NCBI RefSeq assembly: GCF_019649015.1
Contig: NZ_BLPI01000001.1
Span: forward strand, 1,383,501 to 1,447,500
Direction of reading: 5' to 3'
Source of the DNA: Agarivorans litoreus
Lineage (GTDB): Bacteria > Pseudomonadota > Gammaproteobacteria > Enterobacterales > Celerinatantimonadaceae
Length of the DNA: 64,000 nt
Shown: one piece after another, positions 1-64,000 of the stretch
Position numbering within the stretch: the stretch's first letter is position 1
Layout: the number at the start of each line of letters is the position of its first letter
Translations under genes and position numbers: made by a program
The notes under the pieces: generated by a model
What the model was told of the DNA's origin: nothing
The model's database searches: none
The model's input: only the letters and a program-made list of their open reading frames with translations

Positions 1-566
1 ACTGAGCCAATACGTAAACGCCCATCTTGCGGATGAGGAACAATATCTTTTTCCTCCGGCATGGCAATACCGTTATCAATTACCGAAGAATCTACATGTT
101 CCCAACCGTGCTCTTCGTGAAAGATTTGCTGACCCTCTTCCGAAACAAAACAAATGCTATCGATAAACCGGCGGGCAAAACGGTGCACTTTACGCCAACG
201 GTTAGTCGCTAATCGCGCTGCGCCATGGCGGGTATAAACAATTTTACGCTCTAAACAAAACGGCAAGATAGGTAGGGACAACATAACGGCTGAAGGTGAA
301 TGCATGTGAATGATAGGGTGGCGCCGATAAGCTTGCCATAAGCGTAATTGCACTAGGCCTTTCATGCCACGGATGACTGTCACTTTTAAGTTAAGAGCCT
401 CAGCCACCACCACAAGAGGGTCATCATGATGCCCCAAAGAAATAATTTCAGGTTCCATTCCCTGAGCACGCTGTTCTACACATAAATCAATAACAAAGCG
501 TTCTGCTCCTCCCACCTGTAAACTGCTCACAACATGAGATATCTTTTTACTTAACACGCTATTCAC
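1..566 (-). CDS. Glycosyltransferase family 4, N-terminal part (runs off left edge)
   Basis: Translating the minus strand gives an open frame of about 188 codons that leaves the window at base 1, so only the N-terminal half is present. It opens with a sugar-transferase signature (HVVSSLQVGGAERFVIDL), followed by alternating hydrophobic strands and HMHSPSA. This is the acceptor-side Rossmann domain of GT-B fold family 4 enzymes, which add sugars to lipid-linked glycans in polysaccharide or lipopolysaccharide assembly. No in-frame ATG precedes the signature; GTG at 566 or 557 is the likely start, and an AAGGA lies at 589-593. The gene is divergent from a second GT4 gene at 680, so the roughly 110 bases between them should hold both promoters. 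The exact acceptor cannot be told. Confidence 0.75.
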   Translation of the reverse strand, partial: MNSVLSKKISHVVSSLQVGGAERFVIDLCVEQRAQGMEPEIISLGHHDDPLVVVAEALNLKVTVIRGMKGLVQLRLWQAYRRHPIIHMHSPSAVMLSLPILPFCLERKIVYTRHGAARLATNRWRKVHRFARRFIDSICFVSEEGQQIFHEEHGWEHVDSSVIDNGIAMPEEKDIVPHPQDGRLRIGS

Positions 567-679
567 AATATCATTACTTACTTGACTATCCTTAGTGGCA
601 TTATGATAAGCCAGTTAGGGGTGAAGGATCACTCTCTAACTCAAAGAATTTGTTAATTTTCATCAAAGGATTTACCAGA

Positions 680-1777
680 ATGGATTCTTCATTGCGAGTA
701 CTTGAAGTGGTACAAAGCCTCGAACGAGGCGGTCGCACAGTTAGATTCATTACCACCGTAGCGGGATTAAGAGACAACGGTGTGTTTGTGCTGCCGGTAA
801 GTTTTAAAGCACCTCACAGTAGTATTCAACAACCCGACCAGCTAGAAGTGCTGCACACCAAGGCTTTTGACGGCCCTTGTATTTTTTACAACTTAGTCAG
901 ATTAATCAAAAAACACCGGATCAACTTAGTTCATTGTCACTGCGATCGCAGCATGATCTGGGCAGGTTTGGCAGCCAAAGTGTGCAATGTGCCTACTGTA
1001 CTTACTTTTCATCGTTCAATTTTACGCTACTACCAAGAAAATCGAATAAATCGCATTTTAAGGCGCTTAGCCAACTGCTTCGTTGCAGTTTCCGAGCAAC
1101 GCAGGCAGTTGCTTATACAAAACCTGGGTTTAAGCGAACAACGCTGCTTAGCTAATCATGCGGGAGTCGATACCCAAATTGCACCTTTGCAACCTGCTCA
1201 AGCGCGCAAAAATCTTCAGCTTCCCGAAAATCAAATTATTTTGTTTAGTGCAGGCCACCTAGGGCGAATTAAAGGCCATCAAGATACGCTAAAAGCGTTT
1301 AAGCTATTGCCACAACGGAATAACTGTCAGTTATATATAGCCGGTAGCGGTTCTAAGAAAGAAAGCGAGGCACTGCTACGCTATCGCGATAAATTAGGAC
1401 TGCAAGAACAAGTGCATTTTCTTGGGCAAATTAGTAATACCGCTGCATGGATGGAGGCTGCAGACATTTTTGTACAACCTTCTTTAGAAGAAGCCTTTGG
1501 TCTAGTATTTATTGAGGCTGGCTTGCATCATACTCCCGTGGTAGCCACTAAAGTTGGAGGTATCCCCGATATTGTAATAGACGGCGAAACCGGCTTTTTG
1601 GTACCTGCAGCAAAGCCCGAGCTATTAGCAAACACTATAGCTAAGCTGATTGACTCCAAAGCGCTACGAGAAAGGCTTGGGAAGGCCGCAGCGCTGCGCA
1701 TTCGCTCGCAATTTGATACACAGCATATGATTAACAATTATTTAGGTATTTTTAACCGACTTCTCAAGGAAGCTTAA
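680..1777 (+). CDS. Glycosyltransferase family 4
   Basis: This 365-residue protein has the two-domain GT-B architecture of family 4 transferases. The N-terminal domain begins LRVLEVVQSLERGG. The C-terminal nucleotide-sugar domain carries the E-x7-E signature (EEAFGLVFIE, about residues 269-278) and the GGIPDIV and GETGFLVP segments that line the donor site. ATG at 680 is chosen because AAGGA sits nine bases upstream; an in-frame TTG at 650 has no ribosome site. A GT2-type gene follows 11 bases downstream, so the two are probably co-transcribed. The product is likely a cytoplasmic or membrane-associated enzyme of surface-polysaccharide assembly. Donor and acceptor are unknown. Confidence 0.88.
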   Translation: MDSSLRVLEVVQSLERGGRTVRFITTVAGLRDNGVFVLPVSFKAPHSSIQQPDQLEVLHTKAFDGPCIFYNLVRLIKKHRINLVHCHCDRSMIWAGLAAKVCNVPTVLTFHRSILRYYQENRINRILRRLANCFVAVSEQRRQLLIQNLGLSEQRCLANHAGVDTQIAPLQPAQARKNLQLPENQIILFSAGHLGRIKGHQDTLKAFKLLPQRNNCQLYIAGSGSKKESEALLRYRDKLGLQEQVHFLGQISNTAAWMEAADIFVQPSLEEAFGLVFIEAGLHHTPVVATKVGGIPDIVIDGETGFLVPAAKPELLANTIAKLIDSKALRERLGKAAALRIRSQFDTQHMINNYLGIFNRLLKEA

Positions 1778-1788
1778 GCGAGAGCAGC

Positions 1789-2793
1789 ATGGACAAGAAT
1801 TCGATAACCGTTGTAATTACCCCGCGAGACCGTTACTCAGGCATCATTAATTGTATTCGCAACTTATATCTATGCACCGAGCAGCACTTTGAACTCAAAG
1901 TCATCGATTTAGATTATCCAAGTTCACTTAAGCAAAAAATCAAAAAAGAGCTAGCTCAACACCAAAATGCCGAATTGATAAGTTACGGATTAATCTCACC
2001 AATTCAAGCTATGAAGCAAGTAAGGCCTCTTATAAAAACAGAGTACGTAATGTTTCTTGATAATGACTCCAACGTCACTGCTAATTGGCTCCCACCCTTA
2101 CTAGAGATAGCCAACAGCGATCCAAAAATTGCGGTGGTAAACCCGGTAACACTCGAGAAAGAAGGAGTTGATAAGGGCGCGGAACTACGTAATCACCTAT
2201 TTACAAATGCAGTACACACTATTGATTATCAGGGTGAAGATTACCTTATTGAACATAAGTCTTTTCGCCGCTCATTACCCGAGGAGCTTCCTCAAGGTAT
2301 CCAAGAAAGTGAAATGTTCGAGCTACATGGCGTGCTGTTTAGCACTAAAGCCTTAAAAGACATTGAGCTGCCAGATATGGTAATACGCGAACACATCGAT
2401 ATAGGCATTCAACTTCGTCAAAAAGGTTACAAAATTGTCACTCAGCCTGAATCAATCATTATTTTTGATAATCTAGGCACCAGAATGGCTTGGTACGATA
2501 TGAAGTTCTTCTTCTTCCGATGGCACCCTAAATATACCGAAGCCTCTTCACGTCTTTTTGAAGAGCGCTGGGGATACCGTTTCTATTCCGAACAAGCGAT
2601 GTACTTGTGGGTATTTAGACGCAAGGTATTCTTGTTTGCTCGTTGGTTATATATTCCGGTTAACGGAGCCAACATGGCAGTTCGCATTGCAGCCAAACTT
2701 CGTTCATTTGTTAAGCCAGTTTGGGATCCCATCCAGGGTGTGGAGCAAAAAGCCTCCCCCGCTCCACTAAGTATGTTTTCTAAAGCCAAATAA
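1789..2793 (+). CDS. Glycosyltransferase family 2-like protein
   Basis: The 334-residue protein opens with a GT-A type Rossmann strand (SITVVITPRDR). It carries the metal- and sugar-binding acidic motif in MFLDNDSNVTANW near residues 85-97, and HGVLF and IREHIDIG segments typical of family 2 transferases. The aromatic, basic C-terminal third (WGYRFYSEQAMYLWVFRRKVF region) may sit against the membrane. It lies 11 bases after a GT4 gene and is followed at once by a strong terminator, so it is the last gene of this short unit. Role: transfer of a sugar during extracellular or lipid-linked glycan synthesis. The specificity is not predictable. Confidence 0.82.
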   Translation: MDKNSITVVITPRDRYSGIINCIRNLYLCTEQHFELKVIDLDYPSSLKQKIKKELAQHQNAELISYGLISPIQAMKQVRPLIKTEYVMFLDNDSNVTANWLPPLLEIANSDPKIAVVNPVTLEKEGVDKGAELRNHLFTNAVHTIDYQGEDYLIEHKSFRRSLPEELPQGIQESEMFELHGVLFSTKALKDIELPDMVIREHIDIGIQLRQKGYKIVTQPESIIIFDNLGTRMAWYDMKFFFFRWHPKYTEASSRLFEERWGYRFYSEQAMYLWVFRRKVFLFARWLYIPVNGANMAVRIAAKLRSFVKPVWDPIQGVEQKASPAPLSMFSKAK

Positions 2794-2796
2794 AAA

Positions 2797-2826
2797 AGCC
2801 CGGCAAAGCCGGGCTATTTTATTTTT
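2797..2826. terminator. Bidirectional rho-independent terminator
   Basis: A perfect 8-bp stem (AGCCCGGC / GCCGGGCT) with an AAA loop spans 2797-2815. It is followed by ATTTTATTTTTG on the plus side and preceded by six A residues. It can end both the glycosyltransferase unit from the left and the convergent DUF3634 gene from the right. Confidence 0.9.
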
Positions 2827-2834
2827 GTATAATG

Positions 2835-3170
2835 TTAGTCTAACGAGACACTACCGTTTATATCTGAAGCTTTACTGTCATACAATTTATGAGGAAATTG
2901 TTTCTCCATATAAATTTGATCAGATTGGGTGATTGAGGAAGAAAAGCGCAGCTTCATTTTTCCGTCACTGTTAATACCTTTTACCAAGCCAACAACCTTG
3001 CGGCCGCGCATCATTTGACGACAATCGTGGATGAATGAACTTGGTACATGCCCTTTAACCACGGTGACTTTTCCGGAGCGCAGTTCACACACAAAGGTGT
3101 AATGAATATGCCTCAAACGGTACACCAAAACTGCTAAAGCAATAAAACCAATCACTATACTGATAGTCAA
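2835..3170 (-). CDS. DUF3634 family small membrane protein
   Basis: About 111 residues: one N-terminal membrane helix (TISIVIGFIALAVLVYRL), then a compact basic and hydrophobic domain with GKVTVVKGHVPSSFIHDCRQ and GLVKGI segments. This pattern matches DUF3634 proteins known from Vibrio and Shewanella, whose function is unknown. A TTG at 3170 is preferred because AGGGAG lies eight bases upstream; the longer GTG start at 3179 would abut that ribosome site. The gene stands alone and ends in the shared terminator at 2797-2826. Confidence 0.75.
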   Translation of the reverse strand: MTISIVIGFIALAVLVYRLRHIHYTFVCELRSGKVTVVKGHVPSSFIHDCRQMMRGRKVVGLVKGINSDGKMKLRFSSSITQSDQIYMEKQFPHKLYDSKASDINGSVSLD

Positions 3171-3463
3171 ACGGAACACTCCCTGTGTTGAGTTGCTAGC
3201 CTAATAAAATCAAAGCCTTATTCGGCCTGAAATGAATAAACTCAGCAAGGGTAATATTAAGCGCATCGCTTGACTAGGTTTAAGTTCAATATTTTGATTA
3301 CTATCAGTAATTTATGCCTGTTTTGATAGCTTGATCAACAAAATCTTTACAAGCAAGACCATGAAAACATTTTCAATAATTTGACAAAAGCGAACAATAG
3401 TTAACTAGATAAATAAGTTAAACGTACAGAAAACCAGCTCATTAAGAGTGAAAAATAGGCGGA
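3171..3463. other. Intergenic region, no gene seen
   Basis: This AT-rich stretch separates the DUF3634 gene from the terminator of yceI. It should contain the promoter of the leftward DUF3634 gene. No open frame with a ribosome site, no RNA gene and no repeat was seen. Confidence 0.5.
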
Positions 3464-3496
3464 AGGAAAAGACTCGCTGCCGAAGTTGACAGCGAG
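3464..3496 (-). terminator. Terminator downstream of yceI
   Basis: On the minus strand a 7-bp stem CTCGCTG / CAGCGAG (3473-3496) with a 10-base loop is followed by TCTTTTCCTTCC. It lies just after the yceI stop at 3507. Confidence 0.55.
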
Positions 3497-3506
3497 AACG
3501 TTCAAC

Positions 3507-4085
3507 TTACTTCTTAATACCTTCGATCACTAAGTCCATTGCCACGGTCGTAGATTTAGGACCAAGATTGGTAGGAATACCAAAGTCTTTCATCACTAAT
3601 TCTGTTGAGCCAACAAAACCAGCACGATAGCCGCCCCATGGGTCTTTACCTTCACCCACTTTAGTCACATCAATTACGATGTCTTTTGTCACGCCACGCA
3701 GCGTAAGCTGACCATAAAGCTTGCCACCTTCGTCACCATTCGCTTCATATTTGCTGCTGGTAAAGCTTGCTTCTGGGTATTGATCTACTGCTAGGAAGTC
3801 TTTACTGCGAATGTGCTTGTCACGCTCAGCGTGATTAGAGTTAACCGAAGTAGCATCAATTTTAACGCTAACGGTGGTCGCCTCTGGCGCCGCTTGGTCG
3901 TAACTAAAGTCACCACTAAAGGTATCAAAGCGGCCTACTACAAAGCTGTAACCTAAATGGTTAACTTTAAAGTTAATTGAAGCATGTGCACCGCGAGTAT
4001 CAATGGTGTAATCGGCAGCGCTAGCCGGTAAGGCTAAGCCCATTGTACTGGCTAACAATAATGCGGCTTTAAGTTGTGTTTTCAT
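3507..4085 (-). CDS. yceI: YceI family periplasmic protein
   Basis: A 192-residue protein with a cleavable signal peptide (hydrophobic stretch ending LPASAA, about residues 1-23) and a YceI domain. Diagnostic segments are YTIDTRGAHASINFKVNHLGYS and GRFDTFSGDF near the N-terminus, DKHIRSKDFLAVDQYPEASFTS in the middle and GNLTLRGV-like GQLTLRGVTKD. YceI proteins are lipocalin-like beta barrels that bind isoprenoid or other lipids in the periplasm; several respond to high pH or stress. It lies 16 bases after a cytochrome b561 gene, the yceJ-yceI arrangement known from E. coli, which suggests a shared role with a membrane electron carrier. Confidence 0.93.
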   Translation of the reverse strand: MKTQLKAALLLASTMGLALPASAADYTIDTRGAHASINFKVNHLGYSFVVGRFDTFSGDFSYDQAAPEATTVSVKIDATSVNSNHAERDKHIRSKDFLAVDQYPEASFTSSKYEANGDEGGKLYGQLTLRGVTKDIVIDVTKVGEGKDPWGGYRAGFVGSTELVMKDFGIPTNLGPKSTTVAMDLVIEGIKK

Positions 4086-4101
4086 TGTCTGTCCCTTTAG
4101 G

Positions 4102-4653
4102 TTATTTAGTCGACTTAAGCATTCGAACTAAGGTGTTATCTTTATCTATAAAGTGATGTTTTAGAGCAGCAAAGGCATGACCTGCAGCCAATACAATTAA
4201 TGCCCAAGCTAAAATCTCATGAATATCGCCGGCCAGCTCTTCTTGCTGAGCAATACCGGTAATGGTGGCGGGAACCTCAAACCATTCAAACACCACAATG
4301 GCACGTCCATCGGCGGTAGAAATTAGGTAACCCGAAATCATTAAACAAAATAATAGTGCGTAAAGTAGCCAATGGCCGACTTTAGCTCCCTGCCTTTCCC
4401 AAGCTTTATGGTTAGCTGGAGACTCTGGATGTGGATTCAACATTCTCCAAATCAGTCGGAATAGCATCAACATAAACAACAATATCCCAACACTTTTATG
4501 GATCATCGGGGCGGTTTGGTACCAACTAGAGTAATAGTTTAAATCAACCATAAATAACCCTAGCCCAAACAAAGCAAAAACACTTAATGCCACCAACCAA
4601 TGGATAACAATGGCTACCCATCCATAAGTCTGTTTGGTATTGCGAATACTCAC
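4102..4653 (-). CDS. yceJ: Cytochrome b561 family membrane protein
   Basis: The 183-residue protein has four predicted membrane helices and histidines placed to bind haem b, as in IHWLVALSVF near the N-terminus, MIHKSVGILLF, KVGHWLLYALLF and ILAWALIVLAAGHAFAALKHHF. It belongs to the bacterial cytochrome b561 family, which moves electrons across or within the inner membrane. The start is GTG with GGGGACC upstream. It is the first gene of the yceJ-yceI pair. The electron donor is unknown; a link to ubiquinol-8 or superoxide, as reported for CybB, is only an analogy. Confidence 0.9.
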   Translation of the reverse strand: MSIRNTKQTYGWVAIVIHWLVALSVFALFGLGLFMVDLNYYSSWYQTAPMIHKSVGILLFMLMLFRLIWRMLNPHPESPANHKAWERQGAKVGHWLLYALLFCLMISGYLISTADGRAIVVFEWFEVPATITGIAQQEELAGDIHEILAWALIVLAAGHAFAALKHHFIDKDNTLVRMLKSTK

Positions 4654-5084
4654 TCGGTCCCCTTAAATATCTTCTGATATTACGTCGATGAAACTAGCAT
4701 CGCTTAAATTCACAATGAAAAAAATTGAATTTTATGTGAAAAATCATTCGAACAATTAGAAAGAAAACCGCTCAAAGTTTTACTTCTCTCTCAAAAAAGC
4801 AACAAAACATCAGCAAAAGATCTTAGTTTATTTGTACTTTTAGTCTTAAAGCATAGTGCTAAATAAAGCTTAAAAGCGCCTTAAAAACTAAGATTTAATC
4901 AGCTAAGTGGAAAGTTGCCTATGCGCTATGGCATAGCTTGTTTACAGCAGGCTAACGTCACATTACAGTAATAAAATATTCATTTTACCTACTATACTTT
5001 TTACTGCACATTTTGCGTGTCTCGCAGCCGCGAGAAGAAATCACGTTGGGTACAAAACACTAGGTATGTGGACCCAATAGAGTA
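4654..5084. other. Intergenic region upstream of yceJ
   Basis: These 430 AT-rich bases contain the promoter region for the leftward yceJ-yceI operon but no convincing gene on either strand. The right end runs into the palindromic repeat at 5085. Confidence 0.5.
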
Positions 5085-5246
5085 ATACCAATCACACTAA
5101 GTGAGAGCTCAGAAATAGCGCAGGAAAAATACTCGAGAATAAGGCAGGATTTTTCGATAAGTAGTTATTCTACAATCAAAAATTCTAACGCAGTTATCGA
5201 GTATTTTAACCAGGTAGAATGAACAGTTACTTAGTACGATTGGTAT
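5085..5246. repeat. Palindromic repeat element, short form (MITE-like)
   Basis: The ends are inverted repeats, ATACCAATC (5085-5093) and GATTGGTAT (5238-5246), extended by ACACTAAGT against ACTTAGTAC. Inside, AAAATACTCGA pairs perfectly with TCGAGTATTTT over 11 bp. The centre is AAGGCAG (5141-5147), a GTAG-TTATT-CTAC hairpin (5161-5173) and TAACGCAG (5186-5193). The same centre occurs in the two larger elements near 25.4 and 25.8 kb, so they look like one family. The structure fits either a non-autonomous mobile element or a structured RNA. It contains no coding sequence. Confidence 0.8.
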
Positions 5247-5264
5247 AAAGCTTGGAGTAGGCTT

Positions 5265-5432
5265 ATGAAACGATCACGCTTTGATGATATGGACGAATGG
5301 GATGAAGAAGACCTAGTCCATAACGCAAAAAGTCATAAAAACCAGCGGGACAAAGCACGTGCTCGTCGCCGCATCGACGAATACAACGAGCGGAAACAAT
5401 TAGAACGCTACATAGACGAAGACTATAACTAG
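5265..5432 (+). CDS. Small highly charged protein, PA3496-like
   Basis: This 55-codon frame starts with ATG eight bases after GGAG and ends 14 bases before a strong terminator. The product is almost all charged: an acidic N-terminus (FDDMDEWDEED), then KARARRRIDEYNERKQLERYI and an acidic tail. This pattern resembles the short PA3496-family proteins that are often annotated as putative envelope-integrity proteins; the likeness is by eye. Ribosome site, codon use and terminator all support a real gene. Confidence 0.7.
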   Translation: MKRSRFDDMDEWDEEDLVHNAKSHKNQRDKARARRRIDEYNERKQLERYIDEDYN

Positions 5433-5446
5433 TTACAGTAATCGCG

Positions 5447-5478
5447 AAGGGGGAAGTGATGGCACTTCCCCCTTTCTA
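5447..5478 (+). terminator. Strong rho-independent terminator
   Basis: A perfect 12-bp stem (AAGGGGGAAGTG / CACTTCCCCCTT) with an ATGG loop spans 5447-5474 and is followed by TCT. It ends the small gene at 5265-5432. Confidence 0.85.
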
Positions 5479-5504
5479 TTGCCATCACAACAAGCTATTT
5501 AGCT

Positions 5505-5918
5505 ATGCAAGCCATTATTCCCTACCTTAATTTTTCAGGTAAAGCCGAACAAGCTTTAGCTTTTTATCAGCACTGCTTTAAAGGCGAAGTTATGGCGTTA
5601 ATGCGCTTTAGCGATAACCAAACCGACATACCCATTCCCGATGAATTATTGAATAAAGTGATGCATTGTCACTTCAAAGCCGGAGAACTGGAATTTATGG
5701 CATCCGATGGCATGCCCGTAGAGCGGCTAAAAAACGCGGGTAATATCGAGCTCAACTTAAACTTTTCAGACTTGGCCGAGCAACAACAGGTATTCGAAAA
5801 GCTTTCTGAAAACGGCAGCATCACTATGGGTTTGCAAAATACGTTTTGGCAAGCGCGTTTTGCTAGAGTGTGCGACCAGTTTGGCATCAACTGGATGCTA
5901 AATTGCCCTCTCAACTAA
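5505..5918 (+). CDS. VOC superfamily protein (YjdN/PhnB-like)
   Basis: The 137-residue protein has the pattern of YjdN-type members of the glyoxalase/bleomycin-resistance superfamily: IIPYLNFSGKAEQALAFYQHCF at the N-terminus, then VMHCHFKAGELEFMASD and FWQARFARVCDQFGINWMLN at the end. Members fold as paired beta-alpha-beta-beta-beta modules, often around a metal, and bind small molecules. Many are mis-named 3-demethylubiquinone methyltransferase. No partner gene suggests a substrate. It is a stand-alone gene downstream of a terminator. Confidence 0.85.
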   Translation: MQAIIPYLNFSGKAEQALAFYQHCFKGEVMALMRFSDNQTDIPIPDELLNKVMHCHFKAGELEFMASDGMPVERLKNAGNIELNLNFSDLAEQQQVFEKLSENGSITMGLQNTFWQARFARVCDQFGINWMLNCPLN

Positions 5919-5935
5919 GAAGTTGATAATGTTAT

Positions 5936-6367
5936 TCACATACCTCGCTTGCGGAAAAACTGCGCGGGGTCACCGGGGCTCTCTTGGTACAACTCAAACG
6001 ACTTCTCAGCAATTATCTCTCCAGCTAATTCAATGGTCATGCGCCAAGTTCCTAGCTTATTGCTAATAGGAGCCCAAATGGTATCACCTAAATAAAAATC
6101 CCAATCGTTGCTGCGAATATACTCTTCACCATCAAAAGGAGCCATAACCTCGCCATCTTCATCTGGGATATTGGGGTGGTAGATGCAATAGCGAATCTTC
6201 TGGCCCTTGGCTTTCTTAATATTAATAATCAAGCCGAACTCAACATCTATTTGAGCTTCAACTTGGGTGGTAAATTGGCTAACCTGCGGCAGTGCTTTGG
6301 CATCGCTATCCCATTTATTATAAATGCCATAACTATGCAGTTTAACTTGGGGTTTCGCCTTGGCCAT
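5936..6367 (-). CDS. DUF3859 domain protein
   Basis: A 143-residue soluble protein with no signal peptide. It shows the DUF3859 pattern: SYGIYNKWDSDAKALP near residues 12-27, VEFGLIINIKKAKGQKIRYCIYHPNIPD and NDWDFYLGDTIWAPISNKLGTWRMTIEL. The family is widespread in marine gammaproteobacteria and its function is unknown; the repeated strands suggest an all-beta sandwich. It converges on the VOC gene with an 17-base gap. Its start codon ATG at 6367 is preceded by a weak GAAGAG-type site. Confidence 0.85.
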   Translation of the reverse strand: MAKAKPQVKLHSYGIYNKWDSDAKALPQVSQFTTQVEAQIDVEFGLIINIKKAKGQKIRYCIYHPNIPDEDGEVMAPFDGEEYIRSNDWDFYLGDTIWAPISNKLGTWRMTIELAGEIIAEKSFELYQESPGDPAQFFRKRGM

Positions 6368-6538
6368 TGCTGTAAAACTCTTCTAATTGAATATCTTAAT
6401 TGTCTATTTTACCTTAGACCTAGCTTTAGCTGCCATTACAATCCTTTCCCCCGCTTTACTTAAGGTGTAGGCTAAAAGCATAAATGAATCATAGCTTGGC
6501 CTTTAAGCCGCCAGCTAAATTGTCTCAAGGATGAACCT

Positions 6539-6982
6539 ATGAAAAAGCTACTGACAGCAGCCCTTGTTTTTGCCAGTTGTTCACTGCAAGCAGCCCCCAT
6601 TAATGAGTTGTTAGAGCTCAACGACAGCGAACTGCAAATGCAGATAATTCGTAACAATCTCAATCAAGCACTAATTCGTCAAAACCCTCCTTTAGAGAAC
6701 TTTCGACCAGTACTGGACGAGTGGGCAAACACCTATCTTACTTGGGAAGAGATGAAACCAAAGATTGCTGAGGTTTATCTAAAACACTTTACTGATGAAG
6801 AGCTAGAGCAATTAGTCGCATTTTATAAAACCCCGGTTGGCAAAAAGAGCCAAGAGCTAAACGCTACATTAATTCGAGAAAGTGCGCTAGCTAGCGCTTT
6901 GGTGGCTAAGGGGCATCACAAAAAACTTGAGGAAATGTTGCAGCAAGCCGCAGCCAAACAAAAACAACAAACTGGTAACTAA
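6539..6982 (+). CDS. DUF2059 domain secreted protein
   Basis: A 147-residue protein with a signal peptide (LTAALVFASCSLQAA, cleavage near residue 19) followed by a helical DUF2059 domain. The domain is marked by YLKHFTDEELEQLVAFYKTPVGKKSQE near residues 80-107. The domain is common in exported proteins of unknown function. An AAGGATG ribosome site lies just upstream of the ATG. The convergent yhhQ gene shares a hairpin terminator with it. Confidence 0.87.
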   Translation: MKKLLTAALVFASCSLQAAPINELLELNDSELQMQIIRNNLNQALIRQNPPLENFRPVLDEWANTYLTWEEMKPKIAEVYLKHFTDEELEQLVAFYKTPVGKKSQELNATLIRESALASALVAKGHHKKLEEMLQQAAAKQKQQTGN

Positions 6983-6998
6983 GCTACGGCGCATCATG

Positions 6999-7032
6999 TT
7001 GTAATGCCAGCAACAACAAACTGGCATTACAA
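6999..7032. terminator. Hairpin between convergent genes
   Basis: A perfect 12-bp stem TTGTAATGCCAG / CTGGCATTACAA with a 10-base loop lies between the DUF2059 stop (6982) and the yhhQ stop (7042). Poly-U tails are weak in both directions, so terminator function is likely but not certain. Confidence 0.55.
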
Positions 7033-7041
7033 TAACAAGCT

Positions 7042-7695
7042 TTAGGCTAGTGCTTTATTAGCTTTTAAACGGCTCTGCAAAAAGTGTAACAGCATGCCAT
7101 ATAGCGGAACAAACAAAGCAAGATTAACCGCAAGTTTGAAGCCGTAATCTACCCAGGCTATTTCGACCCAGTGTTCAGCCATAAAGGCGTCACTGCTGGC
7201 ATAAAAGGCCACTGCAAAGAACAAGAAAGTATCCACCAAGTTGCCAAACACACTTGAGCCCGCAGGTGCTACCCACCAATGCTTAAGTTGGCGTAAACGA
7301 TCAAACACTTTTACATCCAATAACTGACCTACCGAATAAGCCAAAAAGCTAGCCAAAGCAATACGCGCAACAAAAGCGTTCCAGGCTAACAAGCCGGCTA
7401 AACCTTGATAGTCACCTTGGTAAAACAATACCGACACAATGTAGCTTACCAACAAGGCTGGCAGCATTGCAGTAAAGATAATTTTGCGCGCCCTAGAGGC
7501 ACCAAACAAGCGAACGGTAAGGTCGGTGGCTAGAAATATAAATGGGAAGGTAAACGCGCCCCAAGTGGTATGAAAACCAAATATGGTGAAGGGCAATTGC
7601 ACTAAATAATTACTAGCAGCAATAGTAACGATATGGAATAAAGCGAGAATAATAACACTGCGGCGCTCGGCCTCAGTTAACTGTAAAAACCACAT
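7042..7695 (-). CDS. yhhQ: Queuosine precursor transporter YhhQ
   Basis: The product is 217 residues with about six membrane helices and family markers: ASNYLVQLPFTIFG near residue 27, TFPFIFLATDLTVRLFG near residue 48 and SVFGNLVDTFLFFAVAF. YhhQ (COG1738) imports 7-cyano-7-deazaguanine or preQ1 across the inner membrane for queuosine modification of tRNA. ATG at 7695 gives the usual family length. The open frame extends upstream to 7779, but that part overlaps a likely preQ1-I riboswitch and is better read as leader. Expression is therefore probably repressed when preQ1 is plentiful. Confidence 0.93.
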   Translation of the reverse strand: MWFLQLTEAERRSVIILALFHIVTIAASNYLVQLPFTIFGFHTTWGAFTFPFIFLATDLTVRLFGASRARKIIFTAMLPALLVSYIVSVLFYQGDYQGLAGLLAWNAFVARIALASFLAYSVGQLLDVKVFDRLRQLKHWWVAPAGSSVFGNLVDTFLFFAVAFYASSDAFMAEHWVEIAWVDYGFKLAVNLALFVPLYGMLLHFLQSRLKANKALA

Positions 7696-7705
7696 TATAG
7701 AACTA

Positions 7706-7741
7706 CCTATCTTTTTGTTAATTGGGGGTGAGAGAACCCAA
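7706..7741 (-). promoter_or_regulatory. Likely preQ1-I riboswitch in the yhhQ leader
   Basis: Read on the minus strand, the leader has TTGGG (7741-7737), TTC, a short loop, a C-run and CCCAA (7726-7722), then an A-rich tail TTAACAAAAAGATAGG ending 10 bases before the yhhQ ATG. This is the order of the class I preQ1 aptamer: a 5-bp P1, a UUC start of the loop, C residues before P1 closes, and an A-rich tail that folds back. UCU in the loop can pair with AGA in the tail to form the pseudoknot. The downstream gene is a preQ1-related transporter. The tail overlaps the ribosome-binding region, suggesting control of translation. Confidence 0.72.
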
Positions 7742-8006
7742 GGGCGGCGGAGTATTCCATAACTATTAGCTAACTGCAATAACTAAACGATTAGTCAAGA
7801 AATCATCGCTATTTGATTTTTTTGGTGATAACTAACAGTTTTTAAGCAAACAAACCTCTCAAAGCTTCGCTCACTGTCAGTTCTTGGTTAAACTGAGCTA
7901 TTGCCCTGCCCGCGTTCAAACCTATCTGTGGTTTGTTGTTTGATTATGGCAGCAGCACTTACTTCAGCAGTGGGTGCTACGTTTAGTTAATTTAAAAGGA
8001 TGCACT

Positions 8007-11000
8007 TTGTCTGGCTTATTGCGGATCATCTTGATCGATACTCACCTAAAAGGTGTGGTAGAACTTAAACTCGACCAACACAGCAATATATGTGGAACTA
8101 ACGCCTCAGGTAAAACCACATTACAGCGTCTTATTCCGGTATTTTATGGCGAATACCCCAGCCGCGTAGTGCCAAGTACCCGCGACAGTTTCGAGCGCTG
8201 GTACCTACCACGAGAAGCCAGCTACATCATCTACGAGTACCAGCAATACAATGGCCAAGTAGCCCAAGTAGTCTTGTCATCGGGCCGTGAAGACCAAGGG
8301 GTAAAATACCGCTTTATTGGTAAGCCTTTTGAACTAGAAGATTTTATCGACAAACAAGACGAGCAAGGTACTTGGTTTTTGGCTCCTGCTAAACTAGGCC
8401 AAAAACTTAAGAAGCAAGAGTACAACGGCGCGGCGCTGGCCACCACCCGCTTTCTTAATACCAGAGAATTTCGGGCAATTATTCAAAACGATCGCAGCTT
8501 ACAAAATGCTGGCGACAGCGATTTAAAAGCGTTTGCTCGCCAGTTTTCTATGTGCGATCCGAAACACGGCCTGCGCCACATTGAAAAGCTAGCTAAAGCA
8601 GTGCACTCCAAAGAAGGCAAAATGGAAACCATCAAATCGATGATTGCCGCCATTTTGGAAGAAGAAGGCGTTACCTTAAAACCAACTTGGGTAGATGCCA
8701 ATAAAGCGCAAGCGTGGATCCAAGAAACCCGATTAATCCAGCAGTTTGAAGCGATCCGCCCTAAGTTCGTAAAACTAGAGCAAATCAACCAACAACTGCT
8801 TAGCAGCGAAGCGCAGCTAAACCAATTAGACAAACACCTACAAAACGATGAAGCACAGCTATTTAGCCAAAGTGAACATAGCCAACGCCAGCTTAACCAA
8901 TTAAAACAACAGTTAAATGAACTAGAGCAAGAGTGGCAGAATCAACGCGAACAGCTTAACCAAGCTGTCTCTAGTGCCAATGCCGATGTATCAAGTTTCG
9001 ACAAGCAACTTAATCACATCGAAGACGATTACCAAGCTTGGCAAGATAAAAACATCGAGCAAGCACTTAGCGCGGTTGAGCAGCTACCACTTTGGCGTGA
9101 GCAAGTGCGAGAAGTTAGCGAACGCCACCAGCTGCTCACCGAGCAACACAGCGACATTGAAGCCCACTTCAACCAACGCAAAAGCGAAATCAACGAGCAG
9201 CTAAACTCGGCATTAAACAAACTGCATAAAAACAAAGATCAGCTGCAGCAACAGCTCAACCAAGAGAAGCAACAGCAACAAGCTGAACTAAATAACGAAC
9301 AGCAGCAGCAACAAAAACAAATTAGCCAGATTGAGCAAAGCTTCCAACAACAGCAGCACAAAAAGCAGTTAGAGTTAGCTCAGCTAGAAGCGGGCACCCT
9401 GCAAATGGGCTATACCGAAGAAGAAAGCCGCCAGCTTAATATCATGGATAATCGCCTCGATGAGGCCAACCAACAACAACAATTGTTATCTGCGCAAGTA
9501 CGCCAACACAACCAACAATTGCATAACCTAAAGCAGCAGCGCCAACAAGCCGACCAAGCCTTGGCCAACGCTAGCCAACAATCTCGCCAGCTAGAACAAA
9601 AGCTAAGTGAGCTAAAAGACAACCTACAACCAGCCGATGGCAGCCTACTGGCGCACTTACGTAGCGAGCACCCGCAGTGGGAGCAAAGCATCGGTAAATT
9701 CATTAATCCTGGGCTGCTCAAACGTCGTGATTTAAAACCTCATAGCGAAACCAACCATCAAAGCGTATTTGGTCTAGCCATAGACTTAAAAGCCATCGAT
9801 GCCCCAGAATGCGCCGCCACCGAAGAACAAATTAAACAGCAAATTGAGCAAATCCAGCAAAGCTTTAACGAGGCGCAAAAACAGCTTAAGCAAGCTGAAA
9901 TCAATTTAAGTGATGCCAACAAAGCGGTGCAGCAGCAAGATTTGTCAGTCGCCGAAGCCACCGCAGCACATCATAATAGCGAAGATCAACTAAAGCGCCT
10001 GCAAGAAGAAAAACAATTGCTTAAAGAAAGTTTTTCTAGCGCCCTTAAACAGCGCCAAAGTGTTGGACTAGAAAAGCAAACTAAACTAAAAGCTTATTTA
10101 GACAATGCGCAAACGCAGCATCAAGAATACCTAGACGAGTTACGCGAACAACACCAAGAAGCCAAGCTAGAAAAAATGGCCTGGTGGGAAGAAAAAATTG
10201 ATGCACTAGCCTTGCAACTAAGCCAAGCCCAAGACGCCATTAGCAATCGCCAAAAACAAGCGAAAGACGCGCTAAAACAGTCGGAACAATGGTATCGCGG
10301 CGAGTTGCAAGCACAGGGCTTAGATGACCAGCTCATTGTTGATTTAGCCAAGCAAAAGCGCCAACTTAATCAACAAATTCAAGACGCCGAACAATATCGT
10401 GATGAAGTAAGCGAATACAAAATTTGGCATCAACAAGTGTGGCTAAAGCAAAAACCACAACTTAACGATGCCCTTGCTAATGCTCGCCAAGCACAAAGCA
10501 GTGCTAAGCAAGCCCTTAACGAGCAACTGGCTCACTTCAAACAACAGCGCGATAGCCAGCAAGCTGAGCTTAGCAAGCTTAAACAAGAGCTAGAACAGCT
10601 ACAGCAACAATACAGCCAAACTCAAAACCTATTGCGAAAAATCAAACTCTTGGCTTTACCCAAGCAAAACCACGCAGACCAAACAGCAGAAGCTGCCGGT
10701 ACACCCGCCGAGCGAGCCCGCCAAGCCGAGCAGCAAATTGTGCAGCGCAACCAGCAGCTTGAGCAAGTAAATGAATCGGTGCGCCATTTTGATAGCCTAT
10801 TAGCACAACAGGCTGGCTCAGACTTAAGCGAAACTTGGGAGCGTTCACGTGCCGCATGCCGGCGCACCAACGAAGAAGGAGAAAGCACCCTCGCCTATCG
10901 TGAGTTAGTGCCGCACCTATCTGAACTGTTAAACGGTTTAGTGCCGCAAAAAGTGCAAGGCCTAATCGATCACGGTCGCAACCTAGGCATGAGCATTAGC

Positions 11001-11726
11001 AGCTTCTACCAAAACTTAAGCGACATCGACCAACGAATTTTGAGTCAAAGTCGCCGAATTACCCGCGAAATTGGTGAAGACTTAAGCCTAGATGGCGTAT
11101 CTGATTCAGCAGTAAAAATTCGCTCTAAGATTAGCGAACTAGAGTTTTGGGATGAACTAAAAGCCTTTGTAGATAACTTCCAAGCGTGGCAGCAGCAAGG
11201 CTTTAATCAATTGCCCGACGAAGACTACGCCACCAGCATGCGGGTAGCCCTAGACATTATTGGTCGCAGCGCACTTAAAGAAGGGGTATCGCGGTTATTG
11301 CTGATTGAGCTCACCCTGCGCGAGGGCAATAGCGACCTAGTGATCCGCACCGACCGCCAGCTTAATGAATCCAGTAGCCACGGCATGGCCTACTTAATTT
11401 TGTGTAAGTTCTTATTGGCCTTTACCCGCCTATTGCGTGGCAATGCCGATACTTACATTCACTGGCCAATTGATGAATTAGGCACCTTGCACCAAAGCAA
11501 CGTGAAAAAGATCTTTGATGCCTGTGACCATAACCAAATTCGCATACTGGGGGCTTTTCCTAACCCAGAATCTGAAGTATTAGACTTGTTCACCCACCGC
11601 TACATCATCAACCGTGACAAGCGCCAACTGCAAGTTGTGCAGCCGCGGATTAATCCTTTACAAGAAAAGCTAAAAGCAGCCCAAGCGGCCAAAACCAGTA
11701 CTAAACAAGCGGAGGCTGAGCTATGA
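8007..11726 (+). CDS. SMC-like ATPase (MksB/DUF3584 type)
   Basis: The product is about 1239 residues with the SMC plan. Walker A is GTNASGKT at residues 30-37. Two long, very glutamine-rich coiled coils (about 250-530 and 620-940) flank a hinge-like insert near 540-610 (GSLLAHLRSEHPQWEQ onwards). The C-terminal head has an ABC signature near 1120 (SSSHGMAYLI) and a Walker B-type WPIDELG near 1153. Such ATPases dimerise and bind or move DNA with a kleisin and a winged-helix partner. TTG at 8007 is chosen because AAAAGGA ends seven bases before it and the N-terminus then matches the family; GTG at 7974 lacks a ribosome site. It overlaps the next gene by four bases. Confidence 0.88.
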   Translation: MSGLLRIILIDTHLKGVVELKLDQHSNICGTNASGKTTLQRLIPVFYGEYPSRVVPSTRDSFERWYLPREASYIIYEYQQYNGQVAQVVLSSGREDQGVKYRFIGKPFELEDFIDKQDEQGTWFLAPAKLGQKLKKQEYNGAALATTRFLNTREFRAIIQNDRSLQNAGDSDLKAFARQFSMCDPKHGLRHIEKLAKAVHSKEGKMETIKSMIAAILEEEGVTLKPTWVDANKAQAWIQETRLIQQFEAIRPKFVKLEQINQQLLSSEAQLNQLDKHLQNDEAQLFSQSEHSQRQLNQLKQQLNELEQEWQNQREQLNQAVSSANADVSSFDKQLNHIEDDYQAWQDKNIEQALSAVEQLPLWREQVREVSERHQLLTEQHSDIEAHFNQRKSEINEQLNSALNKLHKNKDQLQQQLNQEKQQQQAELNNEQQQQQKQISQIEQSFQQQQHKKQLELAQLEAGTLQMGYTEEESRQLNIMDNRLDEANQQQQLLSAQVRQHNQQLHNLKQQRQQADQALANASQQSRQLEQKLSELKDNLQPADGSLLAHLRSEHPQWEQSIGKFINPGLLKRRDLKPHSETNHQSVFGLAIDLKAIDAPECAATEEQIKQQIEQIQQSFNEAQKQLKQAEINLSDANKAVQQQDLSVAEATAAHHNSEDQLKRLQEEKQLLKESFSSALKQRQSVGLEKQTKLKAYLDNAQTQHQEYLDELREQHQEAKLEKMAWWEEKIDALALQLSQAQDAISNRQKQAKDALKQSEQWYRGELQAQGLDDQLIVDLAKQKRQLNQQIQDAEQYRDEVSEYKIWHQQVWLKQKPQLNDALANARQAQSSAKQALNEQLAHFKQQRDSQQAELSKLKQELEQLQQQYSQTQNLLRKIKLLALPKQNHADQTAEAAGTPAERARQAEQQIVQRNQQLEQVNESVRHFDSLLAQQAGSDLSETWERSRAACRRTNEEGESTLAYRELVPHLSELLNGLVPQKVQGLIDHGRNLGMSISSFYQNLSDIDQRILSQSRRITREIGEDLSLDGVSDSAVKIRSKISELEFWDELKAFVDNFQAWQQQGFNQLPDEDYATSMRVALDIIGRSALKEGVSRLLLIELTLREGNSDLVIRTDRQLNESSSHGMAYLILCKFLLAFTRLLRGNADTYIHWPIDELGTLHQSNVKKIFDACDHNQIRILGAFPNPESEVLDLFTHRYIINRDKRQLQVVQPRINPLQEKLKAAQAAKTSTKQAEAEL

Positions 11727-12382
11727 GTAAATTAAGCGCCACCGGCATGAGCGAAACCGGGCGGATATTAGAAGCCCTGTTAAGTGGCCAATTTATCTGC
11801 CAAGTGAGTGACGAAGATGGTTTTCACTTTTTAGCCGAAGAAGTTAACCGCGAGCGCATCGACAGCCACTTACATGTACTTAACCGCCGCCTGGCCAGTG
11901 CTTGCGAAGGCGAACTGTATTTTTGCGCCTATCGCGAGCTAGGTGATAATGAACACAAAGTGATAAGCCAGCAATTTAGCGAAATAGCAGGTAGCTTACT
12001 GCCGCTCACCGAGTGGCTAATTCTCAGCCAAGAAGCACAAGGCCAAGATAGCCCCATTAGTGCCGGAGTGGCGCTGCGTTTAAGCGAGTTACAAACCGTG
12101 GTGGAAGACACCCCAGCACTGCGTGAACAATTGGCAAAAATTTCTCAATACAAATTGTTTGGCTCAACCAGTAGCCAAGTAGATGGCCAACTTAAGCAAG
12201 TGTTTAAGCGCCTCTGTGAACAAGGTTATTTGGTTCGCCCTAACCAAGAAAAGCAGATCTACATTGCCACAGCAAAAGTGGATTACATTTTTGAAGTGAT
12301 TAGCTTTATTGATGAAGCCGAAGGCCTAGGCTTAGAACAACAAGCCATGGATGCCATTGGCCAGCAGGAGCCCTTACTGTGA
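11723..12382 (+). CDS. MksE-like subunit of the SMC complex
   Basis: A 219-residue soluble protein that begins inside the end of the SMC gene (ATGA overlap). It starts with a helical segment (TGRILEALLSGQFIC) and ends with a winged-helix-like region (QLKQVFKRLCEQGYLVRPNQEKQIYIA). These features and the position match the MksE subunit, which forms a dimer that contacts the kleisin. The identification rests on context and overall pattern rather than a unique motif. Translational coupling to both neighbours implies a fixed complex stoichiometry. Confidence 0.75.
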   Translation: MSKLSATGMSETGRILEALLSGQFICQVSDEDGFHFLAEEVNRERIDSHLHVLNRRLASACEGELYFCAYRELGDNEHKVISQQFSEIAGSLLPLTEWLILSQEAQGQDSPISAGVALRLSELQTVVEDTPALREQLAKISQYKLFGSTSSQVDGQLKQVFKRLCEQGYLVRPNQEKQIYIATAKVDYIFEVISFIDEAEGLGLEQQAMDAIGQQEPLL

Positions 12383-13593
12383 ACCAACATTTGCAACAAG
12401 CTGGCTTAAAGCTATTTAAGCTGCTTGCGCGTCATGGCGAAAGCCTGATGCATGCTTACGTTAACGGCAAGCTAGATGAAAGTAAGCTAGACAGTAAACA
12501 AATTGATGCCTTACTCAAAGCTGGCGTTATTTGGCGCCCATCCGCCGACGAAGGTTTGCATCTAAGCTCTAACTTGCGCTCATTATTAGAAGAAGCCTTA
12601 AGTGATACTCGAAATCGGCAAATTGATTCTAATGTTGGCTCGCGCTTAGAAACCATTAAAACCTTGGCAGCACACTACAAAGAAGCCTTACATATTGGCG
12701 ATTTAGCCGCAGCCGACGTTTATCTCAGCGATTTAAGCGAACACAGCTACAGCCTCACCGAAAGCCTGCGCCATAGCTCACGGGTATTGTGGAGCCGAAT
12801 CAACAATGAGTTTGGTTATGTGCCCAGCTTAAGCGCCAAAATCCGTGAAAATGAGTTAGCTCAGCAGCAAGTAAGCGAACTGCTCAATAGCCTTGCCTTA
12901 TTAAACTTTGATACTTTGAGCCAAATAGCTGGCGATATTCGCGAGCTGCGCCGGATCTTGGTGTTGAACCTAAGCCAAGCGGTTTACGACTGCACCCAAG
13001 AGCTGGCCGTTGTGCAAACACGCCTACTCACTTTGCTGGGGCGCTTTCGCGAGTTACGTGGTAAGTCTCGCCTGCTTAAAGGTTTGCAGCTATTTCATGC
13101 TCAGCATCCCGACTTCAGCCCGAAAGACCCAACTCAGCAAATCGATGTAGCAAGCTTATTTAACCAAGCCCCTGCACTGCTATCCAAGGCCAGTGTTGAT
13201 ATTCACAACAGCGAACATGAACACGACTTATTGCTATCGCTTAGCCAGCTCAAGTTGCAACGTCATACTAAAGTGAGTGAAACCAACACCGAACATGCGG
13301 TTTCTCTAGAAGGTGCCGAAGAGTTTGCCCTGCAAGAGCAAAAGATTAAACAAGATGTAGAGAACTACCTGTTAGGTGTAATAGAAAGTGCTGCGGGCCA
13401 AACGGCCTTAGAGTACTATCAAGAACAGCACTTAGAATGGGATGCCGAAGCCTGGTTGTATCAAGTATGGGGCAGCTACCATGCACTACCAGAAGAACAA
13501 CGCGACTACTTTGCACTTGACCCCATCGAAGACCCACACCCAATCTTTAGCGGCAACCGGATTGTTCGCGATTTACAGGTATGGTTACGTTAA
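12379..13593 (+). CDS. MksF-like (kleisin-type) subunit of the SMC complex
   Basis: A 404-residue mostly helical protein starting with GTG inside the end of the MksE-like gene (GTGA overlap). The N-terminal 90 residues look like a winged helix (DSKQIDALLKAGVIWRPSADEG). The middle is long alpha-helical (SRLETIKTLAAHYKEALHIG and ELRRILVLNLSQAVYDC). The C-terminus is tryptophan-rich (LEWDAEAWLYQVWG). Gene order and size fit a kleisin-like MksF, though databases may name such proteins differently. It is the last gene of the operon. No topoisomerase-VI-like nuclease gene (JetD/MksG) follows. Confidence 0.65.
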   Translation: MNQHLQQAGLKLFKLLARHGESLMHAYVNGKLDESKLDSKQIDALLKAGVIWRPSADEGLHLSSNLRSLLEEALSDTRNRQIDSNVGSRLETIKTLAAHYKEALHIGDLAAADVYLSDLSEHSYSLTESLRHSSRVLWSRINNEFGYVPSLSAKIRENELAQQQVSELLNSLALLNFDTLSQIAGDIRELRRILVLNLSQAVYDCTQELAVVQTRLLTLLGRFRELRGKSRLLKGLQLFHAQHPDFSPKDPTQQIDVASLFNQAPALLSKASVDIHNSEHEHDLLLSLSQLKLQRHTKVSETNTEHAVSLEGAEEFALQEQKIKQDVENYLLGVIESAAGQTALEYYQEQHLEWDAEAWLYQVWGSYHALPEEQRDYFALDPIEDPHPIFSGNRIVRDLQVWLR

Positions 13594-13604
13594 TTCAGCT
13601 AATA

Positions 13605-13633
13605 AATGTGCTTAGTTAACTAAGCACATTCTT
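13605..13633 (+). terminator. Hairpin ending the SMC operon
   Basis: An 11-bp perfect stem AATGTGCTTAG / CTAAGCACATT with a TTAA loop lies 12 bases after the stop codon. The U tail is short (CTTG), so it may act as a terminator or only protect the 3' end of the mRNA. Confidence 0.55.
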
Positions 13634-13762
13634 GCCGACTAATTAAGCCGCGCCTATATTTAATTACAAGTACTTACGTTTAAGATACAGAAATATTTGA
13701 CTGACTAATTCATTATTTTAGAATATGCCAAATGTTGGGCTGGGACGCATTAGAGAATAAAC

Positions 13763-14443
13763 ATGAAAGTAGTTGATTTTATTAAGAAAAAACGTGAAAT
13801 GCTAGCTCAAAACCCATTTGAATTGAAAGATTGGCTATCGCCTGCAATTCGCGATCATTGGATTGAGTTTCTAAATAAAGCGCATGATAGTCAATTAGTT
13901 AACTGGGTCAGGGAACATCAATTAAGCTCAAACGGTGAGCAACAAGCCAGTTTTAAAGATACCATCGAGTTACACCCTAAAGCCGAAGCCTTGCTTGAAG
14001 AGTTATCTATGCAGCTAGGTGAGGAAATTCACATTGGTGATTGGCTCAATGTCACTCAAGAGCGCATCAATCAATTTGCTGATGTCACCAAAGATCATCA
14101 GTGGTTGCACACCGATCCACAGCGCGCCGCAGAAGAGTCACCGTTTAAAACCACCATTGCTCATGGTTTTTTAACCTTGTCCTTGCTGCCTGCACTTACC
14201 GAGAGTGTTGACCCAGACAAACCGCTTTATCCATCGGCAAAAATGATGGTGAATTACGGCATCAACCAAGTGCGTTTTCCTTACCCGGTTAAGGTAAATA
14301 ACCGGATTAGAGCACGCACCCGCTTAACCAAGGTGGTACCTATTAAGCGAGGTTTGGAGCTAGTAAAAGAAATTACCGTAGAAATTGAAGGCTGTCGCCG
14401 CCCAGCTTGTGTAGTGGAATCGGTGGTTCGTCTCTATTTTTAG
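13763..14443 (+). CDS. MaoC-like (R)-hydratase family protein
   Basis: The 226-residue protein has a C-terminal hot-dog MaoC domain. The hydratase motif D-x4-W-x-H-x-D followed by A and a FKTTIAHGFLTLSLL segment lies near residues 110-140, with the conserved Asp and His used to hydrate 2-enoyl-CoA. An N-terminal extension of about 85 residues is helical and may pack on a partner subunit. The likely role is hydration of trans-2-enoyl-CoA or enoyl-ACP. It stands alone, so the pathway is not indicated. Confidence 0.87.
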   Translation: MKVVDFIKKKREMLAQNPFELKDWLSPAIRDHWIEFLNKAHDSQLVNWVREHQLSSNGEQQASFKDTIELHPKAEALLEELSMQLGEEIHIGDWLNVTQERINQFADVTKDHQWLHTDPQRAAEESPFKTTIAHGFLTLSLLPALTESVDPDKPLYPSAKMMVNYGINQVRFPYPVKVNNRIRARTRLTKVVPIKRGLELVKEITVEIEGCRRPACVVESVVRLYF

Positions 14444-14497
14444 TCGTCACAACTCGCTATGATGGTTCACGTTAGGGTTTAGTTAAAGGAGCTTAAC

Positions 14498-15484
14498 GTG
14501 AACACAGCGCATTCTCATTCCATCTCTGTTCAGCAACATACCCATCAAAATAAGCCTTCCTACCAGTATTTACTGAGTCAGCCTAGCTCGCTAGATAGCG
14601 CTAAACATTACCCTTTAGTCCTGTTTCTGCATGGTCGTGGGGAAATAGGCGGTGAGATAGAAACGCTGCTCAATTTTGGCCCTAATCGCTACTTACAACA
14701 GCATCACCTAGACGCTATTTGTATAAGCCCACATGTGCCAGAAGGTCGCGACGGTTGGGCAATTGCCGAGTTGATTAGCTTACTCGACCAACTAGAACAA
14801 CAACTTCCCATCGATAACAAGCAAATATATTTAACTGGCTTAAGCATGGGCGGTTTTGGCGTGACCAATTTAGCTTTAGCACAACCACAGCGCTTTGCTG
14901 CTTTAAGTATATTGGCTGCTGGCGATCCTAACCGCTTAGCGCCGTGGTCTTTAAACCTGCCAGCCCGCCCGGTTTGCGAAGAGCTATACCAACGACTTAA
15001 CCAGCTACCGATTTGGTTAGCCCACGGCTTAAAAGACTCAGTGATCCCAGCTGAATTTTCTGTAGAGCTCGCAAGCAAGCTTGGTAAAATGGAACGCCAT
15101 GCTCAACTACAAACCACTTGGTACCCACAGCATGAGCACAATATTTGGGACGATTTTTACGCCACTAGCAGTTTTTGGATCTGGCTATTTGAACAAACTA
15201 ACCCAAGCCCAAAAAGTGAACAGCAAAGTTTGCAAGATTTAAGTCACCTAGCTGGTGACTACGGTAATCAGCATGACTATGTCAGCATTAGTTATTGCGA
15301 AAAACAGGGGCTTAAGCTGCTTTGTAAAGACTTACAAGACAACGAGCTAAGCTTCACCCTTTATCCAGTGGCCAAAGATCTACTGTTTTGTGAAATAGGT
15401 TGCTTACGCTTTATCGAGCAAGCAAACCAAACTCAGCTAGCTCTGACTCGTCTCACCCTACTCGATAAATTTGAGCTAAGTTAA
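14498..15484 (+). CDS. Alpha/beta hydrolase (esterase or peptidase-like)
   Basis: A 328-residue protein with an alpha/beta-hydrolase core. The oxyanion region is VLFLHGRGEIGG near residue 42, the nucleophile elbow is GLSMGG with Ser near 115, an Asp follows in AHGLKDSVIPAEF, and a His appears in PQHEHNIWDDFY. The arrangement is that of prolyl-oligopeptidase-like predicted esterases. About 90 residues follow the catalytic domain and have no recognised motif. No signal peptide is seen, so it is probably cytoplasmic. The substrate is unknown. AAAGGAG upstream of GTG supports the start at 14498. Confidence 0.82.
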   Translation: MNTAHSHSISVQQHTHQNKPSYQYLLSQPSSLDSAKHYPLVLFLHGRGEIGGEIETLLNFGPNRYLQQHHLDAICISPHVPEGRDGWAIAELISLLDQLEQQLPIDNKQIYLTGLSMGGFGVTNLALAQPQRFAALSILAAGDPNRLAPWSLNLPARPVCEELYQRLNQLPIWLAHGLKDSVIPAEFSVELASKLGKMERHAQLQTTWYPQHEHNIWDDFYATSSFWIWLFEQTNPSPKSEQQSLQDLSHLAGDYGNQHDYVSISYCEKQGLKLLCKDLQDNELSFTLYPVAKDLLFCEIGCLRFIEQANQTQLALTRLTLLDKFELS

Positions 15485-15488
15485 ACCC

Positions 15489-15830
15489 TTAACTAATTCG
15501 TTTTATGTAGCTGTCGCGCTGAATGTCTACCACTTCAGCGCTAAGACTTTTTACCATGGGCAATTCTGCAGCTAATCCTTCTACTAGCGCAGTGGTTAAG
15601 GCTAGCTTTTGCTCAGTCGTTCTTCCGGAAAGAATATGCAAACGAATATGTAAGAAGCTGTGATCGTCTAAACCACTCAATACATCTTGATAAGCAATGG
15701 CTCGCAGCTTAATTGCCGCGGGCTCAAACTCACCACTGTTTTTGAGTAAATAAAAAGCCTTAGCTAAGACCTCGCTGATAGTAATTTGCTCACTCAAGTC
15801 TTGAGAATATTCAACAATACAATGCGGCAT
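15489..15830 (-). CDS. 5-carboxymethyl-2-hydroxymuconate isomerase family protein
   Basis: A 113-residue protein that begins MPHCIVEYS, so removal of Met exposes the catalytic N-terminal proline of the tautomerase superfamily. FLHIRLHILSGRTTEQKLAL near residues 78-97 is the family signature. These trimeric enzymes isomerise carboxymethyl-hydroxymuconate in homoprotocatechuate breakdown. No other gene of that pathway is nearby, so the true substrate may differ. It converges on the esterase gene with only four bases between stops. Confidence 0.85.
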   Translation of the reverse strand: MPHCIVEYSQDLSEQITISEVLAKAFYLLKNSGEFEPAAIKLRAIAYQDVLSGLDDHSFLHIRLHILSGRTTEQKLALTTALVEGLAAELPMVKSLSAEVVDIQRDSYIKRIS

Positions 15831-15915
15831 TTTCGGTACTTTATATTTGCTAAAAATTTAAGCTTTACGATAGAAAAATTTATTTAGTAATACAATTTAT
15901 AAAAACCAAGCTTTT

Positions 15916-15931
15916 GTTGATCTGGATCACA
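15916..15931 (+). promoter_or_regulatory. Candidate CRP site upstream of the acetate transporter
   Basis: GTTGA-TCTGGA-TCACA has one perfect half-site (TCACA) and one weak half (3 of 5) with the correct 6-base spacer. It lies about 85 bases before the satP start, followed by TATAAA at 15934-15939. It sits closer to that -10-like box than usual for activation, so it is a suggestion only. Confidence 0.3.
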
Positions 15932-16013
15932 TCTATAAAGTATGCTCGCTCAGATAATGCACGGCCCTTGGAGCACTGTGCTTTTTTTAACCTTTTATTT
16001 GGAATCATCTACT

Positions 16014-16619
16014 ATGAGCAATACTACTACCGCTAACCCAGCCCCACTTGGATTGATGGGTTTCGGTATGACTACCGTGTTATTAAACATTCACAATGCT
16101 GGCTTTTTTCCAATTGATGCAATGATTTTGGCCATGGGCATTTTCTACGGTGGTTTATCTCAAGTTATTGTAGGGATTATGTGTTTCAAACGTGGTGATA
16201 CTTTTGGCACCACAGCTTTTACCTCTTACGGCTTATTCTGGTTAACTCTAGTAGGTTTGTTGGTACTACCTAAAATGGGCTTAGCTGAGCCGAGTCCGCA
16301 TACCTTTATGGGCTGGTATTTAGCACTTTGGGGCTTATTCACGGCATTTATGTTTATCGGTTCGTTGCGCTACCCAACCGCTAAACAAGTTGTATTTGGT
16401 AGCTTAACCATTTTATTTGCACTGCTTGCGCTACGTGATTTCACCGGCAGTGAATTGATAGGAACCATTGCTGGCTACGAAGGCATCTTCTGTGGTCTAT
16501 CAGCCATTTACTTTGCTATGGCACAAGTACTTAATGCTGAATATGGCCGTACTATTCTACCAGTTGGTCGCCCAATGAAGTTTGAAGACAACAGTGCGCC
16601 ACTAAAAGTGGCTGCGTAA
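16014..16619 (+). CDS. satP: Acetate/succinate transporter SatP (YaaH family)
   Basis: A 201-residue membrane protein of the GPR1/FUN34/YaaH family. The N-terminal [23 protein letters not shown] carries the diagnostic NPAPLGL motif, and six hydrophobic helices follow. Family members form hexameric channels for acetate and succinate uptake in the inner membrane. ATG at 16014 is preferred because GGA lies 10 bases upstream and it matches family length. Its last 68 bases overlap the end of the convergent DUF6279 gene. Confidence 0.9.
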
Positions 16620-17502
16620 GCGATAGTTCATTAATTAACTGCGCTACCACGGTTGGTTTTGCTGGCTGTGGATCATCTTCTATAAGTGATTGAATATCTT
16701 CAATATAAGCGTCTATCTTAGCTAAGACATGGCGCTTTTGTTGTTTATTGGCCAGGGCTAATATTTCACTCATGCCTTGTGCCCACAACTGCCGATTATG
16801 ATAGAAACGCTCGCTTAAGCCCGGCGGCCAAAGTGATTCTGAATTAACCATCAATACATAAAATGCTTGCTCAAAACTTTCTGACTTACTTTGCCCACTT
16901 AAAGAGTAAGCCAGATATTGCTGCCAGCGACTTTGCACGTTGTGCCAATCGGCGCGAGTATCAATAAGCTGTATAGCCAGCTGCTCTATTACCTGTTGTT
17001 GTTTGGGTGATACATCACCTAGCCAGCGCTCAACACTGTTAGAAATGTGTTCAATACGGTAATCATAATGACTTTGCTGGCGGTCGTTATCTTCGCGCTG
17101 CTCGGCTAGCTTAGCAATAAAATCTGATAGCTGCTGCGAAGAAGCAGTTTGCGCTAACTGCGCTACATCAATATACACATGACCAGCCAATACCCGATAA
17201 TGCTCTTGCCAAGCATCAACTTGCTCCAATAATTGCTGTTGGCTGATACCACTATTGATTTGAGCATGAAACAGCTGAAGCTGAGCCAAGTATACTGGCA
17301 ACTGTTCATTCCTGTGCCATAGCAACCAGCTTTTTAACATGGGTTTGAAAGCGGCTTTTTGCTCACTGTTCATTTCGATGTAATCATCGATGTACCAGTA
17401 AGCCAGCCAGTTAAGGTTGTTATACACAAAACGCATACCACAGCCGCTCAGTAAGCCGCTGAGTATCAATATCAGTATCCATCTAAAAGGCTTCGTTTGC
17501 AT
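16552..17502 (-). CDS. DUF6279 family lipoprotein
   Basis: A 316-residue protein with a lipoprotein signal: hydrophobic stretch then LSGCGMRF, with the modified Cys near residue 21. The mature part begins [24 protein letters not shown], the DUF6279 hallmark, and stays helical. It should be anchored to the inner leaflet of the outer membrane; its function is unknown. ATG at 17502 follows a near-ideal AAAGGAGGTG ribosome site. The 3' end overlaps satP by 68 bases, so either the two genes share coding sequence or one stop is unusually late. Confidence 0.85.
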
Positions 17503-17654
17503 AACACCTCCTTTAATAAACAGACCCAAGGAACCGGAAATAGTTCTCACTCTGCAGCTATTTAATTATTAAGGCTTGTGAGATTAATTCAAGCGGAGTA
17601 GATTAGCCCTACTTGCAATGATGGCGTGAAACCAAGCACGCAATGGATGGTTAA

Positions 17655-18110
17655 TTGGTTGGTTTAACTAAGAAATTATTACTGGTATTAGTAGTTATTG
17701 CTGGCGCTTTTGGACTTGGCGCCGGTGTAAGTTATTGGCAGCAACAACAGCTTGATGTACTAGACTTTAAGCACTGCCAACAACTGCATAATGGTCGCTG
17801 TGAGTGGCAAGTTAATGAGCAAACATGGCAATTAACCTTACCTAGCGACCAACTTCCCGCCATGTTAAGCCAAAATATTGAGTTAAGCACCAACCAGGAA
17901 AACCCTCCCAACTTAGAACTCCGTTTACAAGGCATAGAAATGTACATGGGCGAAATCAAGCTGCAGCTCGAGCCTAACAAACATGGTCGCTATCAATCGG
18001 ATATTTTGCTGCCGATTTGTAACACTGGAAAAATGCGCTGGCGAGCAGAAATTGTTTCTTTAGACCCCACCCAACCTGTTGCTCTTAGTTTTGAGGTAGA
18101 TAGCCAATGA
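17655..18110 (+). CDS. Conserved membrane-anchored protein of the Sco operon
   Basis: A 151-residue protein with one N-terminal membrane helix (LLLVLVVIAGAFGLGAGVSYW) and a periplasmic domain with Cys in KHCQQLHNGRCEW and LLPICNTGKMRWRAE. A stop codon directly precedes TTG at 17655, which is the first available start, with GGATGG as a ribosome site. Its stop overlaps the sco start (ATGA). Co-transcription with Sco and PCu(A)C suggests a role in copper delivery to terminal oxidases. The family was not recognised by name. Confidence 0.7.
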   Translation: MVGLTKKLLLVLVVIAGAFGLGAGVSYWQQQQLDVLDFKHCQQLHNGRCEWQVNEQTWQLTLPSDQLPAMLSQNIELSTNQENPPNLELRLQGIEMYMGEIKLQLEPNKHGRYQSDILLPICNTGKMRWRAEIVSLDPTQPVALSFEVDSQ

Positions 18111-18718
18111 AATACCTAGCATGGATTGCTCTAATTATTGTTAGTGGATTAGCCGGAGTAATGAGTTTTCAATGGCTTTCTGCTGAATCTAGCCCTAAAC
18201 AAGCGGCTGTAAGCAATAAAGTGATTGCTACCGTACCGGTAAACTTATTCAAAATTACCAGCAGTGACGGGCGCTTTACAGAACTGAATAACGATAAACA
18301 ACTCTATATTGCTTACTTTGGTTTTACCCACTGCCCAGACGTTTGTCCAACGTCTTTAGCAGTACTTAGCGCTGCGCTGCAGGGGATATCAGCGCCACAA
18401 CGCCAGCAACTGCAAAGCTTGTTTGTTAGTGTTGACCCAAAACGTGATGACCCAGAAACGGTGTCCACCTACGCAGGTTATTTTCATCCAGATATCGTTG
18501 GCTTAAGCCCGCAAGAAGGCCAGCTATTAGGCTTAACCCAAAGCTTGGGAGTGTATTACAAATATGTAGATATTCCCGACTCACAACTGGAATACAGCGT
18601 TGACCACAACTCATTTTTTTATTTCTTAAATGCTCAAGGCGAGTTACTGGCAAAAGTGCCACACACCCTAGACCCGGAGCCTTTAGTCACCAAAATTCAA
18701 CAATTACTTCCTCAATAA
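18107..18718 (+). CDS. SCO1/SenC family copper chaperone
   Basis: A 203-residue protein with an N-terminal membrane anchor and a periplasmic thioredoxin-like fold. Copper ligands are visible: the CPDVC motif at residues 76-80 and a His near 167 in SVDHNSF. Sco proteins insert or prepare copper in the CuA centre of cytochrome c oxidase, or act as thiol reductants. It overlaps the upstream gene by four bases and is followed 14 bases later by a PCu(A)C gene, so a three-gene copper-delivery operon is likely. Confidence 0.93.
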   Translation: MKYLAWIALIIVSGLAGVMSFQWLSAESSPKQAAVSNKVIATVPVNLFKITSSDGRFTELNNDKQLYIAYFGFTHCPDVCPTSLAVLSAALQGISAPQRQQLQSLFVSVDPKRDDPETVSTYAGYFHPDIVGLSPQEGQLLGLTQSLGVYYKYVDIPDSQLEYSVDHNSFFYFLNAQGELLAKVPHTLDPEPLVTKIQQLLPQ

Positions 18719-18732
18719 AATAAGGATTAACC

Positions 18733-19179
18733 ATGCGCTCAATCTTGCTCGCTCTCAGTCTTTTATTTAGCATTCACCTAGCAGCCAATGATGCCGCTAT
18801 TACCGTTAACGAGGCGTATGCGAGAGCTACTCCACCTAATGCGCCCACCAGCGCAATCTTCCTAACAATGACCAATACCAGTGAACAAACTGTTAGCTTA
18901 GTATCAGCCAGTACGCCTGCTGCCGGCCGTGTGGAGTTGCATACCATGTTAATGGACGGTGATGTCATGCAAATGCGTCAAGTGGAAAAAATCGAGGTGC
19001 CAGCAGGAAAACAGGTAGAGCTAAAGCCGGGCGGTTTGCACTTAATGCTATTTGATTTAGCCAGCAACTTTGCCGAAGGTGAAGAAGTGGAATTAACGCT
19101 GGTCTTTTCCGATGGCGGTCAGCAACAGCTCACTGTGCCAGTAAAAAAAGTGATGCATAAAATGAAGCACCACCACTAA
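18733..19179 (+). CDS. Periplasmic copper chaperone PCu(A)C
   Basis: A 148-residue protein with a short signal peptide (about residues 1-18) and a beta-rich PCu(A)C domain. The Cu(I) motif is spread over ELHTMLMDGDVMQMRQVEKI and LKPGGLHLMLFDL, giving His and Met ligands in the H-x-M pattern. The C-terminus is His/Met-rich (KKVMHKMKHHH) and could bind more copper. The protein carries Cu(I) to the CuA site of cytochrome oxidase together with Sco. AAGGA precedes the ATG. It ends the operon. Confidence 0.92.
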   Translation: MRSILLALSLLFSIHLAANDAAITVNEAYARATPPNAPTSAIFLTMTNTSEQTVSLVSASTPAAGRVELHTMLMDGDVMQMRQVEKIEVPAGKQVELKPGGLHLMLFDLASNFAEGEEVELTLVFSDGGQQQLTVPVKKVMHKMKHHH

Positions 19180-19189
19180 AATCTCGACT

Positions 19190-19228
19190 CGACAAAAATT
19201 ATTGGGATTAAGCCTGTGCCTAATCCCA
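19190..19228 (-). terminator. Terminator between copper operon and HD-GYP gene
   Basis: An 8-bp stem TGGGATTA / TAATCCCA (19203-19228) has AATAATTTTTG on the minus-strand 3' side. It best serves the leftward HD-GYP gene and may also serve the copper operon. Confidence 0.55.
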
Positions 19229-19239
19229 TTAGATGAGTA

Positions 19240-20433
19240 CTATTCAGACAGGTATCTGTCCAAAGATATACCGTAATCACGCGCCGATACCGCGCTTTCT
19301 ATTTCTTCATGCTCATACTTACTAAGATCTAAGATCTTAACTTCTGTATGGGTATTCGTTAAGGTATTAAAAACTTGCTTAACCACTGGCTGTAGAGGCT
19401 TAAGCTCATTACGCTCAACCACTACACCTAACTTACCCGATTTTAATTTGACCAAGGTACCTACTGGGTACACCCCCATGCAACGGATAAACTTTTCCAC
19501 CAGGGCCTTATCAAACTGAGTACCAACCCCCGATAACAAAATTCGGAACGCTGCTGTTGGCGGCATACCACTTTTATATACGCGGTCTGCGGTTAGTGCA
19601 TCGTAACAATCCACAATGTTGGCCATACGAGTATAAGCCGATAATTCATCACCTTTGAGCTTATTAGGGTAACCCAAGCCATCTAAACGTTCGTGGTGAT
19701 TACTGGCGATTTCGAGCATTATTTTACTAATGCCGTCTTGCGCCTTAAGAATCTGATGGCTATGCACCACATGCTCTCGCATAATCACAAATTCTTCATC
19801 CGTGAGCTTACCAGGTTTATGTAAGATCTCATCAGGAGTATTAATCTTGCCGATATCATGCAACATCCCGCCCATCAGTAAATGCTTTTGCTTTGACCGA
19901 TTCATACCAAGGGAGCGCCCAAAATAGGCCAGTAACATCCCCACATTCAGTGAGTGCTCCATTAAATACTTATCTTTGGCACGAATTTTTGCTAAACACA
20001 ACATGGCGTTGCTTTGGTTTTCTAGCGAGTCAATTAAACCTTCAGCGGCTTTTTCCATTGGTGCTATATCAATGGGCTCGCCTTGTTGTAATTGCTTAAA
20101 GTATTTTGATTGTAAGCTTTTAGCTTCGTTAAATAGCTTTTTAGCCGCTTGCTTCTCGCTTTCGCCGCTACGCTTTTTTGGTTTACTACTTGAGCTATTA
20201 ATTTCAGAAGATTTTGCTTTAGGCTCCTGCTCTGAAAACACGCTTCGGGACCAATCCACAGTTACAACCTTAACCCCTTTACTTTTTAAAGCGGTAACTT
20301 GTTTAGCCTGAGTAATACGCCCAGATTGAGCAATACTGGTTTTTCCCGTTTGACTGGTGATGGATACAACAAACATGCCTTCTTTTAGGGCATCAATGTT
20401 GATGGTTCTTATATCGGCTTTAGGGTTTGTCAT
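19240..20433 (-). CDS. HD-GYP domain c-di-GMP phosphodiesterase
   Basis: A 397-residue protein with an N-terminal DUF3391-type domain (about 1-130) and a C-terminal HD-GYP domain. The HD motif is HDIGK near residue 192. The HHERLDGLGYP segment carries the GYP motif, and VDCYDALTADRVYK is also present. HD-GYP enzymes hydrolyse c-di-GMP, lowering the signal that favours sessile growth. ATG at 20433 has no clear ribosome site; a TTG 12 bases upstream has GGATGAG before it and may be the true start. It is the counterpart of the GGDEF protein at 26.9-28.7 kb. Confidence 0.9.
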   Translation of the reverse strand: MTNPKADIRTINIDALKEGMFVVSITSQTGKTSIAQSGRITQAKQVTALKSKGVKVVTVDWSRSVFSEQEPKAKSSEINSSSSKPKKRSGESEKQAAKKLFNEAKSLQSKYFKQLQQGEPIDIAPMEKAAEGLIDSLENQSNAMLCLAKIRAKDKYLMEHSLNVGMLLAYFGRSLGMNRSKQKHLLMGGMLHDIGKINTPDEILHKPGKLTDEEFVIMREHVVHSHQILKAQDGISKIMLEIASNHHERLDGLGYPNKLKGDELSAYTRMANIVDCYDALTADRVYKSGMPPTAAFRILLSGVGTQFDKALVEKFIRCMGVYPVGTLVKLKSGKLGVVVERNELKPLQPVVKQVFNTLTNTHTEVKILDLSKYEHEEIESAVSARDYGISLDRYLSE

Positions 20434-20586
20434 ACGGCTTGGCAATCACTCATCCAAATTACTGCTATAGGTAGAAAAACACTGCTCGAGTAATACTAAA
20501 GCAATCAAAAAAAATAGCCTTCTTTAGAACTGTAGAATGTTATCGCTATCAAAAAAGGGAAATGAAATGTAAATTTTTTCGAAAGT

Positions 20587-21009
20587 TTAATCAACTGCTA
20601 AATCTAGCAGGGCTAAGTATTCATTTGCGAGCATTTGAATTTTCTCCCTATCTTTATCTGAGAAGCCTTGTTTCTTTGGTTCTAAAGAAGAGAAATTAAG
20701 TGTTCCAATAATTTCACCATGCTTGACTAAAGGAGTGCCAATGTAGCTTTCTAAATGCATAGCCTGATAACAAGGGTGTAAACACATATCGGTCATGGCC
20801 CCCACTTGCTGGTAATCCAACACTTTGGCTTGGCTTACTACATCGGCACAGTAAGTCATATCTAAAGAAAATTCATCACCAGGCTTTACGAGATCAAGGC
20901 TAGAATACGCGGCCTCTACGACATAACGATTATTTTCAATTTTGCTCACAATACCAAGCTGCATATCAAAAGCTTGCGCTGCTTCTTTTAACCACTGTTG
21001 TACTTCCAT
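20587..21009 (-). CDS. GAF domain protein
   Basis: A 140-residue protein made of a single GAF domain, with MQLGIVSKIENNRYVVEAAY at the start and SYIGTPLVKHGEIIGTLNFSS as the core. Two or three Cys occur in TDMCLHPCY and TYC; whether they are catalytic or bind a metal is unclear. GAF domains bind small ligands. No output domain is attached, so it may act through partners. ATG at 21009 has GGAG six bases upstream and is preferred over the longer TTG start. Confidence 0.8.
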   Translation of the reverse strand: MEVQQWLKEAAQAFDMQLGIVSKIENNRYVVEAAYSSLDLVKPGDEFSLDMTYCADVVSQAKVLDYQQVGAMTDMCLHPCYQAMHLESYIGTPLVKHGEIIGTLNFSSLEPKKQGFSDKDREKIQMLANEYLALLDLAVD

Positions 21010-21108
21010 GTGTAACTCCAATCAGGTTCGAAGAAAGCTAAAGACCAATAATCTAATCTTAGTGCAGATTTGGTTGTTGTTTTAACAATGCTTAGTATAC
21101 TTTGCTTC

Positions 21109-21906
21109 ATGCAAACACTCGAGCTTTGGCGTTTAGGTATTTTTGTTGGGCTGCTGGCCCTTTTTATGCTGCTAGAAATAGCTTGGCCAAGGCACAAGCG
21201 CACTATCCCCCGCTCCCAACGTTGGCCAGCCAACTTTGGGTTAATCCTAGTAAATAGCTTATGTTTAAAGCTGCTATTTCCTATCACCACTTTAGCGCTT
21301 GCTAGTTGGGCGCAACATCAGCAATGGGGTTTGTTTAATCAGCTAAACCTTAGCGCAGCCATTGACGTACCTTTGTGTGTGATTTTGCTCGATCTGGCGA
21401 TTTATTGGCAACATAGGTTATTCCACTCGCTACCTTGGCTATGGCGAATTCACCGTATACACCATGTCGACCCAGATTATGATGTAAGCCTTGGATTACG
21501 TTTCCACCCTATCGAAATAGCCTTATCGATGCTGATTAAACTAGGCTTGATTGTATTACTTGGCGTGCCAGTATTAGCGGTGTTTTTATTTGAGGTGATA
21601 CTAAATGGCATGGCGATGTTCAATCACAGCAATCTAAAGCTACCGTTAAAACTAGATGCCTTATTGCGAAAGCTGCTTGTCACTCCTGATATGCACCGAG
21701 TACATCATTCGCAAAGATATCATGAACATAATGCCAACTACGGCTTTAACCTAGCGGTTTGGGATAGATTGTTTCATAGTTATGTCGCTCAACCGCAAGA
21801 TGGACATAGCCAACTAAAATTTGGCTTAAGTCTCTGGCCTAATGCTAAAGATAACCGCCAACTCAAAGGCTTATTAAGCCTGCCGTTTCGCTCACCGAGC
21901 AAATAA
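21109..21906 (+). CDS. Sterol desaturase / fatty acid hydroxylase family protein
   Basis: A 265-residue inner-membrane protein with the eight-histidine di-iron set: HRLFH and HRIHH near residues 105-122, then NHSN and MHRVHH in the last third, with LRFHP between. The family uses oxygen to hydroxylate or desaturate lipids. ATG at 21109 gives the usual N-terminus before the first helix (LWRLGIFVGLLALF); upstream TTG or ATG codons in frame lack ribosome sites. Lipid substrate unknown. It is divergent from the GAF gene. Confidence 0.88.
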   Translation: MQTLELWRLGIFVGLLALFMLLEIAWPRHKRTIPRSQRWPANFGLILVNSLCLKLLFPITTLALASWAQHQQWGLFNQLNLSAAIDVPLCVILLDLAIYWQHRLFHSLPWLWRIHRIHHVDPDYDVSLGLRFHPIEIALSMLIKLGLIVLLGVPVLAVFLFEVILNGMAMFNHSNLKLPLKLDALLRKLLVTPDMHRVHHSQRYHEHNANYGFNLAVWDRLFHSYVAQPQDGHSQLKFGLSLWPNAKDNRQLKGLLSLPFRSPSK

Positions 21907-22055
21907 GCTAAAGCCAATCAGCAATAGCGTTATCAAGCCAAATTAACGGCTTTTACATGTCTAAAACTTCACCAAAAACCATTTTACAAAACTCCACTTG
22001 GTGAGAGTCTCAATTCCTTGCTATATTTCAGCTCCGCGCGAACAAGGAAATAGAG

Positions 22056-22964
22056 ATGTATAGCAGCTTATTGATGATTTTAGGGGCATTAATTGTCGGT
22101 TACATGATTCCCGTAAAACATCCCTCGGCTTTACTTGCTATTCGCCGACTAAGTAGCTGGATGCTATACCTGATTCTATTTCTGATGGGTTATGGCTTGG
22201 CCTTCATTGATAACCTTGGTCAAAACATTATTCAGCTATTTAGCCAAAGCGCAGTATTAGTGAGTTTATTGCTCACCTTCAATCTAAGTGCCTTGTACTT
22301 TGTGGGGCGCTATTTGGCGATGCCAACCGCGGAACCTATCCACAAAAAAAGCAATAGCAAACTCGCGATGTTTAAAGAACCTGCGTTGCTTATCGCACTG
22401 CTGATAACCGGTTTAGTTTCGGGCTTGGCTTACCAGCAACAATTACCCGCTCAATCTGTATTAGCTGAATATGCACTTATTCTGCTAATTTTTTGTATTG
22501 GTATCGAGCTGCGAAGTGCCGGTATTAGTGTTTGCCAGATGTTGCTTAATCGGCGCGGCTTAATTGTTGCGGTGGTAATGGTGCTTAGCTCCTTACCTGC
22601 TGGCGCGATTACTGCCTACTTATTCGACTTACCCTTAAACCTAGGTTTAGCCATGAGCAGCGGCTTTGGTTGGTATTCACTATCGGGCGCTTTATTAAGT
22701 AAAGCAGCAACTCCCTTAATTGGTAGTACTGCCTTTTTTGCCGATTTAAGCCGCGAATTAATTACCCTGCTATTAATTCCAGTTTTAATGCAGCGCTCGC
22801 CCGCCGCCACTATTGGTTATGCCGGCGCAACTGCCATGGACTTCTCCTTGCCTATGCTGCAGCGTGCTGGCGGCAACCAACTAGTGCCGATAGCCATTGC
22901 CAGCGGCTTTATTCTTAGCCTACTTTGTCCGGTAATGATTTTACTACTGGTTAACTTTGTCTAA
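22056..22964 (+). CDS. lysO: Lysine exporter LysO family protein
   Basis: A 302-residue protein with eight or more hydrophobic segments. The LysO markers are GFGWYSLSGALL near residues 204-215 and GATAMDFSLPMLQRAGG near 256-272. LysO (YbjE) exports L-lysine and the analogue thialysine from the cytoplasm. AAGGAAATAGAG precedes the ATG. It converges on arcB and their stop codons overlap by four bases. In E. coli lysO is controlled by ArgP; no such site was identified here. Confidence 0.9.
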   Translation: MYSSLLMILGALIVGYMIPVKHPSALLAIRRLSSWMLYLILFLMGYGLAFIDNLGQNIIQLFSQSAVLVSLLLTFNLSALYFVGRYLAMPTAEPIHKKSNSKLAMFKEPALLIALLITGLVSGLAYQQQLPAQSVLAEYALILLIFCIGIELRSAGISVCQMLLNRRGLIVAVVMVLSSLPAGAITAYLFDLPLNLGLAMSSGFGWYSLSGALLSKAATPLIGSTAFFADLSRELITLLLIPVLMQRSPAATIGYAGATAMDFSLPMLQRAGGNQLVPIAIASGFILSLLCPVMILLLVNFV

Positions 22965-25303
22965 TCATTGTGATTAAAGTCGGCAATGGCCTTGTCTAAT
23001 AGCTTCAAATCTTCTGGATAATCATGACTAAGTTGGTGGATCCAATCTTCAACATTATCCCACCATGCGGGTAACTCCGGCGATTGAATTTTGTTGGCTA
23101 AACGCTGGATTCTCGCTAAACCTATCGAGCCCGCAGCACCCTTAATTTTATGCGCCTCAGAGGCAATGCCATCCTGGTCTTTTGCAAACAAGTTACTCTC
23201 GAGTACTTTCATGTAATCAGGCATCACTTGCTTGAACAAATTGATGCTATCGTTAAGCACTTTTACCCCAATGGTCTCGCAAAACTGCTCAACTAAATCT
23301 AAATCTAAGATCGGCATAGAGCTGCGACTTAATGCCTGTTTAGGGTTTACTGCTGGCTCGACTTCTGGCTCTTCGCCAATCGCAAACACACGATTAAAAC
23401 AATGCACTACCGCATTGCGATTAATCGGTTTGTGAATAACATCAACCATGCCCGCTTTAGCAAATTCGCTTTTGCTGTTTACCACATTGGCGGTAAGGGC
23501 CACTAAAGGAGGTAAATGCTGCTTGGCGAATTGCTCCTGCCAACGTTTGGCAATATCAAAGCCAGTCATATCAGGTAGCTGAATATCTAGTAAAACCAAG
23601 TCGAAGTTATCAGGGTCAAATACTTCTAGCGCCTGCTCACCGCTCATGGCCACCTCAACATAGTGACCCAATTTTTCGAGAAGTGCTTTGGCTATGGTGA
23701 CGTTTAGCTCAACGTCTTCAACCAGCAGGATATCTAATGGAGGATGATCAATTTGTTCAGCTTCATCAGGAATAGCATCTAAAGTAACTTTTAGGGTAAC
23801 GGTAAAGCATGAGCCTTCTCCCTCTTTGCTGCTAACGCTAATGTCACCACCCATTGCACGAACTAGCTGGCGAGAGACCGACAAACCAATGCCGGTACCG
23901 GTTGCTGATTTACTGCCTTCTACTTGGTAGTACATGGCAAAAATCTCTTCCAACTGGTCTTTAGGAATGCCTGGTCCGGTATCTTCAATCATCAATTCAA
24001 GTTGCACTTCTTGCTCAGACAAAGGCTCGGCTTTTATGGTTAAAGCAACTTCGCCCTGCTCGGTAAACTTAACTGCGTTATGGGTTAAATTCCACAGCAC
24101 TTGGCGCAGGCGCGTTGGGTCGCCCATGATGCTATTGGGAATAGGACCAATTTGCTCAAAACGAAAATCTAAGCCCTTACTTTGTAACTGCATTTTAGTG
24201 AGCGTTTCAATGTCGGTAACTAAGGCTTTAAAGTCCATTGGCTCTAGCGACACCGCAAAGCGACGCCGGTCTAGCTTATCTAAATCAATAATATCGTTGA
24301 AAATATTACCCAGGGTAGTCGCACTCAATAAGATGGTATTTACGTGTTTGCGCTGGTCATCATTAAGTGGGGTGTCTAATAACATTTGGCTTAAACCCAC
24401 CACCCCATTAAGCGGAGTGCGCAACTCGTGGCTCAGCGTAGAGATAAACTGAGTTTTATCTCGATTGGCTTTCTCAATATTAGCTTGATGGCGCATTCTC
24501 TCGGTAATGTCTCGACCAAAACCTAACAAACCTAAACGGTTACCATTACGCCCATAAAATGGCACTTTACGCAGTTCAAAGAACGCTTTGCGCCCATCGG
24601 GATACTCTAACCACTGCTCGTAGGTAAGCGGCTTATCATTGTCAAAGACTTGGTGATCGGTTTCCACAATTTTATCAGCAATATCTTCCGGGTAAACGTC
24701 GTAGGGAGTAAGGCCAATAAGTTGCTTTTCAGAGCGCCCAACCAACTGCTCTAACGCTAAGTTACAACCGGAAAACTGGCCTTGCTCATTACGGTAATAC
24801 ACTAAGTCGGGAGAACTATCGATAAAACTACGTAACAAGGCAGAGTGTTCTTCCAGCTCTTGTTGCGCTTGTTGGCGTTGCCTTACTTCTTGCTCTAAGT
24901 TGGCCATGGCTTGGCCACGAGCAGCTTCGGCTTTCTCGCGCTCATCAATCTCATTATTTAGCTGGCTGATGTTGGCTTTAAGTTTATTGGTAAGCTGCAG
25001 GTCTCGCGAGCGCATTTTTTCGAGCTTACGGATCATCTTGCTTAAGCGTTGGCGCGAGTCTTCAATTTGCTCTACCACCACCGACATAAAAAACACCGCC
25101 CACGGCGTAATAATTAAACCAAAAAACACCGAGCGAACTAAATCCACCGACGACACCTGGCCAGTAAGCGCGAAGGTAACACTCATTTGGATTGCCAAAG
25201 CCACTAAAATAATGGCGCTAGCTAAGCTTATGGTAAATTTAACTACGCCCAATCGAGATAATAAATGAACGTAATAGGTGGCAAGATTTTTCAGTGGCGT
25301 CAT
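22961..25303 (-). CDS. arcB: Aerobic respiration control hybrid sensor kinase ArcB
   Basis: A 780-residue hybrid kinase with the ArcB plan. Two membrane helices lie within residues 20-85, followed by a coiled coil, a PAS domain (about 155-275), HisKA/HATPase with His292, a receiver with Asp573 and an Hpt domain with His718. These match the E. coli phosphorelay residues His292, Asp576 and His717. ArcB senses the quinone pool and phosphorylates ArcA. Of the two PAS cysteines used as a redox switch in E. coli, Cys180 is present but the residue at 241 is Phe. yhcC, an arcB neighbour in E. coli, lies nearby. Confidence 0.96.
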   Translation of the reverse strand: MTPLKNLATYYVHLLSRLGVVKFTISLASAIILVALAIQMSVTFALTGQVSSVDLVRSVFFGLIITPWAVFFMSVVVEQIEDSRQRLSKMIRKLEKMRSRDLQLTNKLKANISQLNNEIDEREKAEAARGQAMANLEQEVRQRQQAQQELEEHSALLRSFIDSSPDLVYYRNEQGQFSGCNLALEQLVGRSEKQLIGLTPYDVYPEDIADKIVETDHQVFDNDKPLTYEQWLEYPDGRKAFFELRKVPFYGRNGNRLGLLGFGRDITERMRHQANIEKANRDKTQFISTLSHELRTPLNGVVGLSQMLLDTPLNDDQRKHVNTILLSATTLGNIFNDIIDLDKLDRRRFAVSLEPMDFKALVTDIETLTKMQLQSKGLDFRFEQIGPIPNSIMGDPTRLRQVLWNLTHNAVKFTEQGEVALTIKAEPLSEQEVQLELMIEDTGPGIPKDQLEEIFAMYYQVEGSKSATGTGIGLSVSRQLVRAMGGDISVSSKEGEGSCFTVTLKVTLDAIPDEAEQIDHPPLDILLVEDVELNVTIAKALLEKLGHYVEVAMSGEQALEVFDPDNFDLVLLDIQLPDMTGFDIAKRWQEQFAKQHLPPLVALTANVVNSKSEFAKAGMVDVIHKPINRNAVVHCFNRVFAIGEEPEVEPAVNPKQALSRSSMPILDLDLVEQFCETIGVKVLNDSINLFKQVMPDYMKVLESNLFAKDQDGIASEAHKIKGAAGSIGLARIQRLANKIQSPELPAWWDNVEDWIHQLSHDYPEDLKLLDKAIADFNHND

Positions 25304-25348
25304 TAAGCCAGATTCCTTTTATAGCGCGAAGCAAGCTAAGCAAATGTT

Positions 25349-25612
25349 AGGGTCTGTTAATCTTTGCTGATGGTTTTTTGCAGCAATTTATTAGCCATTT
25401 AGGCAAGGCAGTGAGTGTACAGTTAAGTGGGCTTAATAATCACTCGCTAACGCTGAATAAATGGCTAAAAAATGCTGCCCGAAGGGTTCGGATAAGCGAA
25501 CTTTACTCTTTGTTAAGCAATTCTTGCTTAGCCCACTAGGCTTCTAAGTGCTCGCCGCGATTAAAGCCGCTTATCTCGAACAAAATTTCAACACCAAAGA
25601 TCAACAGACCCT
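25349..25612. repeat. Large palindromic element, copy B
   Basis: The ends AGGGTCTGTTAATCTTTG (25349-25366) and CAAAGATCAACAGACCCT (25595-25612) are inverted repeats with one mismatch in 18. Domain 1 has an 11-bp stem, TTAGCCATTTA (25391-25401) with TAAATGGCTAA (25458-25468), enclosing AAGGCAG and TAACGCTG. GCTGCCCGAAGGGTTCG follows at 25474-25490. Domain 2 is closed by GTTCG + GATAAGCG (25486-25498) against CGCTTATC + CGAAC (25568-25581). No coding frame or transposase is present. It lies between arcB and a related copy, both upstream of folE2. Confidence 0.85.
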
Positions 25613-25702
25613 AGCTAATTCATAAAATAAAGATGGTTAATATTAACCTAGCTTTTGTGGTATAACAGCCCATCTTTTTGTGTCATATAAATGCAATGAG
25701 CC

Positions 25703-25971
25703 CTAGGGGCTGTTTTTCTTTCGAGCTGATTTTTGCAGCCATTTGTGGCTTATTTATACAAGGCAGAAGCTTTAATGTGTAGTTAGTCTACATGAGAAGC
25801 TGATAACGCAGTAGAAATAAGCCACAAACGCTGCCCGAAGGGTTCGACTAAAATCGTTGTATGCTTTGTTAAGGCATGTTTACCTAGAATGCTAGGCTTC
25901 ACATTCCTTGCCGCGCCTAAAACGATTTTTTCGCGAACAAAATTTAACCGCGAAAGATAAACAGCCCCTAG
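25703..25971. repeat. Large palindromic element, copy C
   Basis: The same architecture as copy B with different bases in the stems. Ends: CTAGGGGCTGTTTTTCTTTCG (25703-25723) and its inverse at 25951-25971, one mismatch in 21 positions. Domain 1: TGTGGCTTATTT (25744-25755) with AAATAAGCCACA (25815-25826), enclosing AAGGCAG, a GTAG-TTAGT-CTAC hairpin and TAACGCAG. GCTGCCCGAAGGGTTCG is identical to copy B (25830-25846). Domain 2: AAAATCGTT with AACGATTTT, closed by GTTCG/CGAAC. The stems keep pairing although the bases differ from copy B. It ends 31 bases before the folE2 start. Confidence 0.85.
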
Positions 25972-26002
25972 CTCACGCATCCTGTTGTGGAGTACTAAGT
26001 GC

Positions 26003-26926
26003 ATGTCTACTGCAATGCCTGACGTAGCAAACTCAAGCCGCGCCCAAACCGAAGGAAAGCTCGATTGGGTAGGTATGAGCCAAATTGAAATGCCCATAAT
26101 GCTGGCATTTGAAGCACAAGCAGCTAGCCGCGTGAGTGCTAAAATTGAGGCCTTTGTCAGCTTAGATGACCCACAAGCCAAAGGCATTCATATGTCTCGT
26201 TTATATTTGATATTGGATCAATTATCTAACGAAGGCGTATTGGATTATGCTGGATTACACCGCGTTTTGGATCAGTTTATTGAAAGTCATCAAGATTTAA
26301 GTGAGCAAGCGCAGGTTCGCTTTAGCTTCGACTACCATTTGCGCCGTAAATCGCTGTTATCAGGCAAAACCGGTTGGAAGGCTTATCCCGTTGCAATCAC
26401 TGCCACTCGTCACCAACAACAAACCATTATTGAGCTTGAAGTTGAGGTTCCGTACTCATCCACATGCCCTTGCTCGGCCGCGCTATCACGCCAGCTTATT
26501 CAGCAGGCCTTCAAACAACAGTTTGCCGATGAGCAAGTTTCAAGTGAAGCGGTGCATCAATGGCTTGGCAGCAGTGAAGGCATAGTTGCTACACCCCACA
26601 GTCAGCGTAGTATCGCTCAGCTAAAAGTTAAAATTGCCACTGAACAGCAAGATATTCCCATAATCAGTTTGCTTGATGAAGTGGAAAGTAGTTTAAAAAC
26701 CCCAGTACAGGCGGCGGTTAAACGTGAAGATGAACAAGAATTTGCTCGCCTTAATGGGCAAAACTTGATGTTCTGTGAAGATGCAGCTCGCCGTTTACAA
26801 CACAGCTTAAATAGCCGAGCAGACTTAGTTGATTTTTGGTTAAGGGTAAACCACTTAGAAAGCTTACATGCTCATGATGCTGTAAGTATTGTAACTAAAG
26901 GCATTGAGCAAGGTTACAGCGCCTAG
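26003..26926 (+). CDS. folE2: GTP cyclohydrolase FolE2 (type IB)
   Basis: A 307-residue protein of the COG1469 family. Features include [15 protein letters not shown] near the N-terminus, [19 protein letters not shown] with the active-site Cys near residue 155, and a histidine-containing ATPHSQRS segment. FolE2 converts GTP to dihydroneopterin triphosphate, the first step of folate, pterin and queuosine precursor synthesis. Unlike zinc-dependent FolE it works with other metals and is often used under zinc limitation. GGAG lies 11 bases before the ATG. A large palindromic element sits immediately upstream, in what should be its promoter or leader. A terminator overlaps the stop codon. Confidence 0.94.
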
Positions 26927-26943
26927 CTAGGGCGCTGTTTTTG
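26916..26943 (+). terminator. Terminator overlapping the folE2 stop
   Basis: An 8-bp stem ACAGCGCC / GGCGCTGT (26916-26938) with a 7-base loop is followed by TTTTTG. The left arm lies inside the last codons of folE2 and the right arm inside the end of the convergent GGDEF gene. Confidence 0.8.
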
Positions 26944-28744
26944 TAGCCTCTATAGCGCTGTCTCCGGCGCTACAGTAGCGGGCTTTACCCTGATGTTTAG
27001 CACGATAAAGCTGCAAATCTGCCACCCTTACCAGTTCACCATAATCCACACCCTGTTGAGGAATAACGCTGGCCACGCCAATACTTACCGATACAAAGTC
27101 GCTCACATCTGAAAATGCATGGGGAATCTCTGCTTCTTTCATATTGTGCAACACGGTTTCGGCGATTTGCTTGGCACCTTCACAGCCGGTGTTAGGTAGC
27201 AAAATAGCAAACTCTTCACCGCCATAACGGGCCACAAGATCGGAACCACGCTTCACCGAGCGGCTAATTAACTTAGCCACTTGGCGCAAGGCTTCGTCGC
27301 CCTGTTGGTGGCCATAGTTATCGTTATATTGCTTGAAGCAGTCAATATCCAACAATAACAAACTTAACTCTACCCCTTCACGACGATGGGTTAGCCACAG
27401 CTGCAATAGTTTCTCATCAAAGCTACGGCGGTTAGCGACCTGAGTTAGGCTGTCGATAAAGCTGAGTTCCTGTAACTGCATAATCGCATCAGCCAATTGC
27501 TGCTCGGTGGCTTTACGCTCGGTAACATCTCGCGTGATGAAGATAATGCCACGCTCGCCACTCACATCATCAAAATACGGGCCTTTGATCACCTCATACC
27601 AAATCTGGTGACCATCATCTAAGTACACTAGTTCTTCATAACGGATCGGCTTGCCATCTTCTAAAATTTGGCGGTTTTGCAACTGATGCTGCTCTAACTG
27701 TTCTTCACTAAGAACCTCAGTAAGGTGTTTGCCTAACAACTCATCACTGGTAAAACCAAACATTTTGGCGAAGGGTTCGTTTCCGCCAACAAAATTACCT
27801 TTATCATCAATAAAGCCCAATGGATCGGGGGTTGAGTTAAACACGGTGCGAATAAGGTTGTTTTGCCGCCCTAACTCTTTCTCGGAGCTAATTCGGTTTT
27901 GGTTTTCATGTTCCAGTTTACGGTTAAGCTCGTGCCACTTGGTTACGTCGTAAGACACATTAAGCACACCTGTCACTTCGTTTTGTTGGTTCTTAAGTGG
28001 ATAGACATTATTTTGCAGCAGGATTTGTCGGCTATCTGGGGCACTAAACCATTCGGTATGTTGGCAAGGCTTGCCCGCTAATACTTGATCATCATAGGCT
28101 TGGCTGCGTTCCAGTTCATTACGAGTTAAAAAATCGCTAAGTTTTTTGCCGGTTAACTCGCCCGGCTTTAAACCATGAAAGCCCGCCCATGCTTGGTTAC
28201 AGCCAAGTAAACGCTCATTAGCGTCTTTAAAGTAAATAAATTCGGGAATGGAGTTAAGCACGTTAGCAAACAGTTTTTGCTCTTGCTCAATTCGGTTTAA
28301 ATAAGAATAACCTTGGGCATTTTCGTAAGCATTAATAAACCATACTTCGCGGCCATTATGCGCAGTTAAGCTAGCGTAAAGCAGCAAAACCCGGGTTTGC
28401 TGGGGGAAATTCACCACCCAGTGAACACCTTCAATTTTAGCCGAAGATTGATGGGGCTTTAGTAGTTCTAACAATTGTCCAAGATGGGCTGCATCAGAAA
28501 ACTGCCAACGCTTGCCGTTGTTAGCTAATTGCAGTAACTCACAGACACGAGGATTAGCAAAAATAACCTGCTTGGCTTCTAGGTCAATCATCAGCTGAGC
28601 AGCGGGAGACTTCACCATTGCCGCGCGCTGAGCACGCACTTTTCTGCGAGTAAAGGCCCACATAATTACTACCGCAACGAGTAGTATGCTTAGTAGCGCA
28701 ATAGTAGCCTGCATCCAGACTGCCGGATAAAAACTTTCGTGCAT
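26927..28744 (-). CDS. PAS-PAS-GGDEF diguanylate cyclase
   Basis: A 605-residue protein with an N-terminal membrane helix (TIALLSILLVAVVIMWAF), a PAS-like region (about 40-140), two clear PAS domains (about 160-285 and 300-420) and a C-terminal GGDEF domain. The catalytic motif is GGEEF at residues 508-512 (RYGGEEFAILLP), which is an active form. It should make c-di-GMP from two GTP in response to a signal sensed by the PAS domains. The stop codon abuts that of convergent folE2 with no gap. Confidence 0.93.
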   Translation of the reverse strand: MHESFYPAVWMQATIALLSILLVAVVIMWAFTRRKVRAQRAAMVKSPAAQLMIDLEAKQVIFANPRVCELLQLANNGKRWQFSDAAHLGQLLELLKPHQSSAKIEGVHWVVNFPQQTRVLLLYASLTAHNGREVWFINAYENAQGYSYLNRIEQEQKLFANVLNSIPEFIYFKDANERLLGCNQAWAGFHGLKPGELTGKKLSDFLTRNELERSQAYDDQVLAGKPCQHTEWFSAPDSRQILLQNNVYPLKNQQNEVTGVLNVSYDVTKWHELNRKLEHENQNRISSEKELGRQNNLIRTVFNSTPDPLGFIDDKGNFVGGNEPFAKMFGFTSDELLGKHLTEVLSEEQLEQHQLQNRQILEDGKPIRYEELVYLDDGHQIWYEVIKGPYFDDVSGERGIIFITRDVTERKATEQQLADAIMQLQELSFIDSLTQVANRRSFDEKLLQLWLTHRREGVELSLLLLDIDCFKQYNDNYGHQQGDEALRQVAKLISRSVKRGSDLVARYGGEEFAILLPNTGCEGAKQIAETVLHNMKEAEIPHAFSDVSDFVSVSIGVASVIPQQGVDYGELVRVADLQLYRAKHQGKARYCSAGDSAIEATKTAP

Positions 28745-28851
28745 CGATTGTCCATTTTTTCTGCAACCGCTGCTACTTTACATGATTATATTACATAAGA
28801 AAATAATCATTTACTAAACAAGCAATTAGCTCACAATTACTAAGTCAAGCT

Positions 28852-29769
28852 CTAGCTTAAAGCACTGCCTTGGGGGCCATCACAGGCCAGCTTTTTGGCT
28901 ATATCAGTAAGGGCTAACCACTTGTTTTGGCACCAATTTGGCGCCAGTAAAACCGGCGGCCGAGCATGGGCACTTACACGGTGATAAACCACATGTTCAG
29001 GGGTATGGCGAATAAGTTTTACCGCTTGTTCAACGTAGTGCTGCTGGCTCATGGTATCTAAGCGGCCTGCTCGCCACGCCTTAGCCATGGTACTACCCTC
29101 AACTACATGCAAAGGATGCAGCTTTATGCCAGCAATACCTTCAGCAAGTACCGCCTTAAGTGATTGCATATAATGTTCAGGCGCTTCTCCAGGCAAGCCT
29201 AAGATAAGATGAGCGCATACTTTTAAACCGTATTGGTGGGCACGAGCTACAGCCTTTTGAAACGCCGCAAAATCATGACCACGATTTATTTTCTTTAACG
29301 TTTCATCATGGGCAGTTTGCACACCTAACTCTAGCCACACTTCTTTTCCTTGAGTCTGATACTCTGCCAGCATTTCTAACACCGCTTCGGGTACGCAATC
29401 TGGGCGGGTACCAATGCATAAACCCACCACAGACTCATCGGCTAAGGCTTGCTGATACATCCCACGCAAATATTCTACTTCGGCATAGGTGCTGGTATAG
29501 GCCTGAAAGTAGGCTAAATAGCGGATGTCTTTATGTTTTAGCTCAGCCTTGCGTGCATCCAGCTGTTCGCCAATCGACATCATTTGCTGTTGCGGTTTAA
29601 CAAAAGCATCTACGTTGCAAAAGGTACAGCCACCTTTACCAATACTGCCATCGCGATTTGGGCAGGTGAAATCGCCATCCACACTTAGCTTGCGCACTCG
29701 CCCGCTAAAATGTTGTTTAATATGACGACCTAGGGTGTTTACATATAAATCTAGCTGCACAGCTTTCAC
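28852..29769 (-). CDS. yhcC: YhcC-type radical SAM protein (TIGR01212)
   Basis: A 305-residue protein. The radical SAM cysteines are in DFTCPNRDGSIGKGGCTFCN near residues 32-51, giving the C-x10-C-x2-C pattern of the TIGR01212/Elp3-like branch, followed by YLAYFQAYTSTYA. The 4Fe-4S cluster would cleave S-adenosylmethionine. The physiological substrate of YhcC is unknown. The start is GTG with AAAGA close by. In E. coli yhcC also neighbours arcB; here folE2 and a GGDEF gene lie between. Confidence 0.93.
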   Translation of the reverse strand: MKAVQLDLYVNTLGRHIKQHFSGRVRKLSVDGDFTCPNRDGSIGKGGCTFCNVDAFVKPQQQMMSIGEQLDARKAELKHKDIRYLAYFQAYTSTYAEVEYLRGMYQQALADESVVGLCIGTRPDCVPEAVLEMLAEYQTQGKEVWLELGVQTAHDETLKKINRGHDFAAFQKAVARAHQYGLKVCAHLILGLPGEAPEHYMQSLKAVLAEGIAGIKLHPLHVVEGSTMAKAWRAGRLDTMSQQHYVEQAVKLIRHTPEHVVYHRVSAHARPPVLLAPNWCQNKWLALTDIAKKLACDGPQGSALS

Positions 29770-29976
29770 TCTTTAATAAAGTGGGAAAAACCCCAAAACG
29801 GCGGCTAGTCTACTGGCAGCAGCCAGCTAGGTCTTAGTTGTAGATCAAGGGAGCACAAGATTTAAACATTAGATGATCAACAACAGTGCTCTCAATTCCC
29901 CTTCAGCAAAGATAAACAGCATCTCTTGAAGCTGCTATACTGCGTGCCGCTAATTCAGTCGCACCTAGGAATCAAC

Positions 29977-30354
29977 ATGAGCTCTCAAGCATTAATCGAC
30001 GCAAATGACCGTCTAACCACTAAGCAGCGTTACCAAAGCTTTATCGAACAAACTCGCAAGAGCCAACAGGTTTGGACCTTAAGTGACGAACAAGGTTGTT
30101 TGATTATCGAAACCGGTGACGAAAAAGTATTACTGCTATGGAGCGAGCAAGCTCTTGCAGAACACTGGGCCAGTAAAGATCACGCAAACTTTAAAGCCCT
30201 CGCCATTAGTTTGAGTGACTTGACCGAGAAGTGGCTCCCGGGAATGGCCAACGATGGTTTTGATCTAGCAGTGGCGCCTAGCTTTGCCGGTGAAGGCACA
30301 ATTGTTGCGCCCTTAGATCTTGCCGACGAGCTTAGCAGCGGAAAAATCAAGTAA
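29977..30354 (+). CDS. DUF2750 domain protein
   Basis: A 125-residue soluble protein of the DUF2750 family, marked by QVWTLSDEQGCLIIETGDEKVLLLWSE and ISLSDLTEKWLPGMANDGFDLAV. Its function is unknown; members are single-domain cytoplasmic proteins. ATG at 29977 has CTAGGA seven bases upstream and is preferred over the longer frame from 29926. It lies upstream of tyrS, separated by a long hairpin. Confidence 0.83.
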   Translation: MSSQALIDANDRLTTKQRYQSFIEQTRKSQQVWTLSDEQGCLIIETGDEKVLLLWSEQALAEHWASKDHANFKALAISLSDLTEKWLPGMANDGFDLAVAPSFAGEGTIVAPLDLADELSSGKIK

Positions 30355-30371
30355 GCCGGGTATTTACCGCG

Positions 30372-30410
30372 CTTAAGTCCACTAAGCAGTTTTTTTAGTA
30401 AGGACTTAAG
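30372..30410 (+). promoter_or_regulatory. Long hairpin in the tyrS upstream region
   Basis: CTTAAGTCC (30372-30380) pairs with GGACTTAAG (30402-30410), and ACTAA (30381-30385) with TTAGT (30395-30399). The loop contains a run of T. It could be the terminator of the DUF2750 gene or a leader structure of tyrS, which starts 70 bases later. Confidence 0.45.
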
Positions 30411-30479
30411 TGTAGAATCTTCGGCTCGAAAATTGTTCATAGCGCCCAAACGGGTACAGAAATACATACAGGTTAAATT

Positions 30480-31766
30480 ATGACGACAACGGTTAATCCA
30501 TTATTAGAAGATTTGAAGGCGCGCGGCCTAGTTGCTCAATGCACTGCCGACGAAGAACTGGCCGAACACCTTTCTAGTGGAGCCCGCACCCTGTATTGTG
30601 GCTTTGACCCAACAGCCGACAGCCTGCACATTGGTAGCCTAGTACCACTGCTTATGCTTAAGCGTTTCCAACAAGCTGGTCACAAGCCCTTAGCCTTGGT
30701 GGGTGGTGCAACTGGTTTAATTGGTGACCCAAGCTTTAAAGCCGCAGAGCGTAAACTAAACAGTGATGACGTAGTTACCGGCTGGGTAGAGAAGCTGAAA
30801 AAGCAAGTCAGCCAGTTTATTGAGTTTGGCGAACAAGACAACGCCGCCAAGGTAATCAATAACCTTGATTGGATTGGCAAAGTAAACGTGATTGATTTCA
30901 TGCGTAACGTAGGTAAACACTTTAGCGTTAATGCCATGATCAAAAAAGAATCGGTAAAACAGCGTATCGACCGTGATGAGTCAGGTATCTCGTTCACCGA
31001 ATTCAGCTACATGCTGCTGCAGTCATACGACTTTGCCGAGCTTAGCGATAAACAAAACACCACCTTACAAATTGGTGGCTCTGATCAATGGGGTAACATC
31101 ACTGGCGGTATCGACCTAGCTCGCCGCATGTACAGCAACAAAGTTTACGGCTTAACCATGCCGCTAGTCACTAAAGCTGATGGCACCAAGTTTGGTAAAA
31201 CTGAAACAGGCACCATTTGGCTAGACCCTAAGCGCACCTCGCCTTACGCGTTCTACCAATTCTGGATTAACACGGCTGATGCCGACGTATATTCGTTCTT
31301 GCGTTACTTCACCTTTATCGACGTAGCCGAAATTGCTGCCATTGAAGAGCGTGATAAAGCCGCCCAAGGTCGCCCAGAAGCGCAAGGTATTTTAGCCAAA
31401 GAAGTGACTCGTTTAGTGCATGGCGAAGAAGGCTTAGCCTCAGCAATGCGGATTACTCAAGCGCTATTCTCTGGCGACTTAGCCTCTCTCAGTGAGTCAG
31501 ATTTAGAACAGCTAGCCCAAGATGGTTTGCCTACCACTCAACTTGAACAAAGCGAAGCTGGTTTAGTTGAGCTACTTACAGCGAGTGAGTTGGCTAAATC
31601 AAATAAAATGGCGCGCGAATTTATAGGTAACGGCGCAGTGTCTGTAAACGGCGAAAAGCTAAACGACCCTCAGCTAACCCTGCAAGCCAGCGATGCCTTA
31701 TACGGTAAGTATTCGGTAGTTAAGCGCGGTAAAAAATTATTCAGTTTGATCATTTGGGCTAAATAA
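30480..31766 (+). CDS. tyrS: Tyrosyl-tRNA synthetase
   Basis: A 428-residue class I synthetase that charges tRNA-Tyr. The HIGH-type motif is in [13 protein letters not shown] near residues 44-56, the KMSKS-type loop is KFGKTE near 237, and [12 protein letters not shown] lies in the tyrosine site. A C-terminal S4 domain (about 360-428, [20 protein letters not shown]) binds the tRNA. Length agrees with the E. coli-type enzyme. It precedes the agarase gene, from which it is separated by a hairpin and about 270 bases. Confidence 0.97.
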
Positions 31767-31777
31767 TTTTACTGTTA

Positions 31778-31802
31778 AGAGCAATCAGCCACGCTGATTG
31801 CT
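31778..31802 (+). terminator. Hairpin after tyrS
   Basis: A perfect 11-bp stem GAGCAATCAGC / GCTGATTGCTC with a CAC loop lies 11 bases after the tyrS stop. The tail is GATTTATT, only moderately U-rich. Confidence 0.65.
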
Positions 31803-32075
31803 CGATTTATTCCCTTCAACATATTATCCACCACCTCTGCTGTTGTTATCTGCCAGAAAAACCTTTTCTGAGTATTCCAATGTCGCTTCTTGTTGGCTTC
31901 AATCACCCTTCATAAACTTCTCATTGCACTGGTAATTTCCCTAGAAAGCTTTAATTCAAATCTAGCTGCACGCGCTCTTGTTATCAACCAATTTCAATAA
32001 ACGTTAACCAGTTTGCAGTTTAAGTTAAAAAAGTCTGGCAAAATTGGTTTACAAATTTTAGATGTATGAGCCAAA
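31803..32075. other. Intergenic region upstream of the agarase gene
   Basis: Together with the hairpin before it, this leaves about 300 bases without a gene. It should hold the promoter of the agarase gene. No operator or open frame could be supported. Confidence 0.45.
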
Positions 32076-33407
32076 ATGCTATTTAGAAACACCTTACTAA
32101 TTGCCGCCACTAGCCTCGTCTTCACACTTCAAGCTAAAGACTGGGCTGACTATGATGTCCCCGCGGATCCTGGGCTTGGTAATACTTGGGAATTAATTGA
32201 CGCCTTTTCTGACGATTTTAACTACCAAGGAAAAAACCAACAGTTTAGTGAAAAATGGAACGACCATTACCACAATGCTTGGACTGGCCCAGGCTTAACT
32301 ATATGGAGTTCTGAACACTCTGATGTAGTAGACGGAAAGCTGGTGATTAAAGCTGCCAGAAAACCGGATACCGAGAAAGTTCACCTAGGTGTAGTGACTT
32401 CTAAAACACCAATCATCTATCCAGTTTACATGGAAGCCAAAATTAAAGTGGCTAACCAAGTGCTTTCGTCTAACTTTTGGTTATTAAGTGCCGATGACAA
32501 GCGCGAGCTAGATATACTAGAGATATACGGCAGCGATCGCGCCAACCACCACAAGCATTCTCGCCATGCAAATACCAACTACCATGTATTTATTCGTGAT
32601 GAAGAAAGCAACGCAATTATCCGAGATATTGGCTCTCAACAGCATCACTTCTTACCAAACGAAGCGCCTTATCGCGATAACTTTCATCGCTTTGGCGCAT
32701 ACTGGATCGATCCATGGAATGTCGAGTTTTACATTGACGGACGTTTAGTTCGTCGCTTAAACAAAACGTCACTTAAAGACCCAGAAAATCTTGGTCTAGA
32801 CCGTGAGATGTTCATGATCATCGACATGGAAGATCACGACTGGCGCTCAAGTGTTGGTCACATAGCTAGCGATGAAGATTTAGCCGATGAAACCAGAAAC
32901 AAAATGCTGGTAGATTGGGTACGAGTATATGCGCCAGTAAAAGCCAATGAGAGTGAGCAGAAACTAGGCCCAGTAAAACTCCCTATTGATGTGGCCGGTT
33001 TGAGCTTGCGCCACAGCACCAAGTGTTTTGAAATTAGAAACCCCCGCTCAGAAAAAGGCGCTCGCTATCGACAAAGCTACTGCAGCCATCGTGGCCAACA
33101 GCAGAAGTTTACTTTTACCGAGCAAGTGAGTGAACAGGGCCAACAAATAAGCATTAAAAACACCGCAAATGATTTTTGTGTTGCAGCGCGAGAAGGCAAG
33201 CAAGACTTACGCCAACAACACTGTGATGAGCAATCGGCAGCCCAGTCTTGGCTATTATCAAACAAAGGCCACAATTGGTTCAGCATTAAAAACCTCGCCA
33301 CTGGTGAATGCCTAGAAATGGCGAAAGGCTCCCAGAAAAATGGCAAAAACTTGTCATTGGGTGAATGTGATGGCTCGGAACATCAAAGCTTTAAATTCGT
33401 AAATTAA
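32076..33407 (+). CDS. Secreted GH16 beta-agarase with C-terminal ricin-type lectin domain
   Basis: A 443-residue secreted glycoside hydrolase. After a short signal peptide, ADYDVPADPGLGNTWELI and FSDDFNY match the start of DagA-type agarases. The catalytic ELDILE gives nucleophile Glu144, Asp146 and acid/base Glu149. YHNAWTGPGLTIW and FHRFGAYWIDPWNVEFYIDG support GH16 agarase over other GH16 members. From about residue 300 there is a Cys-rich ricin-B/CBM13-like region (FCVAAREGKQDLRQQHC, TGECLEM) likely to bind polysaccharide. It would cut beta-1,4 bonds of agarose outside the cell. A porphyranase or carrageenase is less likely. It lies between tyrS and an AldA-type gene. Confidence 0.88.
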   Translation: MLFRNTLLIAATSLVFTLQAKDWADYDVPADPGLGNTWELIDAFSDDFNYQGKNQQFSEKWNDHYHNAWTGPGLTIWSSEHSDVVDGKLVIKAARKPDTEKVHLGVVTSKTPIIYPVYMEAKIKVANQVLSSNFWLLSADDKRELDILEIYGSDRANHHKHSRHANTNYHVFIRDEESNAIIRDIGSQQHHFLPNEAPYRDNFHRFGAYWIDPWNVEFYIDGRLVRRLNKTSLKDPENLGLDREMFMIIDMEDHDWRSSVGHIASDEDLADETRNKMLVDWVRVYAPVKANESEQKLGPVKLPIDVAGLSLRHSTKCFEIRNPRSEKGARYRQSYCSHRGQQQKFTFTEQVSEQGQQISIKNTANDFCVAAREGKQDLRQQHCDEQSAAQSWLLSNKGHNWFSIKNLATGECLEMAKGSQKNGKNLSLGECDGSEHQSFKFVN

Positions 33408-33462
33408 TGGGAAGGCTAGCCTAACAGCTGGCCATTTACTTCGCTTAAACAATAGGTTGTTC

Positions 33463-34908
33463 ATGAAAAATTATCAGATGTACATCAATGGTAGCTGGCT
33501 AGATGCAAAATCAGGAGCACGCGCCGAGGTACTTAACCCTTCAACTGAAGAAGTTATCGCCACTGTCGCTAATGGCGATGAAACCGATGCAGAGCTAGCC
33601 ATGAGCGCAGCAGTAGCAGCACAAAAGCAATGGCGTAAGCTACCTGCTCGCAAACGCGCCGAAAAACTGTATGAATTAGTGGCAGAGATTAAAGCTAACC
33701 GTGACTTCTTAGCCGAGCTGCTTGTGCAAGAACAAGGCAAGTTACTAAAAGTAGCGCGCATGGAGGTAGACGTAACCTGCTCGTTTATTGAATACGCCTG
33801 CGAATGGGCTCGCCACATTGAAGGTGACATTGTTGAGTCAGACAACCCTGACGAGCACATTTGGATCCACAAGGTGCCGCGTGGTGTAGTGGTGGCCATT
33901 ACCGCATGGAATTTTCCACTAGCGCTAGCTGGTCGCAAAATTGGCCCAGCCTTAGTGGCGGGTAATGCAATTATTGTTAAGCCAACTACCGAAACACCAT
34001 TAGCAACACTTGAACTAGCAAAACTGGCCGACAAAGTTGGCTTGCCAAAAGGTTTATTAAACGTAGTCACCGGCCCAGGTCGCTCCTTAGGCGATGCACT
34101 GGTTCGCCACCCAAAGACAGCCATGGTATCAATGACAGGCAGTACTCCAGCCGGCCAAGCCATTGTGCGGGCAGCCTCAGACAACTTAGCTCATGTACAA
34201 CTAGAGCTAGGCGGCAAAGCGCCCTTTATCGTGCTAGACGACGCTAACATAGATGCGGCAGTAGACGCAGCGCTAAACTCTAAGTTCGATAACTGTGGCC
34301 AAGTATGTACTTGTAACGAACGTTTATATGTTCATGAAGCTATCTACACCGAGTTTATGGACAAATTGCTTGCCAAGGTGAAAGCCATAAAGGTAGGTGA
34401 CCCAATGAACGAAGATAGCGACATGGGACCAAAAGTAAGTGCTAAAGAGCTAGCCAATATGGAAGCCATGGTTGCTAAAGCCATAGAAGAAGGTGCCACC
34501 TTAGTCACTGGTGGTAAACGCTTAAGCGGCAAGGAGTTTGAAAAAGGCTACTGGTTTGAACCCACCGTATTTACCGACGTAACCCAAGAGATGAGCCTCG
34601 TTCACGAAGAGATCTTTGGCCCTATTTTGCCCGTAGTTAAATTTACTGAGTTTGATCAAGTGATTAACTATGCCAACGACTCTGAGTACGGTTTGTCGGC
34701 GATGATCTTCACCGACCGAATTAAACTAGTCATGGACTTAGTAAACGACCTTGAATGCGGAGAGATTTATGTAAACCGCGGTCATGGCGAGCAACATCAA
34801 GGCTTCCACAATGGTTACAAACTAAGTGGCTCCGGCGGTGAAGATGGCAAATATGGTTTTGAGCAATACCTAGAGAAGAAAACCTTCTACGTAGATTTCT
34901 CAAAATAA
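33463..34908 (+). CDS. aldA: AldA-type NAD-dependent aldehyde dehydrogenase
   Basis: A 481-residue aldehyde dehydrogenase. The catalytic Glu lies in LELGGKAPFIV near residue 247 and the nucleophilic Cys in NCGQVCTCNERLYVH near 281. The C-terminal VNRGHGEQHQGFHNGYKLSG and GEDGKYGFEQYL segments resemble E. coli AldA, which oxidises lactaldehyde and glycolaldehyde. ATG at 33463 follows AATAGG. Because it sits directly after an agarase gene it could instead oxidise 3,6-anhydro-L-galactose or an aldehyde derived from it; that is inference from position. Confidence 0.88.
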   Translation: MKNYQMYINGSWLDAKSGARAEVLNPSTEEVIATVANGDETDAELAMSAAVAAQKQWRKLPARKRAEKLYELVAEIKANRDFLAELLVQEQGKLLKVARMEVDVTCSFIEYACEWARHIEGDIVESDNPDEHIWIHKVPRGVVVAITAWNFPLALAGRKIGPALVAGNAIIVKPTTETPLATLELAKLADKVGLPKGLLNVVTGPGRSLGDALVRHPKTAMVSMTGSTPAGQAIVRAASDNLAHVQLELGGKAPFIVLDDANIDAAVDAALNSKFDNCGQVCTCNERLYVHEAIYTEFMDKLLAKVKAIKVGDPMNEDSDMGPKVSAKELANMEAMVAKAIEEGATLVTGGKRLSGKEFEKGYWFEPTVFTDVTQEMSLVHEEIFGPILPVVKFTEFDQVINYANDSEYGLSAMIFTDRIKLVMDLVNDLECGEIYVNRGHGEQHQGFHNGYKLSGSGGEDGKYGFEQYLEKKTFYVDFSK

Positions 34909-34927
34909 CGCTTTTTCTTAGGAAGTG

Positions 34928-34960
34928 AGCAAGCAACTTATTAGCAGTGAGTTGCTTGCT
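34928..34960 (+). terminator. Hairpin after aldA
   Basis: A 10-bp perfect stem AGCAAGCAAC / GTTGCTTGCT with a 13-base loop starts 20 bases after the aldA stop. It lacks a U tail, so termination is uncertain. Confidence 0.45.
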
Positions 34961-35458
34961 ACCCGCAGTTTTGAATATGGAGACCGCAATACCCAATAGC
35001 AACAATAACTAAACGCAAATATATGGTGATAATATGCTCTATGTTGGATTATTTTTAAGCTTAATAATGGTTTATATCGGCTTACTCGAATTAATTCAGT
35101 GGCAGCGACCCAAGCAATAAAAAAAACTATAATTTCCGCAGTCATTAGCTTACCTAATTGAGCTAATGGGAAATATTCAGCTAAAGCCCATCCACCGAAC
35201 AGTGCCAAAGCTTAGCTTAAACTTAAACTGTTCCCTTAAGGCATTATCTTCAGCCTTTTAAGTTTATAGACACTTAAGTGGTAATCCCCGAATAACTAAA
35301 CCCAACACCTAATTTTGATTAAAAAGTTAATAACAAGTTACCAATTGCCTTAAAAAAGTCATAAATTTTTCCTAAGCTGCTTGCAGTTCATCGCTTAAGT
35401 CGGTAACTATGGTTTATTATCAAATCCGTTGTTAGTTCCACTACGATTAAGGAATGCT
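34961..35458. other. Intergenic region with one possible micro-gene
   Basis: These 500 AT-rich bases contain a possible 28-codon membrane peptide gene (35034-35120) and otherwise no supported gene. A minus-strand frame at 34918-35208 was considered and rejected. Confidence 0.5.
35034..35120 (+). CDS. Possible 28-residue single-span membrane peptide
   Basis: ATG at 35034 is preceded by GGTGA five bases upstream. The product is one membrane helix (YVGLFLSLIMVYIGLLELI) followed by a basic tail WQRPKQ. This is the design of small regulatory membrane peptides, but no family was recognised. It does not resemble CydX by motif. Low codon count means chance cannot be excluded. Confidence 0.38.
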   Translation: MLYVGLFLSLIMVYIGLLELIQWQRPKQ

Positions 35459-35887
35459 ATGCAAATTCGCCCTATTCATGAAGAAGACGCGGTTGACGTG
35501 GCCATGCTGGCAAAGCAACTAGGCTACAATCCAACGGCACAAACTGTACTACCTAATATTCACGCTATTTTAGAAAACCCTGCCCACCAAGCCTTTGTTT
35601 ACCTCAACGAACAAGAGCAAGTAGTAGGTTGGATACACGTATTTATCGCTCTGCGTTTAGGCTCACTACCCTTTGCTGAAATCAGCGGTATGGTGGTTGA
35701 CCAAGACTCACAAAATCAAGGCATTGGCCGGGCACTTGTTAAACAATGCCGTCATTGGGCGACTAGCCGCGGCGTTGGCGAAATTCGAGTACGTTGTGAC
35801 TCTACCCGCGAACAAGCAAATCAGTTTTACCAGCACATCAAATTTAAACAGCGTAAAACACAACGGGTGTTTGTGCGCGATCTGTAG
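35459..35887 (+). CDS. GNAT family N-acetyltransferase
   Basis: A 142-residue single-domain acetyltransferase. The acetyl-CoA binding motif is VVDQDSQNQGIGRALV near residues 79-94 (Q-x-x-G-x-G/A form). IRPIHEEDAVDVAML is the usual N-terminal strand-helix, and REQANQFYQHIKF matches motif B. It should move an acetyl group from acetyl-CoA to an amine, target unknown. ATG at 35459 has AAGGA eight bases before it. Confidence 0.88.
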   Translation: MQIRPIHEEDAVDVAMLAKQLGYNPTAQTVLPNIHAILENPAHQAFVYLNEQEQVVGWIHVFIALRLGSLPFAEISGMVVDQDSQNQGIGRALVKQCRHWATSRGVGEIRVRCDSTREQANQFYQHIKFKQRKTQRVFVRDL

Positions 35888-35950
35888 CTGTTCCTTAAAC
35901 TAGCTTATGGTAATATTCCGCTGATTTTTCCTTTTGATAAAGAGACGGTT

Positions 35951-36649
35951 ATGACTACAGCTATTATTGGTGCAATGGAACAAGAAGTGGTAGCACTTCG
36001 CGAAATGATCGATAACTGTGATACCTATAGTTTTGCTGGTTGTGAATTTTATAGTGGTGAAATTAACCAGCACCCAGTAGTAGTAACCCGCTCTGGCATC
36101 GGCAAAGTAGCTGCCGCCATTGCCACTACCGTGTTACTGCAACGCTACCAACCCACTCAAGTGATCAATACTGGCTCTGCCGGAGGTTTTGACCCCGCTT
36201 TAAAAGTAGGCGATGTGGTTATCTCTAACGAATTACGCTATCACGATGTAGACCTTACAGCCTTTAGTTACGAAATGGGCCAACTGCCTGCTAACCCAGC
36301 CGCCTATAAAGCTGACGCTAAGCTTATCGAGATTGCCGAACAGGCTGCTAAGCAGCTTTCAGGCCATCAAATTGTGCGTGGTCAAATCTGTACTGGTGAT
36401 ATTTTTATGGCTGATCCTGAACGTGTCGCTAAAGCCCGTGCCGACTTCCCAAATATGACCGCAGTAGAAATGGAAGGCGCCGCTATTGCGCAAGTTTGTC
36501 ATCTCGCCAAAGTGCCATTTGTGGTGGTTCGAGCGTTGTCAGACATTGCCGGTAAAGAGTCGCCCTCGTCATTTGATGAATTCTTAGAAACAGCAGCCAA
36601 GCACTCTACTGCCTTGGTACTAGCCATGTTAGAGAAGCTAACTGACTAA
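35951..36649 (+). CDS. mtnN: 5'-methylthioadenosine/S-adenosylhomocysteine nucleosidase
   Basis: A 232-residue enzyme. IIGAMEQEVVAL is the family N-terminus, NTGSAGGFD binds the ribose side, and VEMEGAAIAQVC near residue 173 and RALSDIAG with the catalytic Asp near 197 complete the site. It cleaves adenine from methylthioadenosine, S-adenosylhomocysteine and 5'-deoxyadenosine, a step in methionine salvage and AI-2 formation. Its stop codon overlaps the start of the cobD-like gene (TAATG), giving the mtnN-cobD-btuF order seen in related bacteria. Confidence 0.96.
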   Translation: MTTAIIGAMEQEVVALREMIDNCDTYSFAGCEFYSGEINQHPVVVTRSGIGKVAAAIATTVLLQRYQPTQVINTGSAGGFDPALKVGDVVISNELRYHDVDLTAFSYEMGQLPANPAAYKADAKLIEIAEQAAKQLSGHQIVRGQICTGDIFMADPERVAKARADFPNMTAVEMEGAAIAQVCHLAKVPFVVVRALSDIAGKESPSSFDEFLETAAKHSTALVLAMLEKLTD

Positions 36650-37596
36650 TGGACGAAAGCTCCTGGCTGTGGCTTAGCCTCAGCCTGCCCTTTTTGGGTA
36701 TAGCCTTAGAACGTTTAATACCAGGCCGCGGATTTGGTCAGGTAATGCTGCTAGTTCGTTGGTTTGCCGAGCAACTATCAATAAAAGTAAATCGCAGTGG
36801 CAATGGTCCTCGCCAGCAGCGCATTGCTGGCGGTTTGGCTTTACTGGCGATTTTACTGCCTCTAAGCTTAGGCTTAGCCTTGTTTAACCAACTTAACCCC
36901 CTCACCGTGTTAGTAGACAGTTTCCTGCTACTTTGCCTGCTACAATGGCAAGCACCAATGCACAGTTACCATCGCATTACTCACCTTCTCAACAAACATT
37001 TGCACAAACCCGCCCGCAACATTTTACGGCCTTGGGTATTACGCGATTGCGAAAGTTTGTCTGCAGTCGGCGTGGCTAAAGCGTCTGCTGAAATGCTATT
37101 GCTGAGGCTAGCAGCCAATTGGTTTGGGGTGATTTTTTGGTTTATGTTGGCAGGCATTGTACCGGCCTTAATCTACCGCATCGTTACCGAGTTACACTTT
37201 GCTTGGAACCCTAAACTCGTGCAATTTCGCCAATTTGGTCATACCGCAAGTCGCTGCTATCAGCTGTTTAGCTACCTGCCCTTCCAACTATTAGCATTAA
37301 TTATCTGTTGTTATGGCAAACTCTCTCGTAACAGGGCCGCGCTTAGTGAAGGCTTCCGCTGGCCTTATATCAGTAGTGGTAAGCTAATAAGCGTAAGCGC
37401 AAGTAGCTTACAAAGCGAGCTAGGTGGACCTCGCCATTACCAACAGCAAAAAGTTGAACAAGCCCGCTTTGGCCCAAGCCAGCAATACCCAGAAGCGGCT
37501 GAGCTAGACAGACTTGCCTTAAAACTCAATATGAGTGCGCTACTGTACTTACTTATTCTTTGTCCAATTTACCTTGCGCGTGTTATCTATCTTTAA
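36649..37596 (+). CDS. CobD/CbiB family membrane protein
   Basis: A 315-residue membrane protein with hydrophobic segments near residues 5-20, 60-105, 140-175, 215-230 and 295-315. Segments such as ILRPWVLRDCESLSAVGVAKASAEMLLLRLAANWFGVIFWFMLAG match the CobD/CbiB family. CbiB attaches aminopropanol to adenosylcobyric acid. No cobalamin biosynthesis genes surround it, but btuF follows directly. Divergent proteins of this type are often annotated only as CobD-like, so the reaction is not assured. Confidence 0.82.
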   Translation: MDESSWLWLSLSLPFLGIALERLIPGRGFGQVMLLVRWFAEQLSIKVNRSGNGPRQQRIAGGLALLAILLPLSLGLALFNQLNPLTVLVDSFLLLCLLQWQAPMHSYHRITHLLNKHLHKPARNILRPWVLRDCESLSAVGVAKASAEMLLLRLAANWFGVIFWFMLAGIVPALIYRIVTELHFAWNPKLVQFRQFGHTASRCYQLFSYLPFQLLALIICCYGKLSRNRAALSEGFRWPYISSGKLISVSASSLQSELGGPRHYQQQKVEQARFGPSQQYPEAAELDRLALKLNMSALLYLLILCPIYLARVIYL

Positions 37597-38482
37597 GGCT
37601 GCAAGAGCCAATACCGTTAAGCTCATCGTCGTATTGCTAGCGACCTTTTTCAGCACTGTGCTTTACGCTAAACCGCAACGCATCATCTCCTTAGCCCCAC
37701 ATTTAACCGAGCAAGTTTATGCACTTGGAGCTGGTGATAAGCTGATTGCCACAGTAGATTATGCCGATTATCCAGAAGCCGCTAAAGCGCTGCCACGCAT
37801 TGGCAATTATCAATACATTAGCCTCGAGAGCATCATTTCTTTAAAGCCCGACTTAGTTTTAGTCTGGCAACAAGGAAACCAGCAAAGTTTGGCGCAAAAG
37901 CTACGCGCCTTAAACATTCAGGTATTTGTGTCCAAAGCCAAACGGCTAGACAACCTACCTAAACAACTGGCAGAGCTGGGTAGTATTTTAGGTGAGCAAG
38001 AAACCGGACAACGCTTAAGCCAGTTTGCCGAGCAACAGCTAACTCTATTGGCGCAGCAGTATCAGTCTAAAAGCAAAGTGAGTGTGTTTTATCAAATGTG
38101 GCACACACCGCTGCGTAGCATTTCTGCAAAAAGCTGGATTGATGATGGCATTCGCTTATGTGGCGGGGAAAATATTATGGCCGAAGCGGTGGCACCCTAT
38201 CCATTGCTGTCGGAAGAGTGGGTACTAGAAGCGGATCCTCAAGCCATTATTATTGCCCAATGGGAATTTGAACACTCTTGGAAGCAATGGCCACAGCTTC
38301 AAGCTGTGCAGCAGCAACACATTTACCATCTAGACCCCGATAAGGCCCATCGCTTAACTCTTCGCACTCTAGAGAGCCTAAAGCAACTTTGTAGCATGCT
38401 GGAAAAAAGCCGAAAAAAAACCCACCCAGATAAACTGAGTGGGACGAGAGCATATACGAGTGAAGAAAAATCTTCGATATAA
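37580..38482 (+). CDS. btuF: Vitamin B12-binding periplasmic protein BtuF
   Basis: A roughly 300-residue substrate-binding protein with a signal peptide (VKLIVVLLATFFSTVLYA) and the metal/cobalamin-binding helical backbone fold. Family segments are RIISLAPHLTEQVYALGAG, LESIISLKPDLVLVWQQGN and PYPLLSEEWVLEADPQAIIIAQW. It captures cobalamin for the BtuCD importer; btuC and btuD are not in this window. No ATG is available. GTG at 37580 gives a normal signal peptide; GTG at 37535 is an alternative. It overlaps the cobD-like gene. Confidence 0.88.
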   Translation: MLSIFKAARANTVKLIVVLLATFFSTVLYAKPQRIISLAPHLTEQVYALGAGDKLIATVDYADYPEAAKALPRIGNYQYISLESIISLKPDLVLVWQQGNQQSLAQKLRALNIQVFVSKAKRLDNLPKQLAELGSILGEQETGQRLSQFAEQQLTLLAQQYQSKSKVSVFYQMWHTPLRSISAKSWIDDGIRLCGGENIMAEAVAPYPLLSEEWVLEADPQAIIIAQWEFEHSWKQWPQLQAVQQQHIYHLDPDKAHRLTLRTLESLKQLCSMLEKSRKKTHPDKLSGTRAYTSEEKSSI

Positions 38483-38820
38483 GTAATGAAAGTGTTGTGC
38501 CAGTTTTTAGCAAGCTAAAGATCTTATAAAATTTTCGACAGACAAAACCACCCCTAAAGAGGTATTTGATATTTTATGTCGCTTTACCTTTTTTAAATCC
38601 CAAACAAACCAACAAATATGCTTTAGTCATTCGATAAGCTTTCGCACAAGCAAAAGTTGCTTAGTCAATCGCTTGCACTACTATTAACCAGCTTGCGCCA
38701 ATTTGGTCAGCAACTGCTCTGTAGCCTGTTTAGCTCACGGCTTGCGCCGCTGAATCTGGCATTATTACTAGCATCTGGCTACAATCGCGGTAATCACTGT
38801 GTTTGTATGTTGGAAGTAGA
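38483..38820. other. Intergenic region upstream of the M23 peptidase
   Basis: These 338 bases should carry the promoter of the murein endopeptidase-anmK pair. No gene, repeat or clear regulatory motif was recognised. Confidence 0.45.
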
Positions 38821-40479
38821 TTGCAAAGCTTATTACCTAAACGTCATCGTCGGCTGTTGTTTGTTGCCATAATGCTGGTAATAGCCGCACTGCTCATACC
38901 GAGTGAAAAAAAGTCGGCAAGTGCTAGCCTGCGGCAAACTATCGATCTTTCGGCCAAGGCCAACAACATCCAAGAAGTGCGACCAACAGACGCCGCCAGC
39001 ACTAACGAGCCCAGTTTAGACAAGCTACAATCTACAGCCGCTCAGCTTGAACAAATAGAAGAGAAAAAGCTAGCTAGTAAACCCGCAGTTGAACAAGTGC
39101 CAGAGCTTTCTCCAAACCAAGCAGTTGAGCAAGCTGAAGAGCAACACTCAGCCATGGATACTGCGGCTAAATCCCCTGCCGCAGCAGCTGAGGCAGCAAG
39201 CGAAATCGCCCAAACTTCTGAAGCATCAAGTTCATTAACTCCGCAAACTAACGCTACCGATAATACCGTTAAGGTCAGCGATGCCGCCGAGTTAATTGCG
39301 CAACTGCAGCAAGGCAAAGAACTTAACCTAGGTGTGCGTTATCCCCTGCAACTGGAGATAGAACCGCAACAAGCCCTCGAAGAACCCGAGCACTTCTACA
39401 CCCTTAAACGCCAAACCGTTAAATCGGGTGACAGCATGGCGCTTATCTTCTCGCGGGTGGGTTTAAGTGCTCGCACTTTACACGACATCGACCAACTCGG
39501 CGGGGAAGCAAGAAAGCTGCGCACGGTTCACCCCGGCGATACCCTGGATTTTTATCTCGATGACCAAGATCGATTAATGGAGCTACATTATCCACAATCG
39601 AAACATCAAACACTGATTATTGAGCGAAATAAGCAAGATGGTTTCGCGGTAAAAGTAGATACCCAAGAGCTAGAAGTAAGAACTAACTTTGCCCAAGGCA
39701 CCATCAATTCAAGCTTCTGGAATGCCGGTATAAGTGCTGAACTCAGTCAGGGACAAATTATGGCGCTAGCCGCTATTTTTGGCTGGGATATCGATTTTGC
39801 TTTAGACATTCGTAAAGATGATAGCTTTATGGTGCTGTTTGAAGAGCACTACATCGACGGTCAATTTGCAGGAAACGGCGATATTATTGCCGCCGAGTTT
39901 ATTAACCAAGGTGATGTATTTAGAGCGGTTCGTCACGAAGATGGCAACTATTACACCCCAGAAGGCCGCCCAATGCGTAAAGCCTTTTTGCGCGCGCCAG
40001 TTAACTTCAAATACATTAGCTCTAACTTTAACCCGCGCCGTTTACACCCAGTAACCGGCAGAGTGCGCGCTCACAACGGCATTGATTATGCGGCTAAAGT
40101 GGGAACGCCAGTGCAAGCTGCCGGCGATGGCAGAGTCACTAAATCGGGTTACAGTAAATACAACGGTAACTATGTGTTTATTCAGCACAGCAGCGCCTAC
40201 GTCACCAAGTACTTGCATTTGCATAAGCGCTACGTAAAAACTGGCCAACGGGTTAAACAGGGCAAGAAAATTGGCACCGTTGGTGCGACAGGGCGAGTAA
40301 CCGGCCCACATTTACACTACGAATTTTTAGTGCACGGGGTACACAAAAACCCACGTACCGTGAAACTACCTACTTCAACGCCTTTAAAAGGTAAGCAAAA
40401 AGACATTTTCTTGCCGATTGCTAAGGCCAGAATCAAGCAGCTAGACAATACCAAGCGAGTATTGCTAGCCATGAATTAG
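38821..40479 (+). CDS. mepM: M23 family murein DD-endopeptidase (MepM-like)
   Basis: About 552 residues: an N-terminal membrane anchor (RLLFVAIMLVIAALLIP), a long Ala/Glu/Gln-rich low-complexity linker (about 25-165), a LysM/OapA-like domain (VKSGDSMALIFSRVGLS) and a C-terminal M23 lytic domain. Zinc ligands lie in HNGIDYAAKVGTPV and GPHLHYEFLVHG. MepM-type enzymes cut D-Ala-meso-DAP cross-links to allow murein insertion. TTG at 38821 follows GGAAG; an in-frame TTG at 38803 is the alternative. It is followed eight bases later by anmK. Confidence 0.92.
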   Translation: MQSLLPKRHRRLLFVAIMLVIAALLIPSEKKSASASLRQTIDLSAKANNIQEVRPTDAASTNEPSLDKLQSTAAQLEQIEEKKLASKPAVEQVPELSPNQAVEQAEEQHSAMDTAAKSPAAAAEAASEIAQTSEASSSLTPQTNATDNTVKVSDAAELIAQLQQGKELNLGVRYPLQLEIEPQQALEEPEHFYTLKRQTVKSGDSMALIFSRVGLSARTLHDIDQLGGEARKLRTVHPGDTLDFYLDDQDRLMELHYPQSKHQTLIIERNKQDGFAVKVDTQELEVRTNFAQGTINSSFWNAGISAELSQGQIMALAAIFGWDIDFALDIRKDDSFMVLFEEHYIDGQFAGNGDIIAAEFINQGDVFRAVRHEDGNYYTPEGRPMRKAFLRAPVNFKYISSNFNPRRLHPVTGRVRAHNGIDYAAKVGTPVQAAGDGRVTKSGYSKYNGNYVFIQHSSAYVTKYLHLHKRYVKTGQRVKQGKKIGTVGATGRVTGPHLHYEFLVHGVHKNPRTVKLPTSTPLKGKQKDIFLPIAKARIKQLDNTKRVLLAMN

Positions 40480-40487
40480 GTAAATAA

Positions 40488-41594
40488 ATGACAGACATTT
40501 ATGTGGGCTTAATGTCGGGCACCAGCATGGACGGCGTAGACGCAGTGGTGGTTGATTTTAGCCAGCAAACACCTGCTCTGCTAGCCCATTACCAACAGGC
40601 AATACCACAAACCTTACTTGAGCAACTACACGGTTTATGCAGCCCAGCAGCCAACGAACTAGCCACCATGGCAGAGGCTAGCGTGGCGGTTGCTCAGTTA
40701 TTTGCAGCTACCGCAACTCAAGCTATTGCTCAGGCAAAACTTAAGGCTAGTGACATTGCAGCTATTGGCAGCCACGGCCAAACCATACGCCACTTCCCCG
40801 AGTTAGCCTTTAGCCTGCAAATAGGCAGCCCAAGCCACATTGCGGTGCAAACCAACATTGATGTGGTGGCTGATTTTCGAAACAAAGATATGGCGCTAGG
40901 CGGCCAAGGAGCGCCGTTGGTACCGGCCTTCCATCAAGCAATGTTCAGCCATGCTAACGAAGCTCGTTTTATTGTTAACATAGGTGGCATTGCCAATGTT
41001 ACCCGTTTAGTTCCAGGGCAAAGCTTATTGGGGTATGACACCGGACCAGGCAATACTTTGTTAGATCAACACTTTAAACGTCATCACCCTAATGGCTTGG
41101 ATTATGATGATAATGGTCAGTGGGGAAAAAGCGGCCGCTGCCAGCAAAACTTACTAGAACAAATGCTAGCAGATAAGTACTTTGCCATAGCTGCCCCAAA
41201 AAGCACTGGCCGCGAGTATTTTCATTTAGCTTGGTTAGATAGCTTTCTCACACAGCCAGACTTTGCCCAAATAACACCTGTAGATGTGCAATGTACTTTG
41301 CACCACCTAAGCGCTCAGAGTATTGCTCAAGAGTTATTTGATGCTAATAAGGGCAAGATGTATTTGTGTGGCGGCGGAGACAAAAATGGCTTTTTATTAG
41401 AATTGCTGACGAGGGCATTGCCTAAGTTAACACTCAGCCGAACCTCAGAATTAGGCATTCCAGAACAAGCCTTGGAAGCGATGGCTTTTGCTTGGTTAGC
41501 ACGCTGTTTTAAACTACAACAAACTGGCAACGCTAGCTCAGTAACCGGAGCAAGTCGCCCAGCCATTCTTGGCGCCTTATACCCCGCAAAATAA
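40488..41594 (+). CDS. anmK: Anhydro-N-acetylmuramic acid kinase
   Basis: A 368-residue kinase. LMSGTSMDGVDAVVVDF is the family N-terminus with the phosphate loop; GSHGQTIRH, IVNIGGIANVT, GYDTGPGNTLLD and LCGGGDKNGFLLE follow in order. AnmK opens the anhydro ring of 1,6-anhydro-MurNAc and phosphorylates it, feeding recycled cell-wall sugar into central metabolism. It is co-transcribed with the murein endopeptidase and ends in a strong shared terminator. Confidence 0.96.
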   Translation: MTDIYVGLMSGTSMDGVDAVVVDFSQQTPALLAHYQQAIPQTLLEQLHGLCSPAANELATMAEASVAVAQLFAATATQAIAQAKLKASDIAAIGSHGQTIRHFPELAFSLQIGSPSHIAVQTNIDVVADFRNKDMALGGQGAPLVPAFHQAMFSHANEARFIVNIGGIANVTRLVPGQSLLGYDTGPGNTLLDQHFKRHHPNGLDYDDNGQWGKSGRCQQNLLEQMLADKYFAIAAPKSTGREYFHLAWLDSFLTQPDFAQITPVDVQCTLHHLSAQSIAQELFDANKGKMYLCGGGDKNGFLLELLTRALPKLTLSRTSELGIPEQALEAMAFAWLARCFKLQQTGNASSVTGASRPAILGALYPAK

Positions 41595-41629
41595 AAGAGG
41601 AGGGGTAACATCCCTCCTCTTTTATTTGA
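41593..41629. terminator. Bidirectional terminator after anmK and the RND gene
   Basis: A perfect 12-bp stem AAAAGAGGAGGG (41593-41604) / CCCTCCTCTTTT (41612-41623) with a 7-base loop is followed by ATTTG. U runs exist on both strands, fitting the convergent genes. Confidence 0.85.
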
Positions 41630-41664
41630 CAACCGAACCTAACTGTCAGCAACTGCCTTGAGCT

Positions 41665-44600
41665 TTAAGCGCCCAACAGCTCCTGTTCTTTCGCTTCTTC
41701 TATCGCAGCTTGTTTATCTTTGCGGCTAAATTTAGCGCCAAGCATTAACAAACACGGCGTAAGAATAAGGGTTAACAGTGTTGCGAAACTTAAGCCACCA
41801 GCAACTGCTGTAGCCAGTTGTGACCACCACTGAGAAGAAGGCGCACCTACTTCAAAACTGCGCTCAAACAGGTCAATATTAAGCTCTAAGACCATGGGCA
41901 TTAGACCCAAAATGGTTGTAATAGTGGTTAGCATTACTGGGCGTAAACGCTGTGCACCAGTACGCATAATGGCTTCTTGAGCGGCAATGCCTTGGCGACG
42001 CAGAACGTTGTAGGTATCAATCAAAACAATGTTATTGTTCACCACGATCCCCGCTAAGGTAATTACCCCCAAACCACTCATAATAATGCCAAAGGCTTGC
42101 CCAGCGATTAACAAACCAAGTAATACACCAATGGTTGAGAACAATACTGCTGAGAGAATTAACAAAGCTTGATAGAAGCTATTAAACTGAGTGATAAGAA
42201 TCAGTCCCATTACAAACAAAGCTACCAAGAAAGCTCTTTCCAAAAACACCATACTCTCTTGTTGATCCTCATTTTGGCCGCGCAGCTTAATATCAACCAA
42301 GGGGTCAAGCTCAAGCTGTTTAAGCTGCTCTTGTATCTTAGGAAGTTCAATACTGAGGTTTTGCCCAGCCGCTACGTCGGCACTTACCGTGAGCACTTGG
42401 CGACCATCCACCTTGTTGATCACATCTTGTTTGGGTTTAGCTTCTAAGCTTACAAAGTTAGTAATGGGTACTAAGCCATAAGCCGTTTTCACCCGCAGCT
42501 CACTTAAGCGGCTAATGCTGCGATTTTCTTCAGGGAAACGCACTCGAATCTCTAGCTCATCGTCCACATCATCGGGGCGATAATCACCAATATTTAAACC
42601 ATTAGTTACAAACTGTACGGTATTACCTAGCAAAGTAACATCGGCGCCAAAACGAGCAGCTTTGGCACGGTCAACCTTAAGCTGCCATTCAATTCCGGGT
42701 TTGGTGGTTGAGTCCTCGGCATTAACAAAGTGCGGATTGTCATTCACTAACTCACGAATTTTCTTGGCCATCGGCTCTAAACGCTCGGGAAAGCGAGAGC
42801 TCAACTCAAGCTGCAAGTCTTTACCCGCCGGTGGGCCTGCTTTGTCTTTACGAAACTCAATCTCTAAGCCGGCAATAGGTGCTAAGCGTGAACGCATGTC
42901 TTCAATAATTTCGTTAGCTGGTCGACGTTCGTTCCAATCTTTAAGATTAACCCGAATATCCCCCAGCTGATCGCCACCTACTTTAGTGTATAACGTATCG
43001 TAGTCTTCTAAATCGATGATGCGACGCTCAACCTCAAGCATTACTTGTAGCTTTTCATCGGTAGAGTAATCGCCATGCGAGCGAACAATAATGTTGTAGC
43101 CCACTGGCTCTACTTCAGGAAAAAACTCCACACCTTTACCCGCGCTGGCATAAGCCATTATTACTGCAATCGCAATAACAATGCCCAAGCCCAGTACCCG
43201 TAACGGAGCGTTTACCGCTTTGTGCAATACCCGCAAATAAACACCGGTAAACCCATCAAGGTCTTGCCATTCGCCTTTATCCGCTTTAATTAGCGCCTGT
43301 TGCTGCTTGGCAGTTAATTTACGTGGGCGACCAAAAATATTACCCAAGGAAGGTACAAAAATTAATGCCATCACCAAGGAGGCACTTAGGGTCGCAATTA
43401 AGGTTAAGGGTAAGTACCCCATAAACTGCCCCACCATACCTGGCCATGCCAATAAGGGAGCAAACGCCGCTAAGGTAGTTGCGGTTGACGCAATAATTGG
43501 CCACGCCATACGTTGCGAGGCCAGCGAATATGCTTGATGGCGAGGAACACCTTCACTCATTTGCCTATCGGCAAACTCGGTTACCACAATGGCCCCATCC
43601 ACCAACATTCCCACCGCCATAATAAGCGAAAACAACACCACCATATTGATAGTGAGCCCGCCTAAAGACAGCATTAAAATACCAGCCAAAAATGAGCCGG
43701 GAATAGCAATTCCCACCAACAGAGATGAACGTACGCCCATTACTGCAATAATCACCACCACCACCAACAAGACTGCAGATAAGATGTTATTTTGCAGCTC
43801 TGACAGCATGGTGCGAATATCTTTAGATTTATCACCGGCGTAATCAATAATTACCGAATCTGGCCAAAACGCTTGTTCTTGAGCAATTAGCGCTTTTACC
43901 TGTTCAATGGTTTCAATCAGGTTTTCGCCGGGGCGTTTGCTCACCTCTAAAGAGATGGTGGGCTTACCATTTACCCGTGCGTAAGTGCTGGCATCTTTAA
44001 AGGTTCGTCTGGCAGAGGCCACATCACCAAAGGTAACAATGCGGTCACCATCTACCTTAATTGGCAGCTCAATAACATCTTTTACGTTCTCAAATACCGC
44101 AGGTACTTTTACCGCAAAACGGCCATTGCCGGTATCTAGGGTACCCGCAGTGACCAAACGGTTATTGCGGCTTACCAAGTTGTAGATATCGGCTTGGTCT
44201 AAACCATAAGACTCCATCAAAAGCGGGTTTACCGTAATCTCCAAAAAGTCTTCACGGTCTCCACCAATGTTAACTTCTAGTACCTGCTTCATGGTTTCCA
44301 TTTGGTCTTGCAGGTCTCGAGCAATCGTTAGTAAAGCACGCTGTGGAACATCACCCGACAGCAACACCGTAATAGCAGGCTGTTCTGTGGCTAAGGTTAC
44401 TTGATGCACCTCTGGCTCATCGCCGCCGGCAGGCAGTTTAGGTTTGGCTTGATCCACCTTAGCCCGCACATCCGACAAGGCTTGGTCAATATCAACCCCA
44501 ACAATAAACTCCAGCACCACCGAACCATGACCTTCACTGGCGGTGGCGGTCATTTCCTTAATACCTTCTAAACCTTGTAACTCTTGCTCCATAGGGCGCA

Positions 44601-44793
44601 GCAATAAGCGCTCAGCATCTTGCGGCGAAATACCATCGTGTGGGATCGATACGTAAATAACTGGGATCTCGACATCGGGATCCGATTCTTTAGGAATATT
44701 GTTGTAGGTAATAATACCGGCAACAAATAAAAACAGCAGAATGGATAATACCGTTCGAGTGCGCGATAAAACCGCTTCAATAAAAGCGTGCAT
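41665..44793 (-). CDS. RND efflux transporter permease
   Basis: A 1042-residue inner-membrane proton-driven pump of the RND superfamily. It has an N-terminal helix, two large periplasmic loops and two sets of membrane helices. The proton relay acidic residues appear in MAVGMLVDGAIVVTEFAD near 400. The protein lacks a His-rich metal site, so a drug or amphiphile pump is more likely than a metal pump. Its start overlaps the stop of the upstream adaptor gene by one base (TAATG). An outer-membrane channel must come from elsewhere. Confidence 0.93.
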   Translation of the reverse strand: MHAFIEAVLSRTRTVLSILLFLFVAGIITYNNIPKESDPDVEIPVIYVSIPHDGISPQDAERLLLRPMEQELQGLEGIKEMTATASEGHGSVVLEFIVGVDIDQALSDVRAKVDQAKPKLPAGGDEPEVHQVTLATEQPAITVLLSGDVPQRALLTIARDLQDQMETMKQVLEVNIGGDREDFLEITVNPLLMESYGLDQADIYNLVSRNNRLVTAGTLDTGNGRFAVKVPAVFENVKDVIELPIKVDGDRIVTFGDVASARRTFKDASTYARVNGKPTISLEVSKRPGENLIETIEQVKALIAQEQAFWPDSVIIDYAGDKSKDIRTMLSELQNNILSAVLLVVVVIIAVMGVRSSLLVGIAIPGSFLAGILMLSLGGLTINMVVLFSLIMAVGMLVDGAIVVTEFADRQMSEGVPRHQAYSLASQRMAWPIIASTATTLAAFAPLLAWPGMVGQFMGYLPLTLIATLSASLVMALIFVPSLGNIFGRPRKLTAKQQQALIKADKGEWQDLDGFTGVYLRVLHKAVNAPLRVLGLGIVIAIAVIMAYASAGKGVEFFPEVEPVGYNIIVRSHGDYSTDEKLQVMLEVERRIIDLEDYDTLYTKVGGDQLGDIRVNLKDWNERRPANEIIEDMRSRLAPIAGLEIEFRKDKAGPPAGKDLQLELSSRFPERLEPMAKKIRELVNDNPHFVNAEDSTTKPGIEWQLKVDRAKAARFGADVTLLGNTVQFVTNGLNIGDYRPDDVDDELEIRVRFPEENRSISRLSELRVKTAYGLVPITNFVSLEAKPKQDVINKVDGRQVLTVSADVAAGQNLSIELPKIQEQLKQLELDPLVDIKLRGQNEDQQESMVFLERAFLVALFVMGLILITQFNSFYQALLILSAVLFSTIGVLLGLLIAGQAFGIIMSGLGVITLAGIVVNNNIVLIDTYNVLRRQGIAAQEAIMRTGAQRLRPVMLTTITTILGLMPMVLELNIDLFERSFEVGAPSSQWWSQLATAVAGGLSFATLLTLILTPCLLMLGAKFSRKDKQAAIEEAKEQELLGA

Positions 44794-45899
44794 TATTCAG
44801 CCCTCTCTTGCGCTAACAAGTCTGCTTTAGTGACAGGCTCAACCTTATCGCCTTGGCGCACAAAACCTTGGCCTAAAACAATCACATCGTTGTCACCACT
44901 AAAGCCGGATAACCACGCGCCATCGGGATCTGAGCGCACTAAACTGGCTGGCACAAACTGCACTACATCATCAACAACTGTTTTAACCCCAAGGTTACCT
45001 TTTTCATCAAGGGCTAATACAGCCGGACTAACTTTAATCGCCTCTACTTCTTCAAGCGGGAAACGCACACTGGCACTCACCCCCGCCATTAACTCTTGTT
45101 GTTGGTTATCGAGTAATACTTCTACTTTAAAGGTTCGGGTATTGGGATCAGACAAGGTAGCAATAAAGTCGATGGTTCCCTCAACTTCTTCTCCAGTAAC
45201 CAAGTTTACGTAGGCTTTTTCACCCAAAGAAAGCTGCGAGATATCGCGCTCAGACACATCGGTACGCACCAATAGTTGCTGAGTATCGGCAAGCCTTAAG
45301 ATTGGGTCACCAATACCTAGATAAGCACCCGCCTCAACAATATTTTCTTCAAAAATACCGTTGTATGGGGCTAATACCAATGTGTTATCAATGGCTAAAT
45401 TAAGCGATTTAACATTGGATTCTGCATCCACCAGCGCAGCCTTGGCCTCTGCTAAACGGGCTTTACCTTGGAACCCTTGCTTGCTAAGCGCTTTAACCCC
45501 AGCATACTCAATGGTGCGTTGCTCTAACAAGGCTTCGGCACGCAGTAGCTGTGAACGACGATCTTGAATATCTAAACGAGCAAGGGCTTGGCCCTTTTTA
45601 ATTGGCCGACCTTCGGCAACCAAAAACTCCAACAAACGACCAGATACTTCGGCAGAGATAACACTTTGACGGCGCGCCTCTGTTTGCCCGTATAAATGTA
45701 AGCTGCGTTCAATGGTCTCGGCTGTGTAGGTTTTCACTTGCACGCGGGTTAGCTTGTGAGCGGCTTTCTCAGGTTCAGCTTTGGCTTCATCTGCATTTGT
45801 CATTTGACCAGAAAGCATCCAAAACACCACTACAGCAACAATAAAAATAGAAAGGATATATGGGCGAGCAGCAAAAAACTGTTTTACGGCAACAGACAC
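44793..45899 (-). CDS. RND efflux periplasmic adaptor (membrane fusion protein)
   Basis: A 368-residue adaptor with an N-terminal membrane helix (ILSIFIVAVVVFWML). A lipoyl/hairpin region follows (QSVISAEVSGRLLEFLVAEGRPIKKGQALARLD, about 80-115), with a coiled-coil hairpin, the second lipoyl half (DNTLVLAPYNGIFEENIVEAG) and a beta barrel. It would bridge the RND pump at 41.7-44.8 kb to a TolC-like channel. The GTG start follows AGGGAG. No regulator gene is adjacent. Confidence 0.92.
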   Translation of the reverse strand: MSVAVKQFFAARPYILSIFIVAVVVFWMLSGQMTNADEAKAEPEKAAHKLTRVQVKTYTAETIERSLHLYGQTEARRQSVISAEVSGRLLEFLVAEGRPIKKGQALARLDIQDRRSQLLRAEALLEQRTIEYAGVKALSKQGFQGKARLAEAKAALVDAESNVKSLNLAIDNTLVLAPYNGIFEENIVEAGAYLGIGDPILRLADTQQLLVRTDVSERDISQLSLGEKAYVNLVTGEEVEGTIDFIATLSDPNTRTFKVEVLLDNQQQELMAGVSASVRFPLEEVEAIKVSPAVLALDEKGNLGVKTVVDDVVQFVPASLVRSDPDGAWLSGFSGDNDVIVLGQGFVRQGDKVEPVTKADLLAQERAE

Positions 45900-46030
45900 A
45901 ATTAAACACTCCCTGTCGATAATTCAAATAAGAGAATCAGTATACAAGTTAGTGCAAACAATCTATATGCTTTGCCGAAGACTACTGACAAATTTGCTAC
46001 AAAGCGTTAGCTAAGTATGAAAAATAGCGA

Positions 46031-46048
46031 AGCCACCAGACGGTGGCT
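46031..46048 (-). terminator. Terminator downstream of erpA
   Basis: A 7-bp stem AGCCACC / GGTGGCT with a 4-base loop. On the minus strand it is followed by TCGCTATTTTTC. It lies 40 bases after the erpA stop. Confidence 0.6.
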
Positions 46049-46087
46049 TACAAAAAGATACAATTGTAGGGTGTTTTGCTAACCAGC

Positions 46088-46447
46088 TTAGATGCTAAAT
46101 GATGAACCACAACCACAGGTTGTACTAGCGTTAGGGTTGTTCACTAGGAAGCGTGAACCTTCTAGGCCAGAGGTGAAATCAACGATACCGCCCACTAAAT
46201 ATTGCAAACTCATTGAATCTACAACCATCGATACACCTTGTTTTTCTACTAAGGTATCACCTTCATTTACTTTTTCATCGAAGGTGAATCCGTAAGAAAA
46301 ACCAGAACAACCACCGCCTGTGACATAGACACGCAACATTAGCGCTGGGTTTTCTTCTTCAGCAACTAGCTCTTTTACTCGCGACGCAGCGGCGTCGGTA
46401 AATTGAATTGGAAATGCGGCTTGTTCAGTTACAGCTTGTTCTGACAC
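46088..46447 (-). CDS. erpA: Iron-sulfur cluster insertion protein ErpA
   Basis: A 119-residue A-type carrier. The three cluster-binding Cys are in [13 protein letters not shown] near residue 51 and TTCGCGSSF near 112-114. [17 protein letters not shown] is the family core. ErpA delivers 4Fe-4S clusters to apoproteins, including isoprenoid-synthesis and respiratory enzymes. The GTG start has AAGGA upstream. The gene is flanked by its own terminator and is monocistronic. Confidence 0.96.
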
Positions 46448-46557
46448 AATCTATTCCTTAAAAATGTTAACTGACGCAGATTATGTAATACCCGAGTAAT
46501 TTGTTCAAGTATTATCCTAAGAGGGTTTACCCATAGTTTTAGGGGACAAGTCGGTAT

Positions 46558-47220
46558 TTATTCTCTTGGCCAACTTTGTTTGTAAATAATCTCGGCTTTT
46601 TTGTTCCATTTATTGCCGTTAACTTTAGCGGTAAGCTCAATCCGCTCCGCTTTAAAGCCTTCGGGCAACTTAATGTCGGTATTCACTTCTTGAAAATACC
46701 GAAATTTAAACGCCAAGGGAACGGCCTCACTTTGTAAATCTGCCAAATTATATTGCGCTGGTTCTTGGTTCTGACTACCCACCACCACTAACTGCAATTC
46801 CCCACTTAACCAGCGTTTATTGCGCGCAACTTGCATCAACAATACCTGCAGTCGGTAATAGTTAGGGCTAAGCATTGGCTCAATGTTTAGTTGTTCAATT
46901 TTCATGCCGCCAGCTTGTTTTTCTGGGGCCATGATTTTTCTATAAACCAACAGCTCTTCAGTTAAGGCAAGCTTTTGCTCGGTCAGTTGATTAATGCTTT
47001 GTTTTAACTGTGCTAACTCTGCCAAGCTGGTATCTTGCTCAAGGCGCACCATCGACAAACGTTGTTGTAATACCGACTGGCTGTCGAGAGAGTTGCTAAG
47101 CTGCTGCTTTAGTTGACTAATTAGTTGATCTTTTTCTTCAACAACAACCGACAAGCCATACAGGCTAGTTAACGCCAAGGCAGCGATTAAACTTACAATT
47201 AATAACTTTGGCTTTGCCAC
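46558..47220 (-). CDS. DUF6776 family membrane-anchored protein
   Basis: A 220-residue protein with an N-terminal membrane helix (LLIVSLIAALALTSLYGL), a coiled coil (about 28-95, rich in Leu/Gln) and a beta-rich periplasmic domain with SPNYYRLQVLLMQVARNKRWLSGELQLVVVG. This matches DUF6776, of unknown function. Neighbouring erpA and hemL are conserved, but no functional tie is evident. Confidence 0.82.
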   Translation of the reverse strand: MAKPKLLIVSLIAALALTSLYGLSVVVEEKDQLISQLKQQLSNSLDSQSVLQQRLSMVRLEQDTSLAELAQLKQSINQLTEQKLALTEELLVYRKIMAPEKQAGGMKIEQLNIEPMLSPNYYRLQVLLMQVARNKRWLSGELQLVVVGSQNQEPAQYNLADLQSEAVPLAFKFRYFQEVNTDIKLPEGFKAERIELTAKVNGNKWNKKAEIIYKQSWPRE

Positions 47221-47495
47221 TTTTACTCTAACCTGTCGCGAAAAGACGACAGTTTACCCAGATTTTCCCTCGGCAACAAACTACAGTTAGTTCTCTGCGA
47301 TACCACTAACTTTCTGCCCGTAAAACTAGTTAGTTTAAGCAGCTCAATTCTTTAATTTAAATAGCTACAGCATGCAAGCTGCACCAACCTAAAAACGCTG
47401 CCGCTAAGCAACATTACTTGGCTATTGATTATTTGTTATAGTGAGCGCAATTTACTGCCTTTGTGGCGCGTGACTCAGATTTTAAAGGATGCTTT

Positions 47496-48779
47496 ATGTC
47501 TCGTTCAGAACAACTTTTTAGCCAAGCCCAGCAAACTATTCCTGGTGGCGTTAATTCACCGGTTCGTGCCTTTAATGGCGTAGGTGGAACACCGGTTTTT
47601 ATTGAACGAGCCGACGGTGCGCGCATTTATGATGCCGATGGCAACAGCTACATCGATTACGTGGGCTCATGGGGCCCAATGATTTTGGGTCATAACCACC
47701 CAGCAATTCACCAAGCAGTGGTAGATGCCGCCGCTAAAGGCTTGAGTTTTGGCGCGCCCACCGCTGCCGAAATAGACATGGCCAACTTAGTCTGCGAATT
47801 GGTGCCATCAATGGACCAAGTGCGTATGGTTAACTCGGGCACCGAAGCCACCATGAGTGCGATTCGCCTTGCTCGTGGCTACACCGGCCGTAACAAAATT
47901 GTTAAGTTTGAAGGTTGCTACCACGGCCATGCCGACTCATTACTGGTTAAAGCTGGCTCTGGGGCATTAACCCTTGGCCAACCAAGCTCGCCGGGTATTC
48001 CCGCCGATTTTGCTCAACATACTCTTACCGCCACCTATAATGATTTAGCCTCGGTTGAAGCTTTGTTTGCCGAATACCCAGAAGACATTGCTTGTATCAT
48101 TGTAGAGCCAGTGGCAGGCAACATGAACTGTATCCCTCCTGTAGACGGCTTCTTGCAAGGGCTACGTGCCATTTGTGATAAATACCAAGCGGTATTTATT
48201 ATTGATGAAGTAATGACTGGTTTTCGGGTTTCATTAGGCGGAGCACAAGCTCATTATGGGGTAAAACCCGACCTAACTTGTTTAGGAAAAGTGATTGGCG
48301 GCGGCATGCCTGTAGGCGCTTTTGGTGGCAGCCAAAAAATTATGGATCACTTAGCGCCTGTTGGTCCGGTGTATCAAGCGGGTACTTTATCGGGTAACCC
48401 TATTGCTATGGCGGCTGGTTTAGCGGCACTTAATGCCCTAAAAGATCCTGCGGTTCATCAACACCTAAATGTAATCACCGAGCGCTTGGCCAAAGGCCTC
48501 AAAGCGGCTGCAGATCGCCAAGGCATTCCATTAACCGTTAATCAAGTAGGTGCAATGTTAGGCTTCTTCTTCACCGAAGAAAGCAGCGTGACTAACTTCG
48601 CCCAAGCTTGCGCCTGTGATGCAGAACGTTTCAAAAAGTTCTTCCACTTAATGCTGGAAGAAGGCGTTTACTTAGCCCCGTCAGCTTTTGAAGCTTCATT
48701 CACTTCTTTTGCTCACAGCGAAGCAGATATTGATGCCACTATTGCTGCAGCAGAGCGTTGTTTTGCCAAGTTAAAATAA
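47496..48779 (+). CDS. hemL: Glutamate-1-semialdehyde 2,1-aminomutase
   Basis: A 427-residue PLP enzyme. [11 protein letters not shown] near residue 238 carries the PLP-contacting Asp, and [17 protein letters not shown] near 264 has the Schiff-base Lys. [17 protein letters not shown] and [11 protein letters not shown] are also diagnostic. It converts glutamate-1-semialdehyde to 5-aminolevulinate in the C5 route to haem and cobalamin. ATG at 47496 has AAAGGA seven bases upstream; an in-frame GTG at 47463 is not needed. Confidence 0.97.
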
Positions 48780-48788
48780 GCTGGATTA

Positions 48789-48815
48789 CCGCACTTGCCC
48801 AAGAGTGCGGCTTTA
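48789..48815 (+). terminator. Terminator after hemL
   Basis: A 7-bp GC-rich stem CCGCACT / AGTGCGG (48789-48810) with an 8-base loop is followed by CTTTACCTT. It lies between the convergent hemL and DUF2845 genes. Confidence 0.65.
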
Positions 48816-49091
48816 CCTTAGCCATTCAATTTTCACTACCTGGCCAGTTTTTAGATACACCACGTATTTTTTGCCTTTAATGTTATAAAGCACGCCTTCT
48901 AACTTATTGAAGTTATCGCCGCTTACTACTTCTTCATATTCAGGCTTGCCACAAGCACTAATTAACTCCAACTTATCGGTACCCGAGCGTATCCAAGTGC
49001 CATTACAGTTTATATTCGCCACCTCGGTGCCATTACCAGCTTGTACCCCAGCAGCAATAAAGCCTAACAACAAACAAATATGTTTTTTCAT
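48813..49091 (-). CDS. DUF2845-like small periplasmic protein
   Basis: A 92-residue protein with a signal peptide (HICLLLGFIAAGVQA) and a mature domain with two Cys (NINCNGTWIRSG and LISACGKPEYEEVV), the pattern of DUF2845. The Cys pair may form a disulfide. Its function is unknown. ATG at 49091 follows CGGGA; a longer frame from 49124 lacks a ribosome site. Confidence 0.78.
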   Translation of the reverse strand: MKKHICLLLGFIAAGVQAGNGTEVANINCNGTWIRSGTDKLELISACGKPEYEEVVSGDNFNKLEGVLYNIKGKKYVVYLKTGQVVKIEWLR

Positions 49092-49148
49092 ATCCCGACT
49101 CTTATTGATGATTTTATAATTCACAAAATGAGTATAGTAAGCAATAAC

Positions 49149-49520
49149 TTAGCGGGAAGAGTTTTTTACTGAAGGCCGAGTCCAAAGAAAAACCATCACA
49201 GCTAACAGGCATGTACCTGCGGCAATACGGGCAAACCACGGAACCTCCATCCACAACATTAAACCAGCCGAAATAGCCACCATAAGGGTAGCGCTGCACT
49301 TTGCTTTAAGGCTTACCACACCATGTTGCTGCCAATCATTTAATAAAGGACCAAAAGTGCGATGCTGCTCAAGCCAAGCAGCAAACCGAGGAGAGCTTTT
49401 AGAAAATAGAATCGCGGCTAATAAGATGAAAGGCGTAGTAGGCAACAAAGGCAAAAAAATACCTACCGTGCCCAGCAATACCGCTAGCCACGCAATTAAC
49501 AGGTAAAACACTTTTAGCAT
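49149..49520 (-). CDS. ybaN: YbaN family inner-membrane protein (DUF454)
   Basis: A 123-residue protein with three or four hydrophobic helices. The family signature is GIFLPLLPTTPFILLAAILFSK near residues 20-41, followed by WLEQHRTFGPLLNDWQQHGVVSLKAK. YbaN is an inner-membrane protein of unknown function. It lies 57 bases upstream of the DUF2845-like gene on the same strand. Confidence 0.9.
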   Translation of the reverse strand: MLKVFYLLIAWLAVLLGTVGIFLPLLPTTPFILLAAILFSKSSPRFAAWLEQHRTFGPLLNDWQQHGVVSLKAKCSATLMVAISAGLMLWMEVPWFARIAAGTCLLAVMVFLWTRPSVKNSSR

Positions 49521-49728
49521 TAAACATGCACCTTTAATAAGTAAGCAAATAGTTTACCCTGTGGCGCGATAAATAACTGTTAGTTATGACTTGTAGCCAA
49601 ATAAAATTAGACATCTAGACGGCTAATGATTAAATTAACTCTGCCGCCGATTTAATCGCCAACTTGCGGGCGGCTAACAAATACCGCTAAAGCGCCTAAG
49701 GGCGCGAACTATTAATTAGGAGTTCGTC

Positions 49729-49914
49729 ATGTTTGAAGCCGTCCAAAAAGAAACTGTTTTTCACCGTAACACTGCCTCCTGCACTAGCAATAACGTTTAT
49801 CGCTTTACCAGCAAGCGCAATAACCCGCTCAATCACCATCAAGCTGAACTAAGCCTCTCGGTAGAATACTTGGAGCAAACCCAGTTTAGCGATCGCTGTA
49901 GACCAAGAGCCTAA
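49729..49914 (+). CDS. Small hypothetical protein, 61 residues
   Basis: ATG at 49729 has TTAGGAG seven bases upstream, and the stop lies 11 bases before a strong terminator, so a real gene is likely. The product is hydrophilic, with no signal or membrane segment, two Cys and a basic middle (YRFTSKRNNPLNHH). No family is recognised. Confidence 0.55.
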   Translation: MFEAVQKETVFHRNTASCTSNNVYRFTSKRNNPLNHHQAELSLSVEYLEQTQFSDRCRPRA

Positions 49915-49924
49915 CACCCCCATT

Positions 49925-49958
49925 AAAAAAGGCGATGTAAAGCTACATCGCCTTTTTT
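49925..49958. terminator. Strong bidirectional terminator
   Basis: A perfect 15-bp stem AAAAAAGGCGATGTA / TACATCGCCTTTTTT with an AAGC loop. It ends the small plus-strand gene and the leftward peptide triplet, whose last stop is at 49973. Confidence 0.92.
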
Positions 49959-49972
49959 AGTATTCTAAGTAC

Positions 49973-50164
49973 TTAACAAAAAGGTGATTGCACTTCGCCA
50001 CGCAAGGCTTCACGCTGGCAGGTATGGCGGTCATTACCGCTAGTGCCTATTTGCACGCTATCTTGCAAACTACTTGCTGGGGTAAATGAGGCTTGGCTAG
50101 CTGCGCTAAACATCAAAGCAGAACCAAACACTACACTCAATATTGCTGAACTTAATGCTTTCAT
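49973..50164 (-). CDS. Small secreted Cys-containing peptide, tandem copy 3
   Basis: A 63-residue precursor: a signal peptide (SSAILSVVFGSALMFSAASQA), a short variable spacer and a C-terminal block GTSGNDRHTCQREALRGEVQSPFC. The two Cys of the mature part lie 15 residues apart and could form one disulfide. The block is nearly identical in two more copies just upstream. The second of two adjacent ATG codons is preferred because it is seven bases after GGAG. The family is unknown; export to the periplasm or beyond is likely. Confidence 0.8.
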   Translation of the reverse strand: MKALSSAILSVVFGSALMFSAASQASFTPASSLQDSVQIGTSGNDRHTCQREALRGEVQSPFC

Positions 50165-50186
50165 CATTCTTCTCCTTCCCTAATTA

Positions 50187-50378
50187 TTAACAAAATGGCG
50201 ATTGAACTTCGCCGCGCAGCGCTTCACGCTGACAGGTATGACGGTCGATACCGCTAGTACCTATTTGCACACTGCCTTGCGCGCTATTTGCTGGGGTAAA
50301 AGAAGCCTGGCTTGCTGCACTAAACATTAAGGCCGAACCAAACACTACACTAACTAAACTGGTGGTTAAGGCTTTCAT
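50187..50378 (-). CDS. Small secreted Cys-containing peptide, tandem copy 2
   Basis: A 63-residue precursor closely matching copy 3 in signal peptide and C-terminal block (GTSGIDRHTCQREALRGEVQ), with differences mainly in the spacer (TPANSAQGSVQI). Three ATG codons in a row follow GGAG; the third has the best spacing and gives the same MKA start as the other copies. Gaps of about 20-25 bases separate the copies and each has its own ribosome site. Confidence 0.8.
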   Translation of the reverse strand: MKALTTSLVSVVFGSALMFSAASQASFTPANSAQGSVQIGTSGIDRHTCQREALRGEVQSPFC

Positions 50379-50403
50379 CATCATTCTCCTAAAACTTATC
50401 TAC

Positions 50404-50595
50404 TTAACAAAACGGCGACTTTACTTCGCCACGTAATGCTTCGCGTTGACAGGTATGACGGTCTATTCCACTGGTACCGATATTAGTGCTTCCTTGCGCC
50501 CCATTTAGGGGACCAACCGCCGCCTGACTCGCAGCGCTAAACATTAAAAACGAACCAAAAACTACGCTTAACATTGCTGACATAACGGCTTTCAT
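50404..50595 (-). CDS. Small secreted Cys-containing peptide, tandem copy 1
   Basis: The first gene of the triplet: 63 residues with a signal peptide (MLSVVFGSFLMFSAASQA), spacer VGPLNGAQGSTNI and the shared block GIDRHTCQREALRGEVKSPF followed by the final Cys. It diverges most from the other two, having K for Q before SPFC and a different spacer. TAGGAGAAATAAA precedes its ATG. The promoter must lie between 50596 and about 50720, where an inverted repeat is seen. Confidence 0.8.
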   Translation of the reverse strand: MKAVMSAMLSVVFGSFLMFSAASQAAVGPLNGAQGSTNIGTSGIDRHTCQREALRGEVKSPFC

Positions 50596-50642
50596 TTTAT
50601 TTCTCCTAGTAATGGCTTAACTCTGTATAGCCATGACCAAGA

Positions 50643-50656
50643 AGACCTAGCTGTCT
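50643..50656 (-). promoter_or_regulatory. Inverted repeat upstream of the peptide triplet
   Basis: Read leftward, the region contains AGAC-AGCTAG-GTCT within TAGACAGCTAGGTCTT, about 50 bases before the first peptide gene. Symmetry and spacing resemble operators of TetR-type repressors. No regulator gene is adjacent. Confidence 0.3.
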
Positions 50657-50784
50657 ACTAGGTTATTTCAAAGAAATTTAAATTTTTTTAGAAAAAAGTG
50701 AGAGAAAAAGGAAAAGTTGCGGTTTTTCTGGCAGTTAGATACAGAAAAATGAGACGTGTGAGATTTAAATGCGGGGTAAAGATT

Positions 50785-50812
50785 AAGCGCTTAAGATTAT
50801 TAAGCGCTTTTT
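50785..50812. terminator. Hairpin terminator
   Basis: A 10-bp stem AAGCGCTTAA / TTAAGCGCTT with a GATTA loop. The U run is stronger on the plus strand (TTTTT), while the likely served gene is the leftward 29-residue frame at 50842-50931. Confidence 0.6.
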
Positions 50813-50841
50813 AAACAACTAAACAATCACTGAATGAAAGA

Positions 50842-50931
50842 TTATTTAGCATTATTGCGGGTTCGTTTATCGCTCGACTTACTTGGACAAAAACTCGCAC
50901 CTGATGCACCTCTAAAACTTGAAACAGCCAT
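50842..50931 (-). CDS. Possible 29-residue basic peptide
   Basis: ATG at 50931 follows AGAGGT nine bases upstream, and a hairpin terminator lies just past the stop. The product is Ser-rich and basic with one Cys: SSFRGASGASFCPSKSSDKR then TRNNAK. No signal peptide or membrane segment. Ribosome site and terminator favour a real gene, but 29 codons could be chance. Confidence 0.45.
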   Translation of the reverse strand: MAVSSFRGASGASFCPSKSSDKRTRNNAK

Positions 50932-51169
50932 AATATTTACCTCTACTACTTAAATTGTGAATGTGAAGTTCATCTGTTAACCACACAAATACTAAGGAGC
51001 AATAACGAGGCCAATTTTGATATCTTTTTTGATTAGACTAAAAATTCCAGTTTCAAGCCAATGAAAAGCCTATCAATAGTGAAATTATCTAGAAAATACG
51101 TATGGGTTTAGTTTTTTATAAGGAAGCCAGCAAGATGAGAAGTTGTTGCACAATGCGAATGCACTCACA

Positions 51170-51191
51170 TGTGGCGCAAAGCTGCGCCACA
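51170..51191 (-). terminator. Hairpin after the dUTPase gene
   Basis: A 9-bp stem TGTGGCGCA / TGCGCCACA with an AAGC loop lies 17 bases after the stop at 51209. The U tail is absent on the minus strand, so function is uncertain. Confidence 0.45.
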
Positions 51192-51208
51192 TTGCAGCAA
51201 ATACTACA

Positions 51209-51862
51209 TTATTTAGATTGGCCGTAGCGTTGATGTAAGGCTTGGTACAAGTCGTCTTGAAAACTCAATGCCGAAGCATCTAAGTTAGCCATTAGCTCAA
51301 CCAAATGCTCGTTATCTTCCCTGCCATCCCACACTTTGCGGTAAGTACCTTGTTTGTACCCATTATCTTGGCGGAAGAAATTAAGCACGTTTTTACTCAC
51401 GTATTGCTGATAAAGATCCAGCCAGCTCATCTTACAATCCCCCAACAGAGCCGAGAACAAGCCAATACTGGTGCGCTTAGCGGCAGCTAAACCAATAAGC
51501 AATTCAAGCTTCTCTAATAAGTTAAGTTGGCTAAATTGCCACTGTTTGCCATCAAACTGCACAGTGCTTTGCTCAATATTTTCGAAAATGTAAGCCTGAG
51601 CGGGTGCATGTTCGCCATCTGATTGCAGCAGTAACTCAGACAATACAAAGTGCCAAATATCTACTAGCTCCATTTGTAGCTGTTCTAGGTCGCAGTCTTG
51701 TTTCTTCCACCACTTCCAACCGTGATGCTCAATCGCTTCTGCGCCTTCAATAACTACCGCACGCAAAAATGGCGAACGAGTAGTTAGCCACTCTGGGTTC
51801 ACTTTGGCGTTCATGTTGTCTTGTAGCTGCAACATAATTTGCGCTTGGTTTGCTTGTAACAT
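51209..51862 (-). CDS. Dimeric (all-alpha) dUTP diphosphatase
   Basis: A 217-residue helical protein of the MazG-like NTP pyrophosphohydrolase group. Metal-binding acidic residues appear in EGAEAIEHHGWKWWKK near residues 39-54 and MELVDIWHFVLSE near 64-76, and KNVLNFFRQDNGYKQGTYRKVWDGREDN is typical of dimeric dUTPases. It hydrolyses dUTP to dUMP and keeps uracil out of DNA. It lies nine bases after mrcB on the same strand, so it may be co-transcribed. Confidence 0.9.
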   Translation of the reverse strand: MLQANQAQIMLQLQDNMNAKVNPEWLTTRSPFLRAVVIEGAEAIEHHGWKWWKKQDCDLEQLQMELVDIWHFVLSELLLQSDGEHAPAQAYIFENIEQSTVQFDGKQWQFSQLNLLEKLELLIGLAAAKRTSIGLFSALLGDCKMSWLDLYQQYVSKNVLNFFRQDNGYKQGTYRKVWDGREDNEHLVELMANLDASALSFQDDLYQALHQRYGQSK

Positions 51863-51871
51863 TCCAGATCC

Positions 51872-54271
51872 TTAATTAAATAAACTTTGTAGCCAGGTTT
51901 TGGCCTTAGTTGCACTTTGTTGCACACAGCCTTCGGCTAATTCAGCTTGGCTGCTAGGTGCAGGCAGTAAGCTTGTTTCACCACAGCCGGCAGAAGTTGG
52001 CTGTCCATTAGCTTTGGCAAAATGTACCCAGCTAAGGTTATCGGGTTGCATGGCTCGTAGCGACTGTGGATACGAGGTTTTGAGATATGCCGCATACACT
52101 GGTAATGCCGCAGAAGAACCGGTAACTGCTGCGGGCTTGTTGTCGTCTCGCCCAACCCAAACCGTAACAATCTCTCGCTGGTCTATGCCCACATACCAGC
52201 TATCGCGCAAATCGTTAGTGGTGCCCGTTTTGCCCGCCAAATCGACCTTGGGAATGCGCCACTTGAGCGAGCGCGCAGTGCCGCTGCGAGTCACTTGGCT
52301 CATGCCATACAGCGTGAGGAAGTTGGCCATTTCAGACCAGCGGCGCTCTGCGTCATTATCAGCTTTATACAATACATTGCCTTGCCCGTCGTTCACTTGG
52401 TGCACGGCATAAAGTGGACGATATTCACCGTCCCCACCTAAGGTTTGATAAAGCTGCGCCATTTGAAATGGCGACAGGCTTAAGCTTCCCAAAAGTATCG
52501 ACGGATAAGGTCGAGTATTCTCCTCCAAGCCAGCTAATTTTAAAGTATCAACGACTGAATCGACCCCTACTTCAAGGCCTAAGCGCACCGTTGGTACGTT
52601 AAGTGACTCGGCCAAGGCTCGCACTAACATCACTGGCTCACTAAAGCTCTTATCATAGTTATTAGGCTGCCAATTGGTGCCGTCGTCTAAAGGCACCGCT
52701 AAGGGGCTGTTTTCCAACAACTCGCCTAACTGATGCCCTTGCTCTATTGCGGTAAGATAAACAAAGGGTTTAACTAAGGAGCCAATTTGGCGGCGCGCAT
52801 CCAATGCCCGGTTAAACCCTTGATTATTCTTTTCCCTGCCGCCAATTAGCGCGCGGATCGCGCCAGTATGGCGTTCACTAATCACCATGGCTGTTTGCAA
52901 TTTCTTTTTCGCGCCTTTGTCTAACTGCTCTAAAACATTTTGCGCGGCGCTTTGAGCATGACGTTGTGATAGCGGATCCAGGGTAGTAAATACTTTCACA
53001 CCGTTGTAATTACGCCAGTTGTTAGCATGCTGCTGCAGCTCTCGGCGAACCAGCGATACAAAGCCTGGCGTTTTCTGATAGCCCATACTGCCACGCTTGC
53101 TCAAGCCTAATGGCTTTTTCACAGCCAACTGATAACGCTCGGCCGACAATTCACCTTCTTCGGCCAATATACGTAAAACCAAGTCACGACGATTTATCGC
53201 GCGCTGTTCATGGCGCCATGGATCGTAATATGAAGGGCCTTTAATAATGGCCACTAACAAGGCCACTTGCTCCACCGATAAATCATTCACTGGGCGACCA
53301 AAATAGAAATAACTGGCGAGGCCAATACCATGCACCGCATTGCTACCATTTTGCCCAAGATATACTTCGTTAAAGTAGCTCTCTAAAATCTCATCTTTGC
53401 TGTAACGAAAATCGATGAGTAGCGCCATGTAGGCTTCTTGCAGCTTACGCCATAAGGTACGTTCGCGCGTTAAAAAGAAGTTTTTAGCCAACTGTTGAGT
53501 AATCGTGCTACCGCCTTGTACCGTTCGCCCGGCACGCAAATTCACCATTAAGGCGCGGGCAATAGCCATGGGTGACACTCCGTCATGCTGATAAAACTGG
53601 CGATCTTCGGTAAGTATCAAGGCCTGCTTTAAGCTTGCTGGAATATCATTTAACGGCACAAACAGCCGATCTTCCTGCTCAGTCACATTCAGGCGCTCAA
53701 GCAATACTGGGTCAAGACGGGTTTGGGCAATCTCTTCGCCGGTATCACGGTGCTGAATTTTAGCCAAACGTGAAGGGCTAAACGTGAGTAGCATCGGCAA
53801 CTCGGGCTCTACCCCATCGGCAAACTCAAATTGGCGGCGTACTACCTCAATTTTGGTTTCCGATACCGCATATTCACCACCACGTTTAGCGCGTTTTACT
53901 TTGCGATAATTTAGTAACGCCAACTCATCTTGCAGCTCTTTTCTGCTTAGGCGTAAACCAGGATAGAGCTGTAGCTCTCGGCCATATACCGCTGCCGGCA
54001 GTTGCCACTTATCGCCAGTAAAACGCTGCTGAATTTTGCTGTCTAGTACCACACCCCAGGCAACCATAATGACAATGCCAACTAATGCTAGCTTCCAACT
54101 AATGCCCCACAGGCGTTTTCCCCTTGAAGGTTTAGTATTTTTTTTAGCGCTTGAGCGCGGTTTAGTGGTCTTTTTAGCTGGAGTACGGTTACTTTTGCTA
54201 GCCGGCTTCTTTGCCGAGGCTTTTTTGGGGCTTGGCTTTTTAGCCGAGCCATCGGGCTTTTTGGGACTCAT
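51872..54271 (-). CDS. mrcB: Penicillin-binding protein 1B
   Basis: A 799-residue class A PBP. A very basic cytoplasmic tail (about 1-50, Lys/Pro/Ala-rich) precedes the membrane helix (WKLALVGIVIMVAWGVVL). Then come a UB2H-like region and the GT51 transglycosylase (EDRQFYQHDGVSP near 223, GGSTITQQLAKNFFL near 255). The transpeptidase has SxxK in RQIGSLVKPFVY, SLN near 560 and KTGTTND near 690. It polymerises and cross-links murein at the inner membrane. LpoB-type activators are not in the window. Confidence 0.97.
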   Translation of the reverse strand: MSPKKPDGSAKKPSPKKASAKKPASKSNRTPAKKTTKPRSSAKKNTKPSRGKRLWGISWKLALVGIVIMVAWGVVLDSKIQQRFTGDKWQLPAAVYGRELQLYPGLRLSRKELQDELALLNYRKVKRAKRGGEYAVSETKIEVVRRQFEFADGVEPELPMLLTFSPSRLAKIQHRDTGEEIAQTRLDPVLLERLNVTEQEDRLFVPLNDIPASLKQALILTEDRQFYQHDGVSPMAIARALMVNLRAGRTVQGGSTITQQLAKNFFLTRERTLWRKLQEAYMALLIDFRYSKDEILESYFNEVYLGQNGSNAVHGIGLASYFYFGRPVNDLSVEQVALLVAIIKGPSYYDPWRHEQRAINRRDLVLRILAEEGELSAERYQLAVKKPLGLSKRGSMGYQKTPGFVSLVRRELQQHANNWRNYNGVKVFTTLDPLSQRHAQSAAQNVLEQLDKGAKKKLQTAMVISERHTGAIRALIGGREKNNQGFNRALDARRQIGSLVKPFVYLTAIEQGHQLGELLENSPLAVPLDDGTNWQPNNYDKSFSEPVMLVRALAESLNVPTVRLGLEVGVDSVVDTLKLAGLEENTRPYPSILLGSLSLSPFQMAQLYQTLGGDGEYRPLYAVHQVNDGQGNVLYKADNDAERRWSEMANFLTLYGMSQVTRSGTARSLKWRIPKVDLAGKTGTTNDLRDSWYVGIDQREIVTVWVGRDDNKPAAVTGSSAALPVYAAYLKTSYPQSLRAMQPDNLSWVHFAKANGQPTSAGCGETSLLPAPSSQAELAEGCVQQSATKAKTWLQSLFN

Positions 54272-54462
54272 ACTGCCTTACTGCTTGATCAAACGTTAAC
54301 GGATGGCTCACTAAAACGCGCAGGAAATGCGAAAGCCAAAGTGCAACAAGGATACTCCCACTGGCGGTGTTTTTTAAGCGCAAATAACGTGATAATTGCG
54401 CCTATTTTAACGGTTGCCTATTAAGTGCTTAGCTAATCACCGCTCAAGACTTTCGATTAAGT

Positions 54463-56934
54463 TTATTTGGAGCGTTCGAGTTGGCGTTTAGTTTTATGAG
54501 TGGCTTGCGCACTAACCGGATCATCAGGCCAAGGGTGCTTAGGGTAGCGCCCTTTCATCTCTTTTTTAACTTCTACATAAGCAGACTGCCAAAAGCTGGC
54601 TAAATCTTGAGTAAGCTGCAAAGGCTTGCCGCCAGGAGAGAGCAACTCTAAGGTAATAGCAACTTTATTGCCTAGCTGGGGAGACTGCGGTTGGCCAAAC
54701 ATCTCCTGCAGTTTAATAGCCACAACCGGAGCTTGCCCTAGTTGGTAACGAATCGCCGCCCGGTTACCGGAAGGCGCTAAATAGTGGCTAGGCACTAAAC
54801 TTTCAATTTGTTGCTGTTGCTGCCAATCTAACCGCGACTTTAAGGCCGCCAACCAATCGATATTTTTAAGCTGCTGCCATGTTCTGCAACTCACCAAGTG
54901 CATAGTTAGCCATTGCTCTGCATCCTCTAACAGCGCTTCTTCACTAAAACCTGCCATCGCCAGTTCACTAAACCACTGTTGAGCACAACGTACCCGTTCA
55001 AGCCAAGCGCTGGCCTTATCGCCAATTGGCAACCAAGCAAAACCTTTAACTCGAATTTGCTTAAGCCAAGCACTGACCACTTGTTCTGCTTCAAGCTGCT
55101 CAGCAGCTTTGGCACTTAGCACCAACTCTCCTAAGCATTGCTGCTTCTCGGCGACGATCCGTTTAGCGGAATCGGACCACTGGCAATGTAACCTGCTAGT
55201 AAAACGCTCTGCTTGTAAGGTTTTTAGTTGCGCTAAATCTAGCTGGCAAGCCAGCGCAACTTTGCCTTGGTTTCTTCCCTCTGGCCAATATAGATCGCAC
55301 ACTACTAAGGCATCACTTTTGCTCAATTGATGCTGTTGTTCGTCAAGCTCTAAACCAAAACCGCCACTGCAGGTATAATTACGCCCTTGGCGCTTTAAGG
55401 CGATTCTGTCGGGAAACGCTTGAGCCAACAACAAACCGTCCCAATGCTCGGCTACGCCCCCAGTCGCTTTAACCTTAAAGCGCTGCGCCAGTTGCTTTAA
55501 TTGTTGCTGATATTGCTGCTTAGCAAGGCCTTTTAAGGCTGTAAATGCTTGGCTAAGTTGATCACTTTGATGTGAGTTATTGCTATCTAGCAACGCTGCT
55601 AACTCACAAGCTCGCCACAACAAGCCTTCAACATTGTGTTGCTGCTGCCATTGCTGAGCTTGATCTAACATGGCGAGCATTCGTGGCCCAACACCACTGC
55701 TATTTAATTGCTCCGCTCGATCACTTAAACGCCCATCTTTTAGTAAGGCTAAATCACTCAACAATTGCTTGGCTTGCCGAAGGTGAGCACTAGGTGGCAT
55801 GTCTAGCCATTGCAATTCTCCGGCATCGGCTCCCCAATGTAGGAGTTCAATCACCAAACGACTTAACTCACTACGAGTAATCTCTGGGCTGGCAGCAAAG
55901 GGGCGATGATTTAATTGCTCTTCGCTGTAGGCGCGATAACAATGACCAGCTTGTAAGCGCCCTGCTCGCCCAGCCCGTTGTATCGCCGAAGCCTTGCAAA
56001 TCATTTTGGTTTGTAAGCGTGTGGTTCCACTATTGGCATGATAACTTGCTTGGCGCTCTAAACCGCTGTCTACCACACAACTAATGCCATCAATGGTTAA
56101 ACTGGTTTCGGCAATATTGGTGGCTAAAACGATTTTATGTTTGCCGTCTTGCGCCGGACGAATAGCCGCTTGTTGCTCGGCTAAACTCAACTTGCCGTAA
56201 AGGCTATGCAGCTGATACTCGGCCGACAATAATGGCCGCAAGTGCTGCTCAACTTGGCGAATTTCAGCGTTACCCGGTAAAAATGCCAACACGCTGCCGG
56301 ATTGCTCGGCCATGGCTTTTGCCACTAACTGGGCAAAGCGCTCGCTCCACTGCCAATCACGCTTAATAGAATGATAACTATAAGTGATGGGAAAACTGCG
56401 ACCTTGGCTTTCTAGTATCTGCGCCTCGGGCAATAGCTTGCTCAAGGCGTCACTTTCAAGCGTAGCCGACATAATCATTAGCTTTAACTCAGGGTTAAAA
56501 GCCTGCTGTACTTCTAGGCTAAGCGCTAAACCTAAATCGGCATGAATGCTGCGTTCGTGAAATTCATCGAAGATCACCATCGCAACGCCATCTAGCTCAG
56601 GATCTTGCTGAATCAAGCGAGTTAATATGCCTTCGGTTACCACTAATAACTGGGTCTGAGAAGAATGTCGCTTGTCACCGCGCATTTGGTAGCCAACTCG
56701 CTCCCCCACCGATTCGCCTAATTGGCTTGCCAAAAACTCTGCGATATTGCGCGCAGCTAAACGCCGTGGCTCCAGCAAAATAATTTTGCCTTTAAGCTTT
56801 GCTTGTTGCAGTAACATTAGCGGTAATGCTGTCGACTTACCGGCCCCCGGTGGAGCACATACTATAAACTGTTGTTTATTGCTCAAACTCGCCAATAAAT
56901 CAGGGAATATCTGGGTAACAGGCAATGCGCTCAA
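54463..56934 (-). CDS. hrpB: ATP-dependent helicase HrpB
   Basis: An 823-residue DEAH-type helicase: Walker A PPGAGKSTALPL near residue 30, DEFHERS near 125, MSATLES, and motif VI QRAGRAGRLQAGHCYR near 330. The HrpB C-terminal domain ends with WPDDPVSAQATHKTKRQL. It is probably an RNA helicase; its physiological role is unclear. TTG at 56934 gives the family N-terminus (SALPVTQIFPDLL) and follows GGAG, so it is preferred over GTG at 56958. Confidence 0.93.
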   Translation of the reverse strand: MSALPVTQIFPDLLASLSNKQQFIVCAPPGAGKSTALPLMLLQQAKLKGKIILLEPRRLAARNIAEFLASQLGESVGERVGYQMRGDKRHSSQTQLLVVTEGILTRLIQQDPELDGVAMVIFDEFHERSIHADLGLALSLEVQQAFNPELKLMIMSATLESDALSKLLPEAQILESQGRSFPITYSYHSIKRDWQWSERFAQLVAKAMAEQSGSVLAFLPGNAEIRQVEQHLRPLLSAEYQLHSLYGKLSLAEQQAAIRPAQDGKHKIVLATNIAETSLTIDGISCVVDSGLERQASYHANSGTTRLQTKMICKASAIQRAGRAGRLQAGHCYRAYSEEQLNHRPFAASPEITRSELSRLVIELLHWGADAGELQWLDMPPSAHLRQAKQLLSDLALLKDGRLSDRAEQLNSSGVGPRMLAMLDQAQQWQQQHNVEGLLWRACELAALLDSNNSHQSDQLSQAFTALKGLAKQQYQQQLKQLAQRFKVKATGGVAEHWDGLLLAQAFPDRIALKRQGRNYTCSGGFGLELDEQQHQLSKSDALVVCDLYWPEGRNQGKVALACQLDLAQLKTLQAERFTSRLHCQWSDSAKRIVAEKQQCLGELVLSAKAAEQLEAEQVVSAWLKQIRVKGFAWLPIGDKASAWLERVRCAQQWFSELAMAGFSEEALLEDAEQWLTMHLVSCRTWQQLKNIDWLAALKSRLDWQQQQQIESLVPSHYLAPSGNRAAIRYQLGQAPVVAIKLQEMFGQPQSPQLGNKVAITLELLSPGGKPLQLTQDLASFWQSAYVEVKKEMKGRYPKHPWPDDPVSAQATHKTKRQLERSK

Positions 56935-57069
56935 AACCGCTCCATTATTGCAAAACACTAAACCCGGCTAGTGTACCCAAAGCGTGAGAGTGACCCAAGC
57001 AAACTTATTCTCCAGCTTAGTGCTTAAGTGTTAGCATGCATTCACTATTTACTCGCTTAACAACGCTTT

Positions 57070-57771
57070 ATGTCATTTGAATCACCATTAAAAGCTGCCA
57101 CCTTAATCAAACGCTATAAACGTTTTCTCGCCGATGTTGTTCTTGAAGACGGCAGTGAAACCACCATTTACTGTGCCAACACAGGCGCTATGACCGGTTG
57201 TGCCGAGCCTGGTAATACTGTTTGGTATAGTCAATCAAACAACTCTAAACGTAAGTACTCACTTAGCTGGGAGCTCAGCCAAACCAAAGATGGCGATACT
57301 ATTTGTGTGAACACCGCCAAAGCTAACGAGTGGGTTGAACAAGCTATTAAACAAGACATTATTACCGAGCTAAGCGGCTATGCTCAGCTTCGCCGCGAAG
57401 TAAAATATGGCAGCGAAAACAGCCGCATCGATTTTTTGCTGGAAGACCCAAAGCGTGAAAAGTGCTACATAGAGGTGAAGTCTTGTACCTTGCTGCAAAA
57501 CGGTAAAGGCTACTTCCCAGATGCAGTAAGCACCCGCGGTCAAAAGCATTTACGAGAACTAATTGAAATGAAGCAACAAGGTCATCGCGCGATATTGTTG
57601 TTTGCCGTATTACACAGCGGAATAAATACTGTTCAAGCTGCTGCTCACATCGACCCAAGTTACGCAGAATTACTAGCATTAGCTAAGCGGCAAGGAGTAG
57701 AAGTGCTGGCTTACAAAGCCAAACTAAGCCCTCAGCAATGCAAGCTAGATCATGCCGTGCCGGTGTACTAG
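57070..57771 (+). CDS. sfsA: SfsA family DNA-binding/nuclease-like protein
   Basis: A 233-residue protein. Diagnostic segments are [15 protein letters not shown] near the N-terminus, [14 protein letters not shown] near 37-50, SRIDFLLED near 121 with YIEVKSCTL, and [16 protein letters not shown]. The D...E-x-K arrangement is a PD-(D/E)XK nuclease-like core. E. coli SfsA was linked to maltose gene expression and binds DNA. It precedes dksA, as in other gammaproteobacteria. Confidence 0.95.
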
Positions 57772-58102
57772 TTCGGCCAGTGCTATACTGACTTGTACAT
57801 TAATATTTACATGAAATTGAGCTAAGTTTGACTCATAGCAAACTGGAACATTTTGCAAATAACGGCTAGATGATAGGGATGACGGTGACATTTTTATGAC
57901 AACATCAGCAAAACATTTACTACTTTATAGGGGTGGTCAAAAAAACAGCAAACAGTCTACATTCTTTTACCGAGCTTAGGCAGAATTGGCAAATTCATGG
58001 CAATTCATTTGCGGTACGTTAGCCTTTCTGCTATAGATACCCGCCTAATTTACATCCTCGACTGTTTAACGAAAAAAGTCGTACGGAATTTGGGAGAGAA
58101 GT
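57772..58102. other. Intergenic region upstream of dksA
   Basis: This 331-base gap should carry the dksA promoter(s). TGGGAGAGAAGT just before 58103 is the ribosome site. No gene or repeat was seen. Confidence 0.5.
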
Positions 58103-58546
58103 ATGCCAGACGGCAAAAAGAAAACACTAGGTGTGCTCTCTATCGCAGGGGTTGAACCATATCAAGCTCAGCCTGGCGAAGAGTACATGAACGATGCTCA
58201 GTTAGACCACTTCCGAACTATTCTTGAAGCGTGGCGCAACCAACTTCGTGAAGAAGTTGATCGCACTGTAACGCATATGAAAGACGAAGCGGCTAACTTC
58301 CCTGATCCAGTTGACCGCGCGGCGCAAGAGGAAGAATTCAGCCTTGAACTTCGTACTCGCGACCGCGAACGCAAGCTGATCAAGAAAATCGAGAAGACCT
58401 TACTTAAAATTGAAGATGACTTCGGTTTTTGTGATGCCTGTGGTGTGGAAATCGGCATTCGCCGTTTAGAAGCTAGACCAACAGCTGATCTGTGTATCGA
58501 TTGCAAAACCTTAGCTGAGATCAAAGAGAAACAACTGGTCGGCTAG
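58103..58546 (+). CDS. dksA: RNA polymerase-binding transcription factor DksA
   Basis: A 147-residue protein with a coiled coil (about 35-105) whose tip contains the [11 protein letters not shown] acidic residues that enter the polymerase secondary channel. It ends with a four-Cys zinc finger ([20 protein letters not shown] then CIDC). With ppGpp it resets rRNA and amino-acid promoters. Length and motifs match the classical DksA. It heads the dksA-gluQ-pcnB-folK-panBCD gene order. Confidence 0.97.
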
Positions 58547-58562
58547 TTTTTGTTTAAAGCCA

Positions 58563-58592
58563 AGGCAGATAAGCTAATCACTCTATCTGCCT
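58563..58592 (+). terminator. Weak hairpin between dksA and gluQ
   Basis: A 9-bp stem AGGCAGATA / TATCTGCCT with a 12-base loop, followed by CGCTTTATATTG. It may attenuate read-through into gluQ. Confidence 0.4.
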
Positions 58593-58617
58593 CGCTTTAT
58601 ATTGTAAGAATTTTACT

Positions 58618-59493
58618 ATGAGCGCTAAGCCCTACGTAGGCCGTTTTGCCCCTTCCCCTTCAGGCCCATTACACTTAGGCTCTTTAGTTGCCGCCGTTGG
58701 CAGCTACCTGCAAGCTCGTCATCACCAAGGTCAATGGTTAGTTCGCATTGAAGACATCGATCCACCGAGAGAGCAAGTCGGTGCGAGTAAACTTATCCTG
58801 CACCAGCTAGAACAGTTTGGTCTGCATTGGGATGGAGAAGTCTTACATCAAAGCCAGCGCCTAGAAGCCTATCAAGATCAAATTAACCGGTGGCTAAACC
58901 AAGACCGTGCTTACTTTTGCCAATGTACCCGCAAGCAAATAAAAGCGTCTGGGGGCTATTATCTTGGCACTTGTCGCAATCTACAGTTAAGTCGCCAGGG
59001 TCACGCTGTGCGATTACAAAGCGCGCGGGCCATTGAACAATTTGAAGATGTGGCTTACGGCACAGTAAATATTCCAGCCGCCTTAGCCAAAGAAGACTTC
59101 ATCATAAAACGCCGTGACGGCCTATACGCCTATAATCTAGCAGTGAGTTTAGATGACGCCGAACAAGGTATTACCGAAGTTGTAAGAGGTGCAGATTTAA
59201 TTCTTACCACTGGTAGGCAGTTGGCCATTTTTGAGCTCTTAGCTAAACCTGCCCCAAATTATTTGCATCTACCATTAGTGCTTGATGAAAGTGGCAATAA
59301 ACTCAGTAAGCAAAACCATGCGCCTTCCATTTCGGGCAAGCAAAATCAGCAATTGCTGCTGCAAGCCTTAAGATATTTAGGGCAAACGAGCGAAGCCGAC
59401 TGGCTTGAACTAAGCTGTGAGCAAATACTAATCAAGGCTCTAGCAAATTGGCGGCTTTCTGCGTTACCAAAAATCTCACTAGACAGCCAGTGA
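58618..59493 (+). CDS. gluQ: Glutamyl-Q tRNA(Asp) synthetase
   Basis: A 291-residue short paralogue of glutamyl-tRNA synthetase without the anticodon domain. The HIGH-type site is FAPSPSGPLHLGSLVAA near residues 11-27, a Cys-containing zinc region lies near CQCTRKQIKASGGYYLGTC, and KLSKQN near 235 is the KMSKS-type loop. It attaches glutamate to queuosine in tRNA-Asp. This links it to the queuosine-salvage gene yhhQ elsewhere in the window. It follows dksA, its usual partner. Confidence 0.95.
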   Translation: MSAKPYVGRFAPSPSGPLHLGSLVAAVGSYLQARHHQGQWLVRIEDIDPPREQVGASKLILHQLEQFGLHWDGEVLHQSQRLEAYQDQINRWLNQDRAYFCQCTRKQIKASGGYYLGTCRNLQLSRQGHAVRLQSARAIEQFEDVAYGTVNIPAALAKEDFIIKRRDGLYAYNLAVSLDDAEQGITEVVRGADLILTTGRQLAIFELLAKPAPNYLHLPLVLDESGNKLSKQNHAPSISGKQNQQLLLQALRYLGQTSEADWLELSCEQILIKALANWRLSALPKISLDSQ

Positions 59494-59498
59494 ATTAG

Positions 59499-59526
59499 TT
59501 GTATTTCTTTGTAAAAAAGCTATATT
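59499..59526 (+). promoter_or_regulatory. Candidate sigma-70 promoter for pcnB
   Basis: TTGTAT (59499-59504) and TATATT (59521-59526) are separated by 16 bases, about 50 bases before the proposed pcnB start. Confidence 0.4.
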
Positions 59527-59575
59527 AGCGCCTTATTTTTCACCATGTAGATAATGCGCGCTCAAGGGGGCACCC

Positions 59576-60952
59576 ATTTTACGCAAACTCGCCAAAGTAT
59601 ATAAGCGGATCATCAAGTCAAATAGCGCTGAGCCAGTAGGCTTGCAGCAGCAGGTGATACCTCGTGCTGAGCACAATATTTCTCGCCAAGACATCAGCGA
59701 AAACGCCCTTAAGGTGCTTTATCGCTTACATAAGTCGGGCTACAACGCTTATTTAGTGGGCGGTGGCGTGCGTGACTTATTGCTAGGCAAGCAACCTAAA
59801 GACTTTGACATTGCAACCAATGCTACCCCTGAGCAGATTAAAGCCTTATTCCGCAATTGTCGTTTAGTTGGCCGCCGCTTTCGTTTGGCACACATTTTAT
59901 TTGGCCGAGAAATTATTGAAGTAGCCACCTTTCGTGGTCATCATGACAGCGCCAATGCCAATACCGAATCAAAACGCAGTGAAGAAGGCATGTTACTGCG
60001 CGACAACGTGTACGGCAGCATCGATGAAGATGCAGAGCGTCGCGACTTTACCGTAAATGCGCTGTATTACAACATTGCCGATTTTTCCGTTGTCGACTTT
60101 GCGGGTGGTATAAATGATATTGCTGAGCGCCGCTTACAATTAATTGGTGACCCAGAAACGCGCTACCGTGAAGATCCGGTAAGGATGCTTCGAGCGGTGC
60201 GTTTTGCGGTAAAACTGGACTTTAGCATTGCGCCTGAAAGCTGTGACCCAATTGCTCAATATGGTCACCTGCTGAAAGATATTCCCGCAGCGCGCCTATT
60301 TGAAGAATGTTTAAAACTATTCTTAGGCGGCGATGGTAAATCTACCTTCAAAATGCTGGCCGATACTCAATTGCTTTATCCGCTATTCCCGCTATTAAAA
60401 CCCTTGTTACAACAATGGGATGAAGACGCACCAGAGCTACGTTTTATGCTCATGGCCTTGGCCAGCACCGATAAGCGGGTACGTGGCGACCAAAAAGTAA
60501 CACCTGCCTTTGTATTTGCAGCACTGCTGTGGCCACTATTAGAAATAAAGAAAGACGAATTACTGATAGAGCTTTCTTTAGGCGAGCATGACGCATCGGC
60601 AATGGCGATGAACTGGTTGCTCGACCAACAGTGTAAGAGCGTAGCGATACCAAAACGCTTCACCACTGGCATTCGCGAAATATGGCAGCTACAGGCTCGC
60701 CTAGATCGTCGTTTTGGTAAACGCGCCTTCCAAACCTTTGGTCACCCGCGCTTTAGAGCTGCTTTCGACTTTTTAGAGTTGCGTGCTAAAGCCACTCAAG
60801 ACAAACACCTTGGCGAGTTGGCCCAATGGTGGCAACAATGGCAACGTAGTAACGAGCAGGGCCGCAATACCATGGTTCGCGAGTTAAATAAAAACTCAGG
60901 CCGCAGCAAAAGCCGCCGTCGTCCGCGTAAGCCAAAAAAGACTGACAGTTAA
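59576..60952 (+). CDS. pcnB: Poly(A) polymerase I, probable AUU start
   Basis: The product has about 458 residues. The nucleotidyltransferase core has YLVGGGVRDLLLGKQPKDFDIATNA with the catalytic Asp pair, and RNCRLVGRRFRLAHILFG and RDFTVNALYYN follow. The basic tail (SGRSKSRRRPRKPKK) binds RNA. No ATG, GTG or TTG lies upstream of residue 22 in frame, but ATT at 59576 is in frame, free of stops, and preceded five bases upstream by AAGGGGG. The E. coli gene is known to start at AUU, so the same is proposed here. TTG at 59642 would remove a basic N-terminus that resembles other PcnB. The enzyme adds 3' poly(A) tails that promote RNA decay. Confidence 0.9.
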   Translation: MLRKLAKVYKRIIKSNSAEPVGLQQQVIPRAEHNISRQDISENALKVLYRLHKSGYNAYLVGGGVRDLLLGKQPKDFDIATNATPEQIKALFRNCRLVGRRFRLAHILFGREIIEVATFRGHHDSANANTESKRSEEGMLLRDNVYGSIDEDAERRDFTVNALYYNIADFSVVDFAGGINDIAERRLQLIGDPETRYREDPVRMLRAVRFAVKLDFSIAPESCDPIAQYGHLLKDIPAARLFEECLKLFLGGDGKSTFKMLADTQLLYPLFPLLKPLLQQWDEDAPELRFMLMALASTDKRVRGDQKVTPAFVFAALLWPLLEIKKDELLIELSLGEHDASAMAMNWLLDQQCKSVAIPKRFTTGIREIWQLQARLDRRFGKRAFQTFGHPRFRAAFDFLELRAKATQDKHLGELAQWWQQWQRSNEQGRNTMVRELNKNSGRSKSRRRPRKPKKTDS

Positions 60953-60954
60953 TA

Positions 60955-61455
60955 ATGACCACTTGCTTCCTGGCCTTAGGCAGTAATTTAGTCAACCCGC
61001 TCCATCAAGCCATCGCAGCTAGGCGTGCTCTAACTGCCTCGGCTGAACTCGATGTTGTTGCTAGCTCTTCACTGTATCAAAGCCGCCCAATGGGGCCACA
61101 AGATCAGCCGGACTATCTGAATGCAGTACTCCAGCTAGAAACTGATTTGGCACCACTCGACTTACTCGACCTTTGCCAAAAGATCGAATTAGAACAAGGT
61201 CGCGAACGTAAAGAACAACGCTGGGGCCCTAGGACCCTAGACCTCGATATATTGCTTTACGGCAAACAAATCATCGATACAGCACGACTAACCGTGCCGC
61301 ACTATGGAATGAAGCAGCGAGAGTTTGTATTATTACCGCTCGCTGAAATTGCCAATGATTTATGCTTACCAGACGGAAGTTTGGTGCAACAGTTAGCAGA
61401 ATCTATCGACAGCAACGGCTTACAAGTTTTTAAATGCCCCCAAGAGTGGGCTTAA
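60955..61455 (+). CDS. folK: 2-amino-4-hydroxy-6-hydroxymethyldihydropteridine pyrophosphokinase
   Basis: A 166-residue enzyme. FLALGSNLVNPL is the N-terminus, VVASSSLYQSRPMGPQDQPDYLNAV follows, and the HPPK signature WGPRTLDLDILLYG near residues 90-103 holds the magnesium-binding aspartates. It pyrophosphorylates hydroxymethyldihydropterin in folate synthesis. The start lies two bases after the pcnB stop, so translation is probably coupled. Confidence 0.96.
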   Translation: MTTCFLALGSNLVNPLHQAIAARRALTASAELDVVASSSLYQSRPMGPQDQPDYLNAVLQLETDLAPLDLLDLCQKIELEQGRERKEQRWGPRTLDLDILLYGKQIIDTARLTVPHYGMKQREFVLLPLAEIANDLCLPDGSLVQQLAESIDSNGLQVFKCPQEWA

Positions 61456-61510
61456 AGCTAATATTCACTAACAAATTTGCCTCGTAGTTTGAGGCAAACG
61501 GTAACGAACT

Positions 61511-62305
61511 ATGAGCAGATTTACAGTTTCTCACTTACAAAAGTTTAAACAAAACAACGAGAAATTCTCCTGTATCACCGCTTACGATGCGAGCTTTGCT
61601 GCGTTGTTTGATGAGTTAGGCATGCACATGCTGTTAATTGGTGATTCACTAGGCATGGTACTGCAAGGTCACAAAGATACCTTGGCAGTAAGCATTGATG
61701 ATATTGCCTACCATACTCGCTGTGTTGCTCGTGGCACCGAAAAAACCATGATCGTAGCCGACATGCCTTTTATGTCTTACGCCACTCCAGAGCAAACTTA
61801 CCAAAATGCCGCCAAGCTAATGCAAGCTGGGGCGCAAATGGTGAAAGTAGAAGGTGGAGAATGGTTAAGCTCTACCATTAAAGGTTTGGTTGAACGTGGC
61901 GTTCCTGTATGTGGTCACCTTGGTTTAACGCCTCAATCAGTGCATTTGTTTGGTGGTTATAAAGTTCAAGGCCGCGGCGAGCAACAAGCTCAAGAGATGT
62001 TGCAGCATGCCAAGCAACTAGAAGCAGCCGGTGTTCAATTGTTGGTATTAGAGTGCATTCCCACTGAACTCGCTAAACTCATCACGGAAGCCTTAACTAT
62101 TCCGGTAATTGGCATTGGCGCAGGTAACGTAACCGATGGCCAAATCCTGGTCATGCATGATGCCTTTGGCATTAGCAAAGGCCATATTCCTAAGTTTTCT
62201 AAAAACTTCTTAGCTGAAACCGGCGATATTCGCGGTGCAATTAGTCTCTATTTAGAGCAAGTTGCTTCAGGTGAGTTCCCAGGTGAAGCACAGAGTTTTA
62301 GTTAA
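61511..62305 (+). CDS. panB: 3-methyl-2-oxobutanoate hydroxymethyltransferase
   Basis: A 264-residue TIM-barrel enzyme. [29 protein letters not shown] near residues 22-50 carries the metal-binding Asp, and MVKVEGGEW and [13 protein letters not shown] follow. It transfers a hydroxymethyl group from methylenetetrahydrofolate to 2-oxoisovalerate in pantothenate synthesis. An 8-bp hairpin at 61476-61498 lies in its leader. Its stop overlaps the panC start by one base. Confidence 0.97.
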
Positions 62306-63153
62306 TGCTTAAAGTTGTAGAACAGCCGAGTGAATTACGCTCGGCCCTAGATGCCGCCCGCCTAAAAGGTCGAAAAATTGGCTTTGTTCCCACCATGGGC
62401 AATCTGCATGCTGGCCATATTGCACTGGTTAAAGAAGCCCAAAAAAACTGCGAAGTAGTGGTGGTGTCTATTTTTGTTAATCCGCTGCAGTTTAACAACA
62501 GTAGTGATTTAGCCAACTACCCTCGCACCCTAGAACAAGATATTACCGCGCTAAACCAAGCTGGTGCTGATTTTGTATTTACCCCTAGCGCAGAAACACT
62601 CTACCCAAATGGTTTGGAAGCAGAGACTAAAGTAACAGTGCCTGTTCTTTCAGACATTCTGGAAGGCGAATTACGCCCTGGTCATTTTGACGGCGTCTCG
62701 ACGGTGGTTTGTAAGCTGTTTAATCTGGTGCAGCCACATTTGGCAGTATTTGGCGAAAAAGATTATCAACAGCTCGCGCTTATTCGCAAGATGACCGCAG
62801 ATCTGTTACTGCCAATTGAGATTATTGGCCTTGCTACGGTAAGAGAAACGAGTGGTTTAGCCATGAGCTCACGCAACAACCGCTTAAGCGGCAAGCAGCT
62901 GCAAACCGCGCCACTATTAGCAAAAGAGATGCGGAACATCGCATCACAGCTAAGCCACAGCAATCAAGCTGAACTTAGCAAAGCAGCCCAACAAACGCTG
63001 GAAAACAACGGATTTAAGTGCGACGGTATCGATATCGTAGACGCCGAAAGCCTAAGCCCCCTAACCCCCCAATCTCGCTCTGCTGTTATTCTAATGGCCG
63101 CCTTCCTCGGAGAAGTAAGGCTAATAGATAACTGCGTGATTGAACTACACTAA
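62305..63153 (+). CDS. panC: Pantothenate synthetase
   Basis: A 282-residue enzyme. The nucleotide site is PTMGNLHAGHIALV near residues 29-42, followed by SIFVNPLQF, RPGHFDGVSTVV, FGEKDYQQL and TSGLAMSSRNNRL. It joins pantoate and beta-alanine using ATP. Translational coupling to panB is suggested by the TAATG junction. Confidence 0.97.
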   Translation: MLKVVEQPSELRSALDAARLKGRKIGFVPTMGNLHAGHIALVKEAQKNCEVVVVSIFVNPLQFNNSSDLANYPRTLEQDITALNQAGADFVFTPSAETLYPNGLEAETKVTVPVLSDILEGELRPGHFDGVSTVVCKLFNLVQPHLAVFGEKDYQQLALIRKMTADLLLPIEIIGLATVRETSGLAMSSRNNRLSGKQLQTAPLLAKEMRNIASQLSHSNQAELSKAAQQTLENNGFKCDGIDIVDAESLSPLTPQSRSAVILMAAFLGEVRLIDNCVIELH

Positions 63154-63180
63154 TTTCGTCGATTAAAAGAGAGAACGTCA

Positions 63181-63561
63181 ATGCAAACCACTATGCTAAA
63201 AGGCAAACTTCACCAAGCACGCGTAACCCATGCAGAGCTCAACTATGAAGGCTCTTGTGCTATCGACCAGGATGTTTTGGATCAAGCAGGTATTCTCGAA
63301 TACGAGAAAATTGATATCTATAATATTGAGAATGGCGAGCGTTTTTCTACTTACGCAATCTCTGGTGAACGCGGCTCAAAAATCATCTCAGTAAATGGCG
63401 CAGCAGCACGTCGCGCAGCCGTGGGCGACCGAGTCATTATTTGTGCTTATGTTGGTATGAGCAATGAAGAAGCTAAGTCTCACAAACCTTCTTTGGTTTA
63501 CTTAAACGAGAACAACGATATCGTTAGAACCAGCAAAGATATTCCAGTTCAATTAGCCTAG
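63181..63561 (+). CDS. panD: Aspartate 1-decarboxylase proenzyme
   Basis: A 126-residue proenzyme. The self-cleavage site is Gly24-Ser25 in YEGSCAID; Ser25 becomes the pyruvoyl cofactor. [10 protein letters not shown] and NGAAARRA are also typical. It makes beta-alanine from aspartate for pantothenate. It follows panC by 27 bases, with an AGAGAG-type ribosome site, completing panBCD. Confidence 0.97.
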
Positions 63562-63582
63562 CACCAAAGCTGTGCAGGCTTT

Positions 63583-63617
63583 AAAATGGCGCACCATCTA
63601 CGTGCGCCATTTTTGTA
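63583..63617 (+). terminator. Terminator of the pan operon
   Basis: A perfect 12-bp stem AAAATGGCGCAC (63583-63594) / GTGCGCCATTTT (63602-63613) with a 7-base loop, followed by TG and T-rich sequence. Confidence 0.88.
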
Positions 63618-63801
63618 CCTTTTGTCATAAAACAGCAAATAAACCCTTACATTTAACCTCATCGCAACATCACCAAAATATCTCTCCAACAATAAAATCA
63701 AAACTAGCGATAAGTTTGCCTTATTAAGGACTTACCAAAGCTTTGGTTTGTTTTTTGCTGTAAAGAACTAAAGATTAAAGTTTGTAGCGCAGGGAGCTGT
63801 C

Positions 63802-64000
63802 GTGCTAAGTATTTATCTAGTATTGCTGGTGTTATTTGTCTTAGCATTAATACCTATTCCATCAATAGTATCAAGCCATCGTCGAGCTGATAATCAACAA
63901 CAGATTGAACATACACAATTGCTGCAATCGCTCAATCATATGACAAGAAGACATTGGCGCATGCAGGCTCAAAAGCTCTCTGACCCACTGTTTTCGCCTG
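63802..64000 (+). CDS. Membrane-anchored protein, N-terminal part (runs off right edge)
   Basis: A GTG at 63802 follows AGGGAG and opens a frame that stays open to the end of the window, 66 codons. The product starts with one strong membrane helix (YLVLLVLFVLALIPIPSIV) and then a polar helical segment rich in Gln, His and Arg. Too little is present for a family call. Confidence 0.55.
   Translation, partial: MLSIYLVLLVLFVLALIPIPSIVSSHRRADNQQQIEHTQLLQSLNHMTRRHWRMQAQKLSDPLFSP

Follow-up and report, generated by a model that had tools for sequence, protein, structure and literature searches.

A candidate portable hairpin arm in gene-less, TA-duplicating elements with ISSod6-like ends

MITEs are usually regarded as decayed transposons with an irrelevant interior. 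Those of bacteria named in the review PMC10969869 (ERIC, Correia/NEMIS, QMITE and MITEAba12) are described there as short and gene-less, with inverted ends, many copies, a mostly intergenic location and a stable fold, and the elements discussed here are like them in these respects. The second system that has to be considered is ISSod6, whose clade belongs to the IS5 family (NCBIfam NF033580 transpos_IS5_3; Pfam DUF4096 and DDE_Tnp_1). An 18-bp terminal repeat and a TA/YTAR-like target are common to ISSod6 and our elements; the difference is that ISSod6 is autonomous, about 880 bp long and has its own transposase.

The window, that is, the whole 64-kb stretch of DNA that was analysed, contains two elements, B and C, which are insertions of one gene-less, TA-duplicating element family, and a shorter, single-armed one (Table 1). 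The initial annotation had described two adjacent palindromes here. Both are present, with coordinates that agree to within 2 bases, and all the shared blocks and stem pairs which it named are found in B and in C. The two elements lie 94 bases apart and are 66% identical over 276 aligned columns. The open reading frame list of the window has no transposase reading frame inside either of them, and the interior holds no visible remnant of a transposase gene.

Table 1. Coordinates of the elements and their parts in the 64-kb window
Feature	Position	Strand	Remarks
Element B	25350..25611	+	262 bp, GGG..CCC; 18-bp ISSod6-like terminal repeats; without gene
Left TA of B target duplication	25348..25349	.	
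Right TA of B target duplication	25612..25613	.	
Arm I of B	25377..25480	+	R2 match, E 1.9e-15
CCC-GAA-GGG mini-hairpin of B	25478..25486	.	C-G/T-A change at base pair, 17/5 of 22 copies
Arm II of B (same arm, other strand)	25483..25585	-	R2 match, E 6.6e-8
Element C	25706..25968	+	263 bp; in G002, empty site in G001 and G004
Left TA of C target duplication	25704..25705	.	One extra C precedes
Right TA of C target duplication	25969..25970	.	
Arm I of C	25732..25836	+	R2 match, E 1.4e-19; among 38 arms behind R2
CCC-GAA-GGG mini-hairpin of C	25834..25842	.	
Arm II of C	25839..25942	-	R2 match, E 2.2e-13; among 38 arms behind R2
Single-armed element, ends ATACCAATC / GATTGGTAT	5085..5246	+	162 bp; R2 E 2.1e-7, absent from R2 training
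Arm of single-armed element	5126-5207		

That these elements move is evident from a comparison of the host genome (G000, the source of the window) with its relatives G001, G002 and G004. The site of B is empty in G002 (ATGTTAGCTAA), where C is present, and both sites are exactly empty in G001 and G004; thus the check for empty sites in close relatives, which had been proposed along with the annotation, succeeded for both elements. Since B is missing from G002 and C is not, B arrived after the split from G002 and C before it. The extra C at the left junction of element C occurs in both G000 and G002, the C copies of these two genomes differ at 2 of 267 positions, and the adjoining 930 bases are 96% identical.

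The host genome is rich in such copies. Our core model R1, which was built from related copies (alignments to it lean toward its structure), has 124 matches there, of which 68 are distinct near-full-length places; the remainder consists of shortened copies, single arms and the opposite strands of copies already counted. A search for end-like sites returned 181, versus 18 for the reversed control pattern. Among 100 of these 181 sites there are short derivatives with both ends and without complete arms, which measure 59-187 bp and are all of different lengths. The pairs of closely spaced ends at L122, L128, L130, L131, L134, L135 and L138 are mostly internally deleted copies, and L128 has unrelated sequence between its two ends. 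At G000:C1:3099882-3100413 (L007, L008) two B copies stand head to tail with one TA common to both, and in a few copies the upper part of arm II is extended, by about 15 bases in L040 and about 47 in L181.

As for the enzyme, in a plasmid search the right end of B (37 bases, 86.5%) matched the terminus of ISSod6 carried by the megaplasmid of S. oneidensis, and TAGGGTCTGTTGATCTTT is the sequence of both ISSod6 ends and of the B consensus end (18 bp). Conjugative plasmids carry Vibrio IS5 elements with TAGGGCGTGTTGATCTTT, and the transposases of ISSod6-type IS5 elements match NF033580, DUF4096 and DDE_Tnp_1. Judging from the ends, the mobilising enzyme is probably an IS5-family transposase. The possibility of a non-autonomous element mobilised in trans, raised in the initial annotation, is borne out by the exact empty sites, the TA duplication and the ends common to IS5-family ISSod6. 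The covariation of the ends, also pointed out there, has to be read differently: AGGGTCTG and AGGGGCTG do agree, but such agreement is to be expected in any transposon and says nothing for a fold.

If the family is viewed as a MITE mobilised by IS5, it is indeed short and gene-less, with ISSod6 ends, TA duplication, empty sites and 68 copies; however, neither the ISSod6 protein nor NF033580 has a match in the same genome. No autonomous parent was seen among the lone-end loci fetched from it (100 of the 181 places on the end-pattern list). In other genomes, matches to the ISSod6 protein, some of them weak, occur in 15 of 60, and NF033580 matches 7 of 20 chosen genomes, leaving 13 without. An own transposase is unnecessary if the transposase comes and goes on plasmids. 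The ends of elements and of resident transposons were also compared. In G515 the element end TAGGGCCTGTTAACACTA and the end of a resident IS5-family element, TAGGGCGTGTTAACACTA, agree at 17 of 18 bases, in a version that for both differs from that of ISSod6; in G668 no match is seen between the element ends and those of the resident IS5. A further genome, G714 (L451, L470), has at least five equal-scoring copies of an IS5-family transposase that is split between two overlapping frames and perhaps produced by frameshifting.

Folded as single-stranded DNA, B reaches -57.5 kcal/mol (z -7.6) and C -59.8 kcal/mol (z -8.5), and none of 200 shuffles of either folds as well. The earlier observation that the stems differ between copies while pairing holds extends to an alignment of 22 diverse cores with a 68-pair structure: 91.1% of cells are paired versus 76.5% in shuffles, there are 204 cells with two-sided changes versus 58, 44 of the 68 pairs have a change on both sides, and on none of five measures does any of 500 shuffles attain the observed value. 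Sliding the partners by 1-3 columns lowers pairing to 33-44% of cells, a control that is flattered because the structure comes partly from the same sequences. In a set of 65 best-strand rows that reaches beyond the class, 54 of the 68 pairs show at least three Watson-Crick types, each seen at least 2 times, and the most conserved letters are the unpaired CAAGGC (0.92-1.00) and AACGC.G (0.91-1.00), together with the CCC/GGG mini-hairpin (0.94-1.00). Strong computed covariation and conserved unpaired loops agree with the suggestion of the initial annotation that selection acts on a folded molecule, be it RNA or hairpin DNA.

The initial annotation could not show that both elements consist of the same hairpin repeated in inverted orientation, nor that this hairpin also occurs singly or with other ends. 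Reverse-complemented, the elements match the whole model as well (in L161, 226.8 and 127.3 bits), hence arm II is the opposite-strand version of arm I. The interior is therefore an inverted pair of one hairpin arm flanking a CCC-NNN-GGG mini-hairpin, and either strand is predicted to form the same four-stem cloverleaf.

Following up five weak R1 matches that cover arm I only revealed a further repeat, which has a single arm between ends ATACCAATC...GATTGGTAT. It measures 159-168 bp in 9 of the 10 copies in hand, has at least five further copies in the host genome, and blastn finds relatives of it in Vibrio, Photobacterium and Pseudoalteromonas replicons. For the arm model R2 we used 38 arms taken from two-armed elements (its E-values are rough); it finds the nine fetched ATACCAAT loci with E from 4.4e-10 to 1.6e-4, as well as two single arms of G522 that lie between ends TATAGTCAATTAAA (E 5.6e-12 and 7.3e-11). 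In the 64-kb window it has five matches at E up to 1, namely the four arms of B and C and the element at 5085-5246, and it has no match in the IS5 loci L182, L183, L184, L449 and L452. Two further single-arm loci have ends that are less clear: L487 is without convincing ends and L480 has a partial pair only. Taken together, the sequence and model comparisons show that the arm is a portable module, paired or single, which appears in elements with different terminal repeats.

The covariance-model search of related genomes that had been recommended with the annotation gave, at E up to 0.001, R1 matches in 165 of 394 genomes and 46 of 115 genera of the order; in the class sample matches were found in 47 of 369 genomes, 44 of them outside the order, and in the phylum sample in 56 of 398, 22 of them outside the class. 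Scans of more than 40 genomes used stricter filtering and scored few candidates per genome. Vibrio, Shewanella, Motilimonas, Alishewanella, Psychromonas and Algicola are among the hosts of the matches listed, and plasmid-borne matches come from Vibrio, Pseudoalteromonas, Catenovulum, Azotobacter and Halomonas. A blastn search with one Vibrio-type copy as query found no match in phage and E. coli collections.

Inverted ends flank the core in 18 of 20 distant loci, where elements measure 256-275 bp; in the two without visible ends, L404 stops at a contig edge and L418 is masked there. Predicted RNA folding of the 18 elements with ends gives -103 to -206 kcal/mol. Among 22 further distant loci, 20 measure 262-275 bp, the short ones being L439 (206 bp) and L398 (241 bp, at a contig edge). 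A frequent start of the ends in distant elements is TAGGGYCTGTT, and there are deviating ends, for example GAGCCTGTCTATGAATAAATC, GGAACCTCTGATTGG, TTACTAAGCCGAGCC and AACTCTGCACGAATGCC. The inverted-end score is 12-30 in 24 chosen loci versus at most 11 in 120 flank shuffles, and because R1 holds no ends, this score represents independent support. All the differing ends could belong to variants of one superfamily. On a Pseudoalteromonas plasmid (L369:1700-3004) an element end overlaps the annotated stop of an oxidoreductase gene.

Resident copies tell us something about when selection acts. In 54 B copies we counted as private any substitution to a letter present in at most 2 copies. There are 96 private substitutions in 156 paired sites, 48 in 60 unpaired sites and 55 in 52 end sites, and the odds ratio of paired versus unpaired sites is 0.77 (p 0.13, with modest power). 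Only 1 of the 96 changes at paired sites is compensated. Resting copies thus look nearly free to change, and the lineages that founded subfamilies look to have kept pairing. Given this near-absence of compensation, the fold seems to be selected during spread and not at rest, within the modest power of the test.

Based on this analysis, we propose that the arm, as a portable folded module, aids the propagation of mobile elements and is mobilised via IS5-type ends, to which we assign a probability of about 0.45. According to this proposal, single-strand exposure or supercoiling of the element, as in replication or excision, would let the arms fold and bring both element ends together. Folding would expose the unpaired CAAGGC and AACGCNG, a factor common to these bacteria or to their mobile elements would recognise these motifs, and recognition would raise the likelihood of completed transposition. 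Folding in the cell, promotion of transposition and reading by a common factor are what we infer from the sequences. In our opinion it is also quite possible, if doubtful, that the arm, as a module of roughly 80-105 nt spread across Pseudomonadota in elements with varied ends, is a signal for a widely shared factor; if so, one arm signal would serve several transposition systems at once. The short derivatives of scattered lengths, set against 68 near-full copies, count in favour of the folded module, and may be simple deletions. The absence of a matching transposase from the host genome and the mismatched ends in G668 count against a folded module moved by IS5.

Whether the proposed module folds as DNA or as RNA is difficult to judge. 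Pair types were counted in 97 best-strand copies, obtained from 150 aligned of 207 matches after dropping 47 second-strand and 6 identical rows. All 68 pairs give 5,711 Watson-Crick, 359 G-U and 101 A-C cells; the 59 pairs that are at least 80% Watson-Crick give 5,315, 52 and 85 of 5,642 cells. A low G-U count was considered as evidence for DNA and rejected, as it depends on dropping the 9 columns below 80% Watson-Crick, where 307 of the 359 G-U cells are found. When pairs are filtered in a similar way, the lean is to G-U in arm I and to A-C in arm II (p < 0.05 in 4 of 5 clusterings); for G-U versus A-C the wider, unfiltered set gives 151 versus 38 in arm I and 89 versus 70 in arm II, and for arm I by strand 151 versus 38 and 116 versus 45. 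Because the apparent G-U pattern is tied to the filter, the odds of a DNA mechanism are lowered, and the excess of G-U over A-C across all pairs does not favour DNA. Our preference is for folded DNA, given that one model fits both strands and that resting copies are not maintained.

RNA is nevertheless a serious rival, although we consider it unlikely. The arm would then act in a read-through transcript that binds a protein or RNA polymerase, for instance in polarity protection, so that hosts tolerate the insertions, and the inverted pair would supply one working arm per reading direction. The put RNA of HK022, for comparison, protects its operon from polarity. Covariation and conserved unpaired loops suit RNA equally, G-U cells outnumber A-C cells both across all pairs and, whichever strand is taken, within arm I, and insertions lie near gene 3' ends, at a median distance of 35 bases by crude gene calls. 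On the contrary, no internal promoter-like site beyond chance is seen, resident copies are hardly maintained, which is unexpected for an RNA that is useful at its site, and the genes around 59 of 64 copies show a near-random orientation (31 tandem, 15 convergent, 13 divergent). Nor is there an Rfam family: release 15 has no match in the window at the gathering cut-off, the B/C region and 16 distant loci give only weak matches below the cut-off at E up to 5, and five single-arm loci give none. The element of L417 adjoins a tRNA, the sole Rfam match above the cut-off there.

It is improbable that the interior is a mere spacer or a pair of terminators, its stable fold being nothing unusual for a MITE and serving to limit damage to neighbours. 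MITEs do commonly fold stably (for QMITE2 PMC10969869 gives about -113), and positions 25200-26100 hold five terminator-like patterns versus 1.1 expected in shuffles; however, in none of the five does a T run follow the end of a complete arm, and a spacer or terminator would need neither the invariant CAAGGC and AACGCNG nor an arm common to elements with other ends. Finally, it is very improbable that the covariation arose without selection through template switching, a known mutational process of imperfect palindromes that copies mutations between hairpin sides, since in the resident B copies, which are a natural control, compensation is near-absent, and since it would also erase the unpaired loops, yet these are the most conserved part.

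The folded-module proposal has, in our view, consequences beyond this locus. Here the conserved part of a MITE-like element is its interior, a folded arm that appears to be under selection across the phylum in elements with different ends. This makes testable the question of what reads the fold and whether it aids several transposases. Assays of mobility and binding could start directly from the 68 near-full copies, the empty sites found in sister species and the two covariance models, and the arm model would allow the annotation of elements that Rfam now misses.

With regard to known systems, a tentative analogy can be drawn to integron attC sites, REP hairpins and AAV terminal repeats, in which palindromic DNA is read as a folded strand and unpaired bases matter. 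In attC, the R and L boxes are bound by the integrase. Our literature search found no description of the B/C element, with the sequence of SonMITE_1 outside the comparison. SonMITE_1, a Shewanella oneidensis MITE (Romine et al. 2008) named in PMC10969869, could be a member or a relative of the B/C family. As far as ERIC, Correia/NEMIS, QMITE and MITEAba12 are described in that review, the present elements differ from them in that their interior is a covarying module with invariant loops, which is carried between different terminal repeats.
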